This document shows, piece by piece, positions 1-64,000 of a stretch of 64,000 nucleotides of DNA (its first letter is position 1; every line of letters begins with the position of its first letter). Made by a program: the position numbers and the translations under genes. This DNA comes from Telluria mixta (GTDB taxonomy: Bacteria; Pseudomonadota; Gammaproteobacteria; Burkholderiales; Burkholderiaceae_D). The notes beneath the pieces are model-generated. The model did not search any database. It was given only the letters and a program-made list of their open reading frames with translations, and had not been told where the DNA came from. The stretch covers positions 248,001 to 312,000 of the forward strand of contig NZ_CP119520.1 in assembly GCF_029223865.1 (NCBI RefSeq). Direction: 5' to 3'.

Positions 1-798
1 CAGCTCGGCCGTGCCTTCGGTGAACCACTGCGGGAAATTGAAACTGGTCGAGCGCAGCATGATCGCGTGCACCATCTCGTGCGCGATGACGCGGTCGTCG
101 TACACCGGACCGGTGCCGCCGTCGGGCGTGCTCATGTCGCTGAAGTCGGCCATGTCGACGTTCAGCGTGACGTCGCTGCCGGGCGCCGTCGACCCCGTCA
201 CGGAGGCAAGCACGCCGCTGGCGCCATCCGTCGTGTCGAGGTTGATCTTCAGGGTCACGCCGTCGCCCTGCAGGCCGTAATACTGCTGGACCATGTCTTC
301 GGCGGCGCTCAGCCAGCCCGCCTTGAGGCTGTCCAGCACGGCACGCTTGCGCTTGTCCTCGTTGCCGTTCGTAGCGTCCGGAGAAAAGATTGCCTGGCCA
401 TTGAACGTGGCGCCATTTCCCGTTTGCGTGATCTGGGCGAGGATCTGGTTCGCCTCCGCCTGCAAGGTGTCGCGGTCGCTGTCCGTGTACGACCCGTTGC
501 CGGATGCCACGGCCAGTTCGCGCAGGCGCTGCAGGTTGTCGGTGATGTTCGACAACGCGCTGTCCGCCACCTGCAGCATCGACGTCGCATCGTTGATGCT
601 GCGCATGGCCTGGCGCATCCCCGTCAGTTGCGACCTCATGCGTCCAACCACGGCCTGGCCGGCCGGATCGTCAGCGGCATTTTCGATACGCGCGGACGAG
701 CCGAGACGCGCGACGAGACGGGTCGCCTCGTTCGTGTGCTCCGCCAGCTTGCGCTGCGCATGCAGGGACAGGGATTGATTGTTGATCGATAATGACAT
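1..798 (-). CDS. Flagellin with metalloprotease insert (flagellinolysin-like), 3' end outside window
   Basis: The first 266 residues of a flagellin, read from the ATG at 798 with no stop before the window edge. Residues 1-140 are a typical flagellin N-terminal D0/D1 helical region (starts MSLSINNQSLSLHAQRKL, then the ARIENAADDPAGQAV stretch). The usual hypervariable region is replaced by a domain with HEMVH at residues 240-244 and WFTEG at 258-262. HExxH followed by WFxEG is the zinc-site pattern of the flagellinolysin family, in which flagellins form proteolytic filaments. The C-terminal D1/D0 helices must lie beyond base 1. A sigma-28-like promoter lies just upstream; the Shine-Dalgarno is weak. 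The family call is strong because both motifs and their context are visible; activity is inferred. Confidence 0.85.
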   Translation of the reverse strand, partial: MSLSINNQSLSLHAQRKLAEHTNEATRLVARLGSSARIENAADDPAGQAVVGRMRSQLTGMRQAMRSINDATSMLQVADSALSNITDNLQRLRELAVASGNGSYTDSDRDTLQAEANQILAQITQTGNGATFNGQAIFSPDATNGNEDKRKRAVLDSLKAGWLSAAEDMVQQYYGLQGDGVTLKINLDTTDGASGVLASVTGSTAPGSDVTLNVDMADFSDMSTPDGGTGPVYDDRVIAHEMVHAIMLRSTSFNFPQWFTEGTAEL

Positions 799-825
799 AG
801 GGCCGTGACCGGTAGCCGAATGTCA

Positions 826-852
826 TTAACGACAAGTCATTACAATTCTTGA
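826..852 (-). promoter_or_regulatory. Sigma-28 (FliA)-like promoter of the flagellin gene
   Basis: On the minus strand TCAAGAAT (852-845), 11 bases, then GTCGTTAA (833-826). This resembles the flagellar sigma-28 consensus TAAAGTTT-N11-GCCGATAA in layout and spacing, with mismatches in both boxes. It ends about 28 bases before the flagellin ATG. Confidence 0.5.
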
Positions 853-867
853 GGGAAAATTTTTCGG

Positions 868-1620
868 CTAAGCAAAATCAGGCGGGATCAGGTCGATCCG
901 GTCCGTGCACAACCCGTCCACGCCCCAGCCGAACAGCTGGCGCGCACGCGCCGGCACATTGACCGTGTAGCAGAACAGGCCGAAGCCGGCCGCTTTTACC
1001 TGCGCGGCCGCGGCCGCCGTCAGGCGCGTGTGGTCGGTATGGATGGCGACGGCGTCCAGCGCCCGCGCACGGGCTTCCCAATCCGGCGGCAGCGCCTCCA
1101 CCAGCCAGGCGCGCGGGACCTGGGGCGCGGCGTCCCGCGCGGCCGCCAGCGCGGTCGCGCTGAACGAGGACAGCAGCGGGACCTGCTCTACCCTGCCCGC
1201 GGCGATCTCGTCGGCGAACAGGGCCGCCGTCAGGCGCGCGACCACGCTGCCGGTCTCGTCCTCATGGCCGGGCACGGGCTTGATCTCGACGTTCATCCAC
1301 ACGCCGTGGGCCTTGCAATACTGCGCGAATTCGACGAACAGGGGCACCGGCTCGCCCTCGTATTCCGGCCCGAACCACGAGCCCGCATCGCGGGCGGCGA
1401 GGTCGAGCGCATCGATGTCCGCCACCGATCCCGTCCCGGCCACCGTGCGGCCCAGCCTGGGGTCGTGCAGCACGACGGGGACGCCGTCGCGCGCCAGCAT
1501 GACGTCGAATTCGATGGCGCGGAAACCCGCGTCCATGCCGCGGCGCAGCCCGGCCACCGTGTTTTCGGGCGCGAGCGTGCCGCCGCCGCGGTGCGCCAGG
1601 ATCCTGGGATAAGGCCACAT
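868..1620 (-). CDS. ugpQ: Glycerophosphodiester phosphodiesterase
   Basis: A 250-residue GDPD-family TIM barrel without a signal peptide, so probably the cytoplasmic UgpQ type. It would hydrolyse glycerophosphodiesters to glycerol 3-phosphate and an alcohol. The N-terminal LAHRGGGTLAPENT contains the catalytic HRG and the E/N residues; EFDVMLARDGVPVVLHDP carries the metal-binding E/D and the second catalytic His; NVEIKP is the following conserved strand. Length matches UgpQ. The DUF1294 gene upstream ends 21 bases away on the same strand, so the two may be co-transcribed. No ugpBAEC transporter genes are next to it. Confidence 0.9.
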   Translation of the reverse strand: MWPYPRILAHRGGGTLAPENTVAGLRRGMDAGFRAIEFDVMLARDGVPVVLHDPRLGRTVAGTGSVADIDALDLAARDAGSWFGPEYEGEPVPLFVEFAQYCKAHGVWMNVEIKPVPGHEDETGSVVARLTAALFADEIAAGRVEQVPLLSSFSATALAAARDAAPQVPRAWLVEALPPDWEARARALDAVAIHTDHTRLTAAAAAQVKAAGFGLFCYTVNVPARARQLFGWGVDGLCTDRIDLIPPDFA

Positions 1621-1641
1621 GATGACTCCTCGTGAACGAAT

Positions 1642-1983
1642 TCAGGCCGGCGCCAGCGCGCGCGCCAGCCAGCAGAAACCGGCCAGGTTGAGGCCGACGG
1701 TCAGCCAGAACCCCTGCCGGAACGGCCGTTTGACAGTCTTGTGCCGCAACCACTGCTGCGCCAGCAAGCCGCCCGGCCAGCCGCCGGCGAGGCCCAGCAA
1801 CAGCAGATGACGCTCGGGCGTGCGCCGGTCGCCGCGCCGCGCGGCCGCCTTGTCGCGCGCATACAGCGCGAAACAGGCGACGCTCGCGAGCGCATACGCG
1901 ACGCCCACCGCGGCCGGCAGGCCGAAGGCCAGCGCGGCATAGGCATACAGCGCAAAGAACAGGAGCAGCGGCGAATACGTCAT
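1642..1983 (-). CDS. DUF1294 family small membrane protein
   Basis: A 113-residue protein with about three hydrophobic segments (roughly residues 5-40, 60-78 and 93-111). Between them lie an RDK-rich loop (ALYARDKAAARRG) and the TPERHLLLLGLAGGWPGG motif typical of DUF1294. The function of the family is unknown. In this form there is no N-terminal cold-shock domain, which some DUF1294 proteins carry. It lies just upstream of ugpQ on the same strand. Confidence 0.8.
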   Translation of the reverse strand: MTYSPLLLFFALYAYAALAFGLPAAVGVAYALASVACFALYARDKAAARRGDRRTPERHLLLLGLAGGWPGGLLAQQWLRHKTVKRPFRQGFWLTVGLNLAGFCWLARALAPA

Positions 1984-2035
1984 GGCGCCAGCTTACGCGC
2001 CGGCGGCGCGGGTGTCCACCGGGCAAGTTCGGCCG

Positions 2036-3001
2036 TCAGGGCGTCGCGAGGAAGTCCGTGACGTCGCGCGTGAAGCGCTCGGGCGCATCGAGGTACAGGA
2101 AGTGGCCGGCGCCCGGATATTCGACGACGCGCGCGTGCGGCAACGCCTGGCCCAGCGCGCGCTGCGCCGGCAGGCCGATCGCATGGTCTTCGGCGCCGGC
2201 CATGACGAGCGCGGGCATCGTCACACGTTCCGGATGGGCGAAGCGGTACGTCGTGAACCCGCCGCCGAACAGCGCGTTGCCGATTTCGCCCGTGTTGCGC
2301 AGGCCGCTCTTCGCATCGATCGCATCCTGGCGCTTGCTGATCGACAGGTCCGGGAACATCACCTCGTCGTTGACGCGCTGGTGCAGGTCCGGGCCGACCG
2401 TGTTGAACGCATAGAAGCACGCGTCAGGCGACTCGTTGCGCACCTTCGCATCGGCGCGCGCCTTGTCGAGCCGGTCGCCGTAGTGGCGGGCGATGTAGTC
2501 GACGCGCGCCGTGCACGCGGCCGGGATGTCCGATGCGGCGCTCACCAGCACCACCTTTGCCACGTGTTCAGGATGCTTCGCTGCGTACTCGAGCGCCAGC
2601 GTGCCGCCGAACGAATGGCCCATCAGCGCGAGCTTGTCCACGCCGAGCGTCTTGCGCAGCGCCTCGATGTCGTCGACGAGGGCGGCGATCGAATACTCGC
2701 CGCGCCAGGGGCGCTCGGAGCGGCCGCTGCCGCGCTGGTCGAGGTAGATCACCTGGAGTTTTTTCTCCAGCGCCGGACCGGCCTGGGCCTCGAAGCTGTA
2801 GCTGTTGTAGCCGGGACCGCCGTGCAGGAACAGCAGCGGCGGCGCGCCCTTCGCGCCGTGGCCGGCGACCTTGTACCACAGGCGGACGTCGCCTACGACG
2901 ACCTGGTGTTCGCCGGGTTGCATGGCGCCCGCGTTGGCGGCCGAGGCGGAGGTGCACAGGAGGGCAGCGGCGAGCGCGGCCGATCGGATCATGACGGACA
3001 T
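2036..3001 (-). CDS. Secreted alpha/beta hydrolase, proline iminopeptidase-like (S33)
   Basis: A 321-residue protein with a Sec-type signal peptide (residues 1-24, cleavage likely after ANA). The mature part is an alpha/beta hydrolase: LFLHGGPGYNSY supplies the oxyanion-hole HGGPG motif of prolyl aminopeptidase relatives, DQRGSGRSERP follows, MGHSFGGTLALEYA gives the nucleophile elbow (GHSFG), the acid is probably the Asp of MAGAEDHAIGL, and the His is in GAGHFLYLDAPE. Substrate cannot be read from the sequence; peptidase or esterase are both possible, and a periplasmic site is inferred. A GGGAG-type ribosome site supports the chosen start. Confidence 0.8.
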   Translation of the reverse strand: MSVMIRSAALAAALLCTSASAANAGAMQPGEHQVVVGDVRLWYKVAGHGAKGAPPLLFLHGGPGYNSYSFEAQAGPALEKKLQVIYLDQRGSGRSERPWRGEYSIAALVDDIEALRKTLGVDKLALMGHSFGGTLALEYAAKHPEHVAKVVLVSAASDIPAACTARVDYIARHYGDRLDKARADAKVRNESPDACFYAFNTVGPDLHQRVNDEVMFPDLSISKRQDAIDAKSGLRNTGEIGNALFGGGFTTYRFAHPERVTMPALVMAGAEDHAIGLPAQRALGQALPHARVVEYPGAGHFLYLDAPERFTRDVTDFLATP

Positions 3002-3133
3002 AGTCTCCCTTCATTGTTTTATTTATGAAATGCAATTCGGATTATAGATGCCACCCGTCCGTTAGCGAACGTACGGAGGGATCGTGCTGGAACGTCTACC
3101 CTTGCGCTTCGAGGTTTCAACGCGGAGAACATC

Positions 3134-3652
3134 ATGAGCTTTGATTTGGGCAACCTGTTGCAGCAATACCTGGGCGGTGCCAACCCGAACGTCAATCCGG
3201 CGCAGGCCGAAAACGATTTCGACCACGTCGCGCAGAACGTGCCGCGCGCCACCGTCGCGCAAGGCGTGACGCAGGCGCTGCGCTCGGACCAGACGCCCCC
3301 GTTTTCGCAGATGGTCGGCCAGCTGTTTGGCAACAGCAATCCCGACCAGCGCGCCGGCATGCTGAACCAGCTGCTGGCCAATATTGGCCCTTCCGTGCTC
3401 GCGTCCGTCGCGGGCGGCTCGCTCGGCAACCTGCTCGGCGCCGACCAGGCCCGGGTGTCCCCGGAGCAGGCGAGCCAGGTGTCGCCGGAACAGGTGCAGG
3501 AACTGGCCGCCAAGGCCGAGCAGCAGAATCCCGGCATCGTCGAACGCATGGGCGACTTCTATGCCGAACACCCGACCCTGGTCAAGGCCATCGGCGGCGC
3601 CGCGCTGGCGATCGCGCTCGGCCACATGGCCCAGGGCATGCAGCGCCACTGA
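3134..3652 (+). CDS. Hypothetical protein, 172 residues, Gln-rich with C-terminal hydrophobic patch
   Basis: Not recognised with certainty. It begins MSFDLGNLLQQYLGG, is rich in Gln, Asn and Ala, contains a Gly-rich stretch (ASVAGGSLGNLLGAD) and ends with one moderately hydrophobic segment (IGGAALAIALGHMA) that could touch a membrane. This pattern recalls DUF937/YidB-like small proteins, but I do not see a firm match. It lies 55 bases upstream of a DUF3597 gene on the same strand, with which it probably forms an operon. Confidence 0.7.
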   Translation: MSFDLGNLLQQYLGGANPNVNPAQAENDFDHVAQNVPRATVAQGVTQALRSDQTPPFSQMVGQLFGNSNPDQRAGMLNQLLANIGPSVLASVAGGSLGNLLGADQARVSPEQASQVSPEQVQELAAKAEQQNPGIVERMGDFYAEHPTLVKAIGGAALAIALGHMAQGMQRH

Positions 3653-3707
3653 CAGCGTCACTGACAGCGTCAATGAGCGCATCCACCAACATCGAGAAGG
3701 AGTCGAC

Positions 3708-4154
3708 ATGGGTATCCTGAGCAATATCTTCCACAAAATCTTCCCGGGTTCGCATCCCGCCGCGCAGAACAGCAGCCAGGCGGCCCCGGGCGCCCAGCAG
3801 CGCGCGCCGCAGCCGACGCAACCACCCGCACAGCAGCCCGCGCAACAACCGCAGGCCGCGCCCGCGGCAAGCGCACCGGCAGCCGCACCGATGCAGCAGG
3901 TCGACGTGGAAGCCGTCCTGAACGGGATGCAGCAGCAATCCGGCCAGCAGCTGAACTGGCGCACGTCCATCGTCGACCTGCTCAAGCTGCTGGGCCTCGA
4001 TTCCAGCCTGCAGGCACGCAAGGAACTGGCTGCCGAGCTGAACTATTCGGGCGACACCAGCGACTCGGCCAGCATGAACATCTGGCTGCACCGCCAGGTC
4101 ATGAACAAGCTGGCGGCAAACGGCGGCAAGGTGCCGGCCGACCTCAAGGACTAA
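3708..4154 (+). CDS. DUF3597 domain-containing protein
   Basis: A 148-residue protein starting MGILSNIFHKIFPGSHP after a GAGAAGGAG ribosome site at about 3692-3700, which decides this start over longer upstream reading. Residues 15-65 are a Pro/Gln/Ala linker of low complexity. Residues 68-148 form the conserved DUF3597 fold (VDVEAVLNGMQQQ, then SIVDLLKLLGLDSSLQARKEL, then SASMNIWLHRQVMNKLAANGG). DUF3597 structures resemble small helical lysin-type bundles; a role in stress or the envelope is only a guess. Confidence 0.82.
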   Translation: MGILSNIFHKIFPGSHPAAQNSSQAAPGAQQRAPQPTQPPAQQPAQQPQAAPAASAPAAAPMQQVDVEAVLNGMQQQSGQQLNWRTSIVDLLKLLGLDSSLQARKELAAELNYSGDTSDSASMNIWLHRQVMNKLAANGGKVPADLKD

Positions 4155-4308
4155 CCGCTTCACCCCTCCCTTCCCGCCGGCGGCGTCCATGCCGTCGGCG
4201 AATTTCATACCGCAGGTTGATGGTTTTCGGTCTGGCGAGGCCGCGACGGCACTCGCATAATCAGCTCATACATACATCCCCGATGTCGCATCACACGCTG
4301 CATTCAGC

Positions 4309-4337
4309 GGCTTCAACGACGGCCGGCCGTTGAAGCC
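4309..4337. promoter_or_regulatory. Ten-base inverted repeat upstream of the cellulase gene
   Basis: GGCTTCAACG (4309-4318) and CGTTGAAGCC (4328-4337) form a perfect inverted repeat with a 9-base loop, 66 bases before the GH9 start. No U tract follows, so it may be an operator or a leader hairpin rather than a terminator. Nothing else is seen in the 248-base gap. Confidence 0.4.
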
Positions 4338-4402
4338 CGGCCCGCCCACGCCTGAACGGGACGGGCCCGACGAGCCCGGCCTACATCAAAAAGAGAAAAA
4401 CG

Positions 4403-6592
4403 ATGGAGATCAAGAAGAGCGTACTGCTGACACTGGCAGCACTGAGCGCACCCGCATGGGCGCAGACGTGCCAGCCCAGTACCACCACCCCGTACCTCAA
4501 CATCAACGGCACGACCTCATGGGCAGTGACGTCGTCGCTCGCCCTGAACACCGGCTCGACGGTCGTCCTCGGGCCGCAACCGGCATCCGGCGGCACGTGG
4601 GCGTGGAGCGGTTGCGGCACGTCGGGCTCGGCGCGCGAGCAGACCATCAAGCTCACCAATACGGGCACCAGCGCCACCACCTGCACGGCCACGGCCACGT
4701 ACACGAACAGCTGCGGCGCCAAGTCGACCCAGCAGTACAACTTCACGATCTGGCCGGCCATGGCGGCCAATGCCGGCAAGTACATCATGGTCGACCAGTT
4801 CGGCTACCTGACCAACGCGCGCAAGGTGGCAGTGCTGCGCATGCCGCGCACCGGCTACGACGCCAACAGCCCCCAGTTCTGGCCCCAGCAGGTCAGCGTG
4901 GTGAACTCGGCCACCGGGCAGGAGGTGTACAAATGGTGGCCCACGGAATGGAACACCCGCGCGACCGATCCGTCGTCGGGCGACCAGGTCTGGCATTTCG
5001 ATTTCAGCCAGATCACCACGCCGGGCACGTATGAAATCGTCGACCAGGGCGGCCAGCGCTCGGCCCGCTTCGAGATCGGCGACAACGTCTACCGCAACGT
5101 GCTGATCCAGGCCGTGCGCATGTTTTATTACCAGCGCCTGGGCCAGGCCCGCACCGCGAACAACGCCGGCCTGAACTGGGCTGACGGCGCCAGCAACCTC
5201 GGACCGGGCCAGGATTCGCAGGCACGGCGCTTCCTCGATGCCGGCAACGCCGCCACGGCGCGCGACCTGCGCGGCGGCTGGGCCGACGCGGGCGACTTCA
5301 ACAAGTACACGAGCTGGGCGGCCGGCTATGCACAGGAACTGATGGACGCCTACGTCCAGAATCCGACCGTGTTCACCGACGATTTCAATCTTCCGGAATC
5401 GTGGAACGGCATCCCGGACATCCTCGACGAAGCGAAGTGGGGCCTGGACTGGATGAAACGCATGCAGAACAGCGACGGCTCGGTGCTGTCGGTTGTCGGC
5501 GTCGTGGGTGCGAGCCCGCCGTCCTCGTCCACCGGCCCCAGCTACTACGGCGACGCCAGCACGACGGCCACGCTTGCGACCGCCGCCGCCTTCGCGGAAG
5601 GCGCCAAGGTCTTGGGCAGCCTGAACAACGCAGCGCTGAACACGTATGCGGCCGACCTGCTGACGCGCGCGAAAAACGCCTGGAACTGGGCGCAGGCCAA
5701 TCCCAACGTCCTGTTCTACAACAACGACGCGAACCACGGCACCCAGGGGCTCGCCGTCGGCCAGCAGGAAACCGACGACAACGGACGCAAGTCGCTGAAA
5801 CTGATGGCGGCCGTCCGGCTGTTCGCCGCCACCGGCGATGCGACGTACAAGAACTACGTCGACGCGAACTACACCAGCGCGGCGATGTTCAGGGACTGGA
5901 ACCTGTCCGGCTTCAGCGCCGGCGACGCCCGCAACCTGCTGTACTACGCGTCGCTGCCGAACGCGACGCCCACCGTGGCCGCCGCGATCCGCACGCAATT
6001 CCTCGACCTGTGGGGCCGCGCCGACTACGACGGCTGGGGCAAGGTCGATGCACAGACCGACCCGTACCGCGCCTACATCGGCTCGTACACCTGGGCCAGC
6101 AACGCGGTCAAGGCCAACGCCGGCTCGCTGTTCGCGGAAGAAAGCTATTACGGGATCAGCCGTCACACGGCCGAGCAGGATGCCAACGTCGCGGCCGACT
6201 ACGTGCACTACATGCACGGCGTGAACCCGCTGGGCAAGGTCTACCTGTCCAATATGTACAGCTTCGGGGCGGAGAATTCCGTCAACCGGCTGTGGCACAG
6301 CTGGTTCACGCAGGGCACGCCGTGGAACGACGCCAAGCAGTCGCCGTACGGCCCGGCGCCGGGCTACCTGGCGGGCGGCCCGGCCGGCACGCAGTACAAC
6401 TGGGACAGCAGGTGCCCGGGCGTGTCGCCGCAATGCGGCTCGGCGCCGCCGGCCCCGCCGTATGGCCAACCGTCGCAGAAGACCTATCTCGACTTCAACG
6501 ACGGCTGGCCGCTGAACTCGTGGTCTGTCAGCGAGCCTTCGAACGGTTACCAGACGGCGTACATCCGCCTGCTGGCCCGCTTCGTGAAGTAA
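4403..6592 (+). CDS. Secreted glycoside hydrolase family 9 cellulase (endoglucanase)
   Basis: A 729-residue secreted enzyme for cellulose or related beta-1,4-glucans. A signal peptide covers residues 1-20 (ends AWA). Residues 23-118 form a small beta-sandwich with four Cys and the motif TWAWSGCGTSGSAREQ, possibly carbohydrate binding. Residues 126-225 are a CelD_N Ig-like domain (YIMVDQFGYL...). The GH9 catalytic domain follows from about 232. GGWADAGDFNKY carries D295 and D298, the base/nucleophile pair, and SVSEPSNGY near the C terminus gives the acid E711; both signatures are intact. An AAAAAGAGAAAAACG stretch precedes the ATG. No neighbouring cellulase or beta-glucosidase genes are present, though a GH1 fusion lies 2.5 kb on. 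Confidence 0.92.
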   Translation: MEIKKSVLLTLAALSAPAWAQTCQPSTTTPYLNINGTTSWAVTSSLALNTGSTVVLGPQPASGGTWAWSGCGTSGSAREQTIKLTNTGTSATTCTATATYTNSCGAKSTQQYNFTIWPAMAANAGKYIMVDQFGYLTNARKVAVLRMPRTGYDANSPQFWPQQVSVVNSATGQEVYKWWPTEWNTRATDPSSGDQVWHFDFSQITTPGTYEIVDQGGQRSARFEIGDNVYRNVLIQAVRMFYYQRLGQARTANNAGLNWADGASNLGPGQDSQARRFLDAGNAATARDLRGGWADAGDFNKYTSWAAGYAQELMDAYVQNPTVFTDDFNLPESWNGIPDILDEAKWGLDWMKRMQNSDGSVLSVVGVVGASPPSSSTGPSYYGDASTTATLATAAAFAEGAKVLGSLNNAALNTYAADLLTRAKNAWNWAQANPNVLFYNNDANHGTQGLAVGQQETDDNGRKSLKLMAAVRLFAATGDATYKNYVDANYTSAAMFRDWNLSGFSAGDARNLLYYASLPNATPTVAAAIRTQFLDLWGRADYDGWGKVDAQTDPYRAYIGSYTWASNAVKANAGSLFAEESYYGISRHTAEQDANVAADYVHYMHGVNPLGKVYLSNMYSFGAENSVNRLWHSWFTQGTPWNDAKQSPYGPAPGYLAGGPAGTQYNWDSRCPGVSPQCGSAPPAPPYGQPSQKTYLDFNDGWPLNSWSVSEPSNGYQTAYIRLLARFVK

Positions 6593-6601
6593 GCACCCCG
6601 C

Positions 6602-7651
6602 TCAGTCCGCAAGGCTGAGGTTGGCCGGCGTGCCGCACGAAAAGCAGTAGCGCGTGAAAGCGTTCTTGCGCGTCGTGCACGCCGGGCAGCGGTCGAACAG
6701 GCCGATGCCGCAGTGCGGGCAATGGGCGAGGTGTTCGTCCTTGAAATTCGTCGCGCGCTCGCACGACGGGCACACGTTCTTGGCGATGCGTTCCATCGCC
6801 ACGTCGTAGCGCATCGTCGTGCGGCGCTCCGCGTCCGGCATCGCTTCGGCGGCGCGCTGGCGTTCCAGCCACGCGTGCAGCCAGCGGATGGCGTAGCGGC
6901 CGACGACGACTGTCACCACGATGCCCACGCCGTAGCGCACGTAGCCGCCGTAGCTGGGCAGGTACGGCACCAGCTCGACGAAGAACGCGAACAGCGCGAA
7001 GAAAATGAAGCCCCACGTGAACGGCCAGTACGTGCCGTTGCGCTTGTACTTGAACAGCCAGCCCGCCACCAGCAGCAGCGGCAGGGTCACCCCGAGACGG
7101 ATCAGGAAGACCTTGCGCGCGGCGCGGCGTGCAGCGTCGTTCGACGCGTCACGGGCCGGTTCCAGCAGCGCCTCGTAGGCCGCCTCGGCCTTCTGCTGGG
7201 CTTGCTTGGCGTCGAGTTCGATCTGCTCCTGGGCCTGGACCGCGGCGAGCGTCGCGCGTTCCGCCGCCACGAGCTTGTCCAGCTCCCGGTTGCGGGCGAT
7301 CAGTTCCGTGTCCTGGTCGGGGCGCGCCGTCACGTGGCGCGTCGCGATCCAGTTCTCGAACGCGTCGCGCGCGCTCTTCGTGTTGGCCTGCGCCACGCGA
7401 TGTTTCTGCCGGGCCTGCTCCAGCGCCGCGTCCGCCTCTTCGCGAGTCTGCTGCGCCTGCTCGGCCGCGGCCCGCAGTGGGCCCGCCTTCGCGGGATCGA
7501 GAAATTGTTCGGCTGGCGGCACGGGCTCCAGGTACATCACGTTGTCGACGACCTGGTTGCCGAGTCCGATCAGGAATCCGGCGAAGACGAACGCGACGAG
7601 CCACAGTGCCCGACGCATCCATTGTTCGGTCCAACGCAAACCCTTGCTCAT
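6602..7651 (-). CDS. Membrane protein with periplasmic-type coiled coil and C-terminal double zinc ribbon
   Basis: A 349-residue protein not assigned to a named family. One transmembrane segment near residues 14-30 is followed by a long Ala/Gln/Glu-rich coiled coil (about 50-175), then three hydrophobic segments (about 183-200, 208-228, 236-252). The C-terminal tail holds four CxxC pairs (CPSC, CPHC, CPAC, CFSC), a double zinc ribbon of the kind found on regulatory or assembly proteins. The stop lies 9 bases beyond the convergent cellulase stop. Function unknown. Confidence 0.75.
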   Translation of the reverse strand: MSKGLRWTEQWMRRALWLVAFVFAGFLIGLGNQVVDNVMYLEPVPPAEQFLDPAKAGPLRAAAEQAQQTREEADAALEQARQKHRVAQANTKSARDAFENWIATRHVTARPDQDTELIARNRELDKLVAAERATLAAVQAQEQIELDAKQAQQKAEAAYEALLEPARDASNDAARRAARKVFLIRLGVTLPLLLVAGWLFKYKRNGTYWPFTWGFIFFALFAFFVELVPYLPSYGGYVRYGVGIVVTVVVGRYAIRWLHAWLERQRAAEAMPDAERRTTMRYDVAMERIAKNVCPSCERATNFKDEHLAHCPHCGIGLFDRCPACTTRKNAFTRYCFSCGTPANLSLAD

Positions 7652-7776
7652 GGTGCGGCTCCTTCATCGATGGCGAAAGCCGCAGCTTGCCATCGATACA
7701 TGGAACCGACCATCAGAAAGCGCAAGGCGGTCACCTTGCGCTACCTCAAAGCGCGTTTTCTGCTACCCGACGTGGG

Positions 7777-8799
7777 TTAGAAGTAGGACAATCCGAGGGC
7801 CTTGCGCACCTCGTCCGTCGTGCGCGCCGCCACTTCACGCGCCTTTATCGTGCCTTCCTTGAGGATCTGCATGACCTGGCCCTTGTCCTTGGCCAGTTCC
7901 TCGCGGCGGGCGCGGATCGGCGCCAGCATGTCCTGCAGGATGCCTTCCAGGCGCTTCTTGACGACGGAATCGCCCAGGCCGCCGCGCTGGTAATGCGCCT
8001 TCATCTCGGCGAGGCCTTCCTTGTCGGTGTCGAACGCGTCGAGGTAGAGGAACGCGACGTTGCCTTCCAGGTGGCCCGGGTCGGACACCTTCAGGTGCAG
8101 CGGGTCCGTGTAGACCATCTTGACGGCGGCGCGGATCTCGTCGGCGGACGCGCCCAGGTTGATGGTGTTGCCCAGCGACTTGCTCATCTTGGCCTTGCCG
8201 TCGATGCCCGGCAGGCGGCCCACTTCCGGCACGATCGCCTTGCACTCGACGAGGATGTCGCGACCGGCGTTGCGATTGAACTTGCGCACGATCTCGTTGC
8301 ACTGCTCGATCATCGGGATCTGATCTTCGCCAACCGGCACGATGGTCGCCTTGAACGCGCTGATGTCGGCGGCCTGGCTCGCCGGATACGTGAGGAAGCC
8401 GGCCGGGATGTCGCGCTCGAAGCCGCGCAAGATGATTTCCTGCTTGACGGTCGGGTTGCGCTCGAGGCGCGCGACGGTCACCAGGTTCAGGTAATAAAAG
8501 GTCAGCTCGGCCAGTTCCGGGATCTGCGACTGGATCAGGATGGTCGATTTGGCGGGGTCGATCCCTACGGCAAGGTAATCGAGCGCCACCTCGATCACGT
8601 TCCGGTGTACCTTACCGATATCATCCATGTTGTCCGTGAGCGCCTGGGCGTCCGCGAGCATGATGAACTGGCGATATTGGTCCTGGTAAGTGACGCGATT
8701 GCGCAGGCTGCCGACGAAGTGGCCGAGGTGCAGCGGCCCGGTGGGACGGTCGCCGGTGAGGATGATGGGCGTGGTAGCGGTAGGGGTTTGCAGACTCAT
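7777..8799 (-). CDS. trpS: Tryptophanyl-tRNA synthetase
   Basis: A 340-residue class I aminoacyl-tRNA synthetase that charges tRNA-Trp. The HIGH-type motif reads [14 protein letters not shown] near the N terminus and the KMSKS motif is KMSKSLGN; the ATP and tryptophan pockets ([20 protein letters not shown]) are standard for bacterial TrpS. Length matches the family. A GAGTTTTCCTTG complement places an AAGGAAAAC ribosome site before the ATG. Its 5' leader contains a possible Trp-rich leader peptide and a terminator-like hairpin (separate entries), suggesting control by charged tRNA-Trp supply. Confidence 0.96.
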
Positions 8800-8823
8800 C
8801 GAGTTTTCCTTGGGTGTTTAACC

Positions 8824-8884
8824 GCCCTGCCTCGATCCTGCTGCGCCAACAAAAACGCCACCTTGGAATCGAGGCGGCGTTTCG
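8824..8884 (-). promoter_or_regulatory. Putative transcription attenuator in the trpS leader
   Basis: On the minus strand AACGCCGCC (from 8883) pairs with GGTGGCGTT and is followed by TTTG, a terminator-like hairpin over about 8849-8884. The strand GCCTCGATTCC inside this hairpin can instead pair with GGATCGAGGC at about 8829-8838, a roughly 10-pair helix with one bulged base that excludes the terminator. Together with the Trp codons just upstream this is the layout of an amino-acid attenuator. Folding was judged by eye only. Confidence 0.45.
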
Positions 8885-8916
8885 GAATACCTATCCAATT
8901 CACTGGCCGCGCGCAA

Positions 8917-8964
8917 TCAGCGGCGCCACCAGGTGAGAACAGGATGTGGATACGAAAAATTCAT
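8917..8964 (-). CDS. Possible trpS leader peptide with tandem Trp codons
   Basis: A 15-codon reading frame, MNFSYPHPVLTWWRR then TGA, ends 33 bases before the attenuator hairpin. Two adjacent UGG codons sit four codons from the end, as in classical trp leader peptides. A longer in-frame start lies upstream (MAPNWQKS..., at about 9055). I see no clear Shine-Dalgarno for either start, which lowers confidence. Stalling at the Trp codons would free downstream RNA from the GCCGC/GCGGC hairpin at the end of this frame. Confidence 0.4.
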   Translation of the reverse strand: MNFSYPHPVLTWWRR

Positions 8965-9100
8965 GGATGGCATGGTTGCAGGTTGACGCGTCGCTGTCAA
9001 CCGCCACCGCTCGAAAGCCAAAACGCTTCCCCGACTTTTTTGCCAGTTCGGGGCCATGCTGGATTTTTTGTTGCAATAAAACTAACAACATTGGTGAATT

Positions 9101-11362
9101 ATGGATTCTACGAAGAGCACGAACAGCCACGCCCGCCCTCTCGAACTGTGGGGCGGCCTCGAATGCACCGTCAACCGCGTCCGCGACGATTACTTCCACC
9201 AGCTCGACCGTAACGGCCACGCCACCCGGGCCGACGACATCGACCGTTTCGCCTCCCTCGGCATCCGCGCCATCCGCTACCCCATCCTGTGGGAGCGCAC
9301 CGCACCGGACGGCATCCATGCCGCCGACTGGAGCTGGCCCGACGAGCGCCTGAATGCACTCCGCGCCCACGGTGTCACACCGATCGCCGGCCTGATCCAC
9401 CACGGCAGCGGCCCACGCCACACGAGCCTCGTCGACCCCGCGTTCGCGGAGCAGCTGGCGGAATACGCCGGCGCCGTGGCCGCGCGCTATCCATGGATCG
9501 AGTACTACACCCCCGTCAACGAACCGTGCACGACGGCGCGCTTCGCGGGCCTGTACGGCGTGTGGTATCCGCACGGCCGCGACGACCGCACGTTCGTGCA
9601 GGCCCTGCTGAACCAGTGCCGCGCCGTGGTCCTCTCGATGCGCGCCATCCGCGCCGTCAACCCGAACGCGAAACTCGTGCAGACCGACGACCTGGGCAAG
9701 ACCTACAGCACGCCCGAGATGGCCAAAGTCGCCGAGTTCTACAACGAGCGCCGCTGGCTCGCGTGGGACCTGCTGTGCGGCATGGTCGGTCCCGAGCACG
9801 CGCTGTGGTCGTATCTGACGAAGACCGGGATTCCGGCCGAGGAGTTCCTGTGGTTCCGCGACAACCCGTGCCCGCCGGACGTCATCGGCGTCAATTACTA
9901 CGTCACGAGCGAGCGCTGGCTCGACCACCGTCCGGATCGCTATCCGGCGCACCACCGCGGCGTGGCCGACGGCATCCCGTGCGCCGACATCGAAGCCTCG
10001 CGCGCGCTCGCGACGCCCACGGCCGGCATCGCCCCGCTGCTGCATGAGATCTGGGACCGGTACCATATCCCGCTCGCCGTCACCGAAGCCCACATCGACG
10101 CCAACCGCGAAGATCAATTGCGCTGGCTGCTGGAGATCTGGGAAGCGGGCAAGGAAGTGCGCGCGAACGGTGTCGACCTGCGCGCCGTCACCGTCTGGTC
10201 GCTGCTGGGCTCGTTCGACTGGAACAGCCTCGTCACCTGCAACAACGGTTATTACGAGCCGGGCCCGTTCGACGTGCGCGCGCCGGAACCCCGTGCGACT
10301 GCCGTCGCGCGCATGATGCGGGAACTGTCTGCCGGCGCGCCACTGTCGCACCCGGTGCTGCGCGGCCAGGGCTGGTGGCGCCGGCCGGGCCGCTGGCTGT
10401 GCACGCCCGTCGCGACACCCGATGCGCTGACGTCGATCACGGCCGACGGCCACACGCTCGTCGGCAAGGATGCCGCACCGATTCTCATCACCGGTGCGAC
10501 GGGCACGCTGGGCCGCGCGTTCGCCCGCATCTGCCGCAAGCGCAACCTCGCGTACCGCCTGCTGTCGCGTCAGGACATGGACATCACGGATCCGGCCTCC
10601 GTCGACCGCGCGCTCGATACATACCGGCCCTGGGCCGTCGTCAACACGGCCGGCTACGTGCGCGTGGACGATGCCGAGCGCGACGCGGAGCGCTGCTTCC
10701 GCGAGAACGCGATCGGCCCGGCGATCCTGGCCGCCGCCTGCGCCCGCCACGGCGTGCACCTGACGACGTTCTCCAGCGACCTCGTGTTCGACGGCGCACT
10801 GGACCGGCCGTACGTCGAGAGCGACACCGTCGCCCCGCTCAACGTCTACGGCCGCAGCAAGGCCGAGGCCGAGCTGCGCGTGCAGGACAAGCACCCGGGC
10901 GCCCTCGTCGTGCGCACGAGCGCCTTCTTCGGCCCATGGGACAAGTACAACTTCGTCACGCTGGCGCTGCAGGCGCTGGAGCGTGGCGAACCGTTCCGCG
11001 CCGCGCGCGACATGGCCGTGTCACCGACCTACGTGCCCGACCTCGTGCATGCCTGCCTCGACCTCGCGATCGACGGCGAGTCCGGTGTCTGGCACCTGGC
11101 CAACGTCGGCACGCTGACGTGGGCCGAGCTGGCCGAACAGGCGGCCGCGCGGGCCGGTGTGGATGCGAGCCGGCTGGAAGCCGTGTCGACGGAGTCGTAC
11201 GGCTTCGCGGCGGCGCGGCCGCGCTTCACGGGGCTGCACAGCGAACGGGGGATCCTGCTGCCGTCGCTGGACCATGCGCTGGGGCGCTATCTGGAACTGC
11301 GCAACGAGATCGACCAGGAGATGGAGGAAGTGATCCTCATGGCGGAGAGTCGGCAGGCATAA
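9101..11362 (+). CDS. Fusion of GH1 glycosidase-like domain and RmlD-type sugar-nucleotide reductase
   Basis: A 753-residue two-domain protein. Residues 15-415 are a GH1 (beta-glucosidase-like) TIM barrel with the acid/base in VNEP (E141) and a candidate nucleophile in VTEAH (E329); the usual TENG is altered to TEAH. Residues 459-745 are an extended SDR of the dTDP-4-dehydrorhamnose reductase (RmlD) type, with GATGTLG at 465-471, FSSDLVF and the YGRSK active-site YxxxK. No signal peptide, so cytoplasmic. Such fusions occur in several proteobacteria as predicted oxidoreductases of polysaccharide metabolism, but the reaction is unknown. It stands alone between trpS (divergent) and an antiporter gene. 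The gap from 8800 to 9100 otherwise holds only the trpS leader. Confidence 0.85.
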   Translation: MDSTKSTNSHARPLELWGGLECTVNRVRDDYFHQLDRNGHATRADDIDRFASLGIRAIRYPILWERTAPDGIHAADWSWPDERLNALRAHGVTPIAGLIHHGSGPRHTSLVDPAFAEQLAEYAGAVAARYPWIEYYTPVNEPCTTARFAGLYGVWYPHGRDDRTFVQALLNQCRAVVLSMRAIRAVNPNAKLVQTDDLGKTYSTPEMAKVAEFYNERRWLAWDLLCGMVGPEHALWSYLTKTGIPAEEFLWFRDNPCPPDVIGVNYYVTSERWLDHRPDRYPAHHRGVADGIPCADIEASRALATPTAGIAPLLHEIWDRYHIPLAVTEAHIDANREDQLRWLLEIWEAGKEVRANGVDLRAVTVWSLLGSFDWNSLVTCNNGYYEPGPFDVRAPEPRATAVARMMRELSAGAPLSHPVLRGQGWWRRPGRWLCTPVATPDALTSITADGHTLVGKDAAPILITGATGTLGRAFARICRKRNLAYRLLSRQDMDITDPASVDRALDTYRPWAVVNTAGYVRVDDAERDAERCFRENAIGPAILAAACARHGVHLTTFSSDLVFDGALDRPYVESDTVAPLNVYGRSKAEAELRVQDKHPGALVVRTSAFFGPWDKYNFVTLALQALERGEPFRAARDMAVSPTYVPDLVHACLDLAIDGESGVWHLANVGTLTWAELAEQAAARAGVDASRLEAVSTESYGFAAARPRFTGLHSERGILLPSLDHALGRYLELRNEIDQEMEEVILMAESRQA

Positions 11363-11415
11363 AGGCGGGGCGCGTTAGAATTGCCGGGGTGACCATCCGA
11401 TAAAGGTTCTACCCC

Positions 11416-13197
11416 GTGCAAGAGCAACACGCCTTCCCCTTCCTGCGCGAAATCCTGCTGTTCCTCGCCCTTGCCGGCATCCTGATCCCGCTGCTGCAGC
11501 GCCTGCGCATCAACCAGGTGCTGGGCTTCCTCGCCGTCGGCGCCCTCCTCGGCCCGTTCGGGCTCGGGCGCATGGCGCAGGATTTCGCCCCGCTCGGGCT
11601 GTTCACCTTTCCCAACAACGACAACGTCGCCATGCTGGCCGAGCTGGGCGTGCTGTTCCTCATGTTCATGATCGGCCTGGAGCTCTCGGCCGCGCGCCTG
11701 TGGGCCATGCGGCGCTGGGTGTTCGGCACCGGCAGCGCGCAGGTCGTGCTGTGCGCGGCGCTGATCGGCGGCGCGGCGTATCTGTTCCTCGACCGCCGGC
11801 TCGATGCGGCGCTCGTGCTGGGCCTCGTGCTGTCGCTGTCGTCGACGGCCGTCGTGATGCAGTTGCTGGCCGAGAGCCAGCGCACCGCGAGTCCCCTCGG
11901 CCAGGCCGCGTTCGCCGTGCTGATGCTGCAGGACCTGGCCGTCGTGCCGATCCTGATCCTGATCGGGGCGCTCGGCAACAATGACGGTGACGGCGCGAAC
12001 GTGGCGGTAATCGCCCTGCTCGCGATGGCCAAGGCGGCCATCGCCATCGCCCTCATCTACCTCATCGGCGGCAAGGTCGTGCACCCGCTGTTCCGTGCGT
12101 TTGCCCGCCACCGCCAGCCGGACGTGTTCATGGCCCTGATCCTGCTGTCGACATTCGGCATCGCCGCGCTGTCGCACCTGGCCGGCCTGTCGATGGCGCT
12201 GGGCGCGCTGATCGCGGGCCTCCTCCTCGCCGAAACGGAATTCAAGCACGAGGTCGAGCTGATGGTCGAACCGTTCAAGGGCCTGCTCATGGGGCTGTTC
12301 TTCATGACAGTCGGCATGGGCATGGACGCGCTGCAGATCCTGCACGCGCCGCTGTGGCTCGCGTGCGCGGTATCCGGCCTCGTGCTGTTGAAGGGCCTCG
12401 TCATCACGCCGCTGCTGCGCCTCGGCGGCCTGCCGTGGGGCCGCGCGATCGAAGGCGGCCTGCTGCTGGGCCAGGGCGGCGAATTCGCGTTCATCGTGAT
12501 CGGCTACGCGGTCGCGTCGAAGCTGCTGGACGGCGCCCTCGGCGCGCGCGTGATGCTGGCCGTCGGCCTGTCGCTGTTCATCACGCCGCTGCTGGCGCGG
12601 ATCGGGCATGCGATCGGCGAGCGCTCGGCCGCGGAAGCCCAGGGCGCCGCGGCGCACCTCGCCGACGACGAACTCGAAGCGGCACGGGGCCGCGTGATCA
12701 TCGCCGGTTTCGGACGCGTGGGCCAGCAACTGGCCAAGCTGCTCGCTGCCCAGGAGATCCGCTACGTCGCGTTCGAGAACGATGCGAAGCTCGTGTCGAA
12801 GCTGCACGCCGACGGGGTGCCGGTTTTTTTCGGCAACGCGGCGCGCCCGGAACTGCTGCGCCGCGTGCATGCGGACGAAGCGCCCGCGATCGTGCTGACG
12901 ATGGACCATCCCGCATCGGCCATGCAGGCCGTGCGCGGCATCCGGCGCGAGTTCCCGCACGTGCAGCTGTATGCGCGCTCGCGCGACGAAAAACATGCGC
13001 GCGCCCTCAAGCGGGCCGGCGCCAACGTCGTCGTGCCGGAAACGCTGGAAGCGAGCCTGCAGCTGTCGGCCTTCGTGCTCGAAGGGATGGGACTCGACGA
13101 GCGCATGGTCGACGACATCGTCGACCGCGAGCGCGATGCGTTCGCCGCCGCGCTGGACGATGCCCGCGAGCGGGAGCGCGACGAACGCGACGTATAA
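11416..13197 (+). CDS. KefC-type cation:proton antiporter (CPA2) with TrkA-N domain
   Basis: A 593-residue inner-membrane transporter. About twelve transmembrane segments fill residues 10-400 (for example EILLFLALAGILIPLL, LAELGVLFLMFMIGLEL and LQDLAVVPILILIGAL). A Rossmann RCK/TrkA-N domain follows, with RVIIAGFGRVGQQLAKLL near residue 420. This is the layout of glutathione-regulated K+ efflux (KefB/KefC) and related Na+/H+ antiporters. The start is GTG at 11416; no better ATG is in frame nearby. KefF or KefG is not adjacent, so glutathione control is not assured. The acidic/arginine-rich tail (DDARERERDERDV) is typical of family tails. Confidence 0.9.
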   Translation: MQEQHAFPFLREILLFLALAGILIPLLQRLRINQVLGFLAVGALLGPFGLGRMAQDFAPLGLFTFPNNDNVAMLAELGVLFLMFMIGLELSAARLWAMRRWVFGTGSAQVVLCAALIGGAAYLFLDRRLDAALVLGLVLSLSSTAVVMQLLAESQRTASPLGQAAFAVLMLQDLAVVPILILIGALGNNDGDGANVAVIALLAMAKAAIAIALIYLIGGKVVHPLFRAFARHRQPDVFMALILLSTFGIAALSHLAGLSMALGALIAGLLLAETEFKHEVELMVEPFKGLLMGLFFMTVGMGMDALQILHAPLWLACAVSGLVLLKGLVITPLLRLGGLPWGRAIEGGLLLGQGGEFAFIVIGYAVASKLLDGALGARVMLAVGLSLFITPLLARIGHAIGERSAAEAQGAAAHLADDELEAARGRVIIAGFGRVGQQLAKLLAAQEIRYVAFENDAKLVSKLHADGVPVFFGNAARPELLRRVHADEAPAIVLTMDHPASAMQAVRGIRREFPHVQLYARSRDEKHARALKRAGANVVVPETLEASLQLSAFVLEGMGLDERMVDDIVDRERDAFAAALDDARERERDERDV

Positions 13198-13232
13198 TCC
13201 GCGCCGAGAACAACTCATCAATCGGAGACAAG

Positions 13233-14501
13233 ATGGCAGTTAATCCGAACGGACCACACGAAGGTCCGGACAATCGCCTGCAGGGCGCGCTGGGCCACAT
13301 CCGCGTGCTCGACCTGTCGCGCGTGCTGGCCGGGCCGTGGTGCTCGCAGAATCTCGCCGACCTCGGCGCCGACATCATCAAGATCGAGCGCCCGGGCGCC
13401 GGCGACGATACGCGCGCCTGGGGGCCGCCGTACGCGCCCGACGCCGAAGGCCGGCCCACTACCGAAGCCGCCTACTACCTGTCGGCGAACCGCGGCAAGC
13501 GTTCCCTGACGGTCGACATCGCGAGCGGGCCAGGCCAGGCACTGCTGCGCGAACTGGTGCGCCATTGCGATGTCGTGATCGAGAACTTCAAGGTCGGCCA
13601 CCTCAAGCGCTACGGCCTCGATTACGACACGCTGAAAGCCATCAAGCCGGACCTCGTGTACTGCTCGATCACGGGCTTCGGCCAGGACGGACCGTACGCG
13701 CACCGCGCCGGCTACGACTTCCTGATCCAGGGCATGGGCGGGCTGATGTCCGTGACGGGCGAGCGCGATGACCTGCCGGGTGGCGGTCCGCAGAAAGTGG
13801 GCGTCGCGCTGACGGACCTGATGACGGGCATGTACGCGACCGTCGCCGTGCTCGCCGCGCTGACCCACCGCGACCGCACCGGCGAAGGCCAGCACATCGA
13901 CATGGCCCTGCTGGACACGCAGGTCGCGATGCTGGCGAACGTCGGCAGCAATTACCTGGCCAGCGGCAAGCGGCCGAAGCGCTGGGGCAATGCGCACGCC
14001 AACATCGTGCCGTACCAGACGTTCGCGTGCAGCGACGGCCACATCATCGTCGCCGCCGGCAACGACGGCCAGTACCAGAAATTCGTCGAAGCGGGCGGAC
14101 GCCCGGAACTGGCGCGCGATCCGCGCTTCGCGACGAACCCGATGCGCGTGCAGAACCGCGACGTGCTCGTGCCCCTGCTCGCGGACATGGTGCGAGAGCG
14201 GCCGCGCGCGGAATGGATCGCGATGCTGGAAGCCGTGGGTGTGCCGTGCGGTCCGATCAACGACCTGGACGAGGTGTTCGCCAACGAGCAGGTCCGCGCG
14301 CGCGGCATGGAGATCGCGCTGCCGCATCCGACCGCCGGACAGGTGAAACTGGTGCGCAGCCCGATGCGCATGTCGGCCACACCGGCGACGAGCGCCAAGG
14401 CGCCGCCGCTGCTGGGCGAGCACACGGAGGAAGTCCTGCGCGACGTGCTGGGCAAGAGCGATGAAGAGATCGCTGCGCTGCGCGCGGGCGGGGTCGTATG
14501 A
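13233..14501 (+). CDS. CaiB/BaiF family CoA-transferase
   Basis: A 422-residue class III CoA-transferase, moving CoA between acyl-CoA and a carboxylic acid. GHIRVLDLSRVLAGPWCSQNLADLGADIIKIERP is the N-terminal family signature and the catalytic Asp is in the GQHIDMALLDTQVAM region. The ATG at 13233 follows ATCGGAGACA. The stop overlaps the next gene by four bases (ATGA), implying translational coupling with the MORN protein. The substrate cannot be told; formyl-CoA:oxalate and succinyl-CoA types share this architecture. Confidence 0.9.
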   Translation: MAVNPNGPHEGPDNRLQGALGHIRVLDLSRVLAGPWCSQNLADLGADIIKIERPGAGDDTRAWGPPYAPDAEGRPTTEAAYYLSANRGKRSLTVDIASGPGQALLRELVRHCDVVIENFKVGHLKRYGLDYDTLKAIKPDLVYCSITGFGQDGPYAHRAGYDFLIQGMGGLMSVTGERDDLPGGGPQKVGVALTDLMTGMYATVAVLAALTHRDRTGEGQHIDMALLDTQVAMLANVGSNYLASGKRPKRWGNAHANIVPYQTFACSDGHIIVAAGNDGQYQKFVEAGGRPELARDPRFATNPMRVQNRDVLVPLLADMVRERPRAEWIAMLEAVGVPCGPINDLDEVFANEQVRARGMEIALPHPTAGQVKLVRSPMRMSATPATSAKAPPLLGEHTEEVLRDVLGKSDEEIAALRAGGVV

Positions 14502-15370
14502 AGACCGCGGCCGCGTTGCTGCTCCTCGTGCTTGGGGCGCCGGCGCCTCTGCTGGCGCAGGTCGAAGGCGAGCTGCGCTTTCCGGACGGCACGCTGTACA
14601 AGGGCACGCTCAAAGATGGCGTTCCCGACGGGCGGGGCTATTTCCAGTACCCGAGCGGCACGCAATACGAAGGCGAAGTGCGGATGGGCGAGCGCACCGG
14701 CATGGGCGAAGCCTTGTACGCCAACGGCAACGATTACAAGGGCGAGTTCAGGAACGGCCGCCCCGACGGCACCGGCACGATGGCCTGGATACTCGGCGGG
14801 CGCTACGAGGGCGGCTGGAAGGATGGCGAGCCGAGTGGGCCGGGCAAGATCGTTTACGCGGGCAGCCCGGGGCGCGAAGTGGCCGTGCAGGACGGACGCG
14901 AACCGGGCCGGGAGCGCCCTGCCGCCCTGGACCCGTCATATACGGTCAAGCGGGATCACGCGAGCGTGGGCACGATGCTCCGGCGCGACGCGGCGCGCAA
15001 TATCCCGGTACCGCCTGACCGGAGCTACAAGGAATTGTCGCCGGAACAGAAGGCAGAGGTCGCCCGGTGGTATCCGGCACTGGCGCCGGGGGACGAGCCG
15101 CCGTATCCCGTCAAGGGCCCCGCCGAGTTCTACAAGGCGATGGCGCGCGTCGTCAGCAAGACGCTCGAGCAAGGCGAAATCACCGTGTACGTGCTGGTCG
15201 GTACGGACGGCAAGGCACGCAGCGTCAGGGCAATCGGCCTGGACGACCCCGAAGCACGCAAGATCGTCGCGACGGTGGCCGGCCTCGTCCAGTACAAGCC
15301 CGCCGTCTGCGCCGGCCAGCCGTGCGAGATGATGTATCCCTATCGCCTCAAGCTGACGCTGGAACCCTGA
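14498..15370 (+). CDS. Exported MORN-repeat protein with TonB-C-like C terminus
   Basis: A 290-residue protein with a signal peptide (1-21, ending LLAQ). Residues 25-115 contain about four MORN repeats of the form YKGTLKDGVPDGRGYF, YEGEVRMGERTGMGEA, YKGEFRNGRPDGTGTM and YEGGWKDGEPSGPGKI. Residues 195-290 include VYVLVGTDGKARSVRAIGLDDPEARKIV, resembling the C-terminal domain of TonB-type proteins, and a Cys pair (VCAGQPCEM). It begins inside the stop of the CoA-transferase gene. Probably periplasmic; the role is unknown. Confidence 0.8.
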   Translation: MKTAAALLLLVLGAPAPLLAQVEGELRFPDGTLYKGTLKDGVPDGRGYFQYPSGTQYEGEVRMGERTGMGEALYANGNDYKGEFRNGRPDGTGTMAWILGGRYEGGWKDGEPSGPGKIVYAGSPGREVAVQDGREPGRERPAALDPSYTVKRDHASVGTMLRRDAARNIPVPPDRSYKELSPEQKAEVARWYPALAPGDEPPYPVKGPAEFYKAMARVVSKTLEQGEITVYVLVGTDGKARSVRAIGLDDPEARKIVATVAGLVQYKPAVCAGQPCEMMYPYRLKLTLEP

Positions 15371-15404
15371 ACGCCACGGCAAGGGCCGTGGCGGTTTCAG
15401 ACAA

Positions 15405-15725
15405 TCAGTGGATCTTGTGCTTCAGGTCCGACAGTTCGGCGTGCACGCGGGTGACGGCGGCCTCCAGGTGGGCGGGCATCGTCGGCAGCGAGCGGCTGAT
15501 GCGCTTGGCTTCGTCGCCCATGTCTTCCAGGCTGTCCACGCATTGCTGGATGCGCTGCTGGTCGTTCGACTGCATCACGCTCTGCGCCTGCTTGGCTTCG
15601 CGCGACAGTTTTTCGATGCAATCGCGGATCTCGTTGGGCGCATCCTGCTGACAGGCCTGCTGGGCTTCCTGAATGGTTTGCTGAATATGAGTGAATCGCT
15701 GCTGGATTTCGTTCGCTTGCAACAT
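15405..15725 (-). CDS. Small coiled-coil protein, 106 residues, hypothetical
   Basis: The start at 15725 (MLQANEIQQRFTH) is fixed by an AAGGAG site seven bases upstream; a longer frame to 15821 lacks one. The protein is almost entirely helical with heptad-like Gln, Glu and Lys (IQEAQQACQQDAPNEIRDCIEKLSREAKQAQ...) and two Cys-bearing segments. No membrane or export signal. It resembles small proteins common in Oxalobacteraceae without known function. Confidence 0.72.
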   Translation of the reverse strand: MLQANEIQQRFTHIQQTIQEAQQACQQDAPNEIRDCIEKLSREAKQAQSVMQSNDQQRIQQCVDSLEDMGDEAKRISRSLPTMPAHLEAAVTRVHAELSDLKHKIH

Positions 15726-15873
15726 GACGTACTCCTTGCATTGATGGCTCGTGTCCACATCCGCTGGGGGGATGCGGGGCTGGGACGTCATGGTAGTCCT
15801 GTTGGGAATCGGGGGGCGCACGAACCGTATTGACGAGCTCAGCGCCTCGCCCCCGAATTGCCGGATTTGATGA

Positions 15874-16773
15874 CTACGGATACTCCGCGTCGATCTCGGA
15901 GCCCGCGTAGTTTTCGAGCTCCACGAACAGCTCCTTCAGCGGCACCTTGCCCGCGATGTTCTGCAGGAGGATGCTGTTGCGGTAGCTCTGGATGCGGTCC
16001 GCGATGATGGCCTGGTGCGGTGCCGGGATATGCGCCAGCAGCGCCGCCCAGCCCGCGTCGAAGTCCGGCTTGCCCTTGCGGACGGTCTGCACGAAGCGCT
16101 CGAATTCCTTCTGCCCCGTGCGCGCGACGATGCGTCCGCCGCCCTCGACGCCGAAGATGATCGCCAGCGCGATCACGCCTTCCGCGTTCAGGTCCGGATC
16201 CTTGACGGGGCCTTCCCAGTGGTGCCGGCGCAGCCACTGCGCGGCGCGCACGACGGCCTGCACGTCCTGGCGCTGCTTCAGCTGGCCCAGGTAGCGCTCG
16301 TAGCCGGACCACGTCTCGCCCGGATCGGCCGTGCAGATGTCGACGAACAGTTCCTTCAGGCGCCGCGCCGAGTACACGGGGTCATTGTCGAACTCCCCGA
16401 TCAGAGTGTCTTCCGGCAGCGCCGCAAGTTCGCGGATCAGGCGGAAGCCCTGCTGGAACACGAACTCCGCGCCCTCGTCCAGCAGCACGTCGAGCGCGTC
16501 CAGGTCGCCCTGCGCGTCGTCCGTCTCGACCAGGTGCTCTAGCCCCAGCGACACGCAGCCGATGCTCAGGAGCTGCGCGCGCTGGATGCCTTCGGCCGTG
16601 CGGTCGTTGGTGAACTTCTCGGCCACCATCGCCGTGATGCCGGCCAGTTCGTCGGCCAGGCCGGCCGCCTCGTCGGTATTGGCATTCCCGGGAATCAGCC
16701 GGATCGCGCGGATCAGCCGGGGCAGTTTTTCGATGACGATTGCCGGCAGCATCGATGCGCTCGTCCCCGTCAC
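15874..16773 (-). CDS. Hypothetical protein, last gene of the J-domain operon (299 residues)
   Basis: The chosen start is the GTG at 16773, whose bases overlap the stop of the preceding gene (GTGA), a sign of translational coupling; an ATG at 16752 (MLPAIVIEKLP) is the alternative. The product is soluble and helical, with acidic runs (VETDDAQGDLDALDVLLDEGAEF), an Asp-rich centre (GEFDNDPVYSARRLKELFVDICTADPGETW) and no recognised domain. Because it is coupled to the genes upstream and to a J-domain protein, it may be a client or partner of that system. Confidence 0.75.
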   Translation of the reverse strand: MTGTSASMLPAIVIEKLPRLIRAIRLIPGNANTDEAAGLADELAGITAMVAEKFTNDRTAEGIQRAQLLSIGCVSLGLEHLVETDDAQGDLDALDVLLDEGAEFVFQQGFRLIRELAALPEDTLIGEFDNDPVYSARRLKELFVDICTADPGETWSGYERYLGQLKQRQDVQAVVRAAQWLRRHHWEGPVKDPDLNAEGVIALAIIFGVEGGGRIVARTGQKEFERFVQTVRKGKPDFDAGWAALLAHIPAPHQAIIADRIQSYRNSILLQNIAGKVPLKELFVELENYAGSEIDAEYP

Positions 16774-17552
16774 GAGAAGATGTCCGTGCCCATGCTGCGG
16801 CGGCCGCTGCGGCGCTGCAGGCTGCGGACGGACGGCACCTGCTTGCGCAGGCGGTACAGCAGTTCGCGCGTGCCGCGCTGCTGGAATTCCGTCTCTTCGT
16901 CCGGATCGTCCGGCAACTCGACGTCCGCGAGGTCGGCCGTGTTGCGGTATTCCGGGAACAGTTCCAGCAGCGAACGCTGCCAGCCGTCCTCGCTGGCCTT
17001 GGCCAGGTCGACGGCGAGCGGCACGATGTCGCTGTCGGACGTCGTGTGCACGTTGATGTGCGGGCCGCGGTTGTTGATCTCGCCGGCCACTTCGAGGATC
17101 TCGCGCGGCGCCAGCGACCACACGATGGCGAACGCCGTCGCGCCGTAGTCGGTGGCCGTCGCTTCTGCCAGCAGGTCGTGGCGGCGGTCCTCGTCATCCG
17201 TCGCGTAGACGATGCCGTGGATATGGTTGAACAGGTTTTCCGCGATGCGCTCGGGGTCGTCCTCGATCATGTCGTCCGGCCAGGTGGCGGCGAGGTAGGC
17301 GAGACTTTCGGCCCACGCCTTCGGCGGCACCAGCAAGGTCGCGACCGACGTCTTGGCGCCGTCGAAGCCGGCCAGGTGCAGCGCCGTCACTTGCGGGGGG
17401 AGTGTCGACAGCACCTCGGCCACGGCGTAGTCGCCATGTTCGTCGGCAGCCTGCGACAGCGCCTCTTCGGCGTGCTGCAGCGAACCGGCCAGCACGAGTT
17501 CGCCGACCTGCTTGGTCAGCGCGGGCAGGTTGGATTTGGATTCGTCGCTCAT
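16770..17552 (-). CDS. Hypothetical protein, third gene of the J-domain operon (260 residues)
   Basis: A soluble, acidic, mainly helical protein starting MSDESKSNLPALTKQVGELV. No known domain is seen. A Pro/Asp/Glu-rich segment (VELPDDPDEETEFQQRG) precedes a basic C-terminal tail (RLRKQVPSVRSLQRRSGRRS). Its start overlaps the previous stop by four bases and its own stop overlaps the next start by four, so these genes are translated as a unit. Confidence 0.75.
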   Translation of the reverse strand: MSDESKSNLPALTKQVGELVLAGSLQHAEEALSQAADEHGDYAVAEVLSTLPPQVTALHLAGFDGAKTSVATLLVPPKAWAESLAYLAATWPDDMIEDDPERIAENLFNHIHGIVYATDDEDRRHDLLAEATATDYGATAFAIVWSLAPREILEVAGEINNRGPHINVHTTSDSDIVPLAVDLAKASEDGWQRSLLELFPEYRNTADLADVELPDDPDEETEFQQRGTRELLYRLRKQVPSVRSLQRRSGRRSMGTDIFS

Positions 17553-18064
17553 TCGCGCTCACCTCCGTCCTGGTCGAACAGCTGGGTGAAGTCGTCGCCC
17601 GCTGCCGTTTCGTCGAGTTCCTCGTCGTCGCCCTCGTCGTCCCGGGCAAGCTGGTCGAGCGACTGGTCGTCGTCTTCCCAGCGGGCCTGGTTCTTGTACA
17701 GGAACGCCGTCACGATGGCCTGGCGCGCCAGTTCCGGATGGTTGTCGCAGATGGCGGCATACATCGCCTTGCCCTCGTCGTCGCCGTCGCAGTTGGCCAT
17801 GGCAAAGACCTTCGCCGGATCGCCGCCTTCGTAGTCGTAGGCTTCGCGGATCAGGCCCTTCGGGTCCGTGAAGCGGATGCGGTCGACGAGCGCGAACGCC
17901 ATCATGTTGACGTCGTCGAGGCCGTCGCCGTTGGCGTATTCGGACACGAGGGCCTGCACCATCATGTCGTAGTTCTTGCGGTTGGGCGGGTCACCCAGGG
18001 TGCCTTCGATCTGGCCTTCCAGCTCGCGCGACTGGAAGGCGAACTCCGGATGTACTTTTTTCAT
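17549..18064 (-). CDS. Hypothetical acidic protein, second gene of the J-domain operon (171 residues)
   Basis: Starts MKKVHPEFAFQSRELEGQ at 18064, 29 bases after the J-domain gene. The centre (KNYDMMVQALVSEYANGDGLDDVNMMAFALVDRIRF) is helical. The last 45 residues are very acidic (WEDDDQSLDQLARDDEGDDEELDE). No signal peptide or known domain. The acidic tail could serve in protein binding; that is a guess. Confidence 0.75.
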   Translation of the reverse strand: MKKVHPEFAFQSRELEGQIEGTLGDPPNRKNYDMMVQALVSEYANGDGLDDVNMMAFALVDRIRFTDPKGLIREAYDYEGGDPAKVFAMANCDGDDEGKAMYAAICDNHPELARQAIVTAFLYKNQARWEDDDQSLDQLARDDEGDDEELDETAAGDDFTQLFDQDGGERE

Positions 18065-18093
18065 GATTGACTCGTATTCTGTTGGATGCGTAT

Positions 18094-18384
18094 TCAGGCG
18101 GGGAGGTTCACGCCGTTGAGGGCGAAGACGGAGCGCCACAATTCGAACGCCTCGCTTTCGGCGTCGAGCACGATGCGGTGGTTCACGCTCTGGTCGTATT
18201 CGGCGCGCTTGACGGGGTCGGACAGGACTTCGTACGCCTTCGTGACGGCCTTGAAGCGCGCTTCCGCGCCCGGCGCCTGGTTGCGGTCCGGGTGGTAGCG
18301 CATGGCGAGCGAGCGATAGACCTTCTTGATGTCGTCGTCGCTGGCATTCGGCGCGACGCCGAGGATCGCGTATAAATTTTCCAC
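18094..18384 (-). CDS. Small J-domain (DnaJ-like) protein, first gene of a four-gene operon
   Basis: A 96-residue protein made of a J domain (residues 1-68) and a short tail. [35 protein letters not shown] contains the invariant HPD loop needed to stimulate Hsp70 ATPase; [21 protein letters not shown] is helix III-IV. It lacks the Gly/Phe region, zinc fingers and substrate-binding domains of DnaJ, so it is a class III co-chaperone that probably recruits DnaK to a specific client. Three coupled genes of unknown function follow, divergent from glnS. Confidence 0.88.
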
Positions 18385-18588
18385 TTGGAACTCTCCGGCT
18401 GTAGCCGAAAAAACATTAAACCGAGATTATCCTATAGAAAGCGCCAACTTGACAGGCCGCTGCCCGGGACACTGTCACCCAGTATGCGGATGGCCCTCCA
18501 CACGGACCGTGCGCTTGACCACATAGCGGCCCGGATGGCGTCTTCTACGGTAAAATGCCGGGAATCATACCCATTCAAGATAGGCTTC

Positions 18589-20337
18589 ATGAGTAACGAC
18601 AAGAACGCTGCGGCGGCCACCCCGTCGCCGAATTTTGTCCGCGCGATCGTCGAATCCGACCTCGCCGCGGGCACCCACACGCGTGCCGGCATGCCGTCCG
18701 TGATCACGCGCTTCCCGCCGGAGCCGAACGGTTACCTGCACGTGGGTCATGCCAAATCGATCTGCCTGAACTTCGGCCTGGCACGCGACTACCAGGGCCG
18801 CTGCCACCTCCGTTTCGACGATACGAATCCGGAAAAGGAAGACCAGGAATACGTCGACACGATCATGGACAGCGTCAAGTGGCTGGGCTTCACGTGGGAG
18901 CAAGGCGGGCAGGAATTCCTGCACTACGCCAGCGACTACTTCGACCAGCTGTACGCGATGGCCGAATACCTGATCCAGAACGGTAAAGCTTACGTCGACA
19001 GCCAGAGCGCCGAAGACATGTCGCGCAACCGCGGCAACTTCGGTACGCCGGGCACGAACTCGCCGTTCCGCGACCGCCCCGTCGAGGAATCGCTGCAGAT
19101 CTTCCGCGACATGAAGGCCGGCAAGTACAAGGATGGCGAACACGTGCTGCGCGCGAAGATGAGCGAGGACGCGATGGCATCGCCCATCATGACGAACCGC
19201 GACCCGGCCCTGTACCGCATCCGCCACGCGCATCACCACCGCACGGGCGACACGTGGTGCATCTACCCGATGTACGACTTCACGCACCCGATCTCGGACG
19301 CGCTGGAAAACATCACGCATTCGCTGTGCACCCTGGAATTCCAGGATCACCGCCCGTTCTACGACTGGCTCGTGGAGACGCTGGCCGAAGGCGGCTTCTT
19401 CGAACGCCCGGTGCCGCGCCAGTACGAATTCGCGCGCCTGAACCTGACCTATGTCGTCACCTCCAAGCGCAAGCTGCGCCAGCTGGTCGACACGGGCGTC
19501 GTGAACGGCTGGGACGATCCGCGCATGCCCACCATCGTCGGCCTGCGCCGCCGCGGCTACACGCCCGAATCCATCCAGCTGTTCTGCGAGCGCATCGGCG
19601 TCTCCAAGGCCGACGGCTGGATCGACATGAGCACCCTGGAAGGCGCCCTGCGCGACGACCTCGACCCGAAGGCGCCGCGCGCCGTGGCCGTGCTGCGTCC
19701 GCTGAAGCTCATCGTCGACAACTTCCCGGAAGGCGAAACGGTCGAGTGCAGCGCGCCCGTCCATCCGCACCATCCGGAATGGGGCACGCGTTCGTTCCCG
19801 TTCTCGCGCGAACTGTGGATCGAGCAGGAAGACTTCATGGAAGTGCCGACCAAGGGCTACCACCGCTTCTACCCGCCCATCGACGACAAGCCCGGCTCGC
19901 GCGTGCGCCTGAAATACGGCTTCGTGACCGAGTGCACCGGGTTCGACAAGGACGAGAACGGCAATGTCGTCGCTGTGCACGTGAACTATTTCCCGGACTC
20001 GAAATCGGGCACGCCGGGCGCGGACAACTACAAGGTCAAGGGCAACATCACCTGGGTCAGCGCGCCCCACGCCCTGGAAGCCGAGGTGCGCCTGTACGAC
20101 CGCCTGTTCCTCGACCCGCAACCGGACGGCGGCGGCAAGGACTTCATGAGCGTGCTCAATCCGAACGCGCTGGAAGTCGTCACCGCGTACCTGGAGCCGG
20201 GCCTGGCCAAGGCCGAGGCCGACCAGCGCTTCCAGTTCGAGCGCCACGGCTATTTCGTCGCCGACCGCGTGGACTCGGTGCCGGGCAAGCCCGTGTTCAA
20301 CCGCGTCACTACGCTCAAGGACAGCTGGGGCAAGTAA
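18589..20337 (+). CDS. glnS: Glutaminyl-tRNA synthetase
   Basis: A 582-residue class I synthetase charging tRNA-Gln. The HIGH motif is PEPNGYLHVGHAKS and the KMSKS-type motif lies in YVVTSKRKLRQL; DDTNPEKEDQEYVDTIMDSVKWLGF and the C-terminal anticodon-binding beta barrels are typical. The start MSNDKNAAAATPS at 18589 matches family length; upstream in-frame starts lengthen it without family support. A rho-independent terminator follows. Confidence 0.97.
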   Translation: MSNDKNAAAATPSPNFVRAIVESDLAAGTHTRAGMPSVITRFPPEPNGYLHVGHAKSICLNFGLARDYQGRCHLRFDDTNPEKEDQEYVDTIMDSVKWLGFTWEQGGQEFLHYASDYFDQLYAMAEYLIQNGKAYVDSQSAEDMSRNRGNFGTPGTNSPFRDRPVEESLQIFRDMKAGKYKDGEHVLRAKMSEDAMASPIMTNRDPALYRIRHAHHHRTGDTWCIYPMYDFTHPISDALENITHSLCTLEFQDHRPFYDWLVETLAEGGFFERPVPRQYEFARLNLTYVVTSKRKLRQLVDTGVVNGWDDPRMPTIVGLRRRGYTPESIQLFCERIGVSKADGWIDMSTLEGALRDDLDPKAPRAVAVLRPLKLIVDNFPEGETVECSAPVHPHHPEWGTRSFPFSRELWIEQEDFMEVPTKGYHRFYPPIDDKPGSRVRLKYGFVTECTGFDKDENGNVVAVHVNYFPDSKSGTPGADNYKVKGNITWVSAPHALEAEVRLYDRLFLDPQPDGGGKDFMSVLNPNALEVVTAYLEPGLAKAEADQRFQFERHGYFVADRVDSVPGKPVFNRVTTLKDSWGK

Positions 20338-20359
20338 CACACCTTTGATCTAGCTCAAA

Positions 20360-20389
20360 AGCCCGGTTCAGCGATGAATCGGGCTTTTT
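20360..20389 (+). terminator. Rho-independent terminator of glnS
   Basis: AGCCCG (20360-20365) pairs with CGGGCT (20380-20385) followed by TTTTC. Confidence 0.8.
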
Positions 20390-20470
20390 CGTTTCTTCAC
20401 TCGGAATCCATTCTCGTTCCCGATCGGCAACTGATCGTTCTGCTAGGTTCATCGGGCGCGCAGGCACAGT

Positions 20471-20490
20471 AAGTTGTAATAAATCAACAA
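20471..20490 (+). promoter_or_regulatory. Conserved element upstream of kinase 1
   Basis: A 20-base element beginning AAGTTG and ending CAACAA, with GTTG and CAAC as inverted arms, lies 23 bases before the kinase-1 ATG. It matches 16 of 20 positions with the element upstream of kinase 3 (26936-26955). A shared operator is the likeliest reading. Confidence 0.5.
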
Positions 20491-20513
20491 CGGCGTGCCG
20501 CCCGCGGAACCTG

Positions 20514-22364
20514 ATGTCGACGACGCTGAGAGACGCCTTTTCCGTGACCCGGTTCTCATTCTGGACCGGGGTCATGCTGTCGACGCTGGTCGGCAGCGTG
20601 CTCTACGTCGTCACCGCGCGCTCGATCGAAAGCGATGTGCAGGAGCGTTTCGTGCGTCATGCGAAATATGCGCAGTCCGTGATCAGCATGCGCATCAAGT
20701 CGTACACGGACCTGCTGCGCGGCGCCGCGAGCGTGCTGCAGAGCGGCGACACGATCAGCCACCGCCAGTTCCACGACTATGTGCAGGGGCTGCAGCTGGC
20801 CAGGAACTATCCGGCCGTGGACACGCTGAACTTCGCGACCTGGGTGCCCGACGAGCGACGCCCGGCGTTCGAGAGGGAATTCACGAGGGAGCTGCAGGAA
20901 TTCCTCGGCCCGGCGGCGCGCCCCGCCATCACGCCGCCGGGCATCCGCCCCGGCTACCTCGTCATGAACTATATCGAGCCGGACGCCAGGAACACGCGGC
21001 TGTACGGCCTCGACCTGATGGCCAACCCATATTTCCGCACGCAGCTCGCCCAATCGCGCGACGACGGCAAGCTGCGCGCGTCCGGCCGGCCGATCGCGGC
21101 CCTGTCGACGCCCAACGACAACCATCTGGGCATGCGCCTGCCGGTGTACCGGCACGGATCGCTGCTGACCAGCACGGAACAGCGCCACGCGGCCTATCTC
21201 GGCTCGCTCGGCATCGCGTTCAGCCTGCCCAAGTTGCTGCACGGCGTGATGGAAGAGATGCCGATCTCGGGCGTGCGTATGACCCTGTTCGACATCGGCC
21301 CGCGCGAAGTGATCGGAAACGATACGACGACCTGGCCCAAGATGCTGTTCGACAGCCGCGCCAGCGACCGCAACCCGGCGCCTCCGCTCGACGGCGGCGC
21401 CGACATGTTCACGGCGACCCTGCCGCTCGATTTCAACGGGCGCCCATGGCAGACCGTCTACAGCGTGCCGAAAGCCCGGCTCTACACGGATTTCGACGGG
21501 TATTATCCGAAGCTCATGATGGCGTTCGGCTTCCTCGGTTCGGTCCTCCTGTACGCCCTGCTGCACATGCTGACCTCGTCGCGCCGCGCCGCCCTCGCGC
21601 TCGCGCAGGAGATGACGAGCGAACTGCGCGAGAGCCAGACCAAGCTGCAGCTGTCGCACCAGAAGCTCAGGCGCCTGGCCGACCACGCGTACCAGATCAA
21701 GGAAATTGAGCGCAAGCGCATCGCGCGCGAAATCCACGACGACCTGGGCCAGAGCCTGCTCGCGCTGCGCATCGAGGCCGAGCTGCTGGCCGGACGCACG
21801 AAAGGCACGCACAGCCACCTGCACAAGCGCGCGCGCACCACGCTGCTGCAGATCGACACGACGATCAAGAGCGTGCGCCAGATCATCAACGACCTGCGGC
21901 CGACCGTGCTCGACCTCGGGCTGTCGGCCGCCGTCGAGTGGCAGGTCGACCAGTTCCAGAAGCGCACGGGCATCCAGTGCGACATCCGCGACGACCATGG
22001 CGAGATCGCCCTGCCCGACCACTGCGCCACGGCCTTCTTCCGCATCCTGCAGGAATCGCTCACGAACATTGTCCGCCACGCCAACGCCACGCACGTGAAG
22101 GTGGAGCTGCGGCTGCATGGCAACTGGCTGTCGCTGACGGTGCGCGACAACGGTTGCGGCCTGCCGCCCGGCGGGCGCAACAAATACGGTTCGTTCGGCC
22201 TGGTCGGCATCGAGGAGCGCATCGTCATCCTCGGCGGCACCTGTGCCGTGTTCAGCGAGCCGGACGGCGGCACGACCGTGATGGTATCGGCGCCCGTCGT
22301 CGGCGGGCCTGAACAGCCTGTTCTCGCGCAGCAGCAAGTCGGCTCGGGTTCGGCCGTCATCTAA
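20514..22364 (+). CDS. CHASE-type sensor histidine kinase 1 (HisKA_3)
   Basis: 616 residues: transmembrane segment 1 at about 16-34; a periplasmic CHASE-like sensor at about 60-265 (LARNYPAVDTLNFATWVPDERR is the characteristic stretch); transmembrane segment 2 at about 334-353; a coiled linker; a HisKA_3 helix pair with REIHDDLGQSLLALR (phospho-acceptor H408); and an HATPase domain with QESLTNIVRHAN and DNGCGLPPGGRNKYGSFGLVGIEER. This is a NarX/UhpB-class kinase that should phosphorylate a LuxR/NarL-type regulator; none is encoded nearby. The start MSTTLRDAFS aligns with the two paralogs. CHASE domains elsewhere sense small molecules or peptides. The downstream repeat gene is a likely partner or target. 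Confidence 0.93.
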   Translation: MSTTLRDAFSVTRFSFWTGVMLSTLVGSVLYVVTARSIESDVQERFVRHAKYAQSVISMRIKSYTDLLRGAASVLQSGDTISHRQFHDYVQGLQLARNYPAVDTLNFATWVPDERRPAFEREFTRELQEFLGPAARPAITPPGIRPGYLVMNYIEPDARNTRLYGLDLMANPYFRTQLAQSRDDGKLRASGRPIAALSTPNDNHLGMRLPVYRHGSLLTSTEQRHAAYLGSLGIAFSLPKLLHGVMEEMPISGVRMTLFDIGPREVIGNDTTTWPKMLFDSRASDRNPAPPLDGGADMFTATLPLDFNGRPWQTVYSVPKARLYTDFDGYYPKLMMAFGFLGSVLLYALLHMLTSSRRAALALAQEMTSELRESQTKLQLSHQKLRRLADHAYQIKEIERKRIAREIHDDLGQSLLALRIEAELLAGRTKGTHSHLHKRARTTLLQIDTTIKSVRQIINDLRPTVLDLGLSAAVEWQVDQFQKRTGIQCDIRDDHGEIALPDHCATAFFRILQESLTNIVRHANATHVKVELRLHGNWLSLTVRDNGCGLPPGGRNKYGSFGLVGIEERIVILGGTCAVFSEPDGGTTVMVSAPVVGGPEQPVLAQQQVGSGSAVI

Positions 22365-22416
22365 CCTTTCCCGTCGCAGCGAGCCTCGCCGTCCTCCCGG
22401 ACGATGCCTGCGCACG

Positions 22417-22430
22417 CCCATTCCCCTAGG
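22417..22430 (+). promoter_or_regulatory. 14-base motif shared with the galT upstream region
   Basis: CCCATTCCCCTAGG on the plus strand, 263 bases before the repeat-gene 1 start. The same 14 bases occur on the minus strand at 55453-55440, about 149 bases before galT, in the same orientation relative to the gene. Confidence 0.35.
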
Positions 22431-22472
22431 GTATCGCTACTTCATAAATTAAAATTCATATAGCGTTCTGAG

Positions 22473-22540
22473 CAACAAATGTTGTTTCTTTGACAAATAT
22501 CAATATCTCGATAGATTGCCTCAACTACATTGATTACGTG
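22473..22540 (+). promoter_or_regulatory. Promoter/operator block of repeat gene 1
   Basis: Contains CAAC-N4-GTTG (22473-22484), TTGACAAATATCAA (22490-22503, a TTGA-N6-TCAA palindrome whose TTGACA could be a -35 box) and ATTGCCTCAACTACATTGA (from 22515). The 25-base step from TTGA to ATTGCC is identical in all four copies in the window. A possible -10 is TAGATT at 22512-22517. The rest of the 328-base gap after kinase 1 shows no gene. Confidence 0.6.
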
Positions 22541-22638
22541 TAAGGCGCACTGACGAACCCAGCAACTCGTTGGCAGATGTCATCACGAACCTTGAGGAAA
22601 TACTGTCCAGCGCTGGCCCGACAAGCCAACACAACCAC

Positions 22639-22653
22639 AACTAGGGAAAGCAG
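22639..22653 (+). promoter_or_regulatory. Conserved 5' leader box of repeat gene 1
   Basis: AACTAGGGAAAGCAG, 40 bases before the start. Near-copies (CTAGGGnnAGCAG) sit at the same place before repeat genes 2 and 3, in otherwise variable leader sequence. Confidence 0.45.
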
Positions 22654-22692
22654 TCACAACGAGATCTTCAACAACGAATGAGGATGAACAAC

Positions 22693-23469
22693 ATGAACGC
22701 CAACAACCTGTTTAACGCCGTGATGCAACTCGACCTGGAGCCGATCAAGACGAAGCTGATGCACGTGGAGTCGGGCGAAGGCTGGAGCCTGGACAAGGCC
22801 AATGCCGTGGAAAAGGAATATCGCCGCTTTCTGTGCCTGATGAAAATGTATCCGGATGAATCCATCGCGCCCCTGGTCGATGTGGACACGTTCTGGCACT
22901 ACCACATCCTCGACACGATGAAGTACGCGGTCGACTGCGAGCAGGCGTTCGGCTACTTCGTCCATCATTACCCGTATGTCGGCCTGCGCGGCGGGGATGA
23001 CGAGCAGTTCCGCATCGACAGCGGCGAACGCATGCAGAGCCTGTACGAGGCCACGTTCGGCGAAGCCTATCCGGCGACGGACGCCGCGGCCTATTGCGCC
23101 GGCCCCTGGGACCAGCCGCAGGCACGCGGCGCCAAGCCGATCAGGATTGCCACCGCCTACTGCGCCGGTCCGTGGGACAACCAGGGCGCGGGCGCCGGCC
23201 GGGCCGCGACGGCCTACTGCGCCGGTCCGTGGGACAAACCGCACGCGCACAACGCCGTCAACACCGCCACCGCGTACTGCGCGGGACCATGGGACAAGGG
23301 CAGCGGCACCGCCTACTGTGCCGGTCCGTGGGACAAGAAGAAGGCGCTCGCACAGGCCGCAACGGCCTACTGCGCGGGCCCGTGGGACAAACGGGTGCCG
23401 GGCGCGGTCAATGCCGACACGGCCTACTGCGCCGGTCCGTGGCGTCCGGCTGCCGCGCTGAACATCTGA
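22693..23469 (+). CDS. CAGP-repeat protein 1 (seven AYCAGPW repeats)
   Basis: 258 residues from the ATG that aligns with the paralogs (ATGs at 22678 and 22684 are alternatives). Residues 1-125 are a compact domain with VDVDTFWHYHILDTMKYAVDC (W68-H69-Y70-H71) and FVHHYPYVGLRG; the WHxHILD...YxxDC pattern resembles bacterial relatives of the glycine-rich-domain protein (GRDP-like) family. Residues 133-250 hold seven copies of AYCAGPW, mostly preceded by Thr and followed by Asp-Lys/Asn/Gln, separated by 4-18 variable residues rich in Ala, Lys and Gly. No signal peptide or membrane segment. It could be a multi-core peptide precursor with the N-terminal domain as leader, or a Cys-bearing scaffold. 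Expression probably starts at the shared promoter block; a terminator follows. Confidence 0.9.
   Translation: MNANNLFNAVMQLDLEPIKTKLMHVESGEGWSLDKANAVEKEYRRFLCLMKMYPDESIAPLVDVDTFWHYHILDTMKYAVDCEQAFGYFVHHYPYVGLRGGDDEQFRIDSGERMQSLYEATFGEAYPATDAAAYCAGPWDQPQARGAKPIRIATAYCAGPWDNQGAGAGRAATAYCAGPWDKPHAHNAVNTATAYCAGPWDKGSGTAYCAGPWDKKKALAQAATAYCAGPWDKRVPGAVNADTAYCAGPWRPAAALNI
23089..23442 (+). repeat. In-frame AYCAGPW repeat array (7 copies)
   Basis: Seven coding repeats; codons vary between copies (TAT/TAC for Tyr, GGC/GGT/GGA for Gly, CCC/CCG/CCA for Pro) while the peptide is constant, pointing to selection on protein sequence. Confidence 0.95.
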
Positions 23470-23489
23470 CGACAGCCGCGTGCAGGCAC

Positions 23490-23518
23490 GCCCGCCCCGA
23501 TGTGAGGGCGGGCTTTTC
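23490..23518 (+). terminator. Rho-independent terminator of repeat gene 1
   Basis: GCCCGCCC (23490-23497) pairs with GGGCGGGC (23506-23513), then TTTT. Confidence 0.85.
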
Positions 23519-23575
23519 ATTGCTATGCCGGCGGCCGGCACCTGTAAAGCCGTCCATGCAATAACAGCGATATCT

Positions 23576-23626
23576 TTGAAGCATATCAATAACTACGTCG
23601 ATTGCCCCAACTATATTGACCACGTG
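23576..23626 (+). promoter_or_regulatory. Promoter/operator block of kinase 2
   Basis: TTGAAGCATATCAA (23576-23589) and ATTGCCCCAACTATATTGA (from 23601) repeat the layout found before the three repeat genes, including the 25-base step. Kinase 2 thus carries the repeat-gene type of promoter; kinases 1 and 3 do not. Confidence 0.55.
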
Positions 23627-23691
23627 CAACAAGCGTCGGCAAACCACTTTTGAGCTGCGACGCACGGCAGACAGGTGCAGATGGGATTTTC

Positions 23692-25545
23692 ATGGCAACA
23701 ACGCTGAGAGACGCGTTTTCGGTCACCCGATACTCGTTCTGGGTCGGTGCACTGCTGTCCTCGCTGGTCGGCAGCGTGCTGTACCTGGTCACGGCACGCT
23801 CGATCGAGAGCGACGCGGAGACCCGCTTCGTCAGCCATGCCCGCCACGCGCAAAGCGTCATCAATGTGCGCGTGAAATCGTACACGGACCTGCTGCGTGC
23901 CACGGGCAGCATGATCCAGAGTACCGACGTGCTGACCTACCAGAATTTCCATGAGTTCGCGCGCGGACTGGATCTGGCACAGCATTTCCCCGCGGTCGAT
24001 TACATCAATTATGCGGTGTACGTGCCCCACGAGCGGCGCGACGGTGTCGTCGCGGACTTGCGCAAGAACGTGTCGCGCATCTTCGGCAGACCGGTTGACG
24101 TGGATATATCGCCGCCGGGCGACCGGTCCTCCTACCTCGTGGTCGCCTTCGTCGAACCCGCACCGCCGGGTGCGCGTTACTATGGCGTCGACCTGATGGC
24201 CAACCGCTATTTCGGCAGCCAGCTGATCGAAGAGCGGGACCGCGGCGTGATCTTTTCGGCAGGCACCCCGATCCAGGTGCTGTCCCAGCCGAACAATATC
24301 TACCTGGGCATGCGGATGCCGGTCTATCGCGGCGCGGGCCCGATCAATACGGTCGAGCAACGCCGCGCCGCTTATGTGGGCTCCCTCGGCATCGCTTTCA
24401 GCGTCCGCAAACTCCTGCACGGCGTCATGGACGAGATCCCCATCGCCGGGCTGCGCATGACGCTGTACGACGTCGGCCCGGGCCTGGACGCGCAGGGCCG
24501 CGATGCATCCGACAAATTACTCACCCTGTTCGACAGCCGCGGCACCTCGGCCAACCCGACACCGGCGCTCGAAACCGGCGACGACGTGTTCACGACGACC
24601 CTGCCGCTCGATTTCAACGGCCGCCTGTGGAAGACCGTCTACAGCGTGCACAAGTCCGCGCTGTACACGGAGTTCGACACCTATTATCCGAAGCTGATGA
24701 TGGCGTTCGGGTTCCTCGGCTCGATTTTGCTGTACGCCCTGCTGCATACGCTGACCTCGTCGCGTCGCGCCGCCCTCGCGCTCGCGCAGGAAATGACGAG
24801 CGAACTGCGCGAGAGCCAGACGAAGCTGCAGCTGTCGCACCAGAAGCTCAGGCGCCTCGCCGACCACGCATACCAGATCAAGGAGATGGAACGCAAGCGC
24901 ATCGCGCGCGAAATCCACGACGACCTGGGCCAGAGCCTGCTCGCGCTGCGCATCGAGGCCGAGCTGCTGGCCGGACGCACGAAGGGCACGCACAGCCACC
25001 TGCACAAGCGCGCCCGCGCCACGCTGCTGCAGATCGATACGACGATCAAGAGCGTGCGCCAGATCATCAACGACCTGCGGCCGACCGTGCTCGACCTGGG
25101 CCTGTCGGCCGCCGTCGAGTGGCAGGTCAACCAGTTCCAGCGGCAAACCGGCATCCAGTGCGAAATCCGCGACGACCATGGCGAGATCGCCCTGCCGGAC
25201 CACTGCGCCACGGCCTTCTTCCGCATCCTGCAGGAATCGCTCACGAACATTGTCCGCCACGCCAATGCGACGCACACGAAGGTGGAGCTGCGCCTGCACG
25301 GCGGCTGGCTGTCGCTGACGGTGCGCGACAACGGTTGCGGCCTGCCGCCCGGCGGGCGCAACAAATACGGTTCGTTCGGCCTGGTCGGCATCGAGGAGCG
25401 CATCGTCATCCTCGGCGGCACCTGTGCCGTGTTCAGCGAGCCGGACGGCGGCACGACCGTGATGGTATCGGCGCCCGTCATCGGACCTGAACAGCCTGTT
25501 CTCACGCAGCAGCAGGAACACGGTTCAGGCTCGGCCGTGATCTGA
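23692..25545 (+). CDS. CHASE-type sensor histidine kinase 2 (HisKA_3)
   Basis: 617 residues, same architecture as kinase 1: N-terminal membrane segment, periplasmic CHASE-like region (AQHFPAVDYINYAVYVPHERR), second membrane segment, HisKA_3 with REIHDDLGQSLLALR, and HATPase. The C-terminal ~300 residues are nearly identical to kinases 1 and 3. The sensor has its own sequence (for example RIFGRPVDVDISPPGDRSS), so ligand specificity may differ. The start MATTLRDAFS at 23692 aligns across the family and follows GATGGGATTTTC, identical before kinase 3. Orphan: no response regulator nearby. Confidence 0.93.
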   Translation: MATTLRDAFSVTRYSFWVGALLSSLVGSVLYLVTARSIESDAETRFVSHARHAQSVINVRVKSYTDLLRATGSMIQSTDVLTYQNFHEFARGLDLAQHFPAVDYINYAVYVPHERRDGVVADLRKNVSRIFGRPVDVDISPPGDRSSYLVVAFVEPAPPGARYYGVDLMANRYFGSQLIEERDRGVIFSAGTPIQVLSQPNNIYLGMRMPVYRGAGPINTVEQRRAAYVGSLGIAFSVRKLLHGVMDEIPIAGLRMTLYDVGPGLDAQGRDASDKLLTLFDSRGTSANPTPALETGDDVFTTTLPLDFNGRLWKTVYSVHKSALYTEFDTYYPKLMMAFGFLGSILLYALLHTLTSSRRAALALAQEMTSELRESQTKLQLSHQKLRRLADHAYQIKEMERKRIAREIHDDLGQSLLALRIEAELLAGRTKGTHSHLHKRARATLLQIDTTIKSVRQIINDLRPTVLDLGLSAAVEWQVNQFQRQTGIQCEIRDDHGEIALPDHCATAFFRILQESLTNIVRHANATHTKVELRLHGGWLSLTVRDNGCGLPPGGRNKYGSFGLVGIEERIVILGGTCAVFSEPDGGTTVMVSAPVIGPEQPVLTQQQEHGSGSAVI

Positions 25546-25640
25546 CCCTCCACTTCCCCCTTTCCACGTCTTTCTCATGCCTGCAGGCTATGCCCTGTAC
25601 ATGGCACTACTACGTCTTTTACATTCATACCTAGACTTTT

Positions 25641-25711
25641 AAGCAACGAATGTTGCTTATTTGACAAATATCAATAACTTAACGAATTATTTCATTTACA
25701 TTGATCACGTG
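25641..25711 (+). promoter_or_regulatory. Promoter/operator block of repeat gene 2
   Basis: A perfect 7-base-arm palindrome AAGCAAC-GAAT-GTTGCTT (25641-25658), then TTGACAAATATCAA (25661-25674) and ATTATTTCATTTACATTGA (from 25686). This is the best-preserved palindrome of the set. The 305-base gap holds no gene. Confidence 0.6.
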
Positions 25712-25808
25712 TAAGGCGCTGCGGGAAATGCATAAAAAGTTGTCCGCCGTCATCACATGCATTAAGGAAATATTGTTCGTCGACAGTCGATTCACCGCTC
25801 ACAACGAC

Positions 25809-25823
25809 AACTAGGGATAGCAG
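25809..25823 (+). promoter_or_regulatory. Conserved 5' leader box of repeat gene 2
   Basis: AACTAGGGATAGCAG, 28 bases before the start, matching the boxes before repeat genes 1 and 3. Confidence 0.45.
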
Positions 25824-25850
25824 TATTCAACCAACAACATGAGGATGACA

Positions 25851-26732
25851 ATGAACACCAACGACCTGCTCAAAGCCGTGATGCAACTCGACCTGGAACC
25901 GATCAAGACAAAACTGATGCACGTGGAATCCGGCGAAGGCTGGAGCCTGGAAAAGGCCAATGCCGTCGAAAAGGAATATCGCCGCTTCCTGTGCCTGATG
26001 AAACTGTATCCGGAAGAAGACACGGCACCGCTCGTCGACGTCGACACGTTCTGGCACTACCACATCCTCGACACGATGAAATACGCCAAGGATTGCGAGC
26101 AGGCGTTCGGCTACTTCCTGCACCACTATCCGTACGTCGGCATGCGCGGCGACGACGACGACCAGTTCCGCCTCGACAGCGGCGAGCGCATGCGTGAACT
26201 GTACGAAGCCACTTTCGGCGAAGATTATCCAGGCGCCCCGGTCGAAGCCGCAGCGTCGCCGGTTTCCGGGGACGCCGCCGGCAACGGGACCGCATGGTGC
26301 GCCGGTCCGCGCATCGACGCCGCCGCCGGCAATGGCACCGCCTGGTGCGCCGGTCCGCGCGTCGAGGCCGCCTCCGGCAGCGGCACCGCGTGGTGCGCCG
26401 GTCCGCGCGTCGAGGCCGCCTCCGGCAACGGCACCGCATGGTGCGCCGGTCCGCGCGTCGAGGCGCAGGCAAAGCGCGCGGAAGGTGCCATCAGTGCCGG
26501 CACCGCATGGTGCGCCGGTCCGCGGCTCGAAGTACGGGCCAAGGGTACGCAAGCCGCCAGCGGCGTCGCGACGGCATGGTGCGCAGGCCCGCGCGTCGAG
26601 GCAAAAGTCAGATCCGGGGAAGGCGCCGTCAGCGCCGCCACGGCATGGTGTGCAGGTCCGCGTGCGGGCGGTGCCATCGGCGCCGCCACCGCATGGTGCG
26701 CCGGCCCGCGTGGGGCGTCCCGCGCCGCGTGA
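25851..26732 (+). CDS. CAGP-repeat protein 2 (eight AWCAGPR repeats)
   Basis: 293 residues from the ATG preceded by GAGGATGACA; upstream ATGs at 25839 and 25845 are in frame. The first ~125 residues differ from those of protein 3 at only about four positions and keep WHYHILDTMKYAKDC and LHHYPYVGMRG. From residue 148 come eight copies of AWCAGPR, each preceded by Thr and most followed by Val/Leu/Ile-Glu/Asp. Early copies are evenly spaced (linkers VEAASGSGT and similar); later linkers are longer and carry Lys/Arg. Trp replaces the Tyr of protein 1 and Arg replaces its final Trp in every copy, a uniform switch. Same alternatives for function as protein 1. Confidence 0.9.
   Translation: MNTNDLLKAVMQLDLEPIKTKLMHVESGEGWSLEKANAVEKEYRRFLCLMKLYPEEDTAPLVDVDTFWHYHILDTMKYAKDCEQAFGYFLHHYPYVGMRGDDDDQFRLDSGERMRELYEATFGEDYPGAPVEAAASPVSGDAAGNGTAWCAGPRIDAAAGNGTAWCAGPRVEAASGSGTAWCAGPRVEAASGNGTAWCAGPRVEAQAKRAEGAISAGTAWCAGPRLEVRAKGTQAASGVATAWCAGPRVEAKVRSGEGAVSAATAWCAGPRAGGAIGAATAWCAGPRGASRAA
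26292..26711 (+). repeat. In-frame AWCAGPR repeat array (8 copies)
   Basis: Eight coding repeats. The first four lie in near-identical 45-54 base units, suggesting recent expansion; the last four have diverged linkers. Confidence 0.95.
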
Positions 26733-26802
26733 GGTAAGCAGACGCTACCTCGTCCCGCAGTCCTCCTGGCGCGGCCGCCTTCACCAGGCAGCGCCAGCCT
26801 GA

Positions 26803-26832
26803 CCCGTCCGTCATCCGCGGACGGATTTTTTT
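26803..26832 (+). terminator. Rho-independent terminator of repeat gene 2
   Basis: CCGTCCG (26804-26810) pairs with CGGACGG (26818-26824), then ATTTTTTT. Confidence 0.85.
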
Positions 26833-26935
26833 GGCTCATACCATCGCCTTCCCTCGAAACAGCATAACCATCTTGCGTTCCGCGCCAGCGTCAACTGTTC
26901 GAACTGCCAGGTTCGCGACACATTATAATACGCGT

Positions 26936-26955
26936 AAGTTGCAAATAATTAACAA
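26936..26955 (+). promoter_or_regulatory. Conserved element upstream of kinase 3
   Basis: Begins AAGTTG and ends TAACAA, matching 16 of 20 bases of the element before kinase 1. TATAAT at 26924-26929 could be a -10 box, which would place this element at the transcript start. Confidence 0.5.
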
Positions 26956-26999
26956 TGCATAACCGGCGTGCGCCGAAGAGATGTGGAGATGGGATTTTC

Positions 27000-28853
27000 A
27001 TGGCGACGACGCTGAGAGACGCTTTTTCGGTCACCCGCCTCTCGTTCTGGGCCGGCGCACTGCTGTCGTCACTGGTCGGCAGCCTCCTGTACATCGTGAC
27101 GGCGCACTCGATCGAAGGCGACGCCGAGACGCGTTTCGTCAACCATGCCAGGCACGCGCAGAGCGTGATCAGCGTACGCGTCAAGTCATACACGGACCTG
27201 CTCCGCGCCGCGGGCAGCATGCTGCAGAGTACGGACATCATGACGCACCGCCGGTTCCACGAATACGTGCGGGGACTGGATTTGCCGCGCAATTATCCGG
27301 CGGTCGACAGCATGAATTTCGCGGCCTGGGTCACCGAGTCCGACCGCGTCGCCTTCATGGATGACCTGCGCGAGGAAATGCAACGCCATCTCGGCAAGGA
27401 CGTGCAACTCGAGATCTCGCCGCCGGGTCTCCGCCCCTATTATCTGGCGATGGCCTACTTCGAACCCGACCCGAAGAACCCCGCGCTCTACGGCATCGAC
27501 CTGGCCACCAATCGCTACTTCAGCAGGCAATTGATGGAGTCGCGCGACCAGGGCACGCTGTACGCGTCCGGCACGCCGATCCCGGCGTTGTCCACCCCGA
27601 ACAACATCTACCTCGGGATGCGCGCACCGATCTACCGCTTCGGCATGCCGGTCAACGACGTCGAACAACGCCGTGCGGCCTATGTCGGTTCGCTCGGGAT
27701 CGCATTCAACCTGCCCAAGCTGCTGAACGGCGTCATCGACGAGGTCCCGATCAAGGGCCTGCGCATGACCTTGTACGATATCGGCGCCGGCATGGATGCC
27801 GCCGGCCGCGATGTCACCGGACGCCCGCTCGCGCTGTTCGACAGCCGCGGCACGACCCGCGATCCGACGCCGGCACTCGACAGCGGCGACGACGTATTCA
27901 CGACCACGCTGCCGCTCGATTTCAACGGCCGGCCCTGGAAGACCATCTACAGCGTGCACAAGTCCGCGCTATACACGGAGTTCGACACCTATTATCCGAA
28001 GCTGATGATGGCGTTCGGGTTCCTCGGCTCGATTTTGCTGTACGCCCTGCTGCATACGCTGACCTCGTCGCGCCGCGCCGCCCTCTCGCTCGCGCAGGAA
28101 ATGACGAGCGAACTGCGCGAGAGCCAGACCAAGCTGCAGCTGTCGCACCAGAAGCTCAGGCGCCTGGCCGACCACGCGTACCAGATCAAGGAAATTGAAC
28201 GCAAGCGCATCGCGCGCGAAATCCACGACGACCTGGGCCAGAGCCTGCTCGCGCTGCGCATCGAGGCCGAGCTGCTGGCCGGACGCACGAAAGGCACGCA
28301 CAGCCACCTGCACAAGCGCGCCCGCGCCACGCTGCTGCAGATCGACGCGACGATCAAGAGCGTGCGCCAGATCATCAACGACCTGCGGCCGACCGTGCTC
28401 GACCTCGGGCTGTCGGCCGCCGTCGAGTGGCAGGTCAACCAGTTCCAGCGGCGCACGGGCATCCAGTGCGAGATCCAGGACGACCATGGCGAGATCGCCC
28501 TGCCGGACCACTGCGCCACGGCCTTCTTCCGCATCCTGCAGGAATCGCTCACGAACATCGTCCGCCACGCCAACGCCACGCGTGTGAAGGTGGAGCTGCG
28601 CCTGCACGGCGGCTGGCTGTCGCTGACGGTGCGCGACAACGGTTGCGGCCTGCCGCCCGGCGGGCGCAACAAATACGGTTCGTTCGGCCTGGTCGGCATC
28701 GAGGAGCGCATCGTCATCCTCGGCGGCACCTGTGCCGTATTCAGCGAGCCGGACGGCGGCACGACCGTGATGGTATCGGCGCCCGTCGTCGGCGGCCCCG
28801 AGCCCACCTTCTCCCAGGAGCAGGAGCACAGTGCCGGCTCGGCTGTCATCTGA
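27000..28853 (+). CDS. CHASE-type sensor histidine kinase 3 (HisKA_3)
   Basis: 617 residues with the same domain order as kinases 1 and 2. The CHASE-like stretch reads LPRNYPAVDSMNFAAWVTESDR; the transmitter has REIHDDLGQSLLALR and an intact HATPase. Transmitter DNA is almost identical to that of kinase 1 in some stretches and kinase 2 in others, as expected from gene conversion. The C-terminal tail (GGPEPTFSQEQEHSAGSAVI) varies more than the ATPase core. The start MATTLRDAFS lies at 27000 after GGAGATGGGATTTTC. Confidence 0.93.
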   Translation: MATTLRDAFSVTRLSFWAGALLSSLVGSLLYIVTAHSIEGDAETRFVNHARHAQSVISVRVKSYTDLLRAAGSMLQSTDIMTHRRFHEYVRGLDLPRNYPAVDSMNFAAWVTESDRVAFMDDLREEMQRHLGKDVQLEISPPGLRPYYLAMAYFEPDPKNPALYGIDLATNRYFSRQLMESRDQGTLYASGTPIPALSTPNNIYLGMRAPIYRFGMPVNDVEQRRAAYVGSLGIAFNLPKLLNGVIDEVPIKGLRMTLYDIGAGMDAAGRDVTGRPLALFDSRGTTRDPTPALDSGDDVFTTTLPLDFNGRPWKTIYSVHKSALYTEFDTYYPKLMMAFGFLGSILLYALLHTLTSSRRAALSLAQEMTSELRESQTKLQLSHQKLRRLADHAYQIKEIERKRIAREIHDDLGQSLLALRIEAELLAGRTKGTHSHLHKRARATLLQIDATIKSVRQIINDLRPTVLDLGLSAAVEWQVNQFQRRTGIQCEIQDDHGEIALPDHCATAFFRILQESLTNIVRHANATRVKVELRLHGGWLSLTVRDNGCGLPPGGRNKYGSFGLVGIEERIVILGGTCAVFSEPDGGTTVMVSAPVVGGPEPTFSQEQEHSAGSAVI

Positions 28854-28899
28854 ATGAATCGGCCTACTCTGCCTTTCCCATTCTGTACAGCGCCTAAAG

Positions 28900-28967
28900 C
28901 AATAAACGTTATGTAATTGACAAATATCAATAAGTCGCTAAATTGCCTCAAGTACATTGAGCGGGTG
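28900..28967 (+). promoter_or_regulatory. Promoter/operator block of repeat gene 3
   Basis: CAATAAACGTTA (28900-28911, a weakened form of the palindrome), TTGACAAATATCAA (28917-28930) and ATTGCCTCAAGTACATTGA (from 28942). A possible -10 is TAAATT at 28939-28944. The leader from this block to the ATG is about 40-55 bases shorter than in units 1 and 2. Confidence 0.6.
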
Positions 28968-29020
28968 TAAGACGCGTCTCTAAAAAATATTAGCGCAGCA
29001 GCCGATACACCACGTCCAAC

Positions 29021-29034
29021 ACTAGGGCTAGCAG
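29021..29034 (+). promoter_or_regulatory. Conserved 5' leader box of repeat gene 3
   Basis: ACTAGGGCTAGCAG, 27 bases before the start; third copy of the CTAGGGnnAGCAG box. Confidence 0.45.
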
Positions 29035-29060
29035 CACTCAACCATTCAACGAGGATGACC

Positions 29061-29786
29061 ATGAACACCAACGACCTGTTCAAAGCCGTGATGCAACTCG
29101 ACCTGGAACCGATCAAGACGAAACTGATGCACGTGGAATCCGGCGAAGGCTGGAGCCTGGAAAAGGCCAATGCCGTCGAAAAGGAATACCGCCGCTTCCT
29201 GTGCCTGATGAAACTGTATCCGGAAGAAGACACGGCACCGCTCGTCGACGTCGACACGTTCTGGCACTACCACATCCTCGACACGATGAAATACGCCAAG
29301 GATTGCGAGCAGGCGTTCGGCTACTTCCTGCACCACTATCCGTACGTCGGCATGCGCGGCGACGACGACGAACAGTTCCGCCTCGACAGCGGCGAGCGCA
29401 TGCGTGAACTGTACGTAGCCACCTTCGGCGAAGCCTACCCCGGCACGGCCAGCGCGGCGCAGCAGGACGCCGCCTTCTGCGCCGGCCCCCGCGAACAGGC
29501 AACGGCATTTTGCGCCGGTCCGCACAAGCAGGCGACGGCGTTCTGCGCAGGCCCGCACAAGCAGGAGACGGCGTTTTGTGCCGGCCCACACAAACAGGCG
29601 ACCGCGTTCTGCGCCGGTCCGCGCACGACACAGGACAGCGCGGTCAAGGCCGATACCGCTTTCTGCGCCGGTCCGCACGCCAGCGACGTGGCGTTCTGCG
29701 CCGGTCCGCACAAGGCAGCGACGGCATTCTGCGCCGGCCCGCACACGGCGATGAAGGCGGCAAACGCCGCTGCAACGGCCGCCTGA
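29061..29786 (+). CDS. CAGP-repeat protein 3 (eight AFCAGP[H/R] repeats)
   Basis: 241 residues from the ATG at 29061, six bases after GAGG; an ATG at 29055 is the alternative. The N-terminal domain is almost identical to that of protein 2. From residue 138 come eight copies of AFCAGP followed by His (six) or Arg (first and fifth), commonly then Lys-Gln. Spacing is the tightest of the three: four copies at about ten-residue steps (KQATAFCAGPH), so little linker is present. The C terminus is Ala-rich (MKAANAAATAA). No export signal. As in the paralogs the array has one Cys per repeat and no other Cys in it. Confidence 0.9.
   Translation: MNTNDLFKAVMQLDLEPIKTKLMHVESGEGWSLEKANAVEKEYRRFLCLMKLYPEEDTAPLVDVDTFWHYHILDTMKYAKDCEQAFGYFLHHYPYVGMRGDDDEQFRLDSGERMRELYVATFGEAYPGTASAAQQDAAFCAGPREQATAFCAGPHKQATAFCAGPHKQETAFCAGPHKQATAFCAGPRTTQDSAVKADTAFCAGPHASDVAFCAGPHKAATAFCAGPHTAMKAANAAATAA
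29472..29744 (+). repeat. In-frame AFCAGPH/R repeat array (8 copies)
   Basis: Eight coding repeats, the central ones in 30-base units. Phe is constant before Cys; the residue after Pro is His or Arg. Confidence 0.95.
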
Positions 29787-29803
29787 GCAGTCGCTCCAGT
29801 CCG

Positions 29804-29830
29804 ATCCGCCCCACCCGGGCGGATTGTTTT
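29804..29830. terminator. Terminator between repeat gene 3 and the HTH gene
   Basis: ATCCGCCC (29804-29811) pairs with GGGCGGAT (29817-29824), then TGTTTT. It may serve both convergent genes. Confidence 0.75.
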
Positions 29831-29839
29831 ACTGTCGGC

Positions 29840-30112
29840 TCAGGCCAGGCCGGCGCCCGCGGCTGCGCCGTCCGTCCGCACCATCAGCGCACGCAGTTCG
29901 CGGATGCTGTAATCGGACACCTCGTGCATGCGCAGCAGGATGGTCGCGCCGATCGGCAGGGTGTTGTGGCGGATCTTGCTGATCACGGGCGGCGCCACTT
30001 CCAGCAGGCGCGACAGCGCGGCGTCGTTCTTGAGCTTGAGTTTATTGATGATGGCGTCGAGCACCCGGTTCGGGTCGTACTCGGCGCCCTCGGGTATGCG
30101 TCTGATGGGCAT
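29840..30112 (-). CDS. Small helix-turn-helix protein, 90 residues
   Basis: Starts MPIRRIPEGAEYDPNRVLDAI at 30112; an in-frame extension to 30154 lacks support. Residues 27-60 (KNDAALSRLLEVAPPVISKIRHNTLPIGATILLRM) look like a Cro/CI-type helix-turn-helix, and the rest is short flanking sequence. Small proteins of this kind are common in Oxalobacteraceae. It converges on repeat gene 3, so it could be linked to the triplicated module, but nothing proves this. Confidence 0.72.
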   Translation of the reverse strand: MPIRRIPEGAEYDPNRVLDAIINKLKLKNDAALSRLLEVAPPVISKIRHNTLPIGATILLRMHEVSDYSIRELRALMVRTDGAAAGAGLA

Positions 30113-30258
30113 GTTTTTCTTTCGCTTGTGACATCCATGGGAAATTTTCCACAACCCATAGTGGGTTATGGAAAATCAGCCAGTTTCGGGAAATATAAGT
30201 TCTTTGTGTGGTCGCTCTACGGCGTACCCGAATGATACATGGATTAGTTGCGAAATGC

Positions 30259-31140
30259 TTAAGACGCCCTTATGCCGTCGCCCACGTGCGGATAGCGCAG
30301 CCGGGCTCGCAGTTCCTTGCCGAGGCGGCGGTTGTCCAGCTGGCGCGATTCCGACATGAACGACAGCAGCATGGGCGAGACGGCCTTCTCCAGCTCGGCG
30401 CGCGCGAGACGCGGCGGCCGGGCGAGGCCGAATGCGTCGGCCACGAGATCGAAATAATCCCCCATCTTCATGCGCGTGTCGTCGGACGCGTTGTAGACGC
30501 GCCCCGGCCATGCGCGGAACAGCGCCAGCGCGCACAGCCGCGCCAGGTCGTCCGCGTGGATGTGGTTCGTGTACACGTCGTCCGCACCCGCCAGTGCCGG
30601 CGTGCCGCGCTGCAGCCGTTCGATGGGCAGGCGGTCCGCCGCATAGATGCCGGGCGCGCGCAGGATCGCCACCTTGCCCCCGCTCGCCACGGCCCACGCA
30701 CGCAGCACGCGTTCGGCGTCCACTCGGCGCCGCGCACGCGCATTGCGCGGGGCGACGGGCGTCGTCTCCGGGGTTGCCGCGCCGCCGCGGTCGCCGTAGA
30801 CGCCCGTGGTGCTGACATAAACCACCCGCGCGCCGTCGGGTAGAATGGCGGTCAAATTGCGCGTGCGCAAATCGAGCGCGCCGTCCTGCTGTGGCGGCGC
30901 AAGATGAACGACCCGCTGCGCCAATCCGGCCAGCCGCTTCATTGTCCCGGGCCGGTCGAGGTCGGCCACGATGGGAATGGCGCCGGCCGCACGCAGTTCT
31001 GCGCACCGCGCTGGTTGACTCGTCACGGCGAACACGCGAAAACGCTCGCGCACCAGCGGCAGCAGACGCATGCCGACGTCGCCGCAGCCTACGATCAGGA
31101 GGCGCGGCTTGTTGAACCTGACATTGTTTTTTGTATCCAT
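30259..31140 (-). CDS. SDR-family NAD(P)-dependent epimerase-like protein (YeeZ type)
   Basis: A 293-residue extended SDR without an export signal. The nucleotide-binding motif is LLIVGCGDVGMRLL (GxGxxG-like) and VVYVSTTGVYGDRGG contains the conserved Ser/Thr and the Tyr of the GVYG stretch; NHIHADDLARLCALAL and YNASDD are typical of the epimerase group related to E. coli YeeZ. The usual YxxxK Lys is not clear, so enzyme activity is uncertain. Divergent from the ferredoxin-reductase gene, whose start lies 12 bases away. Confidence 0.82.
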   Translation of the reverse strand: MDTKNNVRFNKPRLLIVGCGDVGMRLLPLVRERFRVFAVTSQPARCAELRAAGAIPIVADLDRPGTMKRLAGLAQRVVHLAPPQQDGALDLRTRNLTAILPDGARVVYVSTTGVYGDRGGAATPETTPVAPRNARARRRVDAERVLRAWAVASGGKVAILRAPGIYAADRLPIERLQRGTPALAGADDVYTNHIHADDLARLCALALFRAWPGRVYNASDDTRMKMGDYFDLVADAFGLARPPRLARAELEKAVSPMLLSFMSESRQLDNRRLGKELRARLRYPHVGDGIRAS

Positions 31141-31151
31141 TCGAGGATTGT

Positions 31152-32180
31152 ATGACGTTTCAGATCACTGTCCAGCCCAGCGGCCACCACTACGACTGCG
31201 AGGCCGACGAAACCGTGCTCGCTGCCGCGATCCGCTCCGGCATCGGCCTGCCTTACGGCTGCAAGAACGGCGCCTGCGGTTCCTGCAAGGGCAAGGTCGT
31301 CGAAGGCACGATCCACCACAAGCCGCACCAGGCACGCGCCCTGACCGACCAGGAAAAGCTGCAGGGTCTCGCCCTGATGTGCTGTGCCGTCCCCGAGGGC
31401 GACGTCGTGATCGAAGCGCGCGAAGTGGGCGGCAGCAGCGAGTACCCGGTGCGCAAGATGCCGACCCGCGTCACCGCCATCCGCCGCGCCGCGCCGGACG
31501 TCGCCATCCTCACCTTGCAGCTGCCGGCCAACGAAGCCCTCGCCTACCGCGCCGGCCAGTACATCGAGTTCATGCTCAAGGACGGCAAGCGCCGCGCCTA
31601 CAGCATCGCCAGCGCACCGTCGCTGGGCGGCCCGATCGAGCTGCACATCCGCCACCTGCCGGGCGGGGTGTTCACCGACCAGGTCTTCTCGACGATGAAG
31701 GAGCGCGACATCCTGCGCTTCGAAGGCCCGCTGGGCACGTTCTTCCTGCGCGAAGATTCCAGCAAGCCGATCGTGCTGCTGGCCTCCGGCACCGGCTTCG
31801 CCCCGGTCAAGGCGCTCGTCGAGCACATGATCCACCTGAAGTCGGAACGTCCCGTCGCGCTGTACTGGGGCGGACGCCGGCCGCAGGACCTGTACATGCA
31901 CGAGCTGTGCGAACAGTGGGCGCGCGAGCTGCCCCACTTCACGTACGTGCCCGTCATCTCGGACGCGCAGCCGGAAGACGCCTGGACCGGCCGCACCGGC
32001 TTCGTCCACGCGGCGGTGATGCAGGACATTCCCGACCTGTCGAACCACCAGGTGTATGCGTGCGGCGCGCCGATCATGGTCGATTCCGCGCGGCGCGACT
32101 ACGTCGACCAGTGCGGCCTGCCGGCCGACGAGTTCTACGCCGACGCCTTCACGACGGAGGCGGACCTGGCGCAGCCCTGA
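31152..32180 (+). CDS. Ferredoxin-type 2Fe-2S NAD(P)H reductase (CDP-6-deoxy-delta-3,4-glucoseen reductase-like)
   Basis: 342 residues. Residues 1-90 are a plant-type 2Fe-2S domain (GLPYGCKNGACGSCKGKV plus a later CC pair). Residues 100-200 are an FAD-binding beta barrel with RAYSIASAPS, and residues 205-340 are the NAD-binding half with VLLASGTGFAPVKALVE and YACGAPIMVDSAR. The same layout occurs in AscD/RfbI-type reductases and in oxygenase reductases (BenC, XylA group), so the electron acceptor is undetermined. GAGGA before the ATG at 31152 fixes the start. No dehydratase or oxygenase partner lies nearby. Confidence 0.88.
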   Translation: MTFQITVQPSGHHYDCEADETVLAAAIRSGIGLPYGCKNGACGSCKGKVVEGTIHHKPHQARALTDQEKLQGLALMCCAVPEGDVVIEAREVGGSSEYPVRKMPTRVTAIRRAAPDVAILTLQLPANEALAYRAGQYIEFMLKDGKRRAYSIASAPSLGGPIELHIRHLPGGVFTDQVFSTMKERDILRFEGPLGTFFLREDSSKPIVLLASGTGFAPVKALVEHMIHLKSERPVALYWGGRRPQDLYMHELCEQWARELPHFTYVPVISDAQPEDAWTGRTGFVHAAVMQDIPDLSNHQVYACGAPIMVDSARRDYVDQCGLPADEFYADAFTTEADLAQP

Positions 32181-32299
32181 TGTCCCGGCGGGGTGCACAT
32201 GCAGACGCGATTCCTGTATATCTCGACAAGGATTTGCGGTATGTTCCCGTTTGCCCCGGCCGCGCCGGCCGGTTCCCAAACAAGAAAGGGTCCAACAAC

Positions 32300-33043
32300 A
32301 TGCATAAGACGCTCCGCCGTGCCCCTGTCCTGCTCGCCCTGTCGGCTGCCTTGCTGACGGGCACTCTCCCCGCCCACGCTGCCGACCAGGCCGGCAACAA
32401 CTGGCAAACCGTCCTCGCCAGCCCGCTCCGTACCGACGACGACCGCAAGGGCGACGAACACCGCAAATCCGCCGAGTTCCTGACGTTCGCCCAGGTGAAG
32501 CCGGGCATGAAGGTGCTCGACGTGTCGTCCGGCGGCGGCGCCACCGCGGCCCTGCTGACGGCGGCCGTGGGCAGCAAGGGCGAAGTCTGGGCCCAGAACG
32601 CCAAGCCGAACGCCAAGCTCGACGCGCGCCTGGGCCAGGCCACGCTGCCGAACCTGCACGCCGTCGTGGCGGACTTCAACGATCCGGTCCCGAAAGGCAC
32701 GCCGCCACTGGACCTCATCACGATCAACATGTCGTACCACGACATCGTCAACACGCCGGCCGACCGCGCCGCGCTGAACAAGCGCCTGTACGACGCCCTC
32801 AAGCCGGGCGGCCACCTCGTCATCATCGACAACGCGGCCAGGAAGGGCAGCGGCCTCACGGCCACGAAGACGCTGCACCGCATCGACGAGGACGCGGTCG
32901 TCGACGAGGTGACGAAGGCCGGCTTCAAGGTCGACGCCCGCAGCGACTACCTGCGCGCGCCGTCCGATCCGCGCGAGCAGCCGTTCTTCGAAATGAAGGG
33001 CGCGCCGGACGACAAGTTCGCGATCCGGTTCGTCAAGAAGTAA
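32300..33043 (+). CDS. Exported class I SAM-dependent methyltransferase
   Basis: 247 residues with a clear signal peptide (1-27, ending AHAA). The mature protein has a Rossmann methyltransferase motif (VKPGMKVLDVSSGGGATAALLTAAVGSKGEVW), NMSYHDIVNT in the motif IV region and LKPGGHLVIIDNA in motif V/VI. A SAM-dependent enzyme with an export signal is odd, since SAM is cytoplasmic; similar exported relatives occur in proteobacteria and their function is unsettled. Another possibility is that the N-terminal stretch anchors it in the membrane. Confidence 0.82.
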   Translation: MHKTLRRAPVLLALSAALLTGTLPAHAADQAGNNWQTVLASPLRTDDDRKGDEHRKSAEFLTFAQVKPGMKVLDVSSGGGATAALLTAAVGSKGEVWAQNAKPNAKLDARLGQATLPNLHAVVADFNDPVPKGTPPLDLITINMSYHDIVNTPADRAALNKRLYDALKPGGHLVIIDNAARKGSGLTATKTLHRIDEDAVVDEVTKAGFKVDARSDYLRAPSDPREQPFFEMKGAPDDKFAIRFVKK

Positions 33044-33121
33044 AGCCGCTGTCAAGACAGCGCATTGCGCGGACATCAGGCACAATGAGGGTTGCATTCC
33101 CGCCATTCCCTCTCCCAACCT

Positions 33122-34303
33122 ATGTCCGTGCTTTCTCCGACAGGCCGCCTGGCCGTCCTGCGCAACCGTAACGTCTCCTTCTACCTGTCCTCGCGTTTCC
33201 TCGGCACGCTCGCCGTCCAGATGCAGAGCGTGGCCATCGGCTGGCAGGTCTACCAGATCACGCACAGCCTGTTCGACCTCGGCCTCATCGGCCTCGCCCA
33301 ATTCGCACCGTTCCTCGTCCTGATCCTGTGGGCCGGCCACGTGGCCGACACGCACAACCGCCGCAAGATCGTCATCGCCTGCATGGCCACGCAGCTGCTG
33401 TGCAGCCTGCTGCTCGTCGCGTTCACGCTCTCGGGCAGCAAGACCATATGGCCCGTGTACGCCGTGCTCGTGCTGTTCGGCAGCGCGCGCGCCTTCATGC
33501 AGCCGGCGTCGCAGGCCGTGCTGCGCAACCTCGTCTCCACGAAGGATTTCTCGCAGGCCGTCGCGCTGAGCTCGTCGACGTTCCAGGTGTCCGTGATCGC
33601 CGGCCCGGTGCTGGGCGGCCTGCTGTACGTGTTCGGGCCGAACGTCGTGTATGCCGTGTCGAGCACGCTGCTCGTCATCGCCGTGCTGCTGATGTCCGGC
33701 ACGAAGAGCGCGCCGCAGGCGATGAACAAGGCCCCCGTCAGCTGGCACACGCTGCTGGAAGGCCTGCGCTTCGTGTGGTCGCGGCCGATCGTGCTGGGTG
33801 CGATCTCGCTCGACCTGTTCGCCGTGCTGTTCGGCGGCGCCACCGCCCTGCTGCCCGCCTACGCCCATGATGTGCTGCATGCCGGGCCCACGAGCCTGGG
33901 CCTGCTGCGGACGGCACCCGGCGCCGGCGCCACCTTGTGCTCGATCGCGCTGGCGTTCTGGCCCATCACGCGCAAGGTCGGCCCGTGGATGTTCGGCGGC
34001 GTTGCCCTGTTCGGCGCGGCCACCGTGACGATGGGCCTGACGCACAGCTTTTATGTCGCCCTCGTCGCGCTGTTCCTGCTGGGCGCGGGCGACATGGTCA
34101 GCGTCTACATCCGCCACCTGCTCGTGCAGTACGAGACGCCGGACGAGATCCGCGGCCGCGTCAGCGCCGTGAACGCCGTGTTCATCGGCGCCTCCAACGA
34201 ACTGGGCGAATTCGAATCGGGCCTCACCGCGAGCTGGTTCGGCCTCGTGCGCGCGATCGTGTTCGGGGCGTCGCCACGCTCGTCGTCACCGGCACGTGGA
34301 TGA
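33122..34303 (+). CDS. MFS transporter with a C-terminal frameshift
   Basis: 393 residues as read. Eleven or twelve transmembrane segments of the major facilitator superfamily, Bcr/EntS-like (NVSFYLSSRFLGTLAVQMQSVAIGWQVYQIT; VADTHNRRKIVIACMATQLL between helices 2 and 3). The reading frame departs from the family at 34265-34268 (GGGG): it ends SPRSSSPARG, whereas the +1 frame continues GVATLVVTGTWMKLFPVLSRMD and stops at 34383, overlapping the next start. One base appears to be missing. Whether this is a real mutation or a sequence error cannot be told. The lost tail is the final helix end and may not destroy the fold. Confidence 0.85.
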   Translation: MSVLSPTGRLAVLRNRNVSFYLSSRFLGTLAVQMQSVAIGWQVYQITHSLFDLGLIGLAQFAPFLVLILWAGHVADTHNRRKIVIACMATQLLCSLLLVAFTLSGSKTIWPVYAVLVLFGSARAFMQPASQAVLRNLVSTKDFSQAVALSSSTFQVSVIAGPVLGGLLYVFGPNVVYAVSSTLLVIAVLLMSGTKSAPQAMNKAPVSWHTLLEGLRFVWSRPIVLGAISLDLFAVLFGGATALLPAYAHDVLHAGPTSLGLLRTAPGAGATLCSIALAFWPITRKVGPWMFGGVALFGAATVTMGLTHSFYVALVALFLLGAGDMVSVYIRHLLVQYETPDEIRGRVSAVNAVFIGASNELGEFESGLTASWFGLVRAIVFGASPRSSSPARG

Positions 34304-34382
34304 AGCTGTTCCCCGTGCTGTCGCGCATGGACCGCTTCCCGCACCACGACGCCGAACGGGCGGCCAAGGCCGGGGCCACGTG

Positions 34383-35066
34383 ATGGAAGAGCGGCCCGCG
34401 CACCAACAGCCCAACTTCCTGCTGCGCTTCATCCGCAGCCGCCCCTACCTGCTGGGCGCGCTGGTGCTCGGCGTGGCGGTCGGGATTCTCGTTCCCGAGC
34501 GGTACAACGAGCTGCGGCGTGCGCTGATCGGCTGGAACAGCGGCGTCTGGGCTTACCTGCTGGCGATGGCGTGGACGATGTTCCGCGCCGACCACAGCCG
34601 CGTGCGCGCGATCGCCGAAAAGCAGGACGAGAGCGGCGGCGCCGTGCTGGGCGCCGTCGTCGTCGGCGCGATCCTCAGCGTGTACGCCATCGTGACGGAA
34701 CTGGCGAACATGAAGGAAGCGTCCGAGCACATGAAGGCGCTGCACTACGGATTCACGGCATTGACCGTGATCGGCTCCTGGCTGCTGGTCGGCGTCATGT
34801 ACTGCCTCCACTACGCGCACATCTACTACACGGCCAGCAAGCACACGCTCCCGCTCGAATTCCCCGACCAGCACACGCAGCCGAATTACTGGGACTTCCT
34901 GTACTTCTCGTTCACTTTGTCCGTCGCCGTGCAGACGTCGGACGTGACGGTCAAGACGCGCGCCATGCGCAAGCTCGTGCTGGGTCACTGCGTGCTGGCG
35001 TTCTTCTTCAACCTGGTCATCCTCGGCCTGTCGGTGAACATCGCGGCGAGCCTCGTGAACACCTGA
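34383..35066 (+). CDS. DUF1345 domain membrane protein
   Basis: A 227-residue protein with about five transmembrane segments (roughly 20-38, 50-65, 85-105, 120-140, 195-220). YWDFLYFSFTLSVAVQTSDVTVKTRAMRKLVLGHCVLAFFFN resembles the pore helix-filter-helix of ion channels and is typical of DUF1345. Function unproven. The ATG overlaps the stop of the frame-restored MFS gene by one base, so the two form an operon. Confidence 0.82.
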   Translation: MEERPAHQQPNFLLRFIRSRPYLLGALVLGVAVGILVPERYNELRRALIGWNSGVWAYLLAMAWTMFRADHSRVRAIAEKQDESGGAVLGAVVVGAILSVYAIVTELANMKEASEHMKALHYGFTALTVIGSWLLVGVMYCLHYAHIYYTASKHTLPLEFPDQHTQPNYWDFLYFSFTLSVAVQTSDVTVKTRAMRKLVLGHCVLAFFFNLVILGLSVNIAASLVNT

Positions 35067-35141
35067 GTGCGCGTGCGGGACGCCGGGTTTTCTCCGGAGC
35101 GGGTAACATCGATGCAAATGTGACCATTTTTGGAGGAGTTT

Positions 35142-35516
35142 ATGGAAGTTAATGTCAACACCGATAACACCATCCAGCGCCACTCGGGCCTCGACGAACG
35201 CGTCCGCACCCTGGTCGAGGAAGCCATTTCCCGCTTCGGCGACCACGTGCGCCGCGTGGACGTGCACCTCTCCAACGAGAACAAGGAAAAGCACGAAGAC
35301 GGCAGCAACTACTGCATGATGGAAGCGCTCGTCTCGGGCTACGCGCCCGTCGTCGTGCATGCGCATGCGGAAAACCTGCAGCTGTCGATCACGAGCGCCG
35401 TGGGCAAGCTCAAGCGCGCCCTGGACAGCGCCATCGGCCGCCTGAATGACAAGAACAAGCGCGAGCCGCTGCCCGTGGATGCCCTGGCCGACAAAGACCT
35501 GACCAGCGATTCCTGA
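35142..35516 (+). CDS. HPF/RaiA-family ribosome-associated protein
   Basis: 124 residues, starting MEVNVNTDNTIQRHSGLDERVRTLVEEAI after a strong GGAGGAG site. The beta-alpha-beta-beta-beta-alpha order with RVDVHLSNEN and ALVSGYAPVVVHAHAENLQLSITSAVGKLKRALDSAIG fits ribosome hibernation-promoting/translation-inhibitor proteins (sigma-54 modulation family). It is separate from any rpoN cluster, so it may be a stress or accessory paralog. A hairpin follows the gene. Confidence 0.8.
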   Translation: MEVNVNTDNTIQRHSGLDERVRTLVEEAISRFGDHVRRVDVHLSNENKEKHEDGSNYCMMEALVSGYAPVVVHAHAENLQLSITSAVGKLKRALDSAIGRLNDKNKREPLPVDALADKDLTSDS

Positions 35517-35526
35517 TTGCCGTCGC

Positions 35527-35554
35527 GGCAACGGGCCGCCGCCGGTCCGTTGCC
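35527..35554 (+). terminator. Hairpin after the HPF-like gene
   Basis: GGCAACGG (35527-35534) pairs with CCGTTGCC (35547-35554). No proper U tract follows, so it may be a weak terminator. Confidence 0.4.
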
Positions 35555-35636
35555 CGTCAAAAGTGTTGCAAAAATTAAAATCTGCTTGCGTCATCCGGAG
35601 CGTACAGATACGCTTCTCCGGATAACCTCAAGCACC

Positions 35637-36740
35637 ATGGCAACCACTCCACAATCACCCCAAACCGTTCCTGCCGCCCGGACGGACAAGCTCCTGACCA
35701 TCGAAGCGGCCCGCGGCATCGCCGCCCTGCTCGTGGCCTTCTTCCACGGAGCGCACGTCGTCGAACTGGCCCAGCCGGGGCGCGGCGCACCGTTCGGCGG
35801 CTTCTTCAGCTTCGGCCACGCGGGCGTGCCGTTCTTCTTCGTCCTGTCCGGCTACATCATCTATTACATCCACCACGCCGACCTCGACCGCCCCGGCAGG
35901 CTGGGCTCGTTCGCGTGGAAGCGCGTGACGCGCATCTATCCGCTGTACCTGATCGTGATGGTGCTGATCACGGCAAAGACCTGGTTCGCCGGCACCTTCG
36001 CGTGGGACTACTGGGTGAAATCCGTGCTGCTGCTGCCGCAGAGCCAGTTGCCGATGCTGGTCCAGTCCTGGACCCTCGTCCACGAAATGCTGTTCTACGC
36101 GCTGTTCGGCCTGGCCATCTGGCGCGTGCGCCTGAGCCGCTGGGTGCTGCTCGCGTGGGCGATCCTGTTCTGCGCGGCGCGCGTGGTCGATCTCCCGCTG
36201 CCGGCCGGGCTGTTCGGCGACACCGTCAAGACGCTCGCCTCGCCCTACAACCTGCTGTTCATCCTCGGCATGGGCGTCGCGTGGGTGCTGCGCCATCGCA
36301 CGGTCACCTTTCCGCGCCTGCTCGCGCTGGCGGGCGGCCTCGCCTTCCTGGCGACGGGTCTCGTGGAAGACACGGGCCTCTACAAGAGCATGGCCGAGCA
36401 CGGCCTGTTGCCGGTGCTGCTGTACGGCGTGAGTTCCGCCTTCATCATCATTGGCCTCGTCGCGGCCGAAACCGCAGGCACCCTGCGCATGGGCCGCATC
36501 GGCGCCCTGCTGGGCGCGCTGTCCTATCCGCTGTACCTCACGCACGGCATCGCGATCAGCATCACCGTCGACGTGGCGCGCAAGCTGCACTACGCCGGAT
36601 CGGGCGCCCTGCTGCTCACCGGCGCCGTGGCCGTGGCCTGCGTGGCGGCGCTGGCCGTGCACCGCTGCGTGGAAAAGCCCGTCGCGAAGTGGCTGCGCAA
36701 CGTGTGGGCCCGCCGCGGCGCGGCGCCGGCCTTTACTTGA
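35637..36740 (+). CDS. Acyltransferase family 3 membrane protein
   Basis: 367 residues with about ten transmembrane segments. TIEAARGIAALLVAFFHGAHV carries the catalytic-type RGIA...H motif of OafA/Acyltransferase_3 proteins, followed by GHAGVPFFFVLSGYIIYYI and WKRVTRIYPLYLIVM. Such proteins transfer acetyl or succinyl groups to surface polysaccharides or other exported molecules. There is no C-terminal SGNH domain. Its stop overlaps the convergent BtuF-like stop by eight bases. Confidence 0.9.
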   Translation: MATTPQSPQTVPAARTDKLLTIEAARGIAALLVAFFHGAHVVELAQPGRGAPFGGFFSFGHAGVPFFFVLSGYIIYYIHHADLDRPGRLGSFAWKRVTRIYPLYLIVMVLITAKTWFAGTFAWDYWVKSVLLLPQSQLPMLVQSWTLVHEMLFYALFGLAIWRVRLSRWVLLAWAILFCAARVVDLPLPAGLFGDTVKTLASPYNLLFILGMGVAWVLRHRTVTFPRLLALAGGLAFLATGLVEDTGLYKSMAEHGLLPVLLYGVSSAFIIIGLVAAETAGTLRMGRIGALLGALSYPLYLTHGIAISITVDVARKLHYAGSGALLLTGAVAVACVAALAVHRCVEKPVAKWLRNVWARRGAAPAFT

Positions 36741-37533
36741 CCGCCTCCCGCAACGAGCGCAGATAACGCAGCCCGGCCAGCGCCCGGCTGCCGTACCACG
36801 ACATCATCTCGCCGTCGACGAGGACCACGGGAATGCCCAGCTGTTTTTCCAGCGCGTCCGCATGGTCTTCCGTGAAACGATAGGGCTCCGTCGACAGCAG
36901 CACGGCATCGAGCCCGTCGACGAGGTCCTCCGACCATGCAAAGCGCGGATACCGGTCCGTGCCCAGGTCCGGCACGCGCCAGCCCAGTTCGGCCAGCATG
37001 CTCGCGATATACGTGTCCTTCGACACTGTCATCCACGGGTCTTGCCAGATGCAGTACAGCACCGTGCGCGCCGGACCTGCCGGTGACATGTGCAGCGCCG
37101 CGTACTCGGCCTCGAGCTCGGCGCACCAGCGCGCGGCGGCCGCCTCCGCCCCGAAGATCCCGCCCATCAGCCGCGCCAGGTGCAGGTTGTCGCGCGGCGT
37201 ATTCGGATGCGTGACGACGACGTGCGGCACGAATTCAGCCAGTTTCTCCACGGTCGGCTTTTCGTTCTCGTCGATGTTGACGATGACGTGCGTCGGCGCA
37301 AGCTTGCGGATCTTCTCGATGTTGACGTCCTTCGTGCCACCCACCTTGGAGATGGCCGCGACGACGTCGCGCGGATGGATGCAGAAGCCGGTACGGCCGA
37401 CGAGCTTGCCGGCCAGGCCCAGGTCGCACAGCAGTTCGGTGATGGAGGGCACGAGGCAGACGATGCGCGCATCGGGCGCGGGCACATGGCGGCGGCCGAG
37501 GGCATCGACCAGGGAATCGGGTGCGGTATTCAT
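36733..37533 (-). CDS. Helical-backbone substrate-binding protein, cobalamin/iron-binding type (BtuF-like)
   Basis: 266 residues with the BtuF/FhuD fold: RIVCLVPSITELLCDLGLAGKLVGRTGFC at the N terminus, then VGGTKDVNIEKIRKLAPTHVIVNIDENEKPTVEKL, and a C-terminal lobe with DLVDGLDAVLLSTEPYRF. No signal peptide is present from the ATG at 37533 or from the longer frame to 37572, which is unusual for a periplasmic receptor and suggests a cytoplasmic role. No ABC transporter partners are adjacent. Confidence 0.8.
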   Translation of the reverse strand: MNTAPDSLVDALGRRHVPAPDARIVCLVPSITELLCDLGLAGKLVGRTGFCIHPRDVVAAISKVGGTKDVNIEKIRKLAPTHVIVNIDENEKPTVEKLAEFVPHVVVTHPNTPRDNLHLARLMGGIFGAEAAAARWCAELEAEYAALHMSPAGPARTVLYCIWQDPWMTVSKDTYIASMLAELGWRVPDLGTDRYPRFAWSEDLVDGLDAVLLSTEPYRFTEDHADALEKQLGIPVVLVDGEMMSWYGSRALAGLRYLRSLREAVK

Positions 37534-37642
37534 GCCGCCATTGAAACACTGTTGTTTATCGGCGCCAAGCATCGGCGCTGGTGTTTCGTTCAGGTATCAT
37601 GCGAGGTTGTCAATATAAGTTGTCGCCTGGCAGTCAAACCCA

Positions 37643-38596
37643 ATGATCGTGACCGGCACCTTCGGTGCATCCCCCTATCGCATCCGCGACCTGCAGCTCT
37701 TTCGCGACATCGACGATCCCGCCGTCGCGCAGGCGCTCGCCGATTGCCGGATCGTGCGGTTGCCGCAGGGCGAAGCGCTCGAGGACGGCCTGCGTGCCCG
37801 CCTGTACATCCTGCTCGCGGGCAGTCTCGCCGTGGAAGGCGCGCTGGGCGAAGGCAATGTCGAACGCATCCTGCCGGGCGAAAGCGTGGGCGAGCAGTCC
37901 GTGCTGGACGATGCCGCCAACCTCGACGCCATCGTCGCGCTGGAAGACAGCGCGCTGCTCGTTATCGAACCCGACCGTGTGTGGCAATTGATCGACGGCC
38001 ATAACGGCGTGGCGCGCAACCTGCTGCGGCTGCTGTCGTTCCGCATCCGCGCGACGAACGCGCGCCTGCGCCGGCGCCAGAAGCTGGGCGAGTTCTACCG
38101 CCAGCTGTCGTTCAACGACGGCCTCACGGGGCTGTACAACCGCGCCTGGCTGAACGACGCGCTGCCCAAGCTGGTGGCACGCGCGCGCCAGGACAGTGGG
38201 CCGCTGTCGCTCGTGATGATCGACCTCGACCACTTCAAACGCTTCAACGACACGCACGGCCATATCGCGGGCGACACCGCCCTGTGCGCGGCCGCCGGCG
38301 TGATCCGCGCGGGGCTGCGTCCGACCGATTTCGCCGTGCGCTACGGCGGCGAGGAGATGATGGCGATCCTGCCCGCCACCCCGCAGGCGCAGGCCGTGAC
38401 GGTCGCCGAGCGCCTGTGTGTGCGCATGCGCGAGGCCGTCGTGTTCGACGACATGCGCCTGGCGCTGCCGCACGTCACCGGGTCGTTCGGCGTCGCCACC
38501 CTGCTGCCCGGCCAGGACGAGCGCGGCCTGATCGAGGCGGCCGACGCCGCCCTGTACCGCGCCAAGGAAGCAGGCCGCGACCGCATCGGCACCTGA
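37643..38596 (+). CDS. Diguanylate cyclase with N-terminal cyclic-nucleotide-binding domain
   Basis: 317 residues. Residues 15-130 resemble a cNMP-binding (Crp-like) beta roll (RLYILLAGSLAVEG, then PGESVGEQSVLDD). Residues 150-315 are a GGDEF domain: FNDGLTGLYNRAWLN, DLDHFKRFNDTHGH, the inhibitory I-site RPTD at 226-229 and an active site reading GGEEM (235-239) in place of GGEEF. The final Phe-to-Met change is mild, so c-di-GMP synthesis is likely. It may link a small-molecule or voltage cue to motility and matrix control. Confidence 0.87.
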   Translation: MIVTGTFGASPYRIRDLQLFRDIDDPAVAQALADCRIVRLPQGEALEDGLRARLYILLAGSLAVEGALGEGNVERILPGESVGEQSVLDDAANLDAIVALEDSALLVIEPDRVWQLIDGHNGVARNLLRLLSFRIRATNARLRRRQKLGEFYRQLSFNDGLTGLYNRAWLNDALPKLVARARQDSGPLSLVMIDLDHFKRFNDTHGHIAGDTALCAAAGVIRAGLRPTDFAVRYGGEEMMAILPATPQAQAVTVAERLCVRMREAVVFDDMRLALPHVTGSFGVATLLPGQDERGLIEAADAALYRAKEAGRDRIGT

Positions 38597-38672
38597 ACTT
38601 CCCAAAGGTTCCCAAAGCCGGATTGAGCCGGTGCTAGGCCGTGCGATGCTTGCAAGTTAGAATGACGCCACG

Positions 38673-40121
38673 ATGAGCAACCACACCTTCCTCTGGCACG
38701 ATTACGAGACCTTCGGCGCGGAACCGCGGCGCGATCGTCCCGCGCAGTTCGCCGCGATCCGCACCGACGCCGACCTCAACGAGATCGGCGAGCCGATCAT
38801 GCTGTACTGCCAGCCCGCACCGGATTACCTGCCCGACCCGCAGGCCTGCCTGATCACCGGCATCACGCCGCAGCACTGCCTGGAACACGGCGTGCCCGAG
38901 CACGAATTTGCGGCCCGCATCTGCGCCGCGTTTTCCGAACCGGGCACGATCGGCGTCGGCTACAACACGATCCGCTTCGACGACGAGGTCACGCGCTTCC
39001 TGCTGTGGCGCAACCTGATGGACCCGTATGCGCGCGAATGGCAGAACGGCTGCGGCCGCTGGGACATGCTCGACGTCGTGCGCATGGCCTATGCGCTCCG
39101 TCCCGACGGCATCACCTGGCCGCGCCACGACGACGGCCGCCCCAGCTTCAAGCTCGAACACCTCTCGCGCGACAACGGCCTTGTGCACGAGGCCGCGCAC
39201 GACGCGCTGTCCGACGTGCGCGCCACGATCGCGCTCGCGCGCCTGCTGCGCAGCAAGCAGCCGAAACTGTTCGACTTCTGCCTCGAACTGCGCCGCAAGG
39301 ACAAGGTGGCGGAACAGATGGGCCTGCACCTCGACCGCGCGCTGCGCCAGCCATTCCTGCACGTCTCCGGCATGTTCCCGGCCGAGCGCGGCTGCCTCGG
39401 CGTCGTCTGGCCGCTGGCGACGCACCCCACGAACAAGAATGAAGTCCTCGTGTGGGACTGCCGCCACGATCCGTCCGAACTGTTCAACCTGAACGTCGAG
39501 GCGATCCGCCAGCGCCTGTTCACTCGCGCCGCCGAGATGCCAGAGGGCATGACGCGCCTCCCGATCAAGAGCGTGCACCTGAACAAGTCGCCGATGCTGG
39601 TCGGTAATCTGAAAACCCTGAGCACGCAGATGGCGGCACGGTGGGAACTGGACGTCGAACAGTGTCTCGCCCACGCCCGCATCGCGGCGGGCGGGCCGGA
39701 CATGGCGGCCATCTGGCAGAAGGTGTACCAGCGCGACGCGGTCGCGGGCGCCGTCGACGTCGACGAAGACCTGTACGGCGGCTTCGTCTCGAACGGCGAC
39801 CGGCGCCGGCTGGAATCGCTGCGGGCGGAAGCCGCGCCGAAGCTGGCGACCTTGCGCCCGTCGTTCGAGGACGAGCGCCTGTCACATTTACTGTTCCGCT
39901 ACCGCGCCCGCAACTTCCCGCACACGCTGGGCGACGACGAGCAGCAGGCATGGGAAGACCACCGCGCCGCGCGCCTGTTCGACGGCGCGGGCGGTGCGCG
40001 CACGGTCGACCAGTTGTTTGCGGAGATCGACGCACTGTCCGAGACGGCGGACGAGCGGGCTGAGGAAATCCTCGGGGCCCTGTATGATTACGCGGAGATG
40101 ATCGCCCCCAGCCGGTACTAA
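38673..40121 (+). CDS. sbcB: Exodeoxyribonuclease I
   Basis: 482 residues, the single-strand 3'-5' DNA exonuclease of recombination repair. DEDD residues are visible: FLWHDYETFG (Asp/Glu), GVGYNTIRFDDE and AHDALSDVRATIALARLL. The SH3-like and C-terminal helical domains are present (ATHPTNKNEVLVWDC; LLFRYRARNFPHTLGDDE). Length and motif order fit SbcB of Burkholderiales. Confidence 0.95.
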   Translation: MSNHTFLWHDYETFGAEPRRDRPAQFAAIRTDADLNEIGEPIMLYCQPAPDYLPDPQACLITGITPQHCLEHGVPEHEFAARICAAFSEPGTIGVGYNTIRFDDEVTRFLLWRNLMDPYAREWQNGCGRWDMLDVVRMAYALRPDGITWPRHDDGRPSFKLEHLSRDNGLVHEAAHDALSDVRATIALARLLRSKQPKLFDFCLELRRKDKVAEQMGLHLDRALRQPFLHVSGMFPAERGCLGVVWPLATHPTNKNEVLVWDCRHDPSELFNLNVEAIRQRLFTRAAEMPEGMTRLPIKSVHLNKSPMLVGNLKTLSTQMAARWELDVEQCLAHARIAAGGPDMAAIWQKVYQRDAVAGAVDVDEDLYGGFVSNGDRRRLESLRAEAAPKLATLRPSFEDERLSHLLFRYRARNFPHTLGDDEQQAWEDHRAARLFDGAGGARTVDQLFAEIDALSETADERAEEILGALYDYAEMIAPSRY

Positions 40122-40140
40122 TGCCGGCATTTGCCGCCTG

Positions 40141-41364
40141 ATGTCCCGTGCATTCCGCTCGCTAAGCAATTTCAACTACCGCCTCTGGGCCGCCGGCTGC
40201 CTGGTCTCCAACGTCGGCACGTGGATGCAGCGCACGGCCCAGGACTGGCTCGTGCTCACCGAACTGACGCACCACAACGCGTCGGCCGTCGGCACCGTGA
40301 TGGCCCTGCAGTTCGGCCCGCAACTGCTCCTGCTGCCGTGGACGGGCTGGGCCGCCGACCATGTCGACCAGCGCAAGCTGATGATGGTCACGCAGGCCGC
40401 GATGGGCATCCTCGCGCTCGCGCTGGGCGCGATGACGATCACCGGTATCGTCGAACTGTGGCACGTGTACGTGTTCGCCTTCCTGTTCGGCTGTGCGTCC
40501 GCATTCGACGCGCCCGTGCGCCAGACGTTCGTCGCGCAGCTCGTCGGGGATGCCGACCTGCCGAACGCGGTCGCGCTGAATTCGACGTCGTTCAACGCCG
40601 CCCGGATGATCGGCCCCGCGGCCGCCGGCCTGCTGATCGCCGGCATCGGCACCGGCTGGGCATTCATCGTCAACGGACTCTCGTACGTGGCGGTGCTGGC
40701 GTCGCTGACGTGGCTGCGCAAGGACGAGCTCCACGCGCACCCGCGCGCGGCCGGCAGCGCGGGCGGGCGCGGGATGCTGGATGGGATGCGCTACGTGTGG
40801 AAGCGGCCGGACCTGATGGCGCTCCTCGGCATGCTGTTCCTGATCGCCACGTTCGGGCTGAACTTCCCGATCTTCATCGGCACGATGGCCGTCTCGGTGT
40901 TCCACACGGATGCGCGCGGCTACAGCCTGCTGTCGTCGACGATGGCCGTCGGCAGCGTCGTCGGCGCACTGCTCGCCGCGCGCCGCGAACGCACGCAGTT
41001 CAGCGCGCTCGTCGTCGGGGCCGGGGTGTTCGGCATCGGCTGCGGGCTGGCGGCCGTGGCGCCTGGCTACCTGTGGTTTGCGGCCGCGCTGGCGCTGACG
41101 GGCGTGGCCGCCCTCACCTTCACGAACACGTCGAACAGCCTATTGCAGCTATCGACCGAACCCGCGATGCGGGGCCGCGTGATGGCCCTGCGGCTCGGCA
41201 TCGCACTGGGCACGACGCCGATCGGCGCGCCCATCGTCGGCTGGGTGGCCGACCACACGGGGCCGCGCTGGGCGCTGGGTGTCGCCGCCGCGTCGGGCTT
41301 CGCGGCGCTGGCGGTCGGGATGCGCTACCTGGCAATGGCCCGGCAGCGCCAGGCGGAGACGTAA
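40141..41364 (+). CDS. MFS transporter, EntS-like
   Basis: 407 residues with twelve predicted transmembrane segments. FNYRLWAAGCLVSNVGTWMQRTAQDWLVL at the start and GWAADHVDQRKLMMVTQAAMGILALAL between helices 2 and 3 are typical of the enterobactin-exporter/MFS_3 group. The substrate is unknown. It begins 19 bases after sbcB on the same strand and converges on pyrF. Confidence 0.88.
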   Translation: MSRAFRSLSNFNYRLWAAGCLVSNVGTWMQRTAQDWLVLTELTHHNASAVGTVMALQFGPQLLLLPWTGWAADHVDQRKLMMVTQAAMGILALALGAMTITGIVELWHVYVFAFLFGCASAFDAPVRQTFVAQLVGDADLPNAVALNSTSFNAARMIGPAAAGLLIAGIGTGWAFIVNGLSYVAVLASLTWLRKDELHAHPRAAGSAGGRGMLDGMRYVWKRPDLMALLGMLFLIATFGLNFPIFIGTMAVSVFHTDARGYSLLSSTMAVGSVVGALLAARRERTQFSALVVGAGVFGIGCGLAAVAPGYLWFAAALALTGVAALTFTNTSNSLLQLSTEPAMRGRVMALRLGIALGTTPIGAPIVGWVADHTGPRWALGVAAASGFAALAVGMRYLAMARQRQAET

Positions 41365-41371
41365 AACGGAT

Positions 41372-42193
41372 TCAGCCGCGGTAGCGGTTGATGGCGTCGC
41401 GCGTCTCGGCCGCCACGCGGCGCGCGGCCGCGGCGAAATCCTCGTCGCCCTGCGGCTGCGCGTAGATGATGGCGCGCGAGGAATTGATCATCATGCCGGT
41501 GCCGACGGCCGTGCGCCCCGATTTGACGGTCGCTTCGATGTCGCCGCCCTGCGCGCCGATGCCCGGCACGAGCAGCGGCATGTCGCCGACGATGGCGCGC
41601 ACCTGCGCGAGTTCTTCCGGGAACGTGGCGCCCACGACGAGGGCGCACTGGCCATTCCTGTTCCACTTTTCCGCGACGAGGCGCGCCACGTGCTGGTACA
41701 GCGGCTGGCCGCCCACGTCGAGGAATTGCAGGTCGGAGCCGCCCGCGTTCGACGTGCGGCACAGGACGATCACGCCGCGGTCCTTCCACTCCATGTACGG
41801 TTCGACCGAGTCGAAGCCCATGTACGGGTTGACGGTGACGGTGTCGGCGCCGTAGCGGTCGAACGCTTCGCGCGCGTACTGGTGGGCCGTCGCGCCGATG
41901 TCGCCGCGCTTGGCGTCGAGGATCAGCGGGATATGGGGGTAATTGTCGCGCAGGTAGCGGCAGATGGCTTCGAGCTGGTCTTCCGCGCCGAGGGCGGCGA
42001 AATAGGCGATCTGCGGCTTGAAGGCGCAGGCCAGGTCGGCGGTGGCGTCGATGATGGCCTTGCAGAACTCCACGATGCCGTCCGGGCGGCCCTGCAGGTG
42101 CGCGGGGAAGCGGGCCGTGTCCGGGTCGAGTCCCACGCACAGCAGGGAATCGTTACGCTTCCAGGCGGCGTTCAGTTTGTCGATGAAGTTCAT
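41372..42193 (-). CDS. pyrF: Orotidine 5'-phosphate decarboxylase
   Basis: 273 residues, the last step of UMP synthesis. The longer type-2 form found in beta-proteobacteria: [16 protein letters not shown] at the N terminus, [21 protein letters not shown] with the catalytic Lys/Asp, [15 protein letters not shown] and [20 protein letters not shown] at the phosphate-binding loops. Confidence 0.95.
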
Positions 42194-42314
42194 GGGCGGC
42201 CTCTCTGATCTGATTGCAAACCCTCTATTGTACCGCCCGTGCCCGTTTGTCTCGCCATCGCTGTGGCATTTCGGTTATATTTTGGCCATTCGACAACTTG
42301 TTACGGATCGTCAG

Positions 42315-42926
42315 ATGAAACCTTCCCTGTTCACGCGCTGGGCCGGCATGCTGCTGGCCGCCGTACTGGCCGCCACCCTGCTGTCGGGCTGCGGCTACAA
42401 CCAGTTCCAGTCCAAGGACGAGGCCACGAAGGCCGCCTGGGCCGAGGTCGTCAACCAGTACCAGCGCCGCGCCGACCTGATCCCGAATCTGGTGAACACG
42501 GTCAAGGGCTATGCGACGCACGAAAAGGATACGCTGGAAGCCGTGACGCGGGCGCGCGCGGCCGCGACCAGCTTCCAGATCACGCCGGAAGTCTTGAACA
42601 ACCCGGAGGCCTTCCAGAAATTCCAGCAGGTGCAGGGTGAGCTGTCGAGCGCGCTGTCGCGCCTGATGGCCGTGTCGGAGAACTATCCGCAACTGAAGGC
42701 GGACGCCGGCTTCCGCGACCTGCAGTCGCAGCTGGAAGGCACGGAGAACCGCATCACGGTGGCCCGCCAGCGCTACATCGCAGCCGTGCAGGACTATAAC
42801 GTGACGGTCCGCAGCTTCCCGACCAACCTGACCGCCATGATGTTCGGCTACCAGGCCAAGCCGTCGTTCACGGTCGAGAACGAGAAGGCCATCTCGACGG
42901 CGCCGACCGTCAACTTCGGCAAATAA
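42315..42926 (+). CDS. lemA: LemA family lipoprotein
   Basis: 203 residues. The start MKPSLFTRWAGMLLAA at 42315 gives a lipoprotein signal ending LLSGCGYN (Cys at about 25). The mature part is the LemA four-helix bundle (AWAEVVNQYQRRADLIPNLVNTVKGYATHEKDTLEAVTRARA). First of a three-gene group with two TPM-domain proteins, a common pairing in proteobacteria whose role is thought to be in the envelope. Confidence 0.92.
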   Translation: MKPSLFTRWAGMLLAAVLAATLLSGCGYNQFQSKDEATKAAWAEVVNQYQRRADLIPNLVNTVKGYATHEKDTLEAVTRARAAATSFQITPEVLNNPEAFQKFQQVQGELSSALSRLMAVSENYPQLKADAGFRDLQSQLEGTENRITVARQRYIAAVQDYNVTVRSFPTNLTAMMFGYQAKPSFTVENEKAISTAPTVNFGK

Positions 42927-42935
42927 GGCCATGCC

Positions 42936-43793
42936 ATGAACGCCCTGCCGCGGTTGCTGTGGGCCTGGATGCTGACCTTGCTGCTGGCCGGCCATGCGCA
43001 CGCGCAGCAGTTCAAGCCGGTGCCGGCGCTGCGGGCGCGCGTCACCGACGAGATCGGCATGCTGACGCCGGACCAGCGCCAGAAACTGGAAGGCGTGCTG
43101 GCCGACTACGAGGCCAAGACGGGCAGCCAGATCGCCGTGCTGCTCGTGGCATCGACGGAACCGGAAGCCATCGAGCAGTACAGCATCCGCGTAGCCGACG
43201 AATGGAAGCTCGGGCGCAAGGGCGTCGACGACGGCGTACTGCTGGTCGTCGCGAAAGACAATCCGAAGGCGCTGCGACGCCTGCGCATCGAGGCGGGACG
43301 CGGCGTGCAAGGCGTGCTGACGGATGCGCAATCGAAGCGCATCCTCGAAGATACGATCGCCCCGCACTTCCGCCAGCAGGACTGGTACGGCGGCCTCGTG
43401 GCGGGCGTCGGCGCCATCGCCACCCTGCTGAACCAGGAAAAATTTCCAGCGCCACAGGCGCAGCCGCCCGCGCAACAGCAGGAGGATGACGGCCCCAACG
43501 TCGTCGTCAGCATCTTCCTGATCCTCGTCGGCATCACGGTCCTGCGCTCGGTGTTCCGCCCGCGCCGCACGCGTCTCGCGCAGCCGGGGCGCTACGGCAG
43601 CGGCTGGGGCAGCGGCACCACCGGCTTCATCCTCGGCAACATCCTCGCCAATGCCGCCCACCAGCACGACAACGACCGCTGGCGCGGCGGCGGCGGCGGC
43701 TTTTCTGGCGGCTTTTCGGATGGCGGCGGCGGCGGCTTTTCCGGTGGCGGCGGTGGCAGCTTCGACGGCGGCGGCGCGTCGGGAGACTGGTGA
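42936..43793 (+). CDS. TPM domain (YgcG-like) secreted/membrane protein
   Basis: 285 residues: signal peptide 1-23 (ends AHAQ), TPM domain at about 35-170 (ARVTDEIGMLTPDQRQKLEGVLADYEAKTGSQIAVLLV), one transmembrane helix near 188-203 (VVVSIFLILVGITVLRSVF) and a Gly/Ser/Phe-rich tail (GGGGGFSGGFSDGGGGGF). This is the usual YgcG layout. It follows lemA by nine bases. Confidence 0.9.
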   Translation: MNALPRLLWAWMLTLLLAGHAHAQQFKPVPALRARVTDEIGMLTPDQRQKLEGVLADYEAKTGSQIAVLLVASTEPEAIEQYSIRVADEWKLGRKGVDDGVLLVVAKDNPKALRRLRIEAGRGVQGVLTDAQSKRILEDTIAPHFRQQDWYGGLVAGVGAIATLLNQEKFPAPQAQPPAQQQEDDGPNVVVSIFLILVGITVLRSVFRPRRTRLAQPGRYGSGWGSGTTGFILGNILANAAHQHDNDRWRGGGGGFSGGFSDGGGGGFSGGGGGSFDGGGASGDW

Positions 43794-44302
43794 TGGAAGA
43801 ACCGAACCGCCTGCGGCGCGCCCTGCGCCACCTGCTCAGTACACGCAACGAGGCCGAGCGCGCGTTCCCGTCCGAAGCGCTGACGGCGATCACGGAAGCC
43901 ATCACGGCGGGCGAGCAGACGCACCGCGGCGAAGTGCGGCTGATCGTCGAAAAGGGCTTGCCGCTGTCGCTGGCCTGGGCCGGCGTGACGACGCGCCAGC
44001 GCGCCATCGCCCTGTTCGCCGACTATGGCATCTGGGATACCGAAGACAACTGCGGCGTGTTGATCTACGTGAATCTTGCAGATCGGAAAGTCGATATCAT
44101 TGCCGACCGGGGCATCGACCGCAAGATCGACGCGGCCACGTGGCAAGGCGTATGCGACACGATGACGCGCGGCTTTGCCCGCGGTGAGTTCCACGCGGCG
44201 ACCTTGGCCGCGATCGCCCAGGTGAACCAGCTGCTGCGCCAGCATTTCCCGTCCGGCGGGGCGCGGCCAAATGAATTGCCGGACCGGCCCGTGATGCTCT
44301 GA
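43793..44302 (+). CDS. TPM domain protein, second copy
   Basis: 169 residues from the ATG that overlaps the preceding stop by one base. A TPM-like domain covers most of it (RAFPSEALTAITEAITAGEQTHRGEVRLIVEKG and LFADYGIWDTEDNCGVLIYVNLADRKVDIIADRGID). It has no signal peptide or transmembrane helix, so it may work on the inner face. Third gene of the lemA-TPM-TPM operon. Confidence 0.88.
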   Translation: MEEPNRLRRALRHLLSTRNEAERAFPSEALTAITEAITAGEQTHRGEVRLIVEKGLPLSLAWAGVTTRQRAIALFADYGIWDTEDNCGVLIYVNLADRKVDIIADRGIDRKIDAATWQGVCDTMTRGFARGEFHAATLAAIAQVNQLLRQHFPSGGARPNELPDRPVML

Positions 44303-44371
44303 CCGGCCACTGGTCCTGCAGACGGCCGCTACAATGGCGGCCTTTTCTTTTCACCGCAGCAGCGAGGACCC

Positions 44372-45148
44372 ATGAAACTGACCCAGAAAACCGCCATCGT
44401 CACCGGAGCCAGCCAGGGCATCGGCCTGGCGTGCGCCGAACGCCTCGTGCGCGAGGGCGCGCGCGTGATGCTCGTCGACGTGCGCCCCGAAGGCGCGGCC
44501 GCGGCCGAGGCGCTGGGCGACGCTGCCCGCTTCTTCCAGGCGGACGTGAGCATCAAAGCCGAGGTCGATGCGATGGTGGCCGCCACCCTGGCCGCGTTCG
44601 GCCACATCGACATCCTCGTCAACAATGCCGGCGTGACGCATGCCGCCGATTTCCTCGACCTGGCCGAAGACGATTTCGACCGCGTCCTGCGCATCAACCT
44701 GAAATCGATGTTCCTGTGCAGCCAGGCCTGTGCGCGCGAGATGGTCAAACGGCAAGATACGCAACAACGCGGCTGCATCATCAACATGTCGAGCGTGAAC
44801 GCGGAGCTAACGATTCCCAACCAGATCCCATACGTCGTGTCCAAGGGCGGGGTCAACCAGCTCACGCGCGTGACGGCGATCAGCCTGGCCCAGCATGGCA
44901 TCCGGGTCAACGCGATCGGTCCGGGCACGATCCTGACGGAACTGGCGAAAAAGGCCGTCCTGGGCAGCCCGGAAGCACGCCACACGATCCTGTCGCGCAC
45001 GCCGCTGGGCCGTTGCGGCGAACCGGAAGAAATCGCCGCCATCGCCGCATTCCTCGCCAGCGACGACGCGTCGTACATGACGGGCCAGACGCTGTATGCG
45101 GACGGCGGCCGCATGGCGCTGAATTATACGGTGCCGGTCAAGGAATGA
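44372..45148 (+). CDS. SDR-family oxidoreductase
   Basis: 258 residues, classical SDR. TAIVTGASQGIGLACAERL is the TGxxxGxG cofactor motif, NNAGVTHA and the catalytic S/Y/K are present (NMSSVNAEL, then YVVSKGGVNQLTR). GRCGEPEEIAAIAAFLASDDASYMTGQTLYADGG is the C-terminal signature of the dehydrogenase/reductase group (glucose-dehydrogenase-like or FabG-like). The substrate is unknown. A terminator lies downstream. Confidence 0.9.
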   Translation: MKLTQKTAIVTGASQGIGLACAERLVREGARVMLVDVRPEGAAAAEALGDAARFFQADVSIKAEVDAMVAATLAAFGHIDILVNNAGVTHAADFLDLAEDDFDRVLRINLKSMFLCSQACAREMVKRQDTQQRGCIINMSSVNAELTIPNQIPYVVSKGGVNQLTRVTAISLAQHGIRVNAIGPGTILTELAKKAVLGSPEARHTILSRTPLGRCGEPEEIAAIAAFLASDDASYMTGQTLYADGGRMALNYTVPVKE

Positions 45149-45274
45149 ATGGCGAGCTCAACCATTATCAACCGGCGTGATGACAGGTATCCGAATTCAT
45201 CATTGGACACGCATATCGCGCCGCAACATAATGGCACCTGTCTCCACTATTCTCCTCCAAGAAAATAGTTTTGA

Positions 45275-45301
45275 AGCCCGCAACCAGCGGGCTTTTTTTT
45301 T
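45275..45301 (+). terminator. Rho-independent terminator after the SDR gene
   Basis: AGCCCGC (45275-45281) pairs with GCGGGCT (45287-45293), then TTTTTTTT. Confidence 0.85.
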
Positions 45302-45410
45302 ATCCGTGTCACGCATCGTGACCAATCCCATCCGAAAACGTTCCGGCGCAAAGGGGCACACCCTTGAGATGTGTCATGGTCCTTTAACATTGTGTCTTTA
45401 TACTGGGTTC

Positions 45411-45541
45411 ATCTGCATACACGCAACCGATATGCGTGATCGCAGAAGGTGTGCCGCCCCGCGGCACACCGCACCGGATTCTGCGTCTCTTGGCCCGATC
45501 TTGGGTTGTGCCCGTCCTCCGTTGGCGGGCATTTTTTTTTG
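45411..45541 (+). ncRNA. Candidate small RNA or orphan leader
   Basis: A 130-base stretch between two terminators without a convincing reading frame. TATACT (45399-45404) could be a -10 box. The transcript would contain a long stem (GGTGTGCCG with CGGCACACC, enclosed by GCAGAA with TTCTGC) and end in a terminator at 45509-45541 (TGCCCG pairing CGGGCA, then nine T). No -35 box of quality is seen and I do not recognise an RNA family. The rest of the 541-base gap (45149-45689) shows no gene. Confidence 0.35.
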
Positions 45542-45598
45542 TTCCGTATTCTTGTTGTTGTGTTCGCCACGCACTGCACAATTTTTTTGTTGTCGTAC

Positions 45599-45626
45599 TT
45601 GAATCATCTCAGGATTCCGCTATGAT
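45599..45626 (+). promoter_or_regulatory. Sigma-70-like promoter of the CxxC protein gene
   Basis: TTGAAT (45599-45604), 16 bases, TATGAT (45621-45626). It lies 64 bases before the ATG at 45690, downstream of the candidate RNA terminator. Confidence 0.55.
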
Positions 45627-45689
45627 GAAATTCGCGCCTCGCGTTTTTTACAGTCGCGCGGGGATAAGACACAATAAGGAGCCGGTCCA

Positions 45690-46013
45690 ATGACGTTACC
45701 CGTACCTGAAACGATGTCGCCACCCCTGCAACACGCCGAACCATCGCGCCGCCGGCACGCGGAACCGGAAGACTGTCTGGTTCTCAGCGAGCTCAATCCG
45801 CGCATGGTCATCGACCACCTCGACGATGAAGGGCAACCTCTTCACGTACTGACTTTCGGCAGTGTCCGAGAGATCTGTCCCAAATGCCAGAGCGGCCACC
45901 TGAAACTGGTCCTGCGCCAGTCCGCCGTGCGCGTGGCCCACCTGTTCTGCACCGACTGCGCCAGCTGTTTCGACGCCCATTACCCGAACGGCGCCCCCGC
46001 CCTCACGATCTGA
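45690..46013 (+). CDS. Small zinc-ribbon-like protein, 107 residues
   Basis: Starts MTLPVPETMSPPLQHAE after an AAGGAG site. Residues 62-92 have two CxxC pairs (EICPKCQSGHLKL and HLFCTDCASCFDAHYP) able to bind one zinc. The first 50 residues are polar and probably disordered. No family recognised; similar small proteins are frequent in Massilia-type genomes. Confidence 0.7.
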   Translation: MTLPVPETMSPPLQHAEPSRRRHAEPEDCLVLSELNPRMVIDHLDDEGQPLHVLTFGSVREICPKCQSGHLKLVLRQSAVRVAHLFCTDCASCFDAHYPNGAPALTI

Positions 46014-46120
46014 GGCCCGGGCGTCCCGCCTCGACTGATGGGGCGTGGTACCGCACACGTGTCTTTGTGCAAGTGCACAACGAGCATGGTAAGGTGAGCG
46101 CTTTTGCGAGCCGCCTTGCC

Positions 46121-46522
46121 ATGACGCCGCACTCATTCAATTTCCTGCAGAATCCGCGCTTGCACCTGCTGTGCCTTGCAGCGGCCATCCTGATCTACCT
46201 GACCATCATTACGGCCGGCAACGTCCCAGGCTTCCGTGCCGACGTCGGCGCCTACGCACCGGGAGCGGTCCTGCACTCGATCGCCTATGCCGTACTGGCC
46301 GCGCTGTGGTTCGGCGGCAGCCGCGGCACGCCGCTGGCACGCGCCTGCAAGGCCGTGCTGGCGATCGCCGCGATGGGCGCGGGCGACGAGTACGTGCAGA
46401 GTTTCTTTCCCTACCGCGGCGCCAGCGTGCACGACTGGGCCGTCGACGTCAGCGCCGCCATCGTCGCGAGCAGCGTGATGGCTCTGCTGGCAGCGCGCAT
46501 CGCCGTCGGCGTGCGACGCTGA
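46121..46522 (+). CDS. VanZ-like small membrane protein
   Basis: 133 residues with about four hydrophobic segments (LHLLCLAAAILIYLTIITAG; VLHSIAYAVLAALWFGG; ACKAVLAIAAMGAGDEYVQSF; WAVDVSAAIVASSVMALLAA). GDEYVQSFFPYRGASVHDWAVDVSA is the VanZ-family signature, which in relatives affects glycopeptide tolerance or envelope processes. A GTG at 46094 is an alternative start. Confidence 0.75.
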   Translation: MTPHSFNFLQNPRLHLLCLAAAILIYLTIITAGNVPGFRADVGAYAPGAVLHSIAYAVLAALWFGGSRGTPLARACKAVLAIAAMGAGDEYVQSFFPYRGASVHDWAVDVSAAIVASSVMALLAARIAVGVRR

Positions 46523-46676
46523 GCCGCCGCCGCACTTCCCCGCGCTACAACTTTGACGTGGCTCATGCTCAACGTCAGGCAGTTTGAACGCCGATACCGA
46601 ACACGCCTCTTACCAAAGTGGCACGCGGCATCGTCACTCATCTAACCTGACACTATCCCCTCAGAAGGAGTTGATC

Positions 46677-47339
46677 ATGAAGCAAAAACACCAGAGCGTC
46701 TTCCTGGCGGGCTTGCTGGCGCTCGCAGTCGGGCTGTCCGCGTGCAGTTCCTGGCGCGGCGGCACGGGCAGCAGCGGCAGCAGCGGCGCCGCCGGCGAGA
46801 CGGGCAGCAGCGGCACGGCCACGGGCACGTCGACCAGCGGCGGCATGTCGGGCACCGGCGGCGGCACCGGATCGCAGGGCTCGGGCAGCTGGGGTGGCGG
46901 CAGCAGTTCCTCGGGCTCGTCCGGCTCGTCCGGTTCCTCCGGCAGCTCCGGCGCCGCGGGCAGCTCGAGCGGGTACGACACGTCCGGCTCGCAAGGCACG
47001 TCCGGCATGATGCAGGACCAGGGTGCCGCCACCGGCAGCCAGAGCAGCACCGGCGCGTCGGCCGGCGGCACGTCCGCGTCCAGCACGAGCCCGAACGCCA
47101 CCGTCGCCGCCATCGAAGTCATGCCCCGGTCGAGCAGCGCCGCCACCGAAGGCGAAAGCAGCGCCAGCGCCGCCATGGGCAGCAGCTCGGGCGGCACAAC
47201 CGGTTCTTCCCCCGACCGCATCTATCGCGTCACCCTGCGCATGGACGACGGCAGCACGCAGGTCGTGACCCAGCAGACGACGCCGGATTTCCGCACGGGC
47301 GACCGGGTCAGCCTCGCAGGCGGCGTCATACAGCACTGA
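46677..47339 (+). CDS. Ser/Gly-rich lipoprotein
   Basis: 220 residues with a lipoprotein signal ending LSACSSW (Cys at about 23) after a strong AGAAGGAG site. Residues 25-170 are a low-complexity Gly/Ser/Thr linker (GSSGSSGAAGE, SSSGSSGSSGS). The last 40 residues (YRVTLRMDDGSTQVVTQQTTPDFRTGDRV) form a small beta domain like that ending SlyB/glycine-zipper lipoproteins. Probably outer-membrane anchored with a flexible spacer. Confidence 0.75.
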   Translation: MKQKHQSVFLAGLLALAVGLSACSSWRGGTGSSGSSGAAGETGSSGTATGTSTSGGMSGTGGGTGSQGSGSWGGGSSSSGSSGSSGSSGSSGAAGSSSGYDTSGSQGTSGMMQDQGAATGSQSSTGASAGGTSASSTSPNATVAAIEVMPRSSSAATEGESSASAAMGSSSGGTTGSSPDRIYRVTLRMDDGSTQVVTQQTTPDFRTGDRVSLAGGVIQH

Positions 47340-47393
47340 GCAGCACTGAGCAGCACCGGGCACGGCGCTGACGGCGCGCCCGGATGCGCCCGC

Positions 47394-49976
47394 CTATTCC
47401 GAACTCGCCTTCTGCGCCCGCGCGCGCTTGGCATGCACGATGTCGGCGCCGCGCTTGCCGGCCAGCAGGGCGTGGTCGGAGTTGTAGTATTCCCATTCGC
47501 TGTAGCGGCCGACGAGGGTGATGTCGAACTGCTTCAGCCACGCCTTGCACGTCTCGACGTTGCGGGCGCGCGCATGGTCGTACAGCACGTAGGCGTACGG
47601 CATGTCGACCTGGTTCGCGGCCAGGATCGTGTCGCCGTCCTGGATCATGCCGACCTTGCGGCAATCCTGGATGATGTGCTCGATCAGCGCCTCGCCGTCG
47701 ACGGGCAGCGGTTTATACGGCGAATACGAAATCTCGCAGGTGAAGCCGAAGCAACCCGGCGGATTACAGCCGGGGCTCGCATTGCCCTGCACGAAGATGC
47801 GGTGGAAGATCGTATCTTCCGGATAGTAGATCCAGTGCTTGTCGGTGGCGACGCGGTCGATGCCGATGTTCACGCAGCGGATCGACACGTGGCGCAGCCC
47901 CTTCGCCGCCGCCCTCACCTCTTCCGGCGCCTCGTTGCCGATCGCCTTGATCAGCTCCGGCAGCGGCATCGTGGAAATCAGGTCGTCGTAGCGGAAGCGG
48001 CGCCCGTCGCGCAGGGCGACGATGTGTTCGCGCGGCAGCACCTGCACGACGTCGGCATTCAGCTCGATCTTGCCCTTGATGTGCGGCAGGAAGCCATTCA
48101 TCAGGGCCTGGAAGCCGCCCTTCAGCGGATAGCCGAAACGGGCGTTCGGGCCCAGCGGTTTCGGCGACGGTTCCAGCGCGCCCTGGATGATTTCTTCCAG
48201 GTTCGGCAAGGGCACGCGGCCGCCCAGCCATGACGTCTCCATCTCGGACAGCGGCACCGTCCAGATCTTGCGGTTGTACGGGATCGCGAAGTGTTTCGCG
48301 ATCCCCTTGCCCCACACCTTGTAGATGAACTGTTCGAAGTTCTTCACTTCACCTTTTACGGAACGGTCGGTGTTGCACACGTCCGTCGTGCCGTCGGCGC
48401 AGCAGTCGTCGACGGCTTGCGCGGCGGCAGTCTTGCCCTCGGCGCTTTCGTAGCGGGCTTCGATCGCGCCCATGATGCATTCCGTGACGACCTTCGGCGG
48501 CAGGCCGTACAGCGCGCCCTGGAACGGATAGCGGGTGTAGACACCCTTGCTGTAGACCCACGCTTCGCGGTTCTGCCAGTGCACGTTATCGCCCAGCAGC
48601 ACCTCGTACATCTTGAGCACGTACGGGTCGTTCGAGAACATGATGTGGCCCGCGTAATCGAACGTGAAGCCATTGTCCTCGATGGAGCGGCACCAGCCGC
48701 CGATGGACTCGTTGCGGTCCAGCAGCAGCGTATCGGCGCCGAGGTGGTAAGCGGCCGACAGGCCGGTCGGTCCGCCGCCGATAACTATAGCTCCCACGTG
48801 CGGCTCGTGCGCGCGCAGCGGGTTCACTTTCGAACCGGCGTCGGCGGCATCGAGGCTGCGCGGCGTGGCGCGCCGGTCCGTATGCGGCGGGGCCGTGTCG
48901 ATCAGCTCGCGCATGCGCGCGGCCGTGTTGTCCCACGACGTGGCGGCGACGACGGCCTGCATCGCGTCGACCATGTGGCGGCGCTGCTCCGGCGTCTGCG
49001 CGAGCGCCGCTTCGCAGGCGGCGACGAATTCGTCGGCGGTGGACGCAATGGCGACCACGTGGCCGTAGGGATTGGCGACGTCGGCGATCGGCGTGCTGAC
49101 GATCGGCAGTTGCGCCGCCATGTATTCGAGGACCTTGGTGGGACTGATGAATTTCGTCGCCTCGTTGATGGCGAACGGCATCAGGCACACGTCCCAGCCG
49201 GCCAGCAGATCCGGCAATGCCGAGTATGGCTGCTGGCCCAGGTAGTGGATGTTGGGGCGGCGTGGAAGACGCTCCGGATCGATCTTGACGACCGGTCCGG
49301 CCAGCACGACCTGCCACTCGGGATGGGCATCGGCAACGGCGCCGACGAGATCCGGGTCGAAGCGCTCGTCCAGCACGCCGTAGAAGCCCAGGCGCGGGCG
49401 CGGAATGGCGTCCTGCTGCGGATGCGTGCGCGTGCGGTCCAGCGCCTGCTGGAAGTGCACGACATCGACGCTGCTGGAAAAACAGTGCACGTTCGGGTGG
49501 CGGTTGCGCTTGGCCTCGTACAGGCTGGGGCCGCCGGCGAACACGAGGTCGGCGATGGAGAGCAGCGCGCTTTCACGCTGCAGCAATTGTTTGGGCGGAT
49601 TCCGGAACGAGGCCAGCTCGTCCATGCAGTCGTACACGACAAGCGCGGGCCGCAGCGATTGCAGCAGCGGCAGGGCCATCGGCGTATAGAACCACGCGAC
49701 GACTTCTTCTCCTGGCGGTGCCAGCTGCGCCACCATGGGCTGGAGCAGCCGCAGCTGTTCGTCGTGGAAGCCGGCCGCCTGGATCGGCGTGTGCGCACGG
49801 CACACGGTCACGTTCGGCGCGGGACTCGATCGTTCCATGAACGGTGCGCCGTCATCGTGGACCGGTTCTTCGACGAACAGGACCGGATAATGCTGCGCCA
49901 GGCGCGACAGCAGATGCTGCGGCCGCTGGAACACGAAATCCCAGCGCAGGTGACTGAAAACGACGATCGTGGACAT
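47394..49976 (-). CDS. Fusion of glycosyltransferase and UDP-galactopyranose-mutase-like FAD protein
   Basis: 860 residues from the ATG at 49976, which follows AGAAGGAG. Residues 1-365 are a GT-B-like glycosyltransferase (TIVVFSHLRWDFVFQRPQHLL; EATKFISPTKVLEYMAAQLPIVST in the donor-binding half). Residues 394-850 are an FAD/NAD-binding oxidoreductase with GGGPTGLSAAYHL near 400 and YAGHIMFSNDPYVL, related to UDP-galactopyranose mutase and amine oxidases. No signal peptide. The GT-to-FAD fusion suggests coupled processing of a sugar nucleotide and its transfer, possibly galactofuranose. It is downstream of the galT-galK-GH2 block on the same strand; the 211-base gap between holds no gene. Confidence 0.83.
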   Translation of the reverse strand: MSTIVVFSHLRWDFVFQRPQHLLSRLAQHYPVLFVEEPVHDDGAPFMERSSPAPNVTVCRAHTPIQAAGFHDEQLRLLQPMVAQLAPPGEEVVAWFYTPMALPLLQSLRPALVVYDCMDELASFRNPPKQLLQRESALLSIADLVFAGGPSLYEAKRNRHPNVHCFSSSVDVVHFQQALDRTRTHPQQDAIPRPRLGFYGVLDERFDPDLVGAVADAHPEWQVVLAGPVVKIDPERLPRRPNIHYLGQQPYSALPDLLAGWDVCLMPFAINEATKFISPTKVLEYMAAQLPIVSTPIADVANPYGHVVAIASTADEFVAACEAALAQTPEQRRHMVDAMQAVVAATSWDNTAARMRELIDTAPPHTDRRATPRSLDAADAGSKVNPLRAHEPHVGAIVIGGGPTGLSAAYHLGADTLLLDRNESIGGWCRSIEDNGFTFDYAGHIMFSNDPYVLKMYEVLLGDNVHWQNREAWVYSKGVYTRYPFQGALYGLPPKVVTECIMGAIEARYESAEGKTAAAQAVDDCCADGTTDVCNTDRSVKGEVKNFEQFIYKVWGKGIAKHFAIPYNRKIWTVPLSEMETSWLGGRVPLPNLEEIIQGALEPSPKPLGPNARFGYPLKGGFQALMNGFLPHIKGKIELNADVVQVLPREHIVALRDGRRFRYDDLISTMPLPELIKAIGNEAPEEVRAAAKGLRHVSIRCVNIGIDRVATDKHWIYYPEDTIFHRIFVQGNASPGCNPPGCFGFTCEISYSPYKPLPVDGEALIEHIIQDCRKVGMIQDGDTILAANQVDMPYAYVLYDHARARNVETCKAWLKQFDITLVGRYSEWEYYNSDHALLAGKRGADIVHAKRARAQKASSE

Positions 49977-50187
49977 GATGGCTCCTTCTCGCCCGCGCGG
50001 GCGTTCAGTTGATCGGTGGCGTGGGCCGGCCGCCCGCGCCGCGGCGCGGCGTCGAACGCTCTGCGCGCGGTACGGACGAGCGAACCCGTCCACAGCGCGA
50101 CCATGCGTAGCCGCGCTGCGATGGGGCGGGCGCCCTGAGGGTGCCGTGCTCGCGTCGGGGTTCGGAGCGCGCCGGGCGGCGCCTGGA

Positions 50188-51996
50188 TCAGGCTGGGCCC
50201 GGCTTGTCTCCCTCCTCTTCCACGTCCTTGGGTTCGAGGGCGACGTTGCGCGTCGCCGCGCTGATCACCTCGAACGGCAGCTTGGGTGTACGGTCCGCGT
50301 TGAGCAGGCCGTTCGCTTCCTGGAACGTGTCGGCGAACTGGGTATAGCAGAAGCCGCTGAACATGAAGGTCTCGTTGACCACCTTCAGCAGATCTCGGTA
50401 CAGCGCGTGATAGCTCTCGGCCGTATGGGCACGGGTATAGCCCCACGTGCCGTCCTCGGGCGTCGCGTTCGGATCGAATGCGATGCCGCCGAATTCGGTA
50501 AGCACGATGGGCTGGCCGCGGTGCGGGAAGCCGTCCAAGGTGAGGATGCGTCCGCCAGGGCGGCGCTGGTCGAACAGCGTGCGCACGGGGTCGGAGACCT
50601 CGTAGCGCGCCTTCAGCTTGTCGGGGTTGCAGTCGTAGTCATGGATGCCGAGGATGTCGGTGGCCGACGCTTCCCAGCCGTCGTTGCCGATCACCGGGCG
50701 GGTCGAATCGAGGGTGCGCGTCAGGTGGTACAGCGCCTCGACCGCGTTGCGGTGCGCCTGGGTCAGCGTCAGGTTCGGCACGCCCCAGGATTCGTTGAAC
50801 GGCACCCACACGATGATGCACGGGTGGCTGTAGTCGCGCTCGATGGCTTCCGTCCATTCCTTGACCATGCGCGTGATCGCGCGCGGGGCGAAGCGGTAGG
50901 CCGACGGCATCTCTTCCCACACGAGCAGGCCCAGCCTGTCGGCCCAGTACAGGTAGCGCGGGTCCTCGATCTTCTGGTGCTTGCGCACGCCGTTGAAGCC
51001 CATCAGCTTGGCCAGTTCGACGTCGCGCTTGAGGTGTTCGTCCGACGGCGCCGTCAGGAACGACTCGGTCCAGTAGCCCTGGTCCAGTACGAGGCGCAGC
51101 GGATACGGGCGGCCGTTCAGCAGCAGGCGGTCGCGGTTGATGTGGAACGAGCGCAGCGCCGTGTACGACTTCACGTGGTCGACGATCTTGTCGCCGCAGC
51201 GCAGGATCACCTCGGCGTCCAGCAGCGTGGGGCGCTCCGGGCTCCACAGCAGCTCGTTGCGCGAATCGTCGATGCCGGGGTCGGACAGCGCGATCTTGCG
51301 ATTGGCCTCGCCCGCCAGCAGCTTGTAGTTGTCGTCCGCCAGCAATTGCTTGCCGTGCCAGATCTTGACCTCGACGAACATGTCTTCCTGGATGTCGCCG
51401 CCTGCAAACACTTCGCAGCCGATCTCGAAGGTTTCGAACAGCGGCGTCCAGCGCAGGGTCTGGATGAAGGTGCGCGACACCCGTTCGACCCACACGGTCT
51501 GCCAGATGCCGGTCGTGCGCGGATACCAGATCGAATGCGGTTCCAGCAGCCAGTCCTGCTTGCCGCGGGGCTTGGCGAGATCGGCCGGGTCGTCCTCGAC
51601 GAACACGGTCACGGTCTGCTTGCCGTCCGCCTTCAGCGCGGGCGTGATGTCGGCACGGAACGGCGTGTGGCCACCCTCGTGCTCGGCCACGAGCTGGCCG
51701 TTGACCCAGACGCGGGCAAAATAATCGACGGCGCCGAAGTGCAGGATGACGCGGTCCTCCGATGGCTTCAGCTCGAAGTCGCGCTCGTACCAGCAGAAGC
51801 GGTGGAAGCCGGTGTCCTGGATGCCGGACATCTCGGTCTCGGGCGCGAACGGGACATTGATTTCGTGGGTCCAGCCGGTGACGCCCTCCGGCATCTTGTT
51901 GACCAGCTCATCGTCGAAACGGAAGCGCCATTTACCGTTCAGGTTGATCCAATTGTCGCGGACCAGCTGCGGGCGGGGATACTCAAACTGGCTCAT
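50188..51996 (-). CDS. Glycoside hydrolase family 2 enzyme
   Basis: 602 residues with the GH2 order: sugar-binding jelly roll (VNVPFAPE-like NVPFAPETEMSG), Ig-like domain, and TIM barrel with the acid/base in FNESWG and the nucleophile in LTEFGG. The barrel is that of beta-galactosidase/beta-glucuronidase relatives; the C terminus is acidic (PKDVEEEGDKPGPA). No signal peptide, so cytoplasmic. Its start overlaps the galK stop by 14 bases, tying it to galactose use; beta-galactosidase activity is inferred. Confidence 0.87.
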   Translation of the reverse strand: MSQFEYPRPQLVRDNWINLNGKWRFRFDDELVNKMPEGVTGWTHEINVPFAPETEMSGIQDTGFHRFCWYERDFELKPSEDRVILHFGAVDYFARVWVNGQLVAEHEGGHTPFRADITPALKADGKQTVTVFVEDDPADLAKPRGKQDWLLEPHSIWYPRTTGIWQTVWVERVSRTFIQTLRWTPLFETFEIGCEVFAGGDIQEDMFVEVKIWHGKQLLADDNYKLLAGEANRKIALSDPGIDDSRNELLWSPERPTLLDAEVILRCGDKIVDHVKSYTALRSFHINRDRLLLNGRPYPLRLVLDQGYWTESFLTAPSDEHLKRDVELAKLMGFNGVRKHQKIEDPRYLYWADRLGLLVWEEMPSAYRFAPRAITRMVKEWTEAIERDYSHPCIIVWVPFNESWGVPNLTLTQAHRNAVEALYHLTRTLDSTRPVIGNDGWEASATDILGIHDYDCNPDKLKARYEVSDPVRTLFDQRRPGGRILTLDGFPHRGQPIVLTEFGGIAFDPNATPEDGTWGYTRAHTAESYHALYRDLLKVVNETFMFSGFCYTQFADTFQEANGLLNADRTPKLPFEVISAATRNVALEPKDVEEEGDKPGPA

Positions 51997-53083
51997 TATT
52001 TTCCTTTCCTTGGGTCGGGACCGGGATCAAAATGCGACCCTGACGTCCTGCTTTGTTGTAGGTGGAGAGTGCAGTTTCCGCTGCCTGTCTTGCTTGTCCG
52101 GTCCGGCATAGAGCCACGGTAGCGCCGCCGAATCCGGCACCGGTCAAGCGTGCACCGAGCACGCCCGGGGCGGCACGCAACGCGGCCACCAGCTGGTCGA
52201 GCTCGGGAATCGAAACCTCGTAGTCGCCGCGCAGGCTTTCGTGCGACGCGTTCATCAGTTCGCCGAAGCGTTCGGCCGACACGCCGCGCGCCGCTTCCAG
52301 CACGCGCAGGTCTTCCAGCACGACGTGGCGCGCGCGCCGGCGCAGCGGCTCGGGCAGCGACTCCACGGCCGCGGGATCGGTCACGTCGCGCAGCGCTTTC
52401 ACGCCCAGCTTGCGCGACGCTTCTTCGCATTCGGCGCGGCGTTCGTTGTACTTGCTGGCGGCCAGCGTGCGCGGCACGCCGGAGTCGACGACGATCAGCT
52501 CCGTCCCTTCCGGCATCGGCACGAGGTGATGTTCGAGCGTGCGCGCATCGATGAACAGCATGTTCCGTTCGTCGCACAGGCTCGACGCCATCTGGTCCAT
52601 GATGCCGCAGTTGACGCGGGCGAATTCGATCTCGGCGCGCTGCGCAATCTGCGCGAGCTTGACGTCGTCGAGGGAGAACCCGAGCAGGTTGCGCATGGCA
52701 CGCAGCATCGCCACTTCGAGCGCCGCCGACGACGACAGCCCGGAGCCGACGGGCAGGTTCGTCGTCACGAACACGCGCAGCGGCGGCACGGTGACGCCCG
52801 TCGCTTCCACGAGGCGGATGCAGCCTTCGATATAGCTGCCGAAGCCCTGCGGCGCGCTGCCGCCCTTCGCCGCGAACGTGACGTTGCCGTCCAGCGTGCC
52901 GGAATACAGGTGGTGCTGGTCGTCGTGGCTGCGCGCAAGGGCGATCTCGGTGCGCTGCGGCGTCGCGACGGGCAGCATGTAGCCGTCGTTGTAGTCCGTG
53001 TGCTCGCCCAGCAGGTTGACGCGGCCGGGGGCCGACGCGAACGCTTCCGGGGCGCCGCCGAAGAAGGTCTCGGGATTGTTCAT
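51983..53083 (-). CDS. galK: Galactokinase
   Basis: 366 residues, GHMP kinase. APGRVNLLGEHTDYNDGYMLP is the galactokinase signature, LPVGSGLSSSAALEVA the ATP motif, and GARLTGAGFGGATVAL the third GHMP motif. The ATG at 53083 sits one base after the preceding stop. It converts galactose to galactose 1-phosphate for GalT. Confidence 0.95.
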   Translation of the reverse strand: MNNPETFFGGAPEAFASAPGRVNLLGEHTDYNDGYMLPVATPQRTEIALARSHDDQHHLYSGTLDGNVTFAAKGGSAPQGFGSYIEGCIRLVEATGVTVPPLRVFVTTNLPVGSGLSSSAALEVAMLRAMRNLLGFSLDDVKLAQIAQRAEIEFARVNCGIMDQMASSLCDERNMLFIDARTLEHHLVPMPEGTELIVVDSGVPRTLAASKYNERRAECEEASRKLGVKALRDVTDPAAVESLPEPLRRRARHVVLEDLRVLEAARGVSAERFGELMNASHESLRGDYEVSIPELDQLVAALRAAPGVLGARLTGAGFGGATVALCRTGQARQAAETALSTYNKAGRQGRILIPVPTQGKENNEPV

Positions 53084-53084
53084 G

Positions 53085-54196
53085 TCATGCCACCTCCAGC
53101 CATACGGGCCGCGCGCGGCCCTGGATTGTCGTCGCCGGCCAGTTCGCATCCAGCGTCAGGTTTTCCAGCCCGCTTGCACCGAGCAGGAATGTGTCCTCCA
53201 CCTTCATACCCGCGAAGCTCGGGTTGAACGCGAACGCCATGCCCGTCTCGATGCCGGTCGCGGTGCTCGGGCTCGCGACGATCTCGCGCGCCTGGTAGCC
53301 CGTGATGCCGCCCTGGTGATGCTCGCGGATCGCGTCCGGCCGGTTGACGTGGCGGTACGCGGCTTCCAGCGCGTGGTAGACGGCCGCCAGCGACTGGCCC
53401 GGACGCACGGCATCGAGCCCCGTCGCTTCGACCTGCAGCAGGTCGGCCTGCGCATTGCGCTCGTCGTCCGTGAGCGCACCGAACGCGACCCCGCGCGACA
53501 GGTTCGCCACGAGGCCATGACGCCGTGCGCAGAACACGAGCATCGCGCGTGCGCCCAGCGGCTCGGTCGTCGGCACGGGATGGCGGAACAACGGCAGGCG
53601 CCGCGCCCCGGCGGCCAGCACCAGCGCGGGCTGGATCCCGCGCCGCCACAGGGCCTGTGCGCCTGCCGCGGCGAGTTCGAGCTCCGTCCACTCGGGCCGC
53701 GCGGCGCGCAGCGTCTCCGACATCGCGGCGGCGGCGTCAACGCCCAGTGCGCGGTAGCGTTTCTGTTCTGCCGGGAGCAGGACCATGCGGCGCAGGCGCA
53801 GGCTCGCGGGCAGCGGCTGCTCACTGGTGCCGTTGCTCAGGCGCGGGTGGTCGGACAGCACCACGCCGCCATTCGCCACGCCCAGCACATAGGTCTCGCG
53901 CAGCTCCGTCTCGGCCCACGGCGCGATGTGGAACGTGAACCCCGGCGGCACCTGTTCGAGGCGCAGGCGCTCGGCTTCGATGGCGTCCGTCAGGATCACG
54001 GCGTCGTCGCGAGTGACGAGCACCTCGGCCACGCCACAATCGGCGGCCAGCAGCACGGAAGCGTCCCCGCCCGCCGTCGCCCACGCGAACCAGTCGGCGC
54101 CGCGCAGCCGGATCGCCTGCGCGCCCGCCTCCGCCAGCGCGGCTCGCAGCAGCGCGAGCTTGTCGGCCACTTCGGCAGTCAGGGTATCGAGGGCGC

Positions 54197-54200
<4 letters not shown>
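53085..54200 (-). CDS. M24-family (prolidase/creatinase-like) protein with altered metal site
   Basis: 371 residues with the pita-bread fold (second half: HHQGGITGYQAREI and AFAFNPSFAGMKVEDTFLL). The Asp pair normally found as DxGxxxxxY..D is not seen in the corresponding stretch (FCARRHGLVANLSRGV), and the second ligand Glu is replaced near AFNPS. Some ligands such as the His and the VED Glu remain. It may have lost peptidase activity. Wedged between galT and galK with overlapping or 1-base spacing, it probably acts in galactose metabolism or regulation. Confidence 0.8.
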
Positions 54201-55291
<1,091 letters not shown>

Positions 55292-55625
55292 GGCATCGAC
55301 AGGTCAGGCATTGCTACGTCAGGTCTGATCCTATCATGGCGTTTTCGCCACATTTTCTTGGCGCCACCTCTTGATTTTCCGACAATCAACGGGGCGTACG
55401 GAGGCCAGTCCGGCGGCCGTGGCCCGGCCTGCTGTCTCTCCTAGGGGAATGGGTATGTAGTCCCTATGAAGACCATGCCTATGTAGGCATAAACCTACAA
55501 AACTTTTGGAAGGATTTACACATTTTGGCGAGAAGCCGGCCTACATGACTGCCGGGCGTCCAAAATCGTGAAGCGCCCCCGGGAGCGGGCCCGGGCGGCG
55601 CTGGAATGTGACAATTATCTGGCGC
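55292..55625. other. Intergenic region between galT and the dipeptidase gene
   Basis: 334 bases. Holds the 14-base motif CCTAGGGGAATGGG (55440-55453, also near 22420), a short palindromic stretch (TGCCTATGTAGGCA), and a GC-rich hairpin at about 55571-55602 that fits a terminator for the dipeptidase transcript (GCGCCGCCCGGG pairing CCCGGGGGCGC on the minus strand). No reading frame is convincing. Confidence 0.6.
55440..55453 (-). promoter_or_regulatory. 14-base motif shared with the first repeat-gene region
   Basis: Reads CCCATTCCCCTAGG on the minus strand, about 149 bases before galT, identical to 22417-22430. Confidence 0.35.
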
Positions 55626-57155
55626 TTATTTGGCCAACTCGGCGAGCACGGCCGTGTACATCTGCAGGTTCAGCAGGAGCTGCTTCGTGGTGATGAACTC
55701 ATGCTCCGAATGGCCCGTGTAGACCGTCTTTGGCATCGCCGGGCCGAAGCTGACGGCATGCGGGAACAGGCGCGAATTCGTGCCGCCGCCGATCGCGACC
55801 GGCTTCGGATCCTTGATGCCCGTGAAGTAGGCGAACGTCTTCATCAACACCGGCAGCTGCGGTGCATCCTTCTGCACCCACGGGTCGCCGATCTGCATGT
55901 TCACCTTCGCCAGCTGCACGTGCGCGCCCTGCCACTGCGCGAGCGCGGCATTGATCTCGTTGGTCAGCTGTTCCGTGGTCTTGCCCTGCGGCCTTCTGAT
56001 GTTGATCGCCACCTCGATGGCGCCGCCCTCCTGCTGGCGGATCACGGTCGGCGCGAACGTCATCGGCCCCATGAACGCATCGCGGTAGGCGATGCTGCCG
56101 AACTTCTCGCCGTAGTAGCCGGTGCCCACCATCTCGTTGAGGAAGTTCACCAGCGCGCCTGCCGTCGTGTCCGGCCACGCCTGTACGGCGAGCGCGTCGG
56201 CCAGCATGCTGATGGCGTTGACGCCGTCTTCCGGCTTCGACGAGTGCGCCGACAAACCTTTCGCCGTGACGAGCAGGTCGCCGTCCTTGCGCTCGAACCG
56301 GTAATGCATGCCGGTCTGCTTGCCGGCGCGCGCACGGATCTGCGCTTCCAGTGCCGGCGTCGCGTTGGCGATCGACGCTTGCGCATCCTCGGGAATCTGG
56401 CTGCCGAAGAAACCGCCCTTGAATGCCTTGACGAACGGGGCGCCGGCCGGCGGCGCGGCCGTGGTTGCCGGCATCGTCACGGCCAGCGTGCCATAGCCCT
56501 TCTCGGCCGTCACGGCCGGATACTCCGCGTCGAGCGTGATGTTCATCTGCGGCAGCGTGTGCGTCTTGATGAATTCTTCCAGCGGGCCCCAGTCCGATTC
56601 CTCGGCCATGTAGACGTACAGTTCGATGCGCCTGGACAGCGGCACCTGCAGGTCCTTCAGCGACTTCATCGCATACAGCGCGGTAGCGATGGGGCCCTTG
56701 TCGTCCTCTGCGCCGCGCGCCAGCAGGCGGCCCGGCTCGCTCGTGCGGTCCAGTTCGAACGGCGACTTCTTCCACTTGCTCGCATCGACAGGCTGCACGT
56801 CGCCATGCGCGACGAGTCCCACGCGCTCGTCGCCCTTGCCCAGGCCGACGATGGCCACGCAGCCGTAGTCCGCATAGTCCAGGCCCAGGCGGGTCGCTTC
56901 CTGCTTCAGGTAATCCTTGAACGCCTGGTGGCGCGGATTGCGGTCGCACGGGATGTCCTTGTCGGCCACCGTGTTGTAGCTGACCAGTTTGGCGAGCGTG
57001 TCGACGACGTCGTCGCGGTACGCCGTGACGGCATGTTTGGCCGCCTTGATCGCCATGTCGCCCGGCACGGCCTGGGCGGGTGCGCCCGTCGCGCTTGCTG
57101 CCCAGGCGAAGCTGATGGCCATCGCCAGGTTGCGTGCGCAAGTCTTCATATTCAT
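55626..57155 (-). CDS. Exported M20-family dipeptidase (PepV-like)
   Basis: 509 residues from the ATG at 57155, after GGAGAC, which gives a signal peptide (1-29). GLVAHGDVQPVDASKW and GRLLARGAEDDKGPIA provide the metal-binding His and Asp, MAEESDWG the catalytic/ligand Glu pair, AIGGGTNSRLFPHAVSFGP the C-terminal metal site, and YTGHSEHEFIT a conserved end. This matches zinc dipeptidases of the M20 family. A periplasmic dipeptidase of broad specificity is inferred. Confidence 0.88.
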   Translation of the reverse strand: MNMKTCARNLAMAISFAWAASATGAPAQAVPGDMAIKAAKHAVTAYRDDVVDTLAKLVSYNTVADKDIPCDRNPRHQAFKDYLKQEATRLGLDYADYGCVAIVGLGKGDERVGLVAHGDVQPVDASKWKKSPFELDRTSEPGRLLARGAEDDKGPIATALYAMKSLKDLQVPLSRRIELYVYMAEESDWGPLEEFIKTHTLPQMNITLDAEYPAVTAEKGYGTLAVTMPATTAAPPAGAPFVKAFKGGFFGSQIPEDAQASIANATPALEAQIRARAGKQTGMHYRFERKDGDLLVTAKGLSAHSSKPEDGVNAISMLADALAVQAWPDTTAGALVNFLNEMVGTGYYGEKFGSIAYRDAFMGPMTFAPTVIRQQEGGAIEVAINIRRPQGKTTEQLTNEINAALAQWQGAHVQLAKVNMQIGDPWVQKDAPQLPVLMKTFAYFTGIKDPKPVAIGGGTNSRLFPHAVSFGPAMPKTVYTGHSEHEFITTKQLLLNLQMYTAVLAELAK

Positions 57156-57276
57156 TGTCTCCGTCTCCAGAATTGAAAGGGGGAAACGAGCATAGCAGGG
57201 ATAGGTGAAATGCGCTGGCGACCCCTCCGGTCGCAATCGGTTATCGTATTTGCTGCACATTCGAACGACGACGACC

Positions 57277-58131
57277 ATGACGCATAAAATCATCCGCCGA
57301 GTCCACCCCGCGCTGCGCGACGACATCGGCGACCTCATCACCCAACGCCCCGTGCCGGGTCCGCATCTCGACCAGGTCGATCCCTTCCTGTTCCTCAACC
57401 ATCACGGCCCGCAGGTCTACCCGCCGCACAACCGCGGCCTGCCGTTCGGCCCGCATCCGCACCGCGGCTTCGAGACCGTCACGTTCATCCTCGACGGCCT
57501 GCTTGCGCACCGCGACAGCGCGGGCCACGAAAGCATCATCGGTCCCGGCGGCGTGCAATGGATGACGGCCGGCCGCGGCATCGTGCATGCGGAAGTGTCG
57601 CCGCGCGAATTCATGGAACGCGGCGGCCCGCTCGAGATCCTGCAGTTGTGGGTCAACCTGCCCCCCGCGCTGAAGATGACGGCGCCCCGCTACGTCGGTC
57701 TGCAGCGCGACGAGATACCCATCGTGGACAAGGGCGACGGCGTGCGCGTGCACCTGGTGTCGGGCACGTATGGCGGCGTGACGGGGCCCATCGAATCGCT
57801 GACGGACGTGTCGCTGTGCACGGTGGAGATGAAGGCGGGCGCGCGCCTGCACGTGGATGGACTACTCGACCGGAACGTGTTCCTGTACGTCGTGCGCGGC
57901 GTGATCCAGGGCGTGCCGGAAACGGTCAGCGCAATGCACCTTGCGGAGTTCGATGCGGAGGGCGATGAACTGGACATCCTGGCCGACCACGACAGCGTGC
58001 TGCTGCTGGGCCATGCTTTCCCGATCCGCGAACCCGTCGTGGCGCACGGGCCGTTCGTGATGAACACGCGCGAAGAGATCCAGCAGGCGATTGTCGATTA
58101 CCAGGCCGGGCGCTTCGGCGCGCCGATCTGA
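57277..58131 (+). CDS. Pirin family protein
   Basis: 284 residues, bicupin. GPHPHRGFETVTFILDG (the metal-binding HxH region) and AGRGIVHAEVSPREF (His and Glu ligands) are the family signature. The C-terminal cupin (AGARLHVDGLLDRNVFLYVVRG) lacks metal residues, as usual. Pirins include quercetinase-type dioxygenases and regulators; which applies here is unclear. Confidence 0.92.
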   Translation: MTHKIIRRVHPALRDDIGDLITQRPVPGPHLDQVDPFLFLNHHGPQVYPPHNRGLPFGPHPHRGFETVTFILDGLLAHRDSAGHESIIGPGGVQWMTAGRGIVHAEVSPREFMERGGPLEILQLWVNLPPALKMTAPRYVGLQRDEIPIVDKGDGVRVHLVSGTYGGVTGPIESLTDVSLCTVEMKAGARLHVDGLLDRNVFLYVVRGVIQGVPETVSAMHLAEFDAEGDELDILADHDSVLLLGHAFPIREPVVAHGPFVMNTREEIQQAIVDYQAGRFGAPI

Positions 58132-58198
58132 ATCGCCCCGTTTGAAAGACGCCGGCCCGCACCACATCGGCCAGGCCGGCCGTGTTCTGCGCCGCGCA

Positions 58199-58567
58199 TC
58201 AGCGCGCGGCCTGGTTGACGACGACCTCGTCGGCGAACGGCACCTGGTTGAAGGCGACGGTGGCGCCGGTGTCGCGCGTGACGAATTTCTTCGGAGCGAC
58301 CGGCACCAGTTCCTCGCGCTTGCCGTCCAGGTCGACGAACAGCTTGTTCATCCGGTTCGTCACGGTGATCGTGCGGCCGTCGGTGAGACGGAACGAACCG
58401 CGCATGTGTTCGGCTTCGTCCTGGGTCAGGCGGTAGGCGGTGTGCGTCGACGACGACACCATCACGGCGCTGGCGGTGGCCGAGGACGGCGCGACGGACG
58501 GGTCGGCGAACGCGCTCAGGGACAGGGTGGCGGCAGCGGCGAAGACCAGGGCTTGTACGATACGCAT
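58199..58567 (-). CDS. Exported hypothetical protein, 122 residues
   Basis: Signal peptide 1-22 (ends SAFA). The mature 100 residues carry YRLTQDEAEHMRGSFRLTDGRTITVTNRMNKLFVDLDGKREELVPV, a small beta-rich unit seen in many beta-proteobacterial exported proteins of unknown role. No lipobox. It is convergent with the pirin gene. Confidence 0.78.
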   Translation of the reverse strand: MRIVQALVFAAAATLSLSAFADPSVAPSSATASAVMVSSSTHTAYRLTQDEAEHMRGSFRLTDGRTITVTNRMNKLFVDLDGKREELVPVAPKKFVTRDTGATVAFNQVPFADEVVVNQAAR

Positions 58568-58897
58568 GATTGCTCCAATATTAATTTTCGATATGTATAA
58601 CGGACCATGAGCACGATTTCAAAATTTTTGCCGGATGCTCATCTGGTCCACCATTTTTCATATCGCCGCGTCGTTAATGTGCGGCGAGTGATGACAGTGT
58701 AGGAAAAGCGGCCCGACGCGTCATCGGGGAGACGCCAAAGCGTCGAAAACGAGGGATGAACTGTCGAAAAACCGGACCGGAATGCAGCGGATGCATATAG
58801 TTTTTGACATCCTTCCGGGCCGCTTTTGCGCTCCCTGCATGGCCGGAATCCGTTACAGTGTCGGCGTCAAAGCCATCCAGAACGAAGGAGCAGACCG
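58568..58897. other. Intergenic region before the asparaginase gene
   Basis: 330 bases with no convincing frame. TTTTTGACAT at about 58801-58810 could hold a -35 box, but no good -10 is seen at the right distance. Sequence is AT-richer than the flanks near 58570-58690, the likely promoter zone of the exported protein. Confidence 0.5.
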
Positions 58898-59989
58898 ATG
58901 CATCCCGTGCCCCTGGTCGCCACCACGCGTGGTTATCCGCCCGACGGCGAGCTTGCCGGCGCGCTTGCCGGCGGTTATGCGGTCGAGAACATCCACTATG
59001 GTTCGATCGCCGTCGTCGATGTGGCCGGACGCCTGCTGTGGTCGGCGGGCGATCCCGACTTCATGACCTTCACCCGTTCCGCGCTGAAGCCGTTCCAGGC
59101 CCTGCCCTTCGTGCTCGACGACGGCCCGGCCCGCTTCGGGCTCACGCGCGCCGAGCTGGCCCTGCTGTGCGCCAGCCACTCGGGCGAAGAGAAACACCTG
59201 GTGGGCGTGACGTCCATCCTCGACAAGATCGGCCTGGACGAAAGCCACCTCGCCTGCGGCTGCGCGGCGCCGCTGTACTACGACGCCGTCGGCCTGCCCG
59301 TCCCGGCCGAACGCCGCTGGCGCACGGTCCACCACAATTGCTCGGGCAAGCACAGCGGCTTTCTCGCGTGGTGCCGCCTGCACGGCGCGCCGACGGAGGG
59401 CTACGTCGATCCCGCGCACCCGCTGCAGCGCGCGATCCGCGCCACGATCGCCGACTGCGTGCAGATGACCGAAGACACGCTGCCGATGGGCATCGACGGC
59501 TGCTCCGCGCCGAACTACGCAATGCCGCTGGCGCGCCTCGCGCACCTGTACGCGCGCCTTGCACAGGGCAGCGCGGACGCGCGCCTCGGCGCCGCGCTGG
59601 GCGACCTGTTCGATGCGATGACGGCGCACCCGGAGATGGTGTCGGGCGACGCGCGCACGGACCTCGCGTGGATGCAGGCGGGCGGCGGCGACTGGGTGGC
59701 GAAGATCGGCGCCGACGCCGTGCAGGCCATCGGCATCCGCTCGGCCGGCATCGGCATCGCGATCAAGGTGGCAGACGGCGCCGTACGCGCGCTGCATCCG
59801 GCCACGTTCGCCGTGCTCGATCAACTGGGCCTGCTGGACGACACGCGCCGCAAGCACCTGGAGCAGTACCGCGCGCCGCCCATCAGGAATGCACGCGGCA
59901 TCGTGGCGGGCGACGTGCACGCCGTATTTACCTTGAACCAACCGGGGTCAGAGCCCGATTTTGGGCAATTGATTAAAAACGGGCTCTGA
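58898..59989 (+). CDS. Asparaginase (PF06089 type) with repeat-derived C terminus
   Basis: 363 residues; the ATG at 58898 follows AACGAAGGAG. ENIHYGSIAVVDVAGRLLWSAG, TRSALKPFQALPFV, LALLCASHSGEEKHL and HNCSGKHSGFLAWCRL are the motifs of the rhizobial/thermolabile-like asparaginase II family, which converts asparagine to aspartate and ammonia. The last 15 codons (PGSEPDFGQLIKNGL) lie in the palindromic repeat at 59945-59992, so the natural end was probably lost or replaced when the repeat arrived. The active region is unaffected. Confidence 0.88.
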   Translation: MHPVPLVATTRGYPPDGELAGALAGGYAVENIHYGSIAVVDVAGRLLWSAGDPDFMTFTRSALKPFQALPFVLDDGPARFGLTRAELALLCASHSGEEKHLVGVTSILDKIGLDESHLACGCAAPLYYDAVGLPVPAERRWRTVHHNCSGKHSGFLAWCRLHGAPTEGYVDPAHPLQRAIRATIADCVQMTEDTLPMGIDGCSAPNYAMPLARLAHLYARLAQGSADARLGAALGDLFDAMTAHPEMVSGDARTDLAWMQAGGGDWVAKIGADAVQAIGIRSAGIGIAIKVADGAVRALHPATFAVLDQLGLLDDTRRKHLEQYRAPPIRNARGIVAGDVHAVFTLNQPGSEPDFGQLIKNGL

Positions 59990-59992
59990 CCC
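59945..59992. repeat. Palindromic GGGTCAGAGCCCG repeat (REP-like)
   Basis: GGGTCAGAGCCCGATTTT (59945-59962) and its inverted copy AAAAACGGGCTCTGACCC (59975-59992) form 18-base arms with one mismatch. GGGTCAGAGCCC palindromes of this form are frequent extragenic repeats in beta-proteobacteria and are often linked to REP-associated transposases. No transposase is nearby. Confidence 0.75.
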
Positions 59993-60061
59993 TGGTGTTG
60001 TCACTTGCGCAGTTCGGTTGCTCGTCATAAAATCGATAGGTTCCTATCTATTTCATGACTA

Positions 60062-60511
60062 ATGATGAGTAGCCTACCCGTATCGTTGGAAGAGCGCTTC
60101 TCGGCCGCGCTGCACACGAGCGCGCGCCTGTGGCGGCTCGCGCTGGACAAGCGCCTCAAGCACCTGGGCATCGGCCAGTCCGGCTGGATGACGATCGCGA
60201 TGATCGCCAAGTCGGGCGAGCCGATGTCGCAGCGGGCGCTGGCCGACCTGGTCGGCGTCGAGGGGCCGTCGATGGTGTCGATGCTGGACCGCCTCGAGCG
60301 CGACGGCTTCGTCACGCGCGCGCCTTCACCCACCGACCGCCGCGTGAAACTCGTGCAGCTGACCGACACCGGCAAGACCGTCTACGCCGAGGTGCTCGCG
60401 GAAGCCTCGCCGTTCCGCGCCGACCTGCTGGCCGGCCTCGATCCGCAGGCGCTGGCCGCCGCGACCGTCCTGCTGGAGACCCTCAGGCAGCGCCTCGAGG
60501 ACGGCCTGTGA
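60062..60511 (+). CDS. MarR-family transcriptional regulator
   Basis: 149 residues with a winged helix: GWMTIAMIAKSGEPMSQRALADLVGVEGPSMVSMLDRLERDGFVTRAPSPTDRRVKLVQLTDTG contains recognition helix and wing (DRR). Its TGA overlaps the GTG start of the transporter gene (GTGA). It probably represses this efflux operon and responds to a phenolic or drug ligand. A second ATG at 60065 is an equal start. Confidence 0.92.
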   Translation: MMSSLPVSLEERFSAALHTSARLWRLALDKRLKHLGIGQSGWMTIAMIAKSGEPMSQRALADLVGVEGPSMVSMLDRLERDGFVTRAPSPTDRRVKLVQLTDTGKTVYAEVLAEASPFRADLLAGLDPQALAAATVLLETLRQRLEDGL

Positions 60512-62040
60512 CGACAGCGGCACCCATCAACCGCACCATGATCACGATCTCGATCATGCTGGCGACGATCATCCAGGCGCTCGACGGCACCATCGCCAAC
60601 GTGGCCCTGCCCCACATGCAGGGATCGCTGTCGGCGTCGCAGGACCAGATCACGTGGGTGCTGACGTCGTTCATCGTGGCCGCCGCCATCGCGACACCGC
60701 TGAACGGCTGGCTCGTCGACCGCTTCGGCCTGAAGAACGTGTTCCTCGTGTCCGTCGCCGGCTTCACGCTGGCGTCGGTGCTGTGCGGGATCTCGGCGAC
60801 GCTGACGGAGATCGTCATCGCGCGCATGCTGCAGGGCGTGTTCGGCGCGGCGCTCGTGCCGCTGTCGCAGTCCGTCCTCCTCGACATCAACCCGCGCGAA
60901 AAGCACGGCTCCGCGATGGCCGTGTGGGGCATGGGCGTGATGATCGGACCGATCCTCGGTCCTTCGCTGGGCGGCTGGCTGACGGACAGCTACAGCTGGC
61001 GCTGGGTCTTCTTCATCAACGTGCCGATCGGCGCCATGGCCTTCTGGGGCATCTGGCGCTACATCCACCACACGGATGCGGCGCGGCGCGTCCGCTTCGA
61101 TACGTTCGGCTTCGTGACGCTGTCCGTCGCCATCGGCGCGCTGCAGATGCTGCTGGACCGCGGCGAGCAGAACGACTGGTTCGCGTCGACGGAGACGTGG
61201 GTCGAACTGATCCTGACCACGCTCGCGTTTTCCTATTTCATCGGCCACACCCTGACGCGGCCCGCCGGCCAGTCGTTCGTCGACTTCCGCCTGCTGAAGA
61301 ACGCCAACTACGTCACGGGCCTGATCCTGATCTTCATCGTCGGCATGGTGCTGTTCGCGACGCGCGCGCTGATGCCGACGATGCTGCAGGGCCTGATGGG
61401 CTATCCGGCCAAGCTGGCGGGCCTCGTCACGGCGCCGTCGGGCCTTGGGACGATGGCCGCGATGATGATCGTCGGACGCCTCACGGGCAAGGTCGATTTC
61501 CGGCTGCTGCTCGGCGTCGGCTTCGCCATCACCGCGTTCTCGCTGTGGCAGATGACGCATTACACGCTCGTGCTGTCGCAGTCGGACATCGTGTGGCCCG
61601 GCGTGATCCAGGGTGTGGGCCTGGGCCTCGTGTTCGTGCCGCTGTCGGCCGCCACGTTCGCCACGCTCTCCCCGCAGATGCGTGCGGAAGGCACGGCGCT
61701 GTACAGCCTCGTGCGCAACATCGGTTCGTCGATCGGCATCGCCCTCGTGCAGGCCCTCCTCGTGCGCAATACGCAGATCGCGCACGCGTCGCTGGCCACG
61801 CAGGTGACCAACGCGAATGCCGCCGTGCGCGATCCCGTAAGCCTCTACGACATGGCCACGCAGGCCGGCCCCGCCCTCATCAACAACGAGATCACGCGCC
61901 AGGCGTCGATGATCGCCTACGTCGACGACTACTGGCTGATGATGCTGCTGACCGTGGCCGTGATCCCGATGCTGCTGCTGATCCGCCCGCCGAAGCCGTC
62001 CGCCGCGCCGGCGCAGGTGGACCATGCGGCCCTCGAATAA
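60508..62040 (+). CDS. EmrB/QacA-type MFS drug exporter (DHA2)
   Basis: 510 residues, about fourteen transmembrane segments. MLATIIQALDGTIANVALPHMQGSLSASQDQITWVLTSF is the DHA2 N-terminal signature; GWLVDRFGLKNVFLVSVAGFTLAS follows, and GPILGPSLGGWLTDSYSWRWVFFINVPIG is antiporter motif C. The GTG at 60508 is coupled to the MarR stop. Works with the HlyD-type and NodT-type genes downstream as a tripartite pump. Confidence 0.92.
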   Translation: MTTAAPINRTMITISIMLATIIQALDGTIANVALPHMQGSLSASQDQITWVLTSFIVAAAIATPLNGWLVDRFGLKNVFLVSVAGFTLASVLCGISATLTEIVIARMLQGVFGAALVPLSQSVLLDINPREKHGSAMAVWGMGVMIGPILGPSLGGWLTDSYSWRWVFFINVPIGAMAFWGIWRYIHHTDAARRVRFDTFGFVTLSVAIGALQMLLDRGEQNDWFASTETWVELILTTLAFSYFIGHTLTRPAGQSFVDFRLLKNANYVTGLILIFIVGMVLFATRALMPTMLQGLMGYPAKLAGLVTAPSGLGTMAAMMIVGRLTGKVDFRLLLGVGFAITAFSLWQMTHYTLVLSQSDIVWPGVIQGVGLGLVFVPLSAATFATLSPQMRAEGTALYSLVRNIGSSIGIALVQALLVRNTQIAHASLATQVTNANAAVRDPVSLYDMATQAGPALINNEITRQASMIAYVDDYWLMMLLTVAVIPMLLLIRPPKPSAAPAQVDHAALE

Positions 62041-62056
62041 ACCGAAAGACCATCAA

Positions 62057-63481
62057 GTGCGACACTTCAGACTTTTACCCATCGCGGCGGCGGCATTGAC
62101 CCTGCTATCCGGCTGCATCAGCGTCCCACCGGAAGCGAACAAGGCGCAAGGCCCCGACTTCGCAAAGGCCCAGCATGCGCCGGCGATCCAGCTGCCGGCC
62201 GACGCCTGGCCCGCCGAACAATGGTGGCTCGACTACCACGACCCGCAACTGAACGCCCTCGTGGCCCGCGCCCTGCGCGACAATCCGGGCTTGAGCGTCG
62301 CCGCCGCGCGCGTCGCGAGCGCCCGTGCCGCGTTCGGCGCGGAAGTGGCCAATGAAGGCGGCAAGGTCGATCTCGCGTCCGGCCTGAACCGCCAGCGCTA
62401 TTCGTCGAACGGCTTCTTCCCGCCGCCGATCGGCGGGGCGTGGTTCAACGACGCGAGCGTGTCCCTGCGCGCCAGCTACGACGTCGACTGGTGGGGCAAG
62501 CACCGCGCCCTCATCGCCGCCGCGCTGGGCGAGACGAATGCGTCGGCCGCGGAAAGCGCGCAGGTGCGCCAGATCCTGGCGGCCTCAGTCGTGCAAAGCT
62601 ATCTGCGCCTGCAGATGCTGTGGGCGCGCCAGGACAACACGAACGCCCTCATCGCCGTGCAGCGCGACGTGATTGCCGGCCGCAAGGCCCGCATGGCCCA
62701 CGGGCTCGTGAGTCTCGACAGCCTGCAAAGCGCGGAGCAGGATCTCGCGAGCCTGCAGGAACAGGCCGCGCGCTACGACACCGACGCCGCGCGCGAACGC
62801 GAAGGCCTGCGCGCGCTGATCGGGGGCGATGCCGCTGCATTGACTGACCTCGCCCGCTTCCAGCCCGCACCGGCGATCGACGCGGTGCCGCGCGACCTGG
62901 GCATGGAACTGCTCGCACGCCGTCCCGACCTGCAGGCCGCGCGCTGGCGCGTCGAGGCGCAGCTGGGCCGCGTGGCCGCCAGCGAAGCCGCGTTCCGGCC
63001 CGACATCAATCTCGCGGCCGCCATCGGCCTCGATGCGACGTCGCTCGGCAAGCTGCTGCGCTATCCGAGCCGCACGCCGCTGATCGGCGCCACGCTCGAC
63101 CTGCCCCTGTTCGACAGCGGCCGCCTGCACGCCCAGCTGGGCCAGGCGCGCAGCAGCCGCGACGAACTGCTGGCCGAGTACAACGAGGCCGTGCTGAATG
63201 CCGTGCGCGACGTCGCACGCGAAGCGGCCACCCTGCAAGGCATCGCGAAGGAGACGGCAGCGCATGCCGCGACTGACGAAGCGAGCCGCAAGCTGGCCGC
63301 GAACGCGGAAGCGCGCATGGCGCGCGGCCTCGCCGACCGCGCCGCCGTGCTGCAGGCGCGGCTGGCCGTGCTGCGCCAGCGCGACATCGACCTGCAGCTG
63401 ACGGATGCCCGCCTGCAGACGCAGGTCGCCCTCGTGAAGGCGCTCGGCGGCGGCTATCACACCCAATCGAACATCAGGTAA
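62057..63481 (+). CDS. NodT-family outer-membrane efflux lipoprotein
   Basis: 474 residues from the GTG at 62057, which gives a compact lipoprotein signal ending TLLSGCIS (Cys at about 20); an ATG at 62024 overlapping the exporter stop would add 11 residues. TolC-type helical repeats fill the body (ALVARALRDNPGLSVAAARVASARA, then AEQDLASLQEQAARYDTDAARERE), with the ARRPDLQAARWRVEAQLGRVAASEAAFRPDI motif of OMF proteins. It is the outer-membrane channel of the pump. Confidence 0.9.
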   Translation: MRHFRLLPIAAAALTLLSGCISVPPEANKAQGPDFAKAQHAPAIQLPADAWPAEQWWLDYHDPQLNALVARALRDNPGLSVAAARVASARAAFGAEVANEGGKVDLASGLNRQRYSSNGFFPPPIGGAWFNDASVSLRASYDVDWWGKHRALIAAALGETNASAAESAQVRQILAASVVQSYLRLQMLWARQDNTNALIAVQRDVIAGRKARMAHGLVSLDSLQSAEQDLASLQEQAARYDTDAAREREGLRALIGGDAAALTDLARFQPAPAIDAVPRDLGMELLARRPDLQAARWRVEAQLGRVAASEAAFRPDINLAAAIGLDATSLGKLLRYPSRTPLIGATLDLPLFDSGRLHAQLGQARSSRDELLAEYNEAVLNAVRDVAREAATLQGIAKETAAHAATDEASRKLAANAEARMARGLADRAAVLQARLAVLRQRDIDLQLTDARLQTQVALVKALGGGYHTQSNIR

Positions 63482-63485
63482 AACC

Positions 63486-64000
63486 ATGAGCACCCAAGCC
63501 CAAGCCCCCACCAGCAACAAGCGCCGCGTCGTCCTGGCCGGCATCACCGTCGCCTTCCTCGCCGCCGGCGCGGCCTACGCGGCCTATTACGCGCTCGTGC
63601 TCTCCAAGCGCGTGGAGACGGACAACGCCTACGTCGGCGGCAATCTCGTGAACGTGTCGTCGCAGGTGACGGGCAGCGTCGTCGAGATCCGCGCCGACGA
63701 GACCCAGCTCGTGCAGGCGGGCACGGAGATCGTCCGCCTCGATCCGTCCGATGCGGAAGTCGCGCTGGCCCAGGCCGAGGCGAGACTGGGCACGGCCGTG
63801 CGCCAGCAGCGCGAACGCTACACGAACGTGGCGCAGTACGAAGCCCTCGTCGACCAGCGTCGCGTGGAACTGAAGGCGAAGCAGGAAGATCTCGCACGGC
63901 GCGCACCGCTGGCGGCCGACAACATCGTCTCCGGCGAGGACGTCGCGCATGCCCGCCGCGCCGTCGACGATGCGAAGGCCGCATTGGAAGTCGCGCAAAA
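63486..64000 (+). CDS. HlyD/EmrA-type membrane fusion protein, 3' end outside window
   Basis: Only the first 171 residues are present. A transmembrane anchor (residues 14-34: VVLAGITVAFLAAGAAYAAYY), then the biotinyl-lipoyl half (VETDNAYVGGNLVNVSSQVTGSVVEIRADETQLVQAG) and a coiled coil (QAEARLGTAVRQQRERYTNVAQYEALVDQRRVELKAKQEDL). The periplasmic adaptor of the MarR-MFS-NodT pump; gene order regulator-transporter-channel-adaptor. Confidence 0.9.
   Translation, partial: MSTQAQAPTSNKRRVVLAGITVAFLAAGAAYAAYYALVLSKRVETDNAYVGGNLVNVSSQVTGSVVEIRADETQLVQAGTEIVRLDPSDAEVALAQAEARLGTAVRQQRERYTNVAQYEALVDQRRVELKAKQEDLARRAPLAADNIVSGEDVAHARRAVDDAKAALEVAQ

Follow-up and report, generated by a model that had tools for sequence, protein, structure and literature searches.

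The window analyzed here, a 64,000-nucleotide stretch of the Telluria mixta genome (NZ_CP119520.1, positions 248,001 to 312,000), contains three sensor kinase genes and three repeat-protein genes that alternate on the forward strand as three head-to-tail pairs, as the first-pass annotation had described. A repeat protein partnered with a CHASE-HisKA_3 kinase is referred to as REP. The features, numbered from the first letter of the window, are as follows.

20514..22364, + strand: kinase 1, with two membrane helices, CHASE sensor (type A), HisKA_3 and HATPase_c
22490..22503, + strand: FNR/Anr-type box of repeat gene 1, TTGACAAATATCAA
22526-22531: TACATT of unit 1, 22 nt 3' of the box
22678..23469, + strand: repeat protein 1, GRDP-like head and tail with 7 x YCAGPW
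23490..23513, + strand: terminator-like hairpin, 3' of repeat gene 1
23576..23589, + strand: weaker FNR-type box (9/10), TTGAAGCATATCAA, 5' of kinase 2
23692..25545, + strand: kinase 2, sensor type D
25661..25674, + strand: FNR/Anr-type box of repeat gene 2
25697-25702: TACATT of unit 2
25839..26732, + strand: repeat protein 2, GRDP-like head and tail with 8 x WCAGPR
26804..26824, + strand: terminator-like hairpin, 3' of repeat gene 2
27000..28853, + strand: kinase 3, sensor type B
28917..28930, + strand: FNR/Anr-type box of repeat gene 3
28953-28958: TACATT of unit 3
29055..29786, + strand: repeat protein 3, GRDP-like head and tail with 8 x FCAGP[HR]
29802..29826, + strand: terminator-like hairpin, 3' of repeat gene 3

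A conserved CHASE kinase/repeat-protein pair is triplicated in tandem at this locus. The CHASE domain was identified by Pfam with E-values of 5.9e-31, 2.0e-25, and 4.7e-24 in kinases 1, 2, and 3, respectively (85.7-108.2 bits against a cut-off of 25), and HisKA_3 and HATPase_c were above the cut-off in all three. Hydropathy analysis indicated hydrophobic windows beginning at about positions 14-20 and 332-337, which flank the CHASE domain, and this domain is predicted to be periplasmic. Among the three kinases, the transmitters were 96-97% identical and the sensors 52-65%, confirming the contrast between near-identical transmitters and diverged sensors that had been noticed earlier. The fourfold-degenerate sites differed by 37-42% in the sensors and by 4-9% in the transmitters, with 49/118 differences in alignment columns 1-350 and 12/135 in columns 351-600 for kinases 1 and 2, 48/124 and 6/137 for kinases 1 and 3, and 53/143 and 10/136 for kinases 2 and 3. 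Since the synonymous sites step at the same place as protein identity, this is sequence exchange, as the first-pass annotation had suggested, and not selection alone: gene conversion has homogenized the transmitters of all three units.

REP consists of a helical GRDP-like head of ~130 residues and a disordered tail, rich in Ala/Ser/Thr/Gly/Pro with aromatics at intervals, that repeats A-[Tyr/Phe/Trp]-[Cys or Ser]. The heads scored 21.8, 22.5, and 23.0 bits for the GRDP-like family (PF07173; cut-off 22.7), matching only profile positions 98-143, and H26, FWHYHILDT, D83, C84, H93, and H94 were invariant in 75 sequences. The pS between the unit 2 and unit 3 heads was 0.08, and that from the heads of other genomes was at least 0.21, with one exception at 0.19; gene conversion has homogenized these two heads as well. 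The divergence figures for transmitters, sensors, and heads support the earlier suggestion of common signalling with diversified recognition. The tails carry 7 copies of YCAGPW in unit 1, 8 of WCAGPR in unit 2, and 6 of FCAGPH plus 2 of FCAGPR in unit 3, in agreement with the 7-8 CAGP repeats differing by unit that had been reported. CAGP holds as the motif of these three tails, but it is a local version of the wider A-[YFW]-[CS]. The site following 1222 tail aromatics was S in 612 cases and C in 434, and a single aromatic plus C/S pair was used throughout 87 of 109 tails. The motif residues were conserved beside freer spacers. The synonymous sites of the motif differed widely among the copies within one protein (pS 0.60) with the residues unchanged, so that each copy seems to be ancient and under its own selection; recent copying as the source of the within-protein uniformity was rejected for the same reason. 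The REP family has 2182 relatives in public data at E<=0.001.

To examine the pairing beyond this genome, we used 62 genomes of Oxalobacteraceae in which REP was clearly present. In 53 of them, the kinase and REP shared a strand and lay no more than 3 kb apart, and in 7 the kinase was on the opposite strand, divergent from REP, so that the co-occurrence of the two genes held in 60 of the 62. In 76 of 77 loci, the kinase preceded the first REP by no more than 1.5 kb. In 71 of 78 loci, the window included, the pair adjoins a gene for a class I (E/Q) tRNA synthetase. The divergent loci come from other genus groups, three in number, with five of the seven genomes in the group named Noviherbaspirillum; they do not have the usual orientation and, in the five that were read, do not share the tRNA-synthetase site. 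Three related Noviherbaspirillum-group kinases had no adjoining REP, nor was there any REP match in their genomes, and hence the kinase may have another ligand. No published description of the kinase-REP pair was found in the open-licence literature searched.

The FNR/Anr-type box before each REP is new relative to the first-pass annotation, from which the hairpins 3' of each of the three repeat genes were likewise absent. The FNR/Anr consensus is a TTGAT-N4-ATCAA-like box, with a class II position. The 9/10 box TTGACAAATATCAA has only three exact occurrences in the 7.44-Mb genome, one 5' of each REP, and in every unit it is followed by TACATT 22 nt further downstream; if TACATT is the -10 element, the box in unit 1 would be centered at -41.5, in keeping with a class II position. 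A box of at least 9/10 was present in 67 of 111 REP upstreams compared with 19 of 2220 shuffles, leaving 44 of 111 without one at this threshold, and in a comparison with ten conserved neighbor families it was present before 54/105 REPs and 0/523 neighbors. FNR-type boxes recur 5' of REPs in other genera. The scores in divergent loci were 10, 9, 8, 9, and 10, and the best boxes before the three REP-less kinases were 8, none, and none. The stretch 5' of kinase 2, which holds TTGAAGCATATCAA, is 67% like the repeat-gene promoter, and a protein of the Crp/FNR family carrying a CxxCx5C cluster is encoded in the genome. Each repeat gene of the locus is preceded by a predicted low-oxygen switch.

Sensors and tails hold four matched types across species. 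In multi-unit Massilia relatives, type A sensors accompanied YCAGPW (5/5; one further partial kinase was left out of the tree), type B FCA[GS]P (4/4), type C YCA[GS]PR (6/6), and type D WCAGP (3/3; two more type D kinases had REP lost at a contig end). Eleven of 291 sensor positions were invariant inside every type but changed from one of the four types to another, against 0 of 232 in the transmitter. The units are inherited whole, and the matching is therefore partly linkage. The expected sensor-motif correlation stood in every readable multi-unit Massilia case but was very weak elsewhere (partial r 0.09-0.11). Furthermore, 14 of 20 one-kinase/two-REP loci pair one sensor with two different aromatics, which contradicts a strict one-channel-per-unit rule. 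Overall, the first-pass interpretation is partly supported.

Taken together, these findings lead us to propose, tentatively and at somewhat less than an even chance, that the tail, or peptides from it, is an oxygen-gated input, or part of it, of the neighboring kinase and that the output is shared. The predicted FNR/Anr-type promoter would drive REP production at low oxygen, where the tail would be cut or displayed; tail material would reach the periplasmic CHASE domain, the aromatic and flanking residues would decide which sensor responds, and the three kinases would feed one unlinked NarL-type response regulator. Homogenized transmitters suggest such a common regulator, and the matching of each sensor to the tail of its unit would then be sensible as input, not as channel-specific output. 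No receiver domain was found in the 24 proteins scanned with Pfam from among the commoner neighbors; the genome's nearest other kinase, 47% identical, adjoins a regulator that looks NarL-type by eye. Several observations stand against the tail as input. REP has no recognizable export signal or membrane segment by hydropathy, a test covering no leader peptides of dedicated transporters (highest 17-residue mean within the first 60 residues, 1.34; n=110), and CHASE is predicted to be periplasmic. In addition, the two-REP loci are largely mixed, covariation outside multi-unit genomes is tiny, REP-less kinases exist, many REP upstreams are boxless, and the known CHASE ligands are small molecules, namely cytokinins for AHK4 and PcrK.

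Some of these observations would fit a reading, which we consider rather doubtful, in which REP is the output, a cytoplasmic low-oxygen effector under FNR and the kinase's regulator, the kinase's own signal being an unrelated small molecule. The missing export signal, the repeat gene's own promoter box within the pair, the three kinases without REP, and the single kinases accompanying two REPs agree with it, but a single regulator would leave little sense in separate per-unit outputs, and the sensor/tail matching would be left unexplained. It is unlikely that REP is a multi-core precursor whose Cys/Ser motifs are modified, for example cyclized, by the GRDP-like head or an unlinked enzyme, with the kinase sensing or controlling small products. 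The conserved A-Ar-[CS] cores between freer spacers, the Cys/Ser interchange at one site, and the invariant head residues are in its favor, as are a weak match of repeat protein 2 to the thiovarsolin family NF033878 (24.1 bits, cut-off 35; no match for repeat proteins 1 and 3) and the genome's matches to the enzyme classes searched for there, namely YcaO (one), MbnB/TglH-type (two), and SPASM (one); however, none of these four enzyme genes is linked to the locus, no modifying enzyme was found among the commoner neighbor families scanned with Pfam, and the head gave no credible fold match. Spaced aromatics in a disordered tail could also be a sticker-and-spacer array that forms condensates or binds partners whole, with no peptide freed and an indirect kinase link, which is very improbable, as such an array requires neither the single aromatic plus C/S pair of most tails nor an aromatic identity that tracks sensor type in multi-unit genomes. 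Plain linkage, in which the pair without joint function rides along beside the tRNA synthetase gene that adjoins most loci, is hardly credible, because pairing and box persist divergently at other sites and in other genera.

To our knowledge, few bacterial CHASE kinases have a known ligand, and an adjoining gene with a sequence-readable tail code offers a swappable, testable candidate input. If the proposed role of the tail as input is true, a protein family of some two thousand relatives would gain a function and a tie to low oxygen, and one genome would show recognition diversifying while gene conversion holds the output common. The broader idea, for which the odds are rather poor, is an oxygen-gated self-communication of Gram-negative bacteria, in which multi-copy aromatic-Cys/Ser peptides freed from GRDP-headed precursors would be read by dedicated CHASE kinases and would have been multiplied in Massilia into parallel recognition channels by sensor-peptide co-drift, with gene conversion keeping the signaling and precursor parts alike.

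Among known systems, PcrK of Xanthomonas (PDB 6k62; Foldseek E 2.1e-12, sequence E 3.5e-20) and AHK4 of Arabidopsis (3t4j/3t4k; 2.9e-12 and 1.3e-11) were the top Foldseek matches for the sensor and have a similar CHASE fold, the likeness to cytokinin receptors being one of fold alone. The present kinases differ from both in having a HisKA_3/DesK-type transmitter, no receiver domain, an adjoining REP gene, and no adjacent regulator found. Their transmitter matches the DesK and VraS structures, but unlike HisKA_3 kinases of this type they are orphan and have a periplasmic CHASE input. GRDP-like proteins, which include plant GRDP1/2, share the WH....D...C..FG..H core of the REP head and a following low-complexity tail, and bacterial relatives include membrane forms with Gly/Cys-rich tails, whereas REP is soluble, matches partially around the cut-off, and keeps its A-Ar-[CS] motifs copy by copy. 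Fungal Kex2-processed repeat proteins and plant RiPPs similarly carry many near-identical short units between spacers, and REP differs from these in being bacterial and kinase-paired, with no secretion signal or known protease sites. In the Gram-positive Agr and Com systems, the pheromone gene adjoins the receptor kinase and specificity groups exist; although their single-core precursors, dedicated exporters, and adjacent regulator were not seen here, they share with the present locus a candidate ligand gene beside a sensor kinase.

The array in the window is composed of three alternating pairs of a CHASE-HisKA_3-HATPase_c kinase gene and a gene for a repeat protein (REP), with a terminator-like hairpin 3' of every repeat gene (3/3 units), and no further REP match was found at E<=0.001 in the source genome (7.44 Mb, one contig). 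The array and the genes noted around it are as follows.

20514-29786: three alternating kinase and REP gene pairs
29840-30154 (-): small conserved gene running tail to tail with repeat gene 3, without a Pfam match; on visual inspection it resembles a small DNA-binding protein
37643-38593 (+): cyclic-nucleotide-binding GGDEF protein, near the site in 53/78 loci
G000:C1:209194-209976 (-), source-genome coordinates, about 59 kb from the array: MbnB/TglH/ChrH-type protein (PF05114), one of two genome-wide

A REP profile search yielded 77 loci in named records, from the best 80 of 177 relatives, which were nearly all labeled Oxalobacteraceae; two were labeled only Burkholderiaceae, and one MAG labeled Streptosporangiaceae is probably mis-binned. 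Gene calling indicated a common layout, in which a class I E/Q tRNA synthetase gene (71/78 loci, window included), likely glnS from its length and domains, is followed by the kinase and REP genes and then by the small minus-strand gene, which closes the site in 68/78 loci, window included. The kinase-REP pair is single or repeated there; alternatively, two REPs accompany one kinase. By tblastn, the first REP has a same-strand kinase no more than 1.5 kb upstream in 76/77 loci, the sole exception being L085, the REP of which lies 654 nt from the contig end. REP genes in L186 and L187 and a kinase gene in L091 were overlooked by gene calling based on length and GC3 because of overlapping long opposite-strand frames, and public annotations may also miss such genes.

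At E<=0.001, REP matches were present in 69/195 genomes of the family. Pairing was counted over the 62 genomes that matched at E<=1.5e-17, taking one REP per genome and excluding G001, G023, G054, G063, G085, G104, and G187 (7.2e-6 to 3.4e-4). The kinase was on the same strand in 53, on the opposite strand in 7, and absent in 2, one of which (G025) has a kinase fragment adjoining its REP. Six of the opposite-strand kinases lie 376-448 nt from the REP, and the seventh, matched by its transmitter only, lies 416 nt from the gene in L189. Four of the excluded genomes hold membrane relatives with Gly/Ser/Cys-rich tails (L144, L145, L137, and L146), and the G054 stretch gave no head-profile match. 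The kinase list consists of strong matches picked by hand among the matches listed and is no census of kinases without REP; in the Noviherbaspirillum group, G081, G100, and G128 each encode such a kinase, of CHASE-PAS-HisKA_3 build, with no REP beside it and no REP match anywhere at E<=0.001.

The REP head is predicted to be all-helical, with helices within residues 5-124, and the remainder to be disordered, no hydrophobic export signal being shown. Its invariant residues (75 sequences) include H26, W33, D67, F69-T77 (FWHYHILDT), D83, C84, H93, and H94, and the head is related in part to Pfam GRDP-like, at 21.8-23.0 bits for a cut-off of 22.7. Of the 1222 aromatics in 109 tails, 1046 are followed by S or C (S 612, C 434), and Ala stands before 1040; a single aromatic and C/S pair is used throughout in 87 tails, and 107 use exclusively C or exclusively S, most mixed tails combining YS and FS. 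When copies from the same protein were compared (105 proteins), pS was 0.60 and pN 0.015 at the three core codons, the pN being lowered because the motif itself served to pick the copies, and pN/pS was 0.18 for the three codons after the core and 0.63 for the spacers. From these values, the copies look old, and the motif appears to be maintained copy by copy with the spacers under less constraint. Many tails beyond the relatives of the window (P0123-P0231, L055-L112) terminate in an RPxL element (FYxxRPRL, GKGRPTL), which is absent from the three window REPs. A wider GRDP-like family in Burkholderiales (L121-L146) includes many membrane-type proteins with a WH....C..FG core and Gly/Ser/Cys-rich tail ends, such as GGGCGGGGD, and small GRDP-like proteins in L148 and L120, with short Cys/His tails (NCWHDCVGRCWHACSS; two CVHDCTPA units), are possibly further peptide-bearing forms.

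In nine multi-unit genomes, the sensors fell into four supported types, A-D, spanning species (tree supports of 99/96, 100/99, 95/99, and 100/99), which the transmitters, in a poorly resolved tree, do not track. The fourfold-site difference among the window kinases falls from 37-42% to 4-9% near residue 350. Type A heads form a clade of their own, differing from other heads of the same genome by 0.30-0.39 where both were read (window, L036, L042, L043, and L045), and among the six genomes that have two B-D units, the two heads of one genome pair together in four (pS: window 0.08, L036 0.04, L039 0.06, and L045 with L048 0.04). In the sister species, L037 (0.08) and L038 (0.18), the heads intermix, and those of L038 are closer to the L037 heads than to each other. 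The Massilia unit at L042:11468-12608, in which an N-terminal REP fragment overlaps the next REP frame, is apparently a broken copy.

Sensor types were matched with tails as follows: A with YCAGPW (5/5, plus one partial kinase), B with FCA[GS]P (4/4), C with YCA[GS]PR (6/6), and D with WCAGP (3/3, two more being unreadable at contig ends). This shows both sensor and tail to be maintained as diverse; since gene conversion in the middle leaves the linkage of the flanks intact, the matching alone does not prove sensor-tail contact. The partial correlation between sensor distance and tail difference was 0.256 (pair) and 0.146 (aromatic) over all 83 units, 0.629 in multi-unit genomes only, and 0.108 and 0.093 outside them, all with a p of 0.001 by label permutation, uncorrected for the tree; outside multi-unit genomes, the means were nearly equal (0.599 vs 0.616 in the largest bin).

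As their transmitters are kept alike, the three kinases should use one common regulator, and therefore the sensor-specific match with the neighboring tail is best read as input, the leading but tentative possibility. The kinases would converge on that regulator, with specificity entering via the sensor and the adjacent tail; no response regulator was present among the Pfam-scanned neighbor families (24 proteins). Three points count against the tail as input: REP lacks a hydrophobic export signal; the CHASE ligands so far known are small molecules (PMC7072313); and in 14 of the 20 loci that set one kinase beside a pair of REPs (not counting a 21st, a broken copy) the aromatics of the two REPs differ, which speaks against strict one-to-one matching. 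Other CHASE proteins in REP-bearing genomes (L194, L199, and L195) have sensors 35-40% identical to that of kinase 1, and include HisKA hybrid kinases with receiver and Hpt domains and one CHASE-PAS-GAF-GGDEF-EAL protein.

TTGACAAATATCAA, scoring 9/10 to the FNR/Anr-type consensus TTGAT-N4-ATCAA, precedes each repeat gene and occurs nowhere else in the genome; TTGAYN4RTCAA was found 3 times in the window vs 0.08 expected. TACATT lies exactly 22 nt past the box in 3/3 units, which, if it is the -10 element, would center the box at -41.5. Scores of 9 or 10 were reached in 67/111 REP upstreams vs 19/2220 mononucleotide shuffles and, by gene call, a score of at least 9 in 54/105 for REP, 13/87 for the kinase, 2/68 for the small neighbor gene, 15/383 for other locus genes, 0/523 for ten other conserved families, and 0/35 for other window genes, these counts being over related, non-independent loci in which the middle four bases and flanks of the box do vary. 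In the divergent loci L185-L189, boxes scoring 10, 9, 8, 9, and 10 lie between kinase and REP, and upstream of the three REP-less kinases the best scores were 8, none, and none. At least one Crp/FNR-family protein of the genome carries CxxCx5C close to its N-terminus; the predicted switch may answer oxygen or nitric oxide, between which the box sequence does not discriminate. That REP is instead an FNR-driven output is somewhat less probable than the input reading. A modified multi-core precursor is less probable still; REP carries many motif copies, and no peptide-modifying enzyme was present among the same 24 Pfam-scanned neighbor proteins. A role in a condensate, or mere linkage, takes up the small probability left beside the input, output, and precursor readings.

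In the open-licence library searched, no description was found of the kinase-REP pair, the A-Ar-[CS] tail code, or its coupling to sensor type. The components are of known kinds, namely, a CHASE kinase, a multi-copy motif protein, and an FNR promoter. The kinase is predicted to be a CHASE receptor, the sensor being predicted to share the fold of PcrK and AHK4 and the transmitter being predicted to resemble that of DesK.
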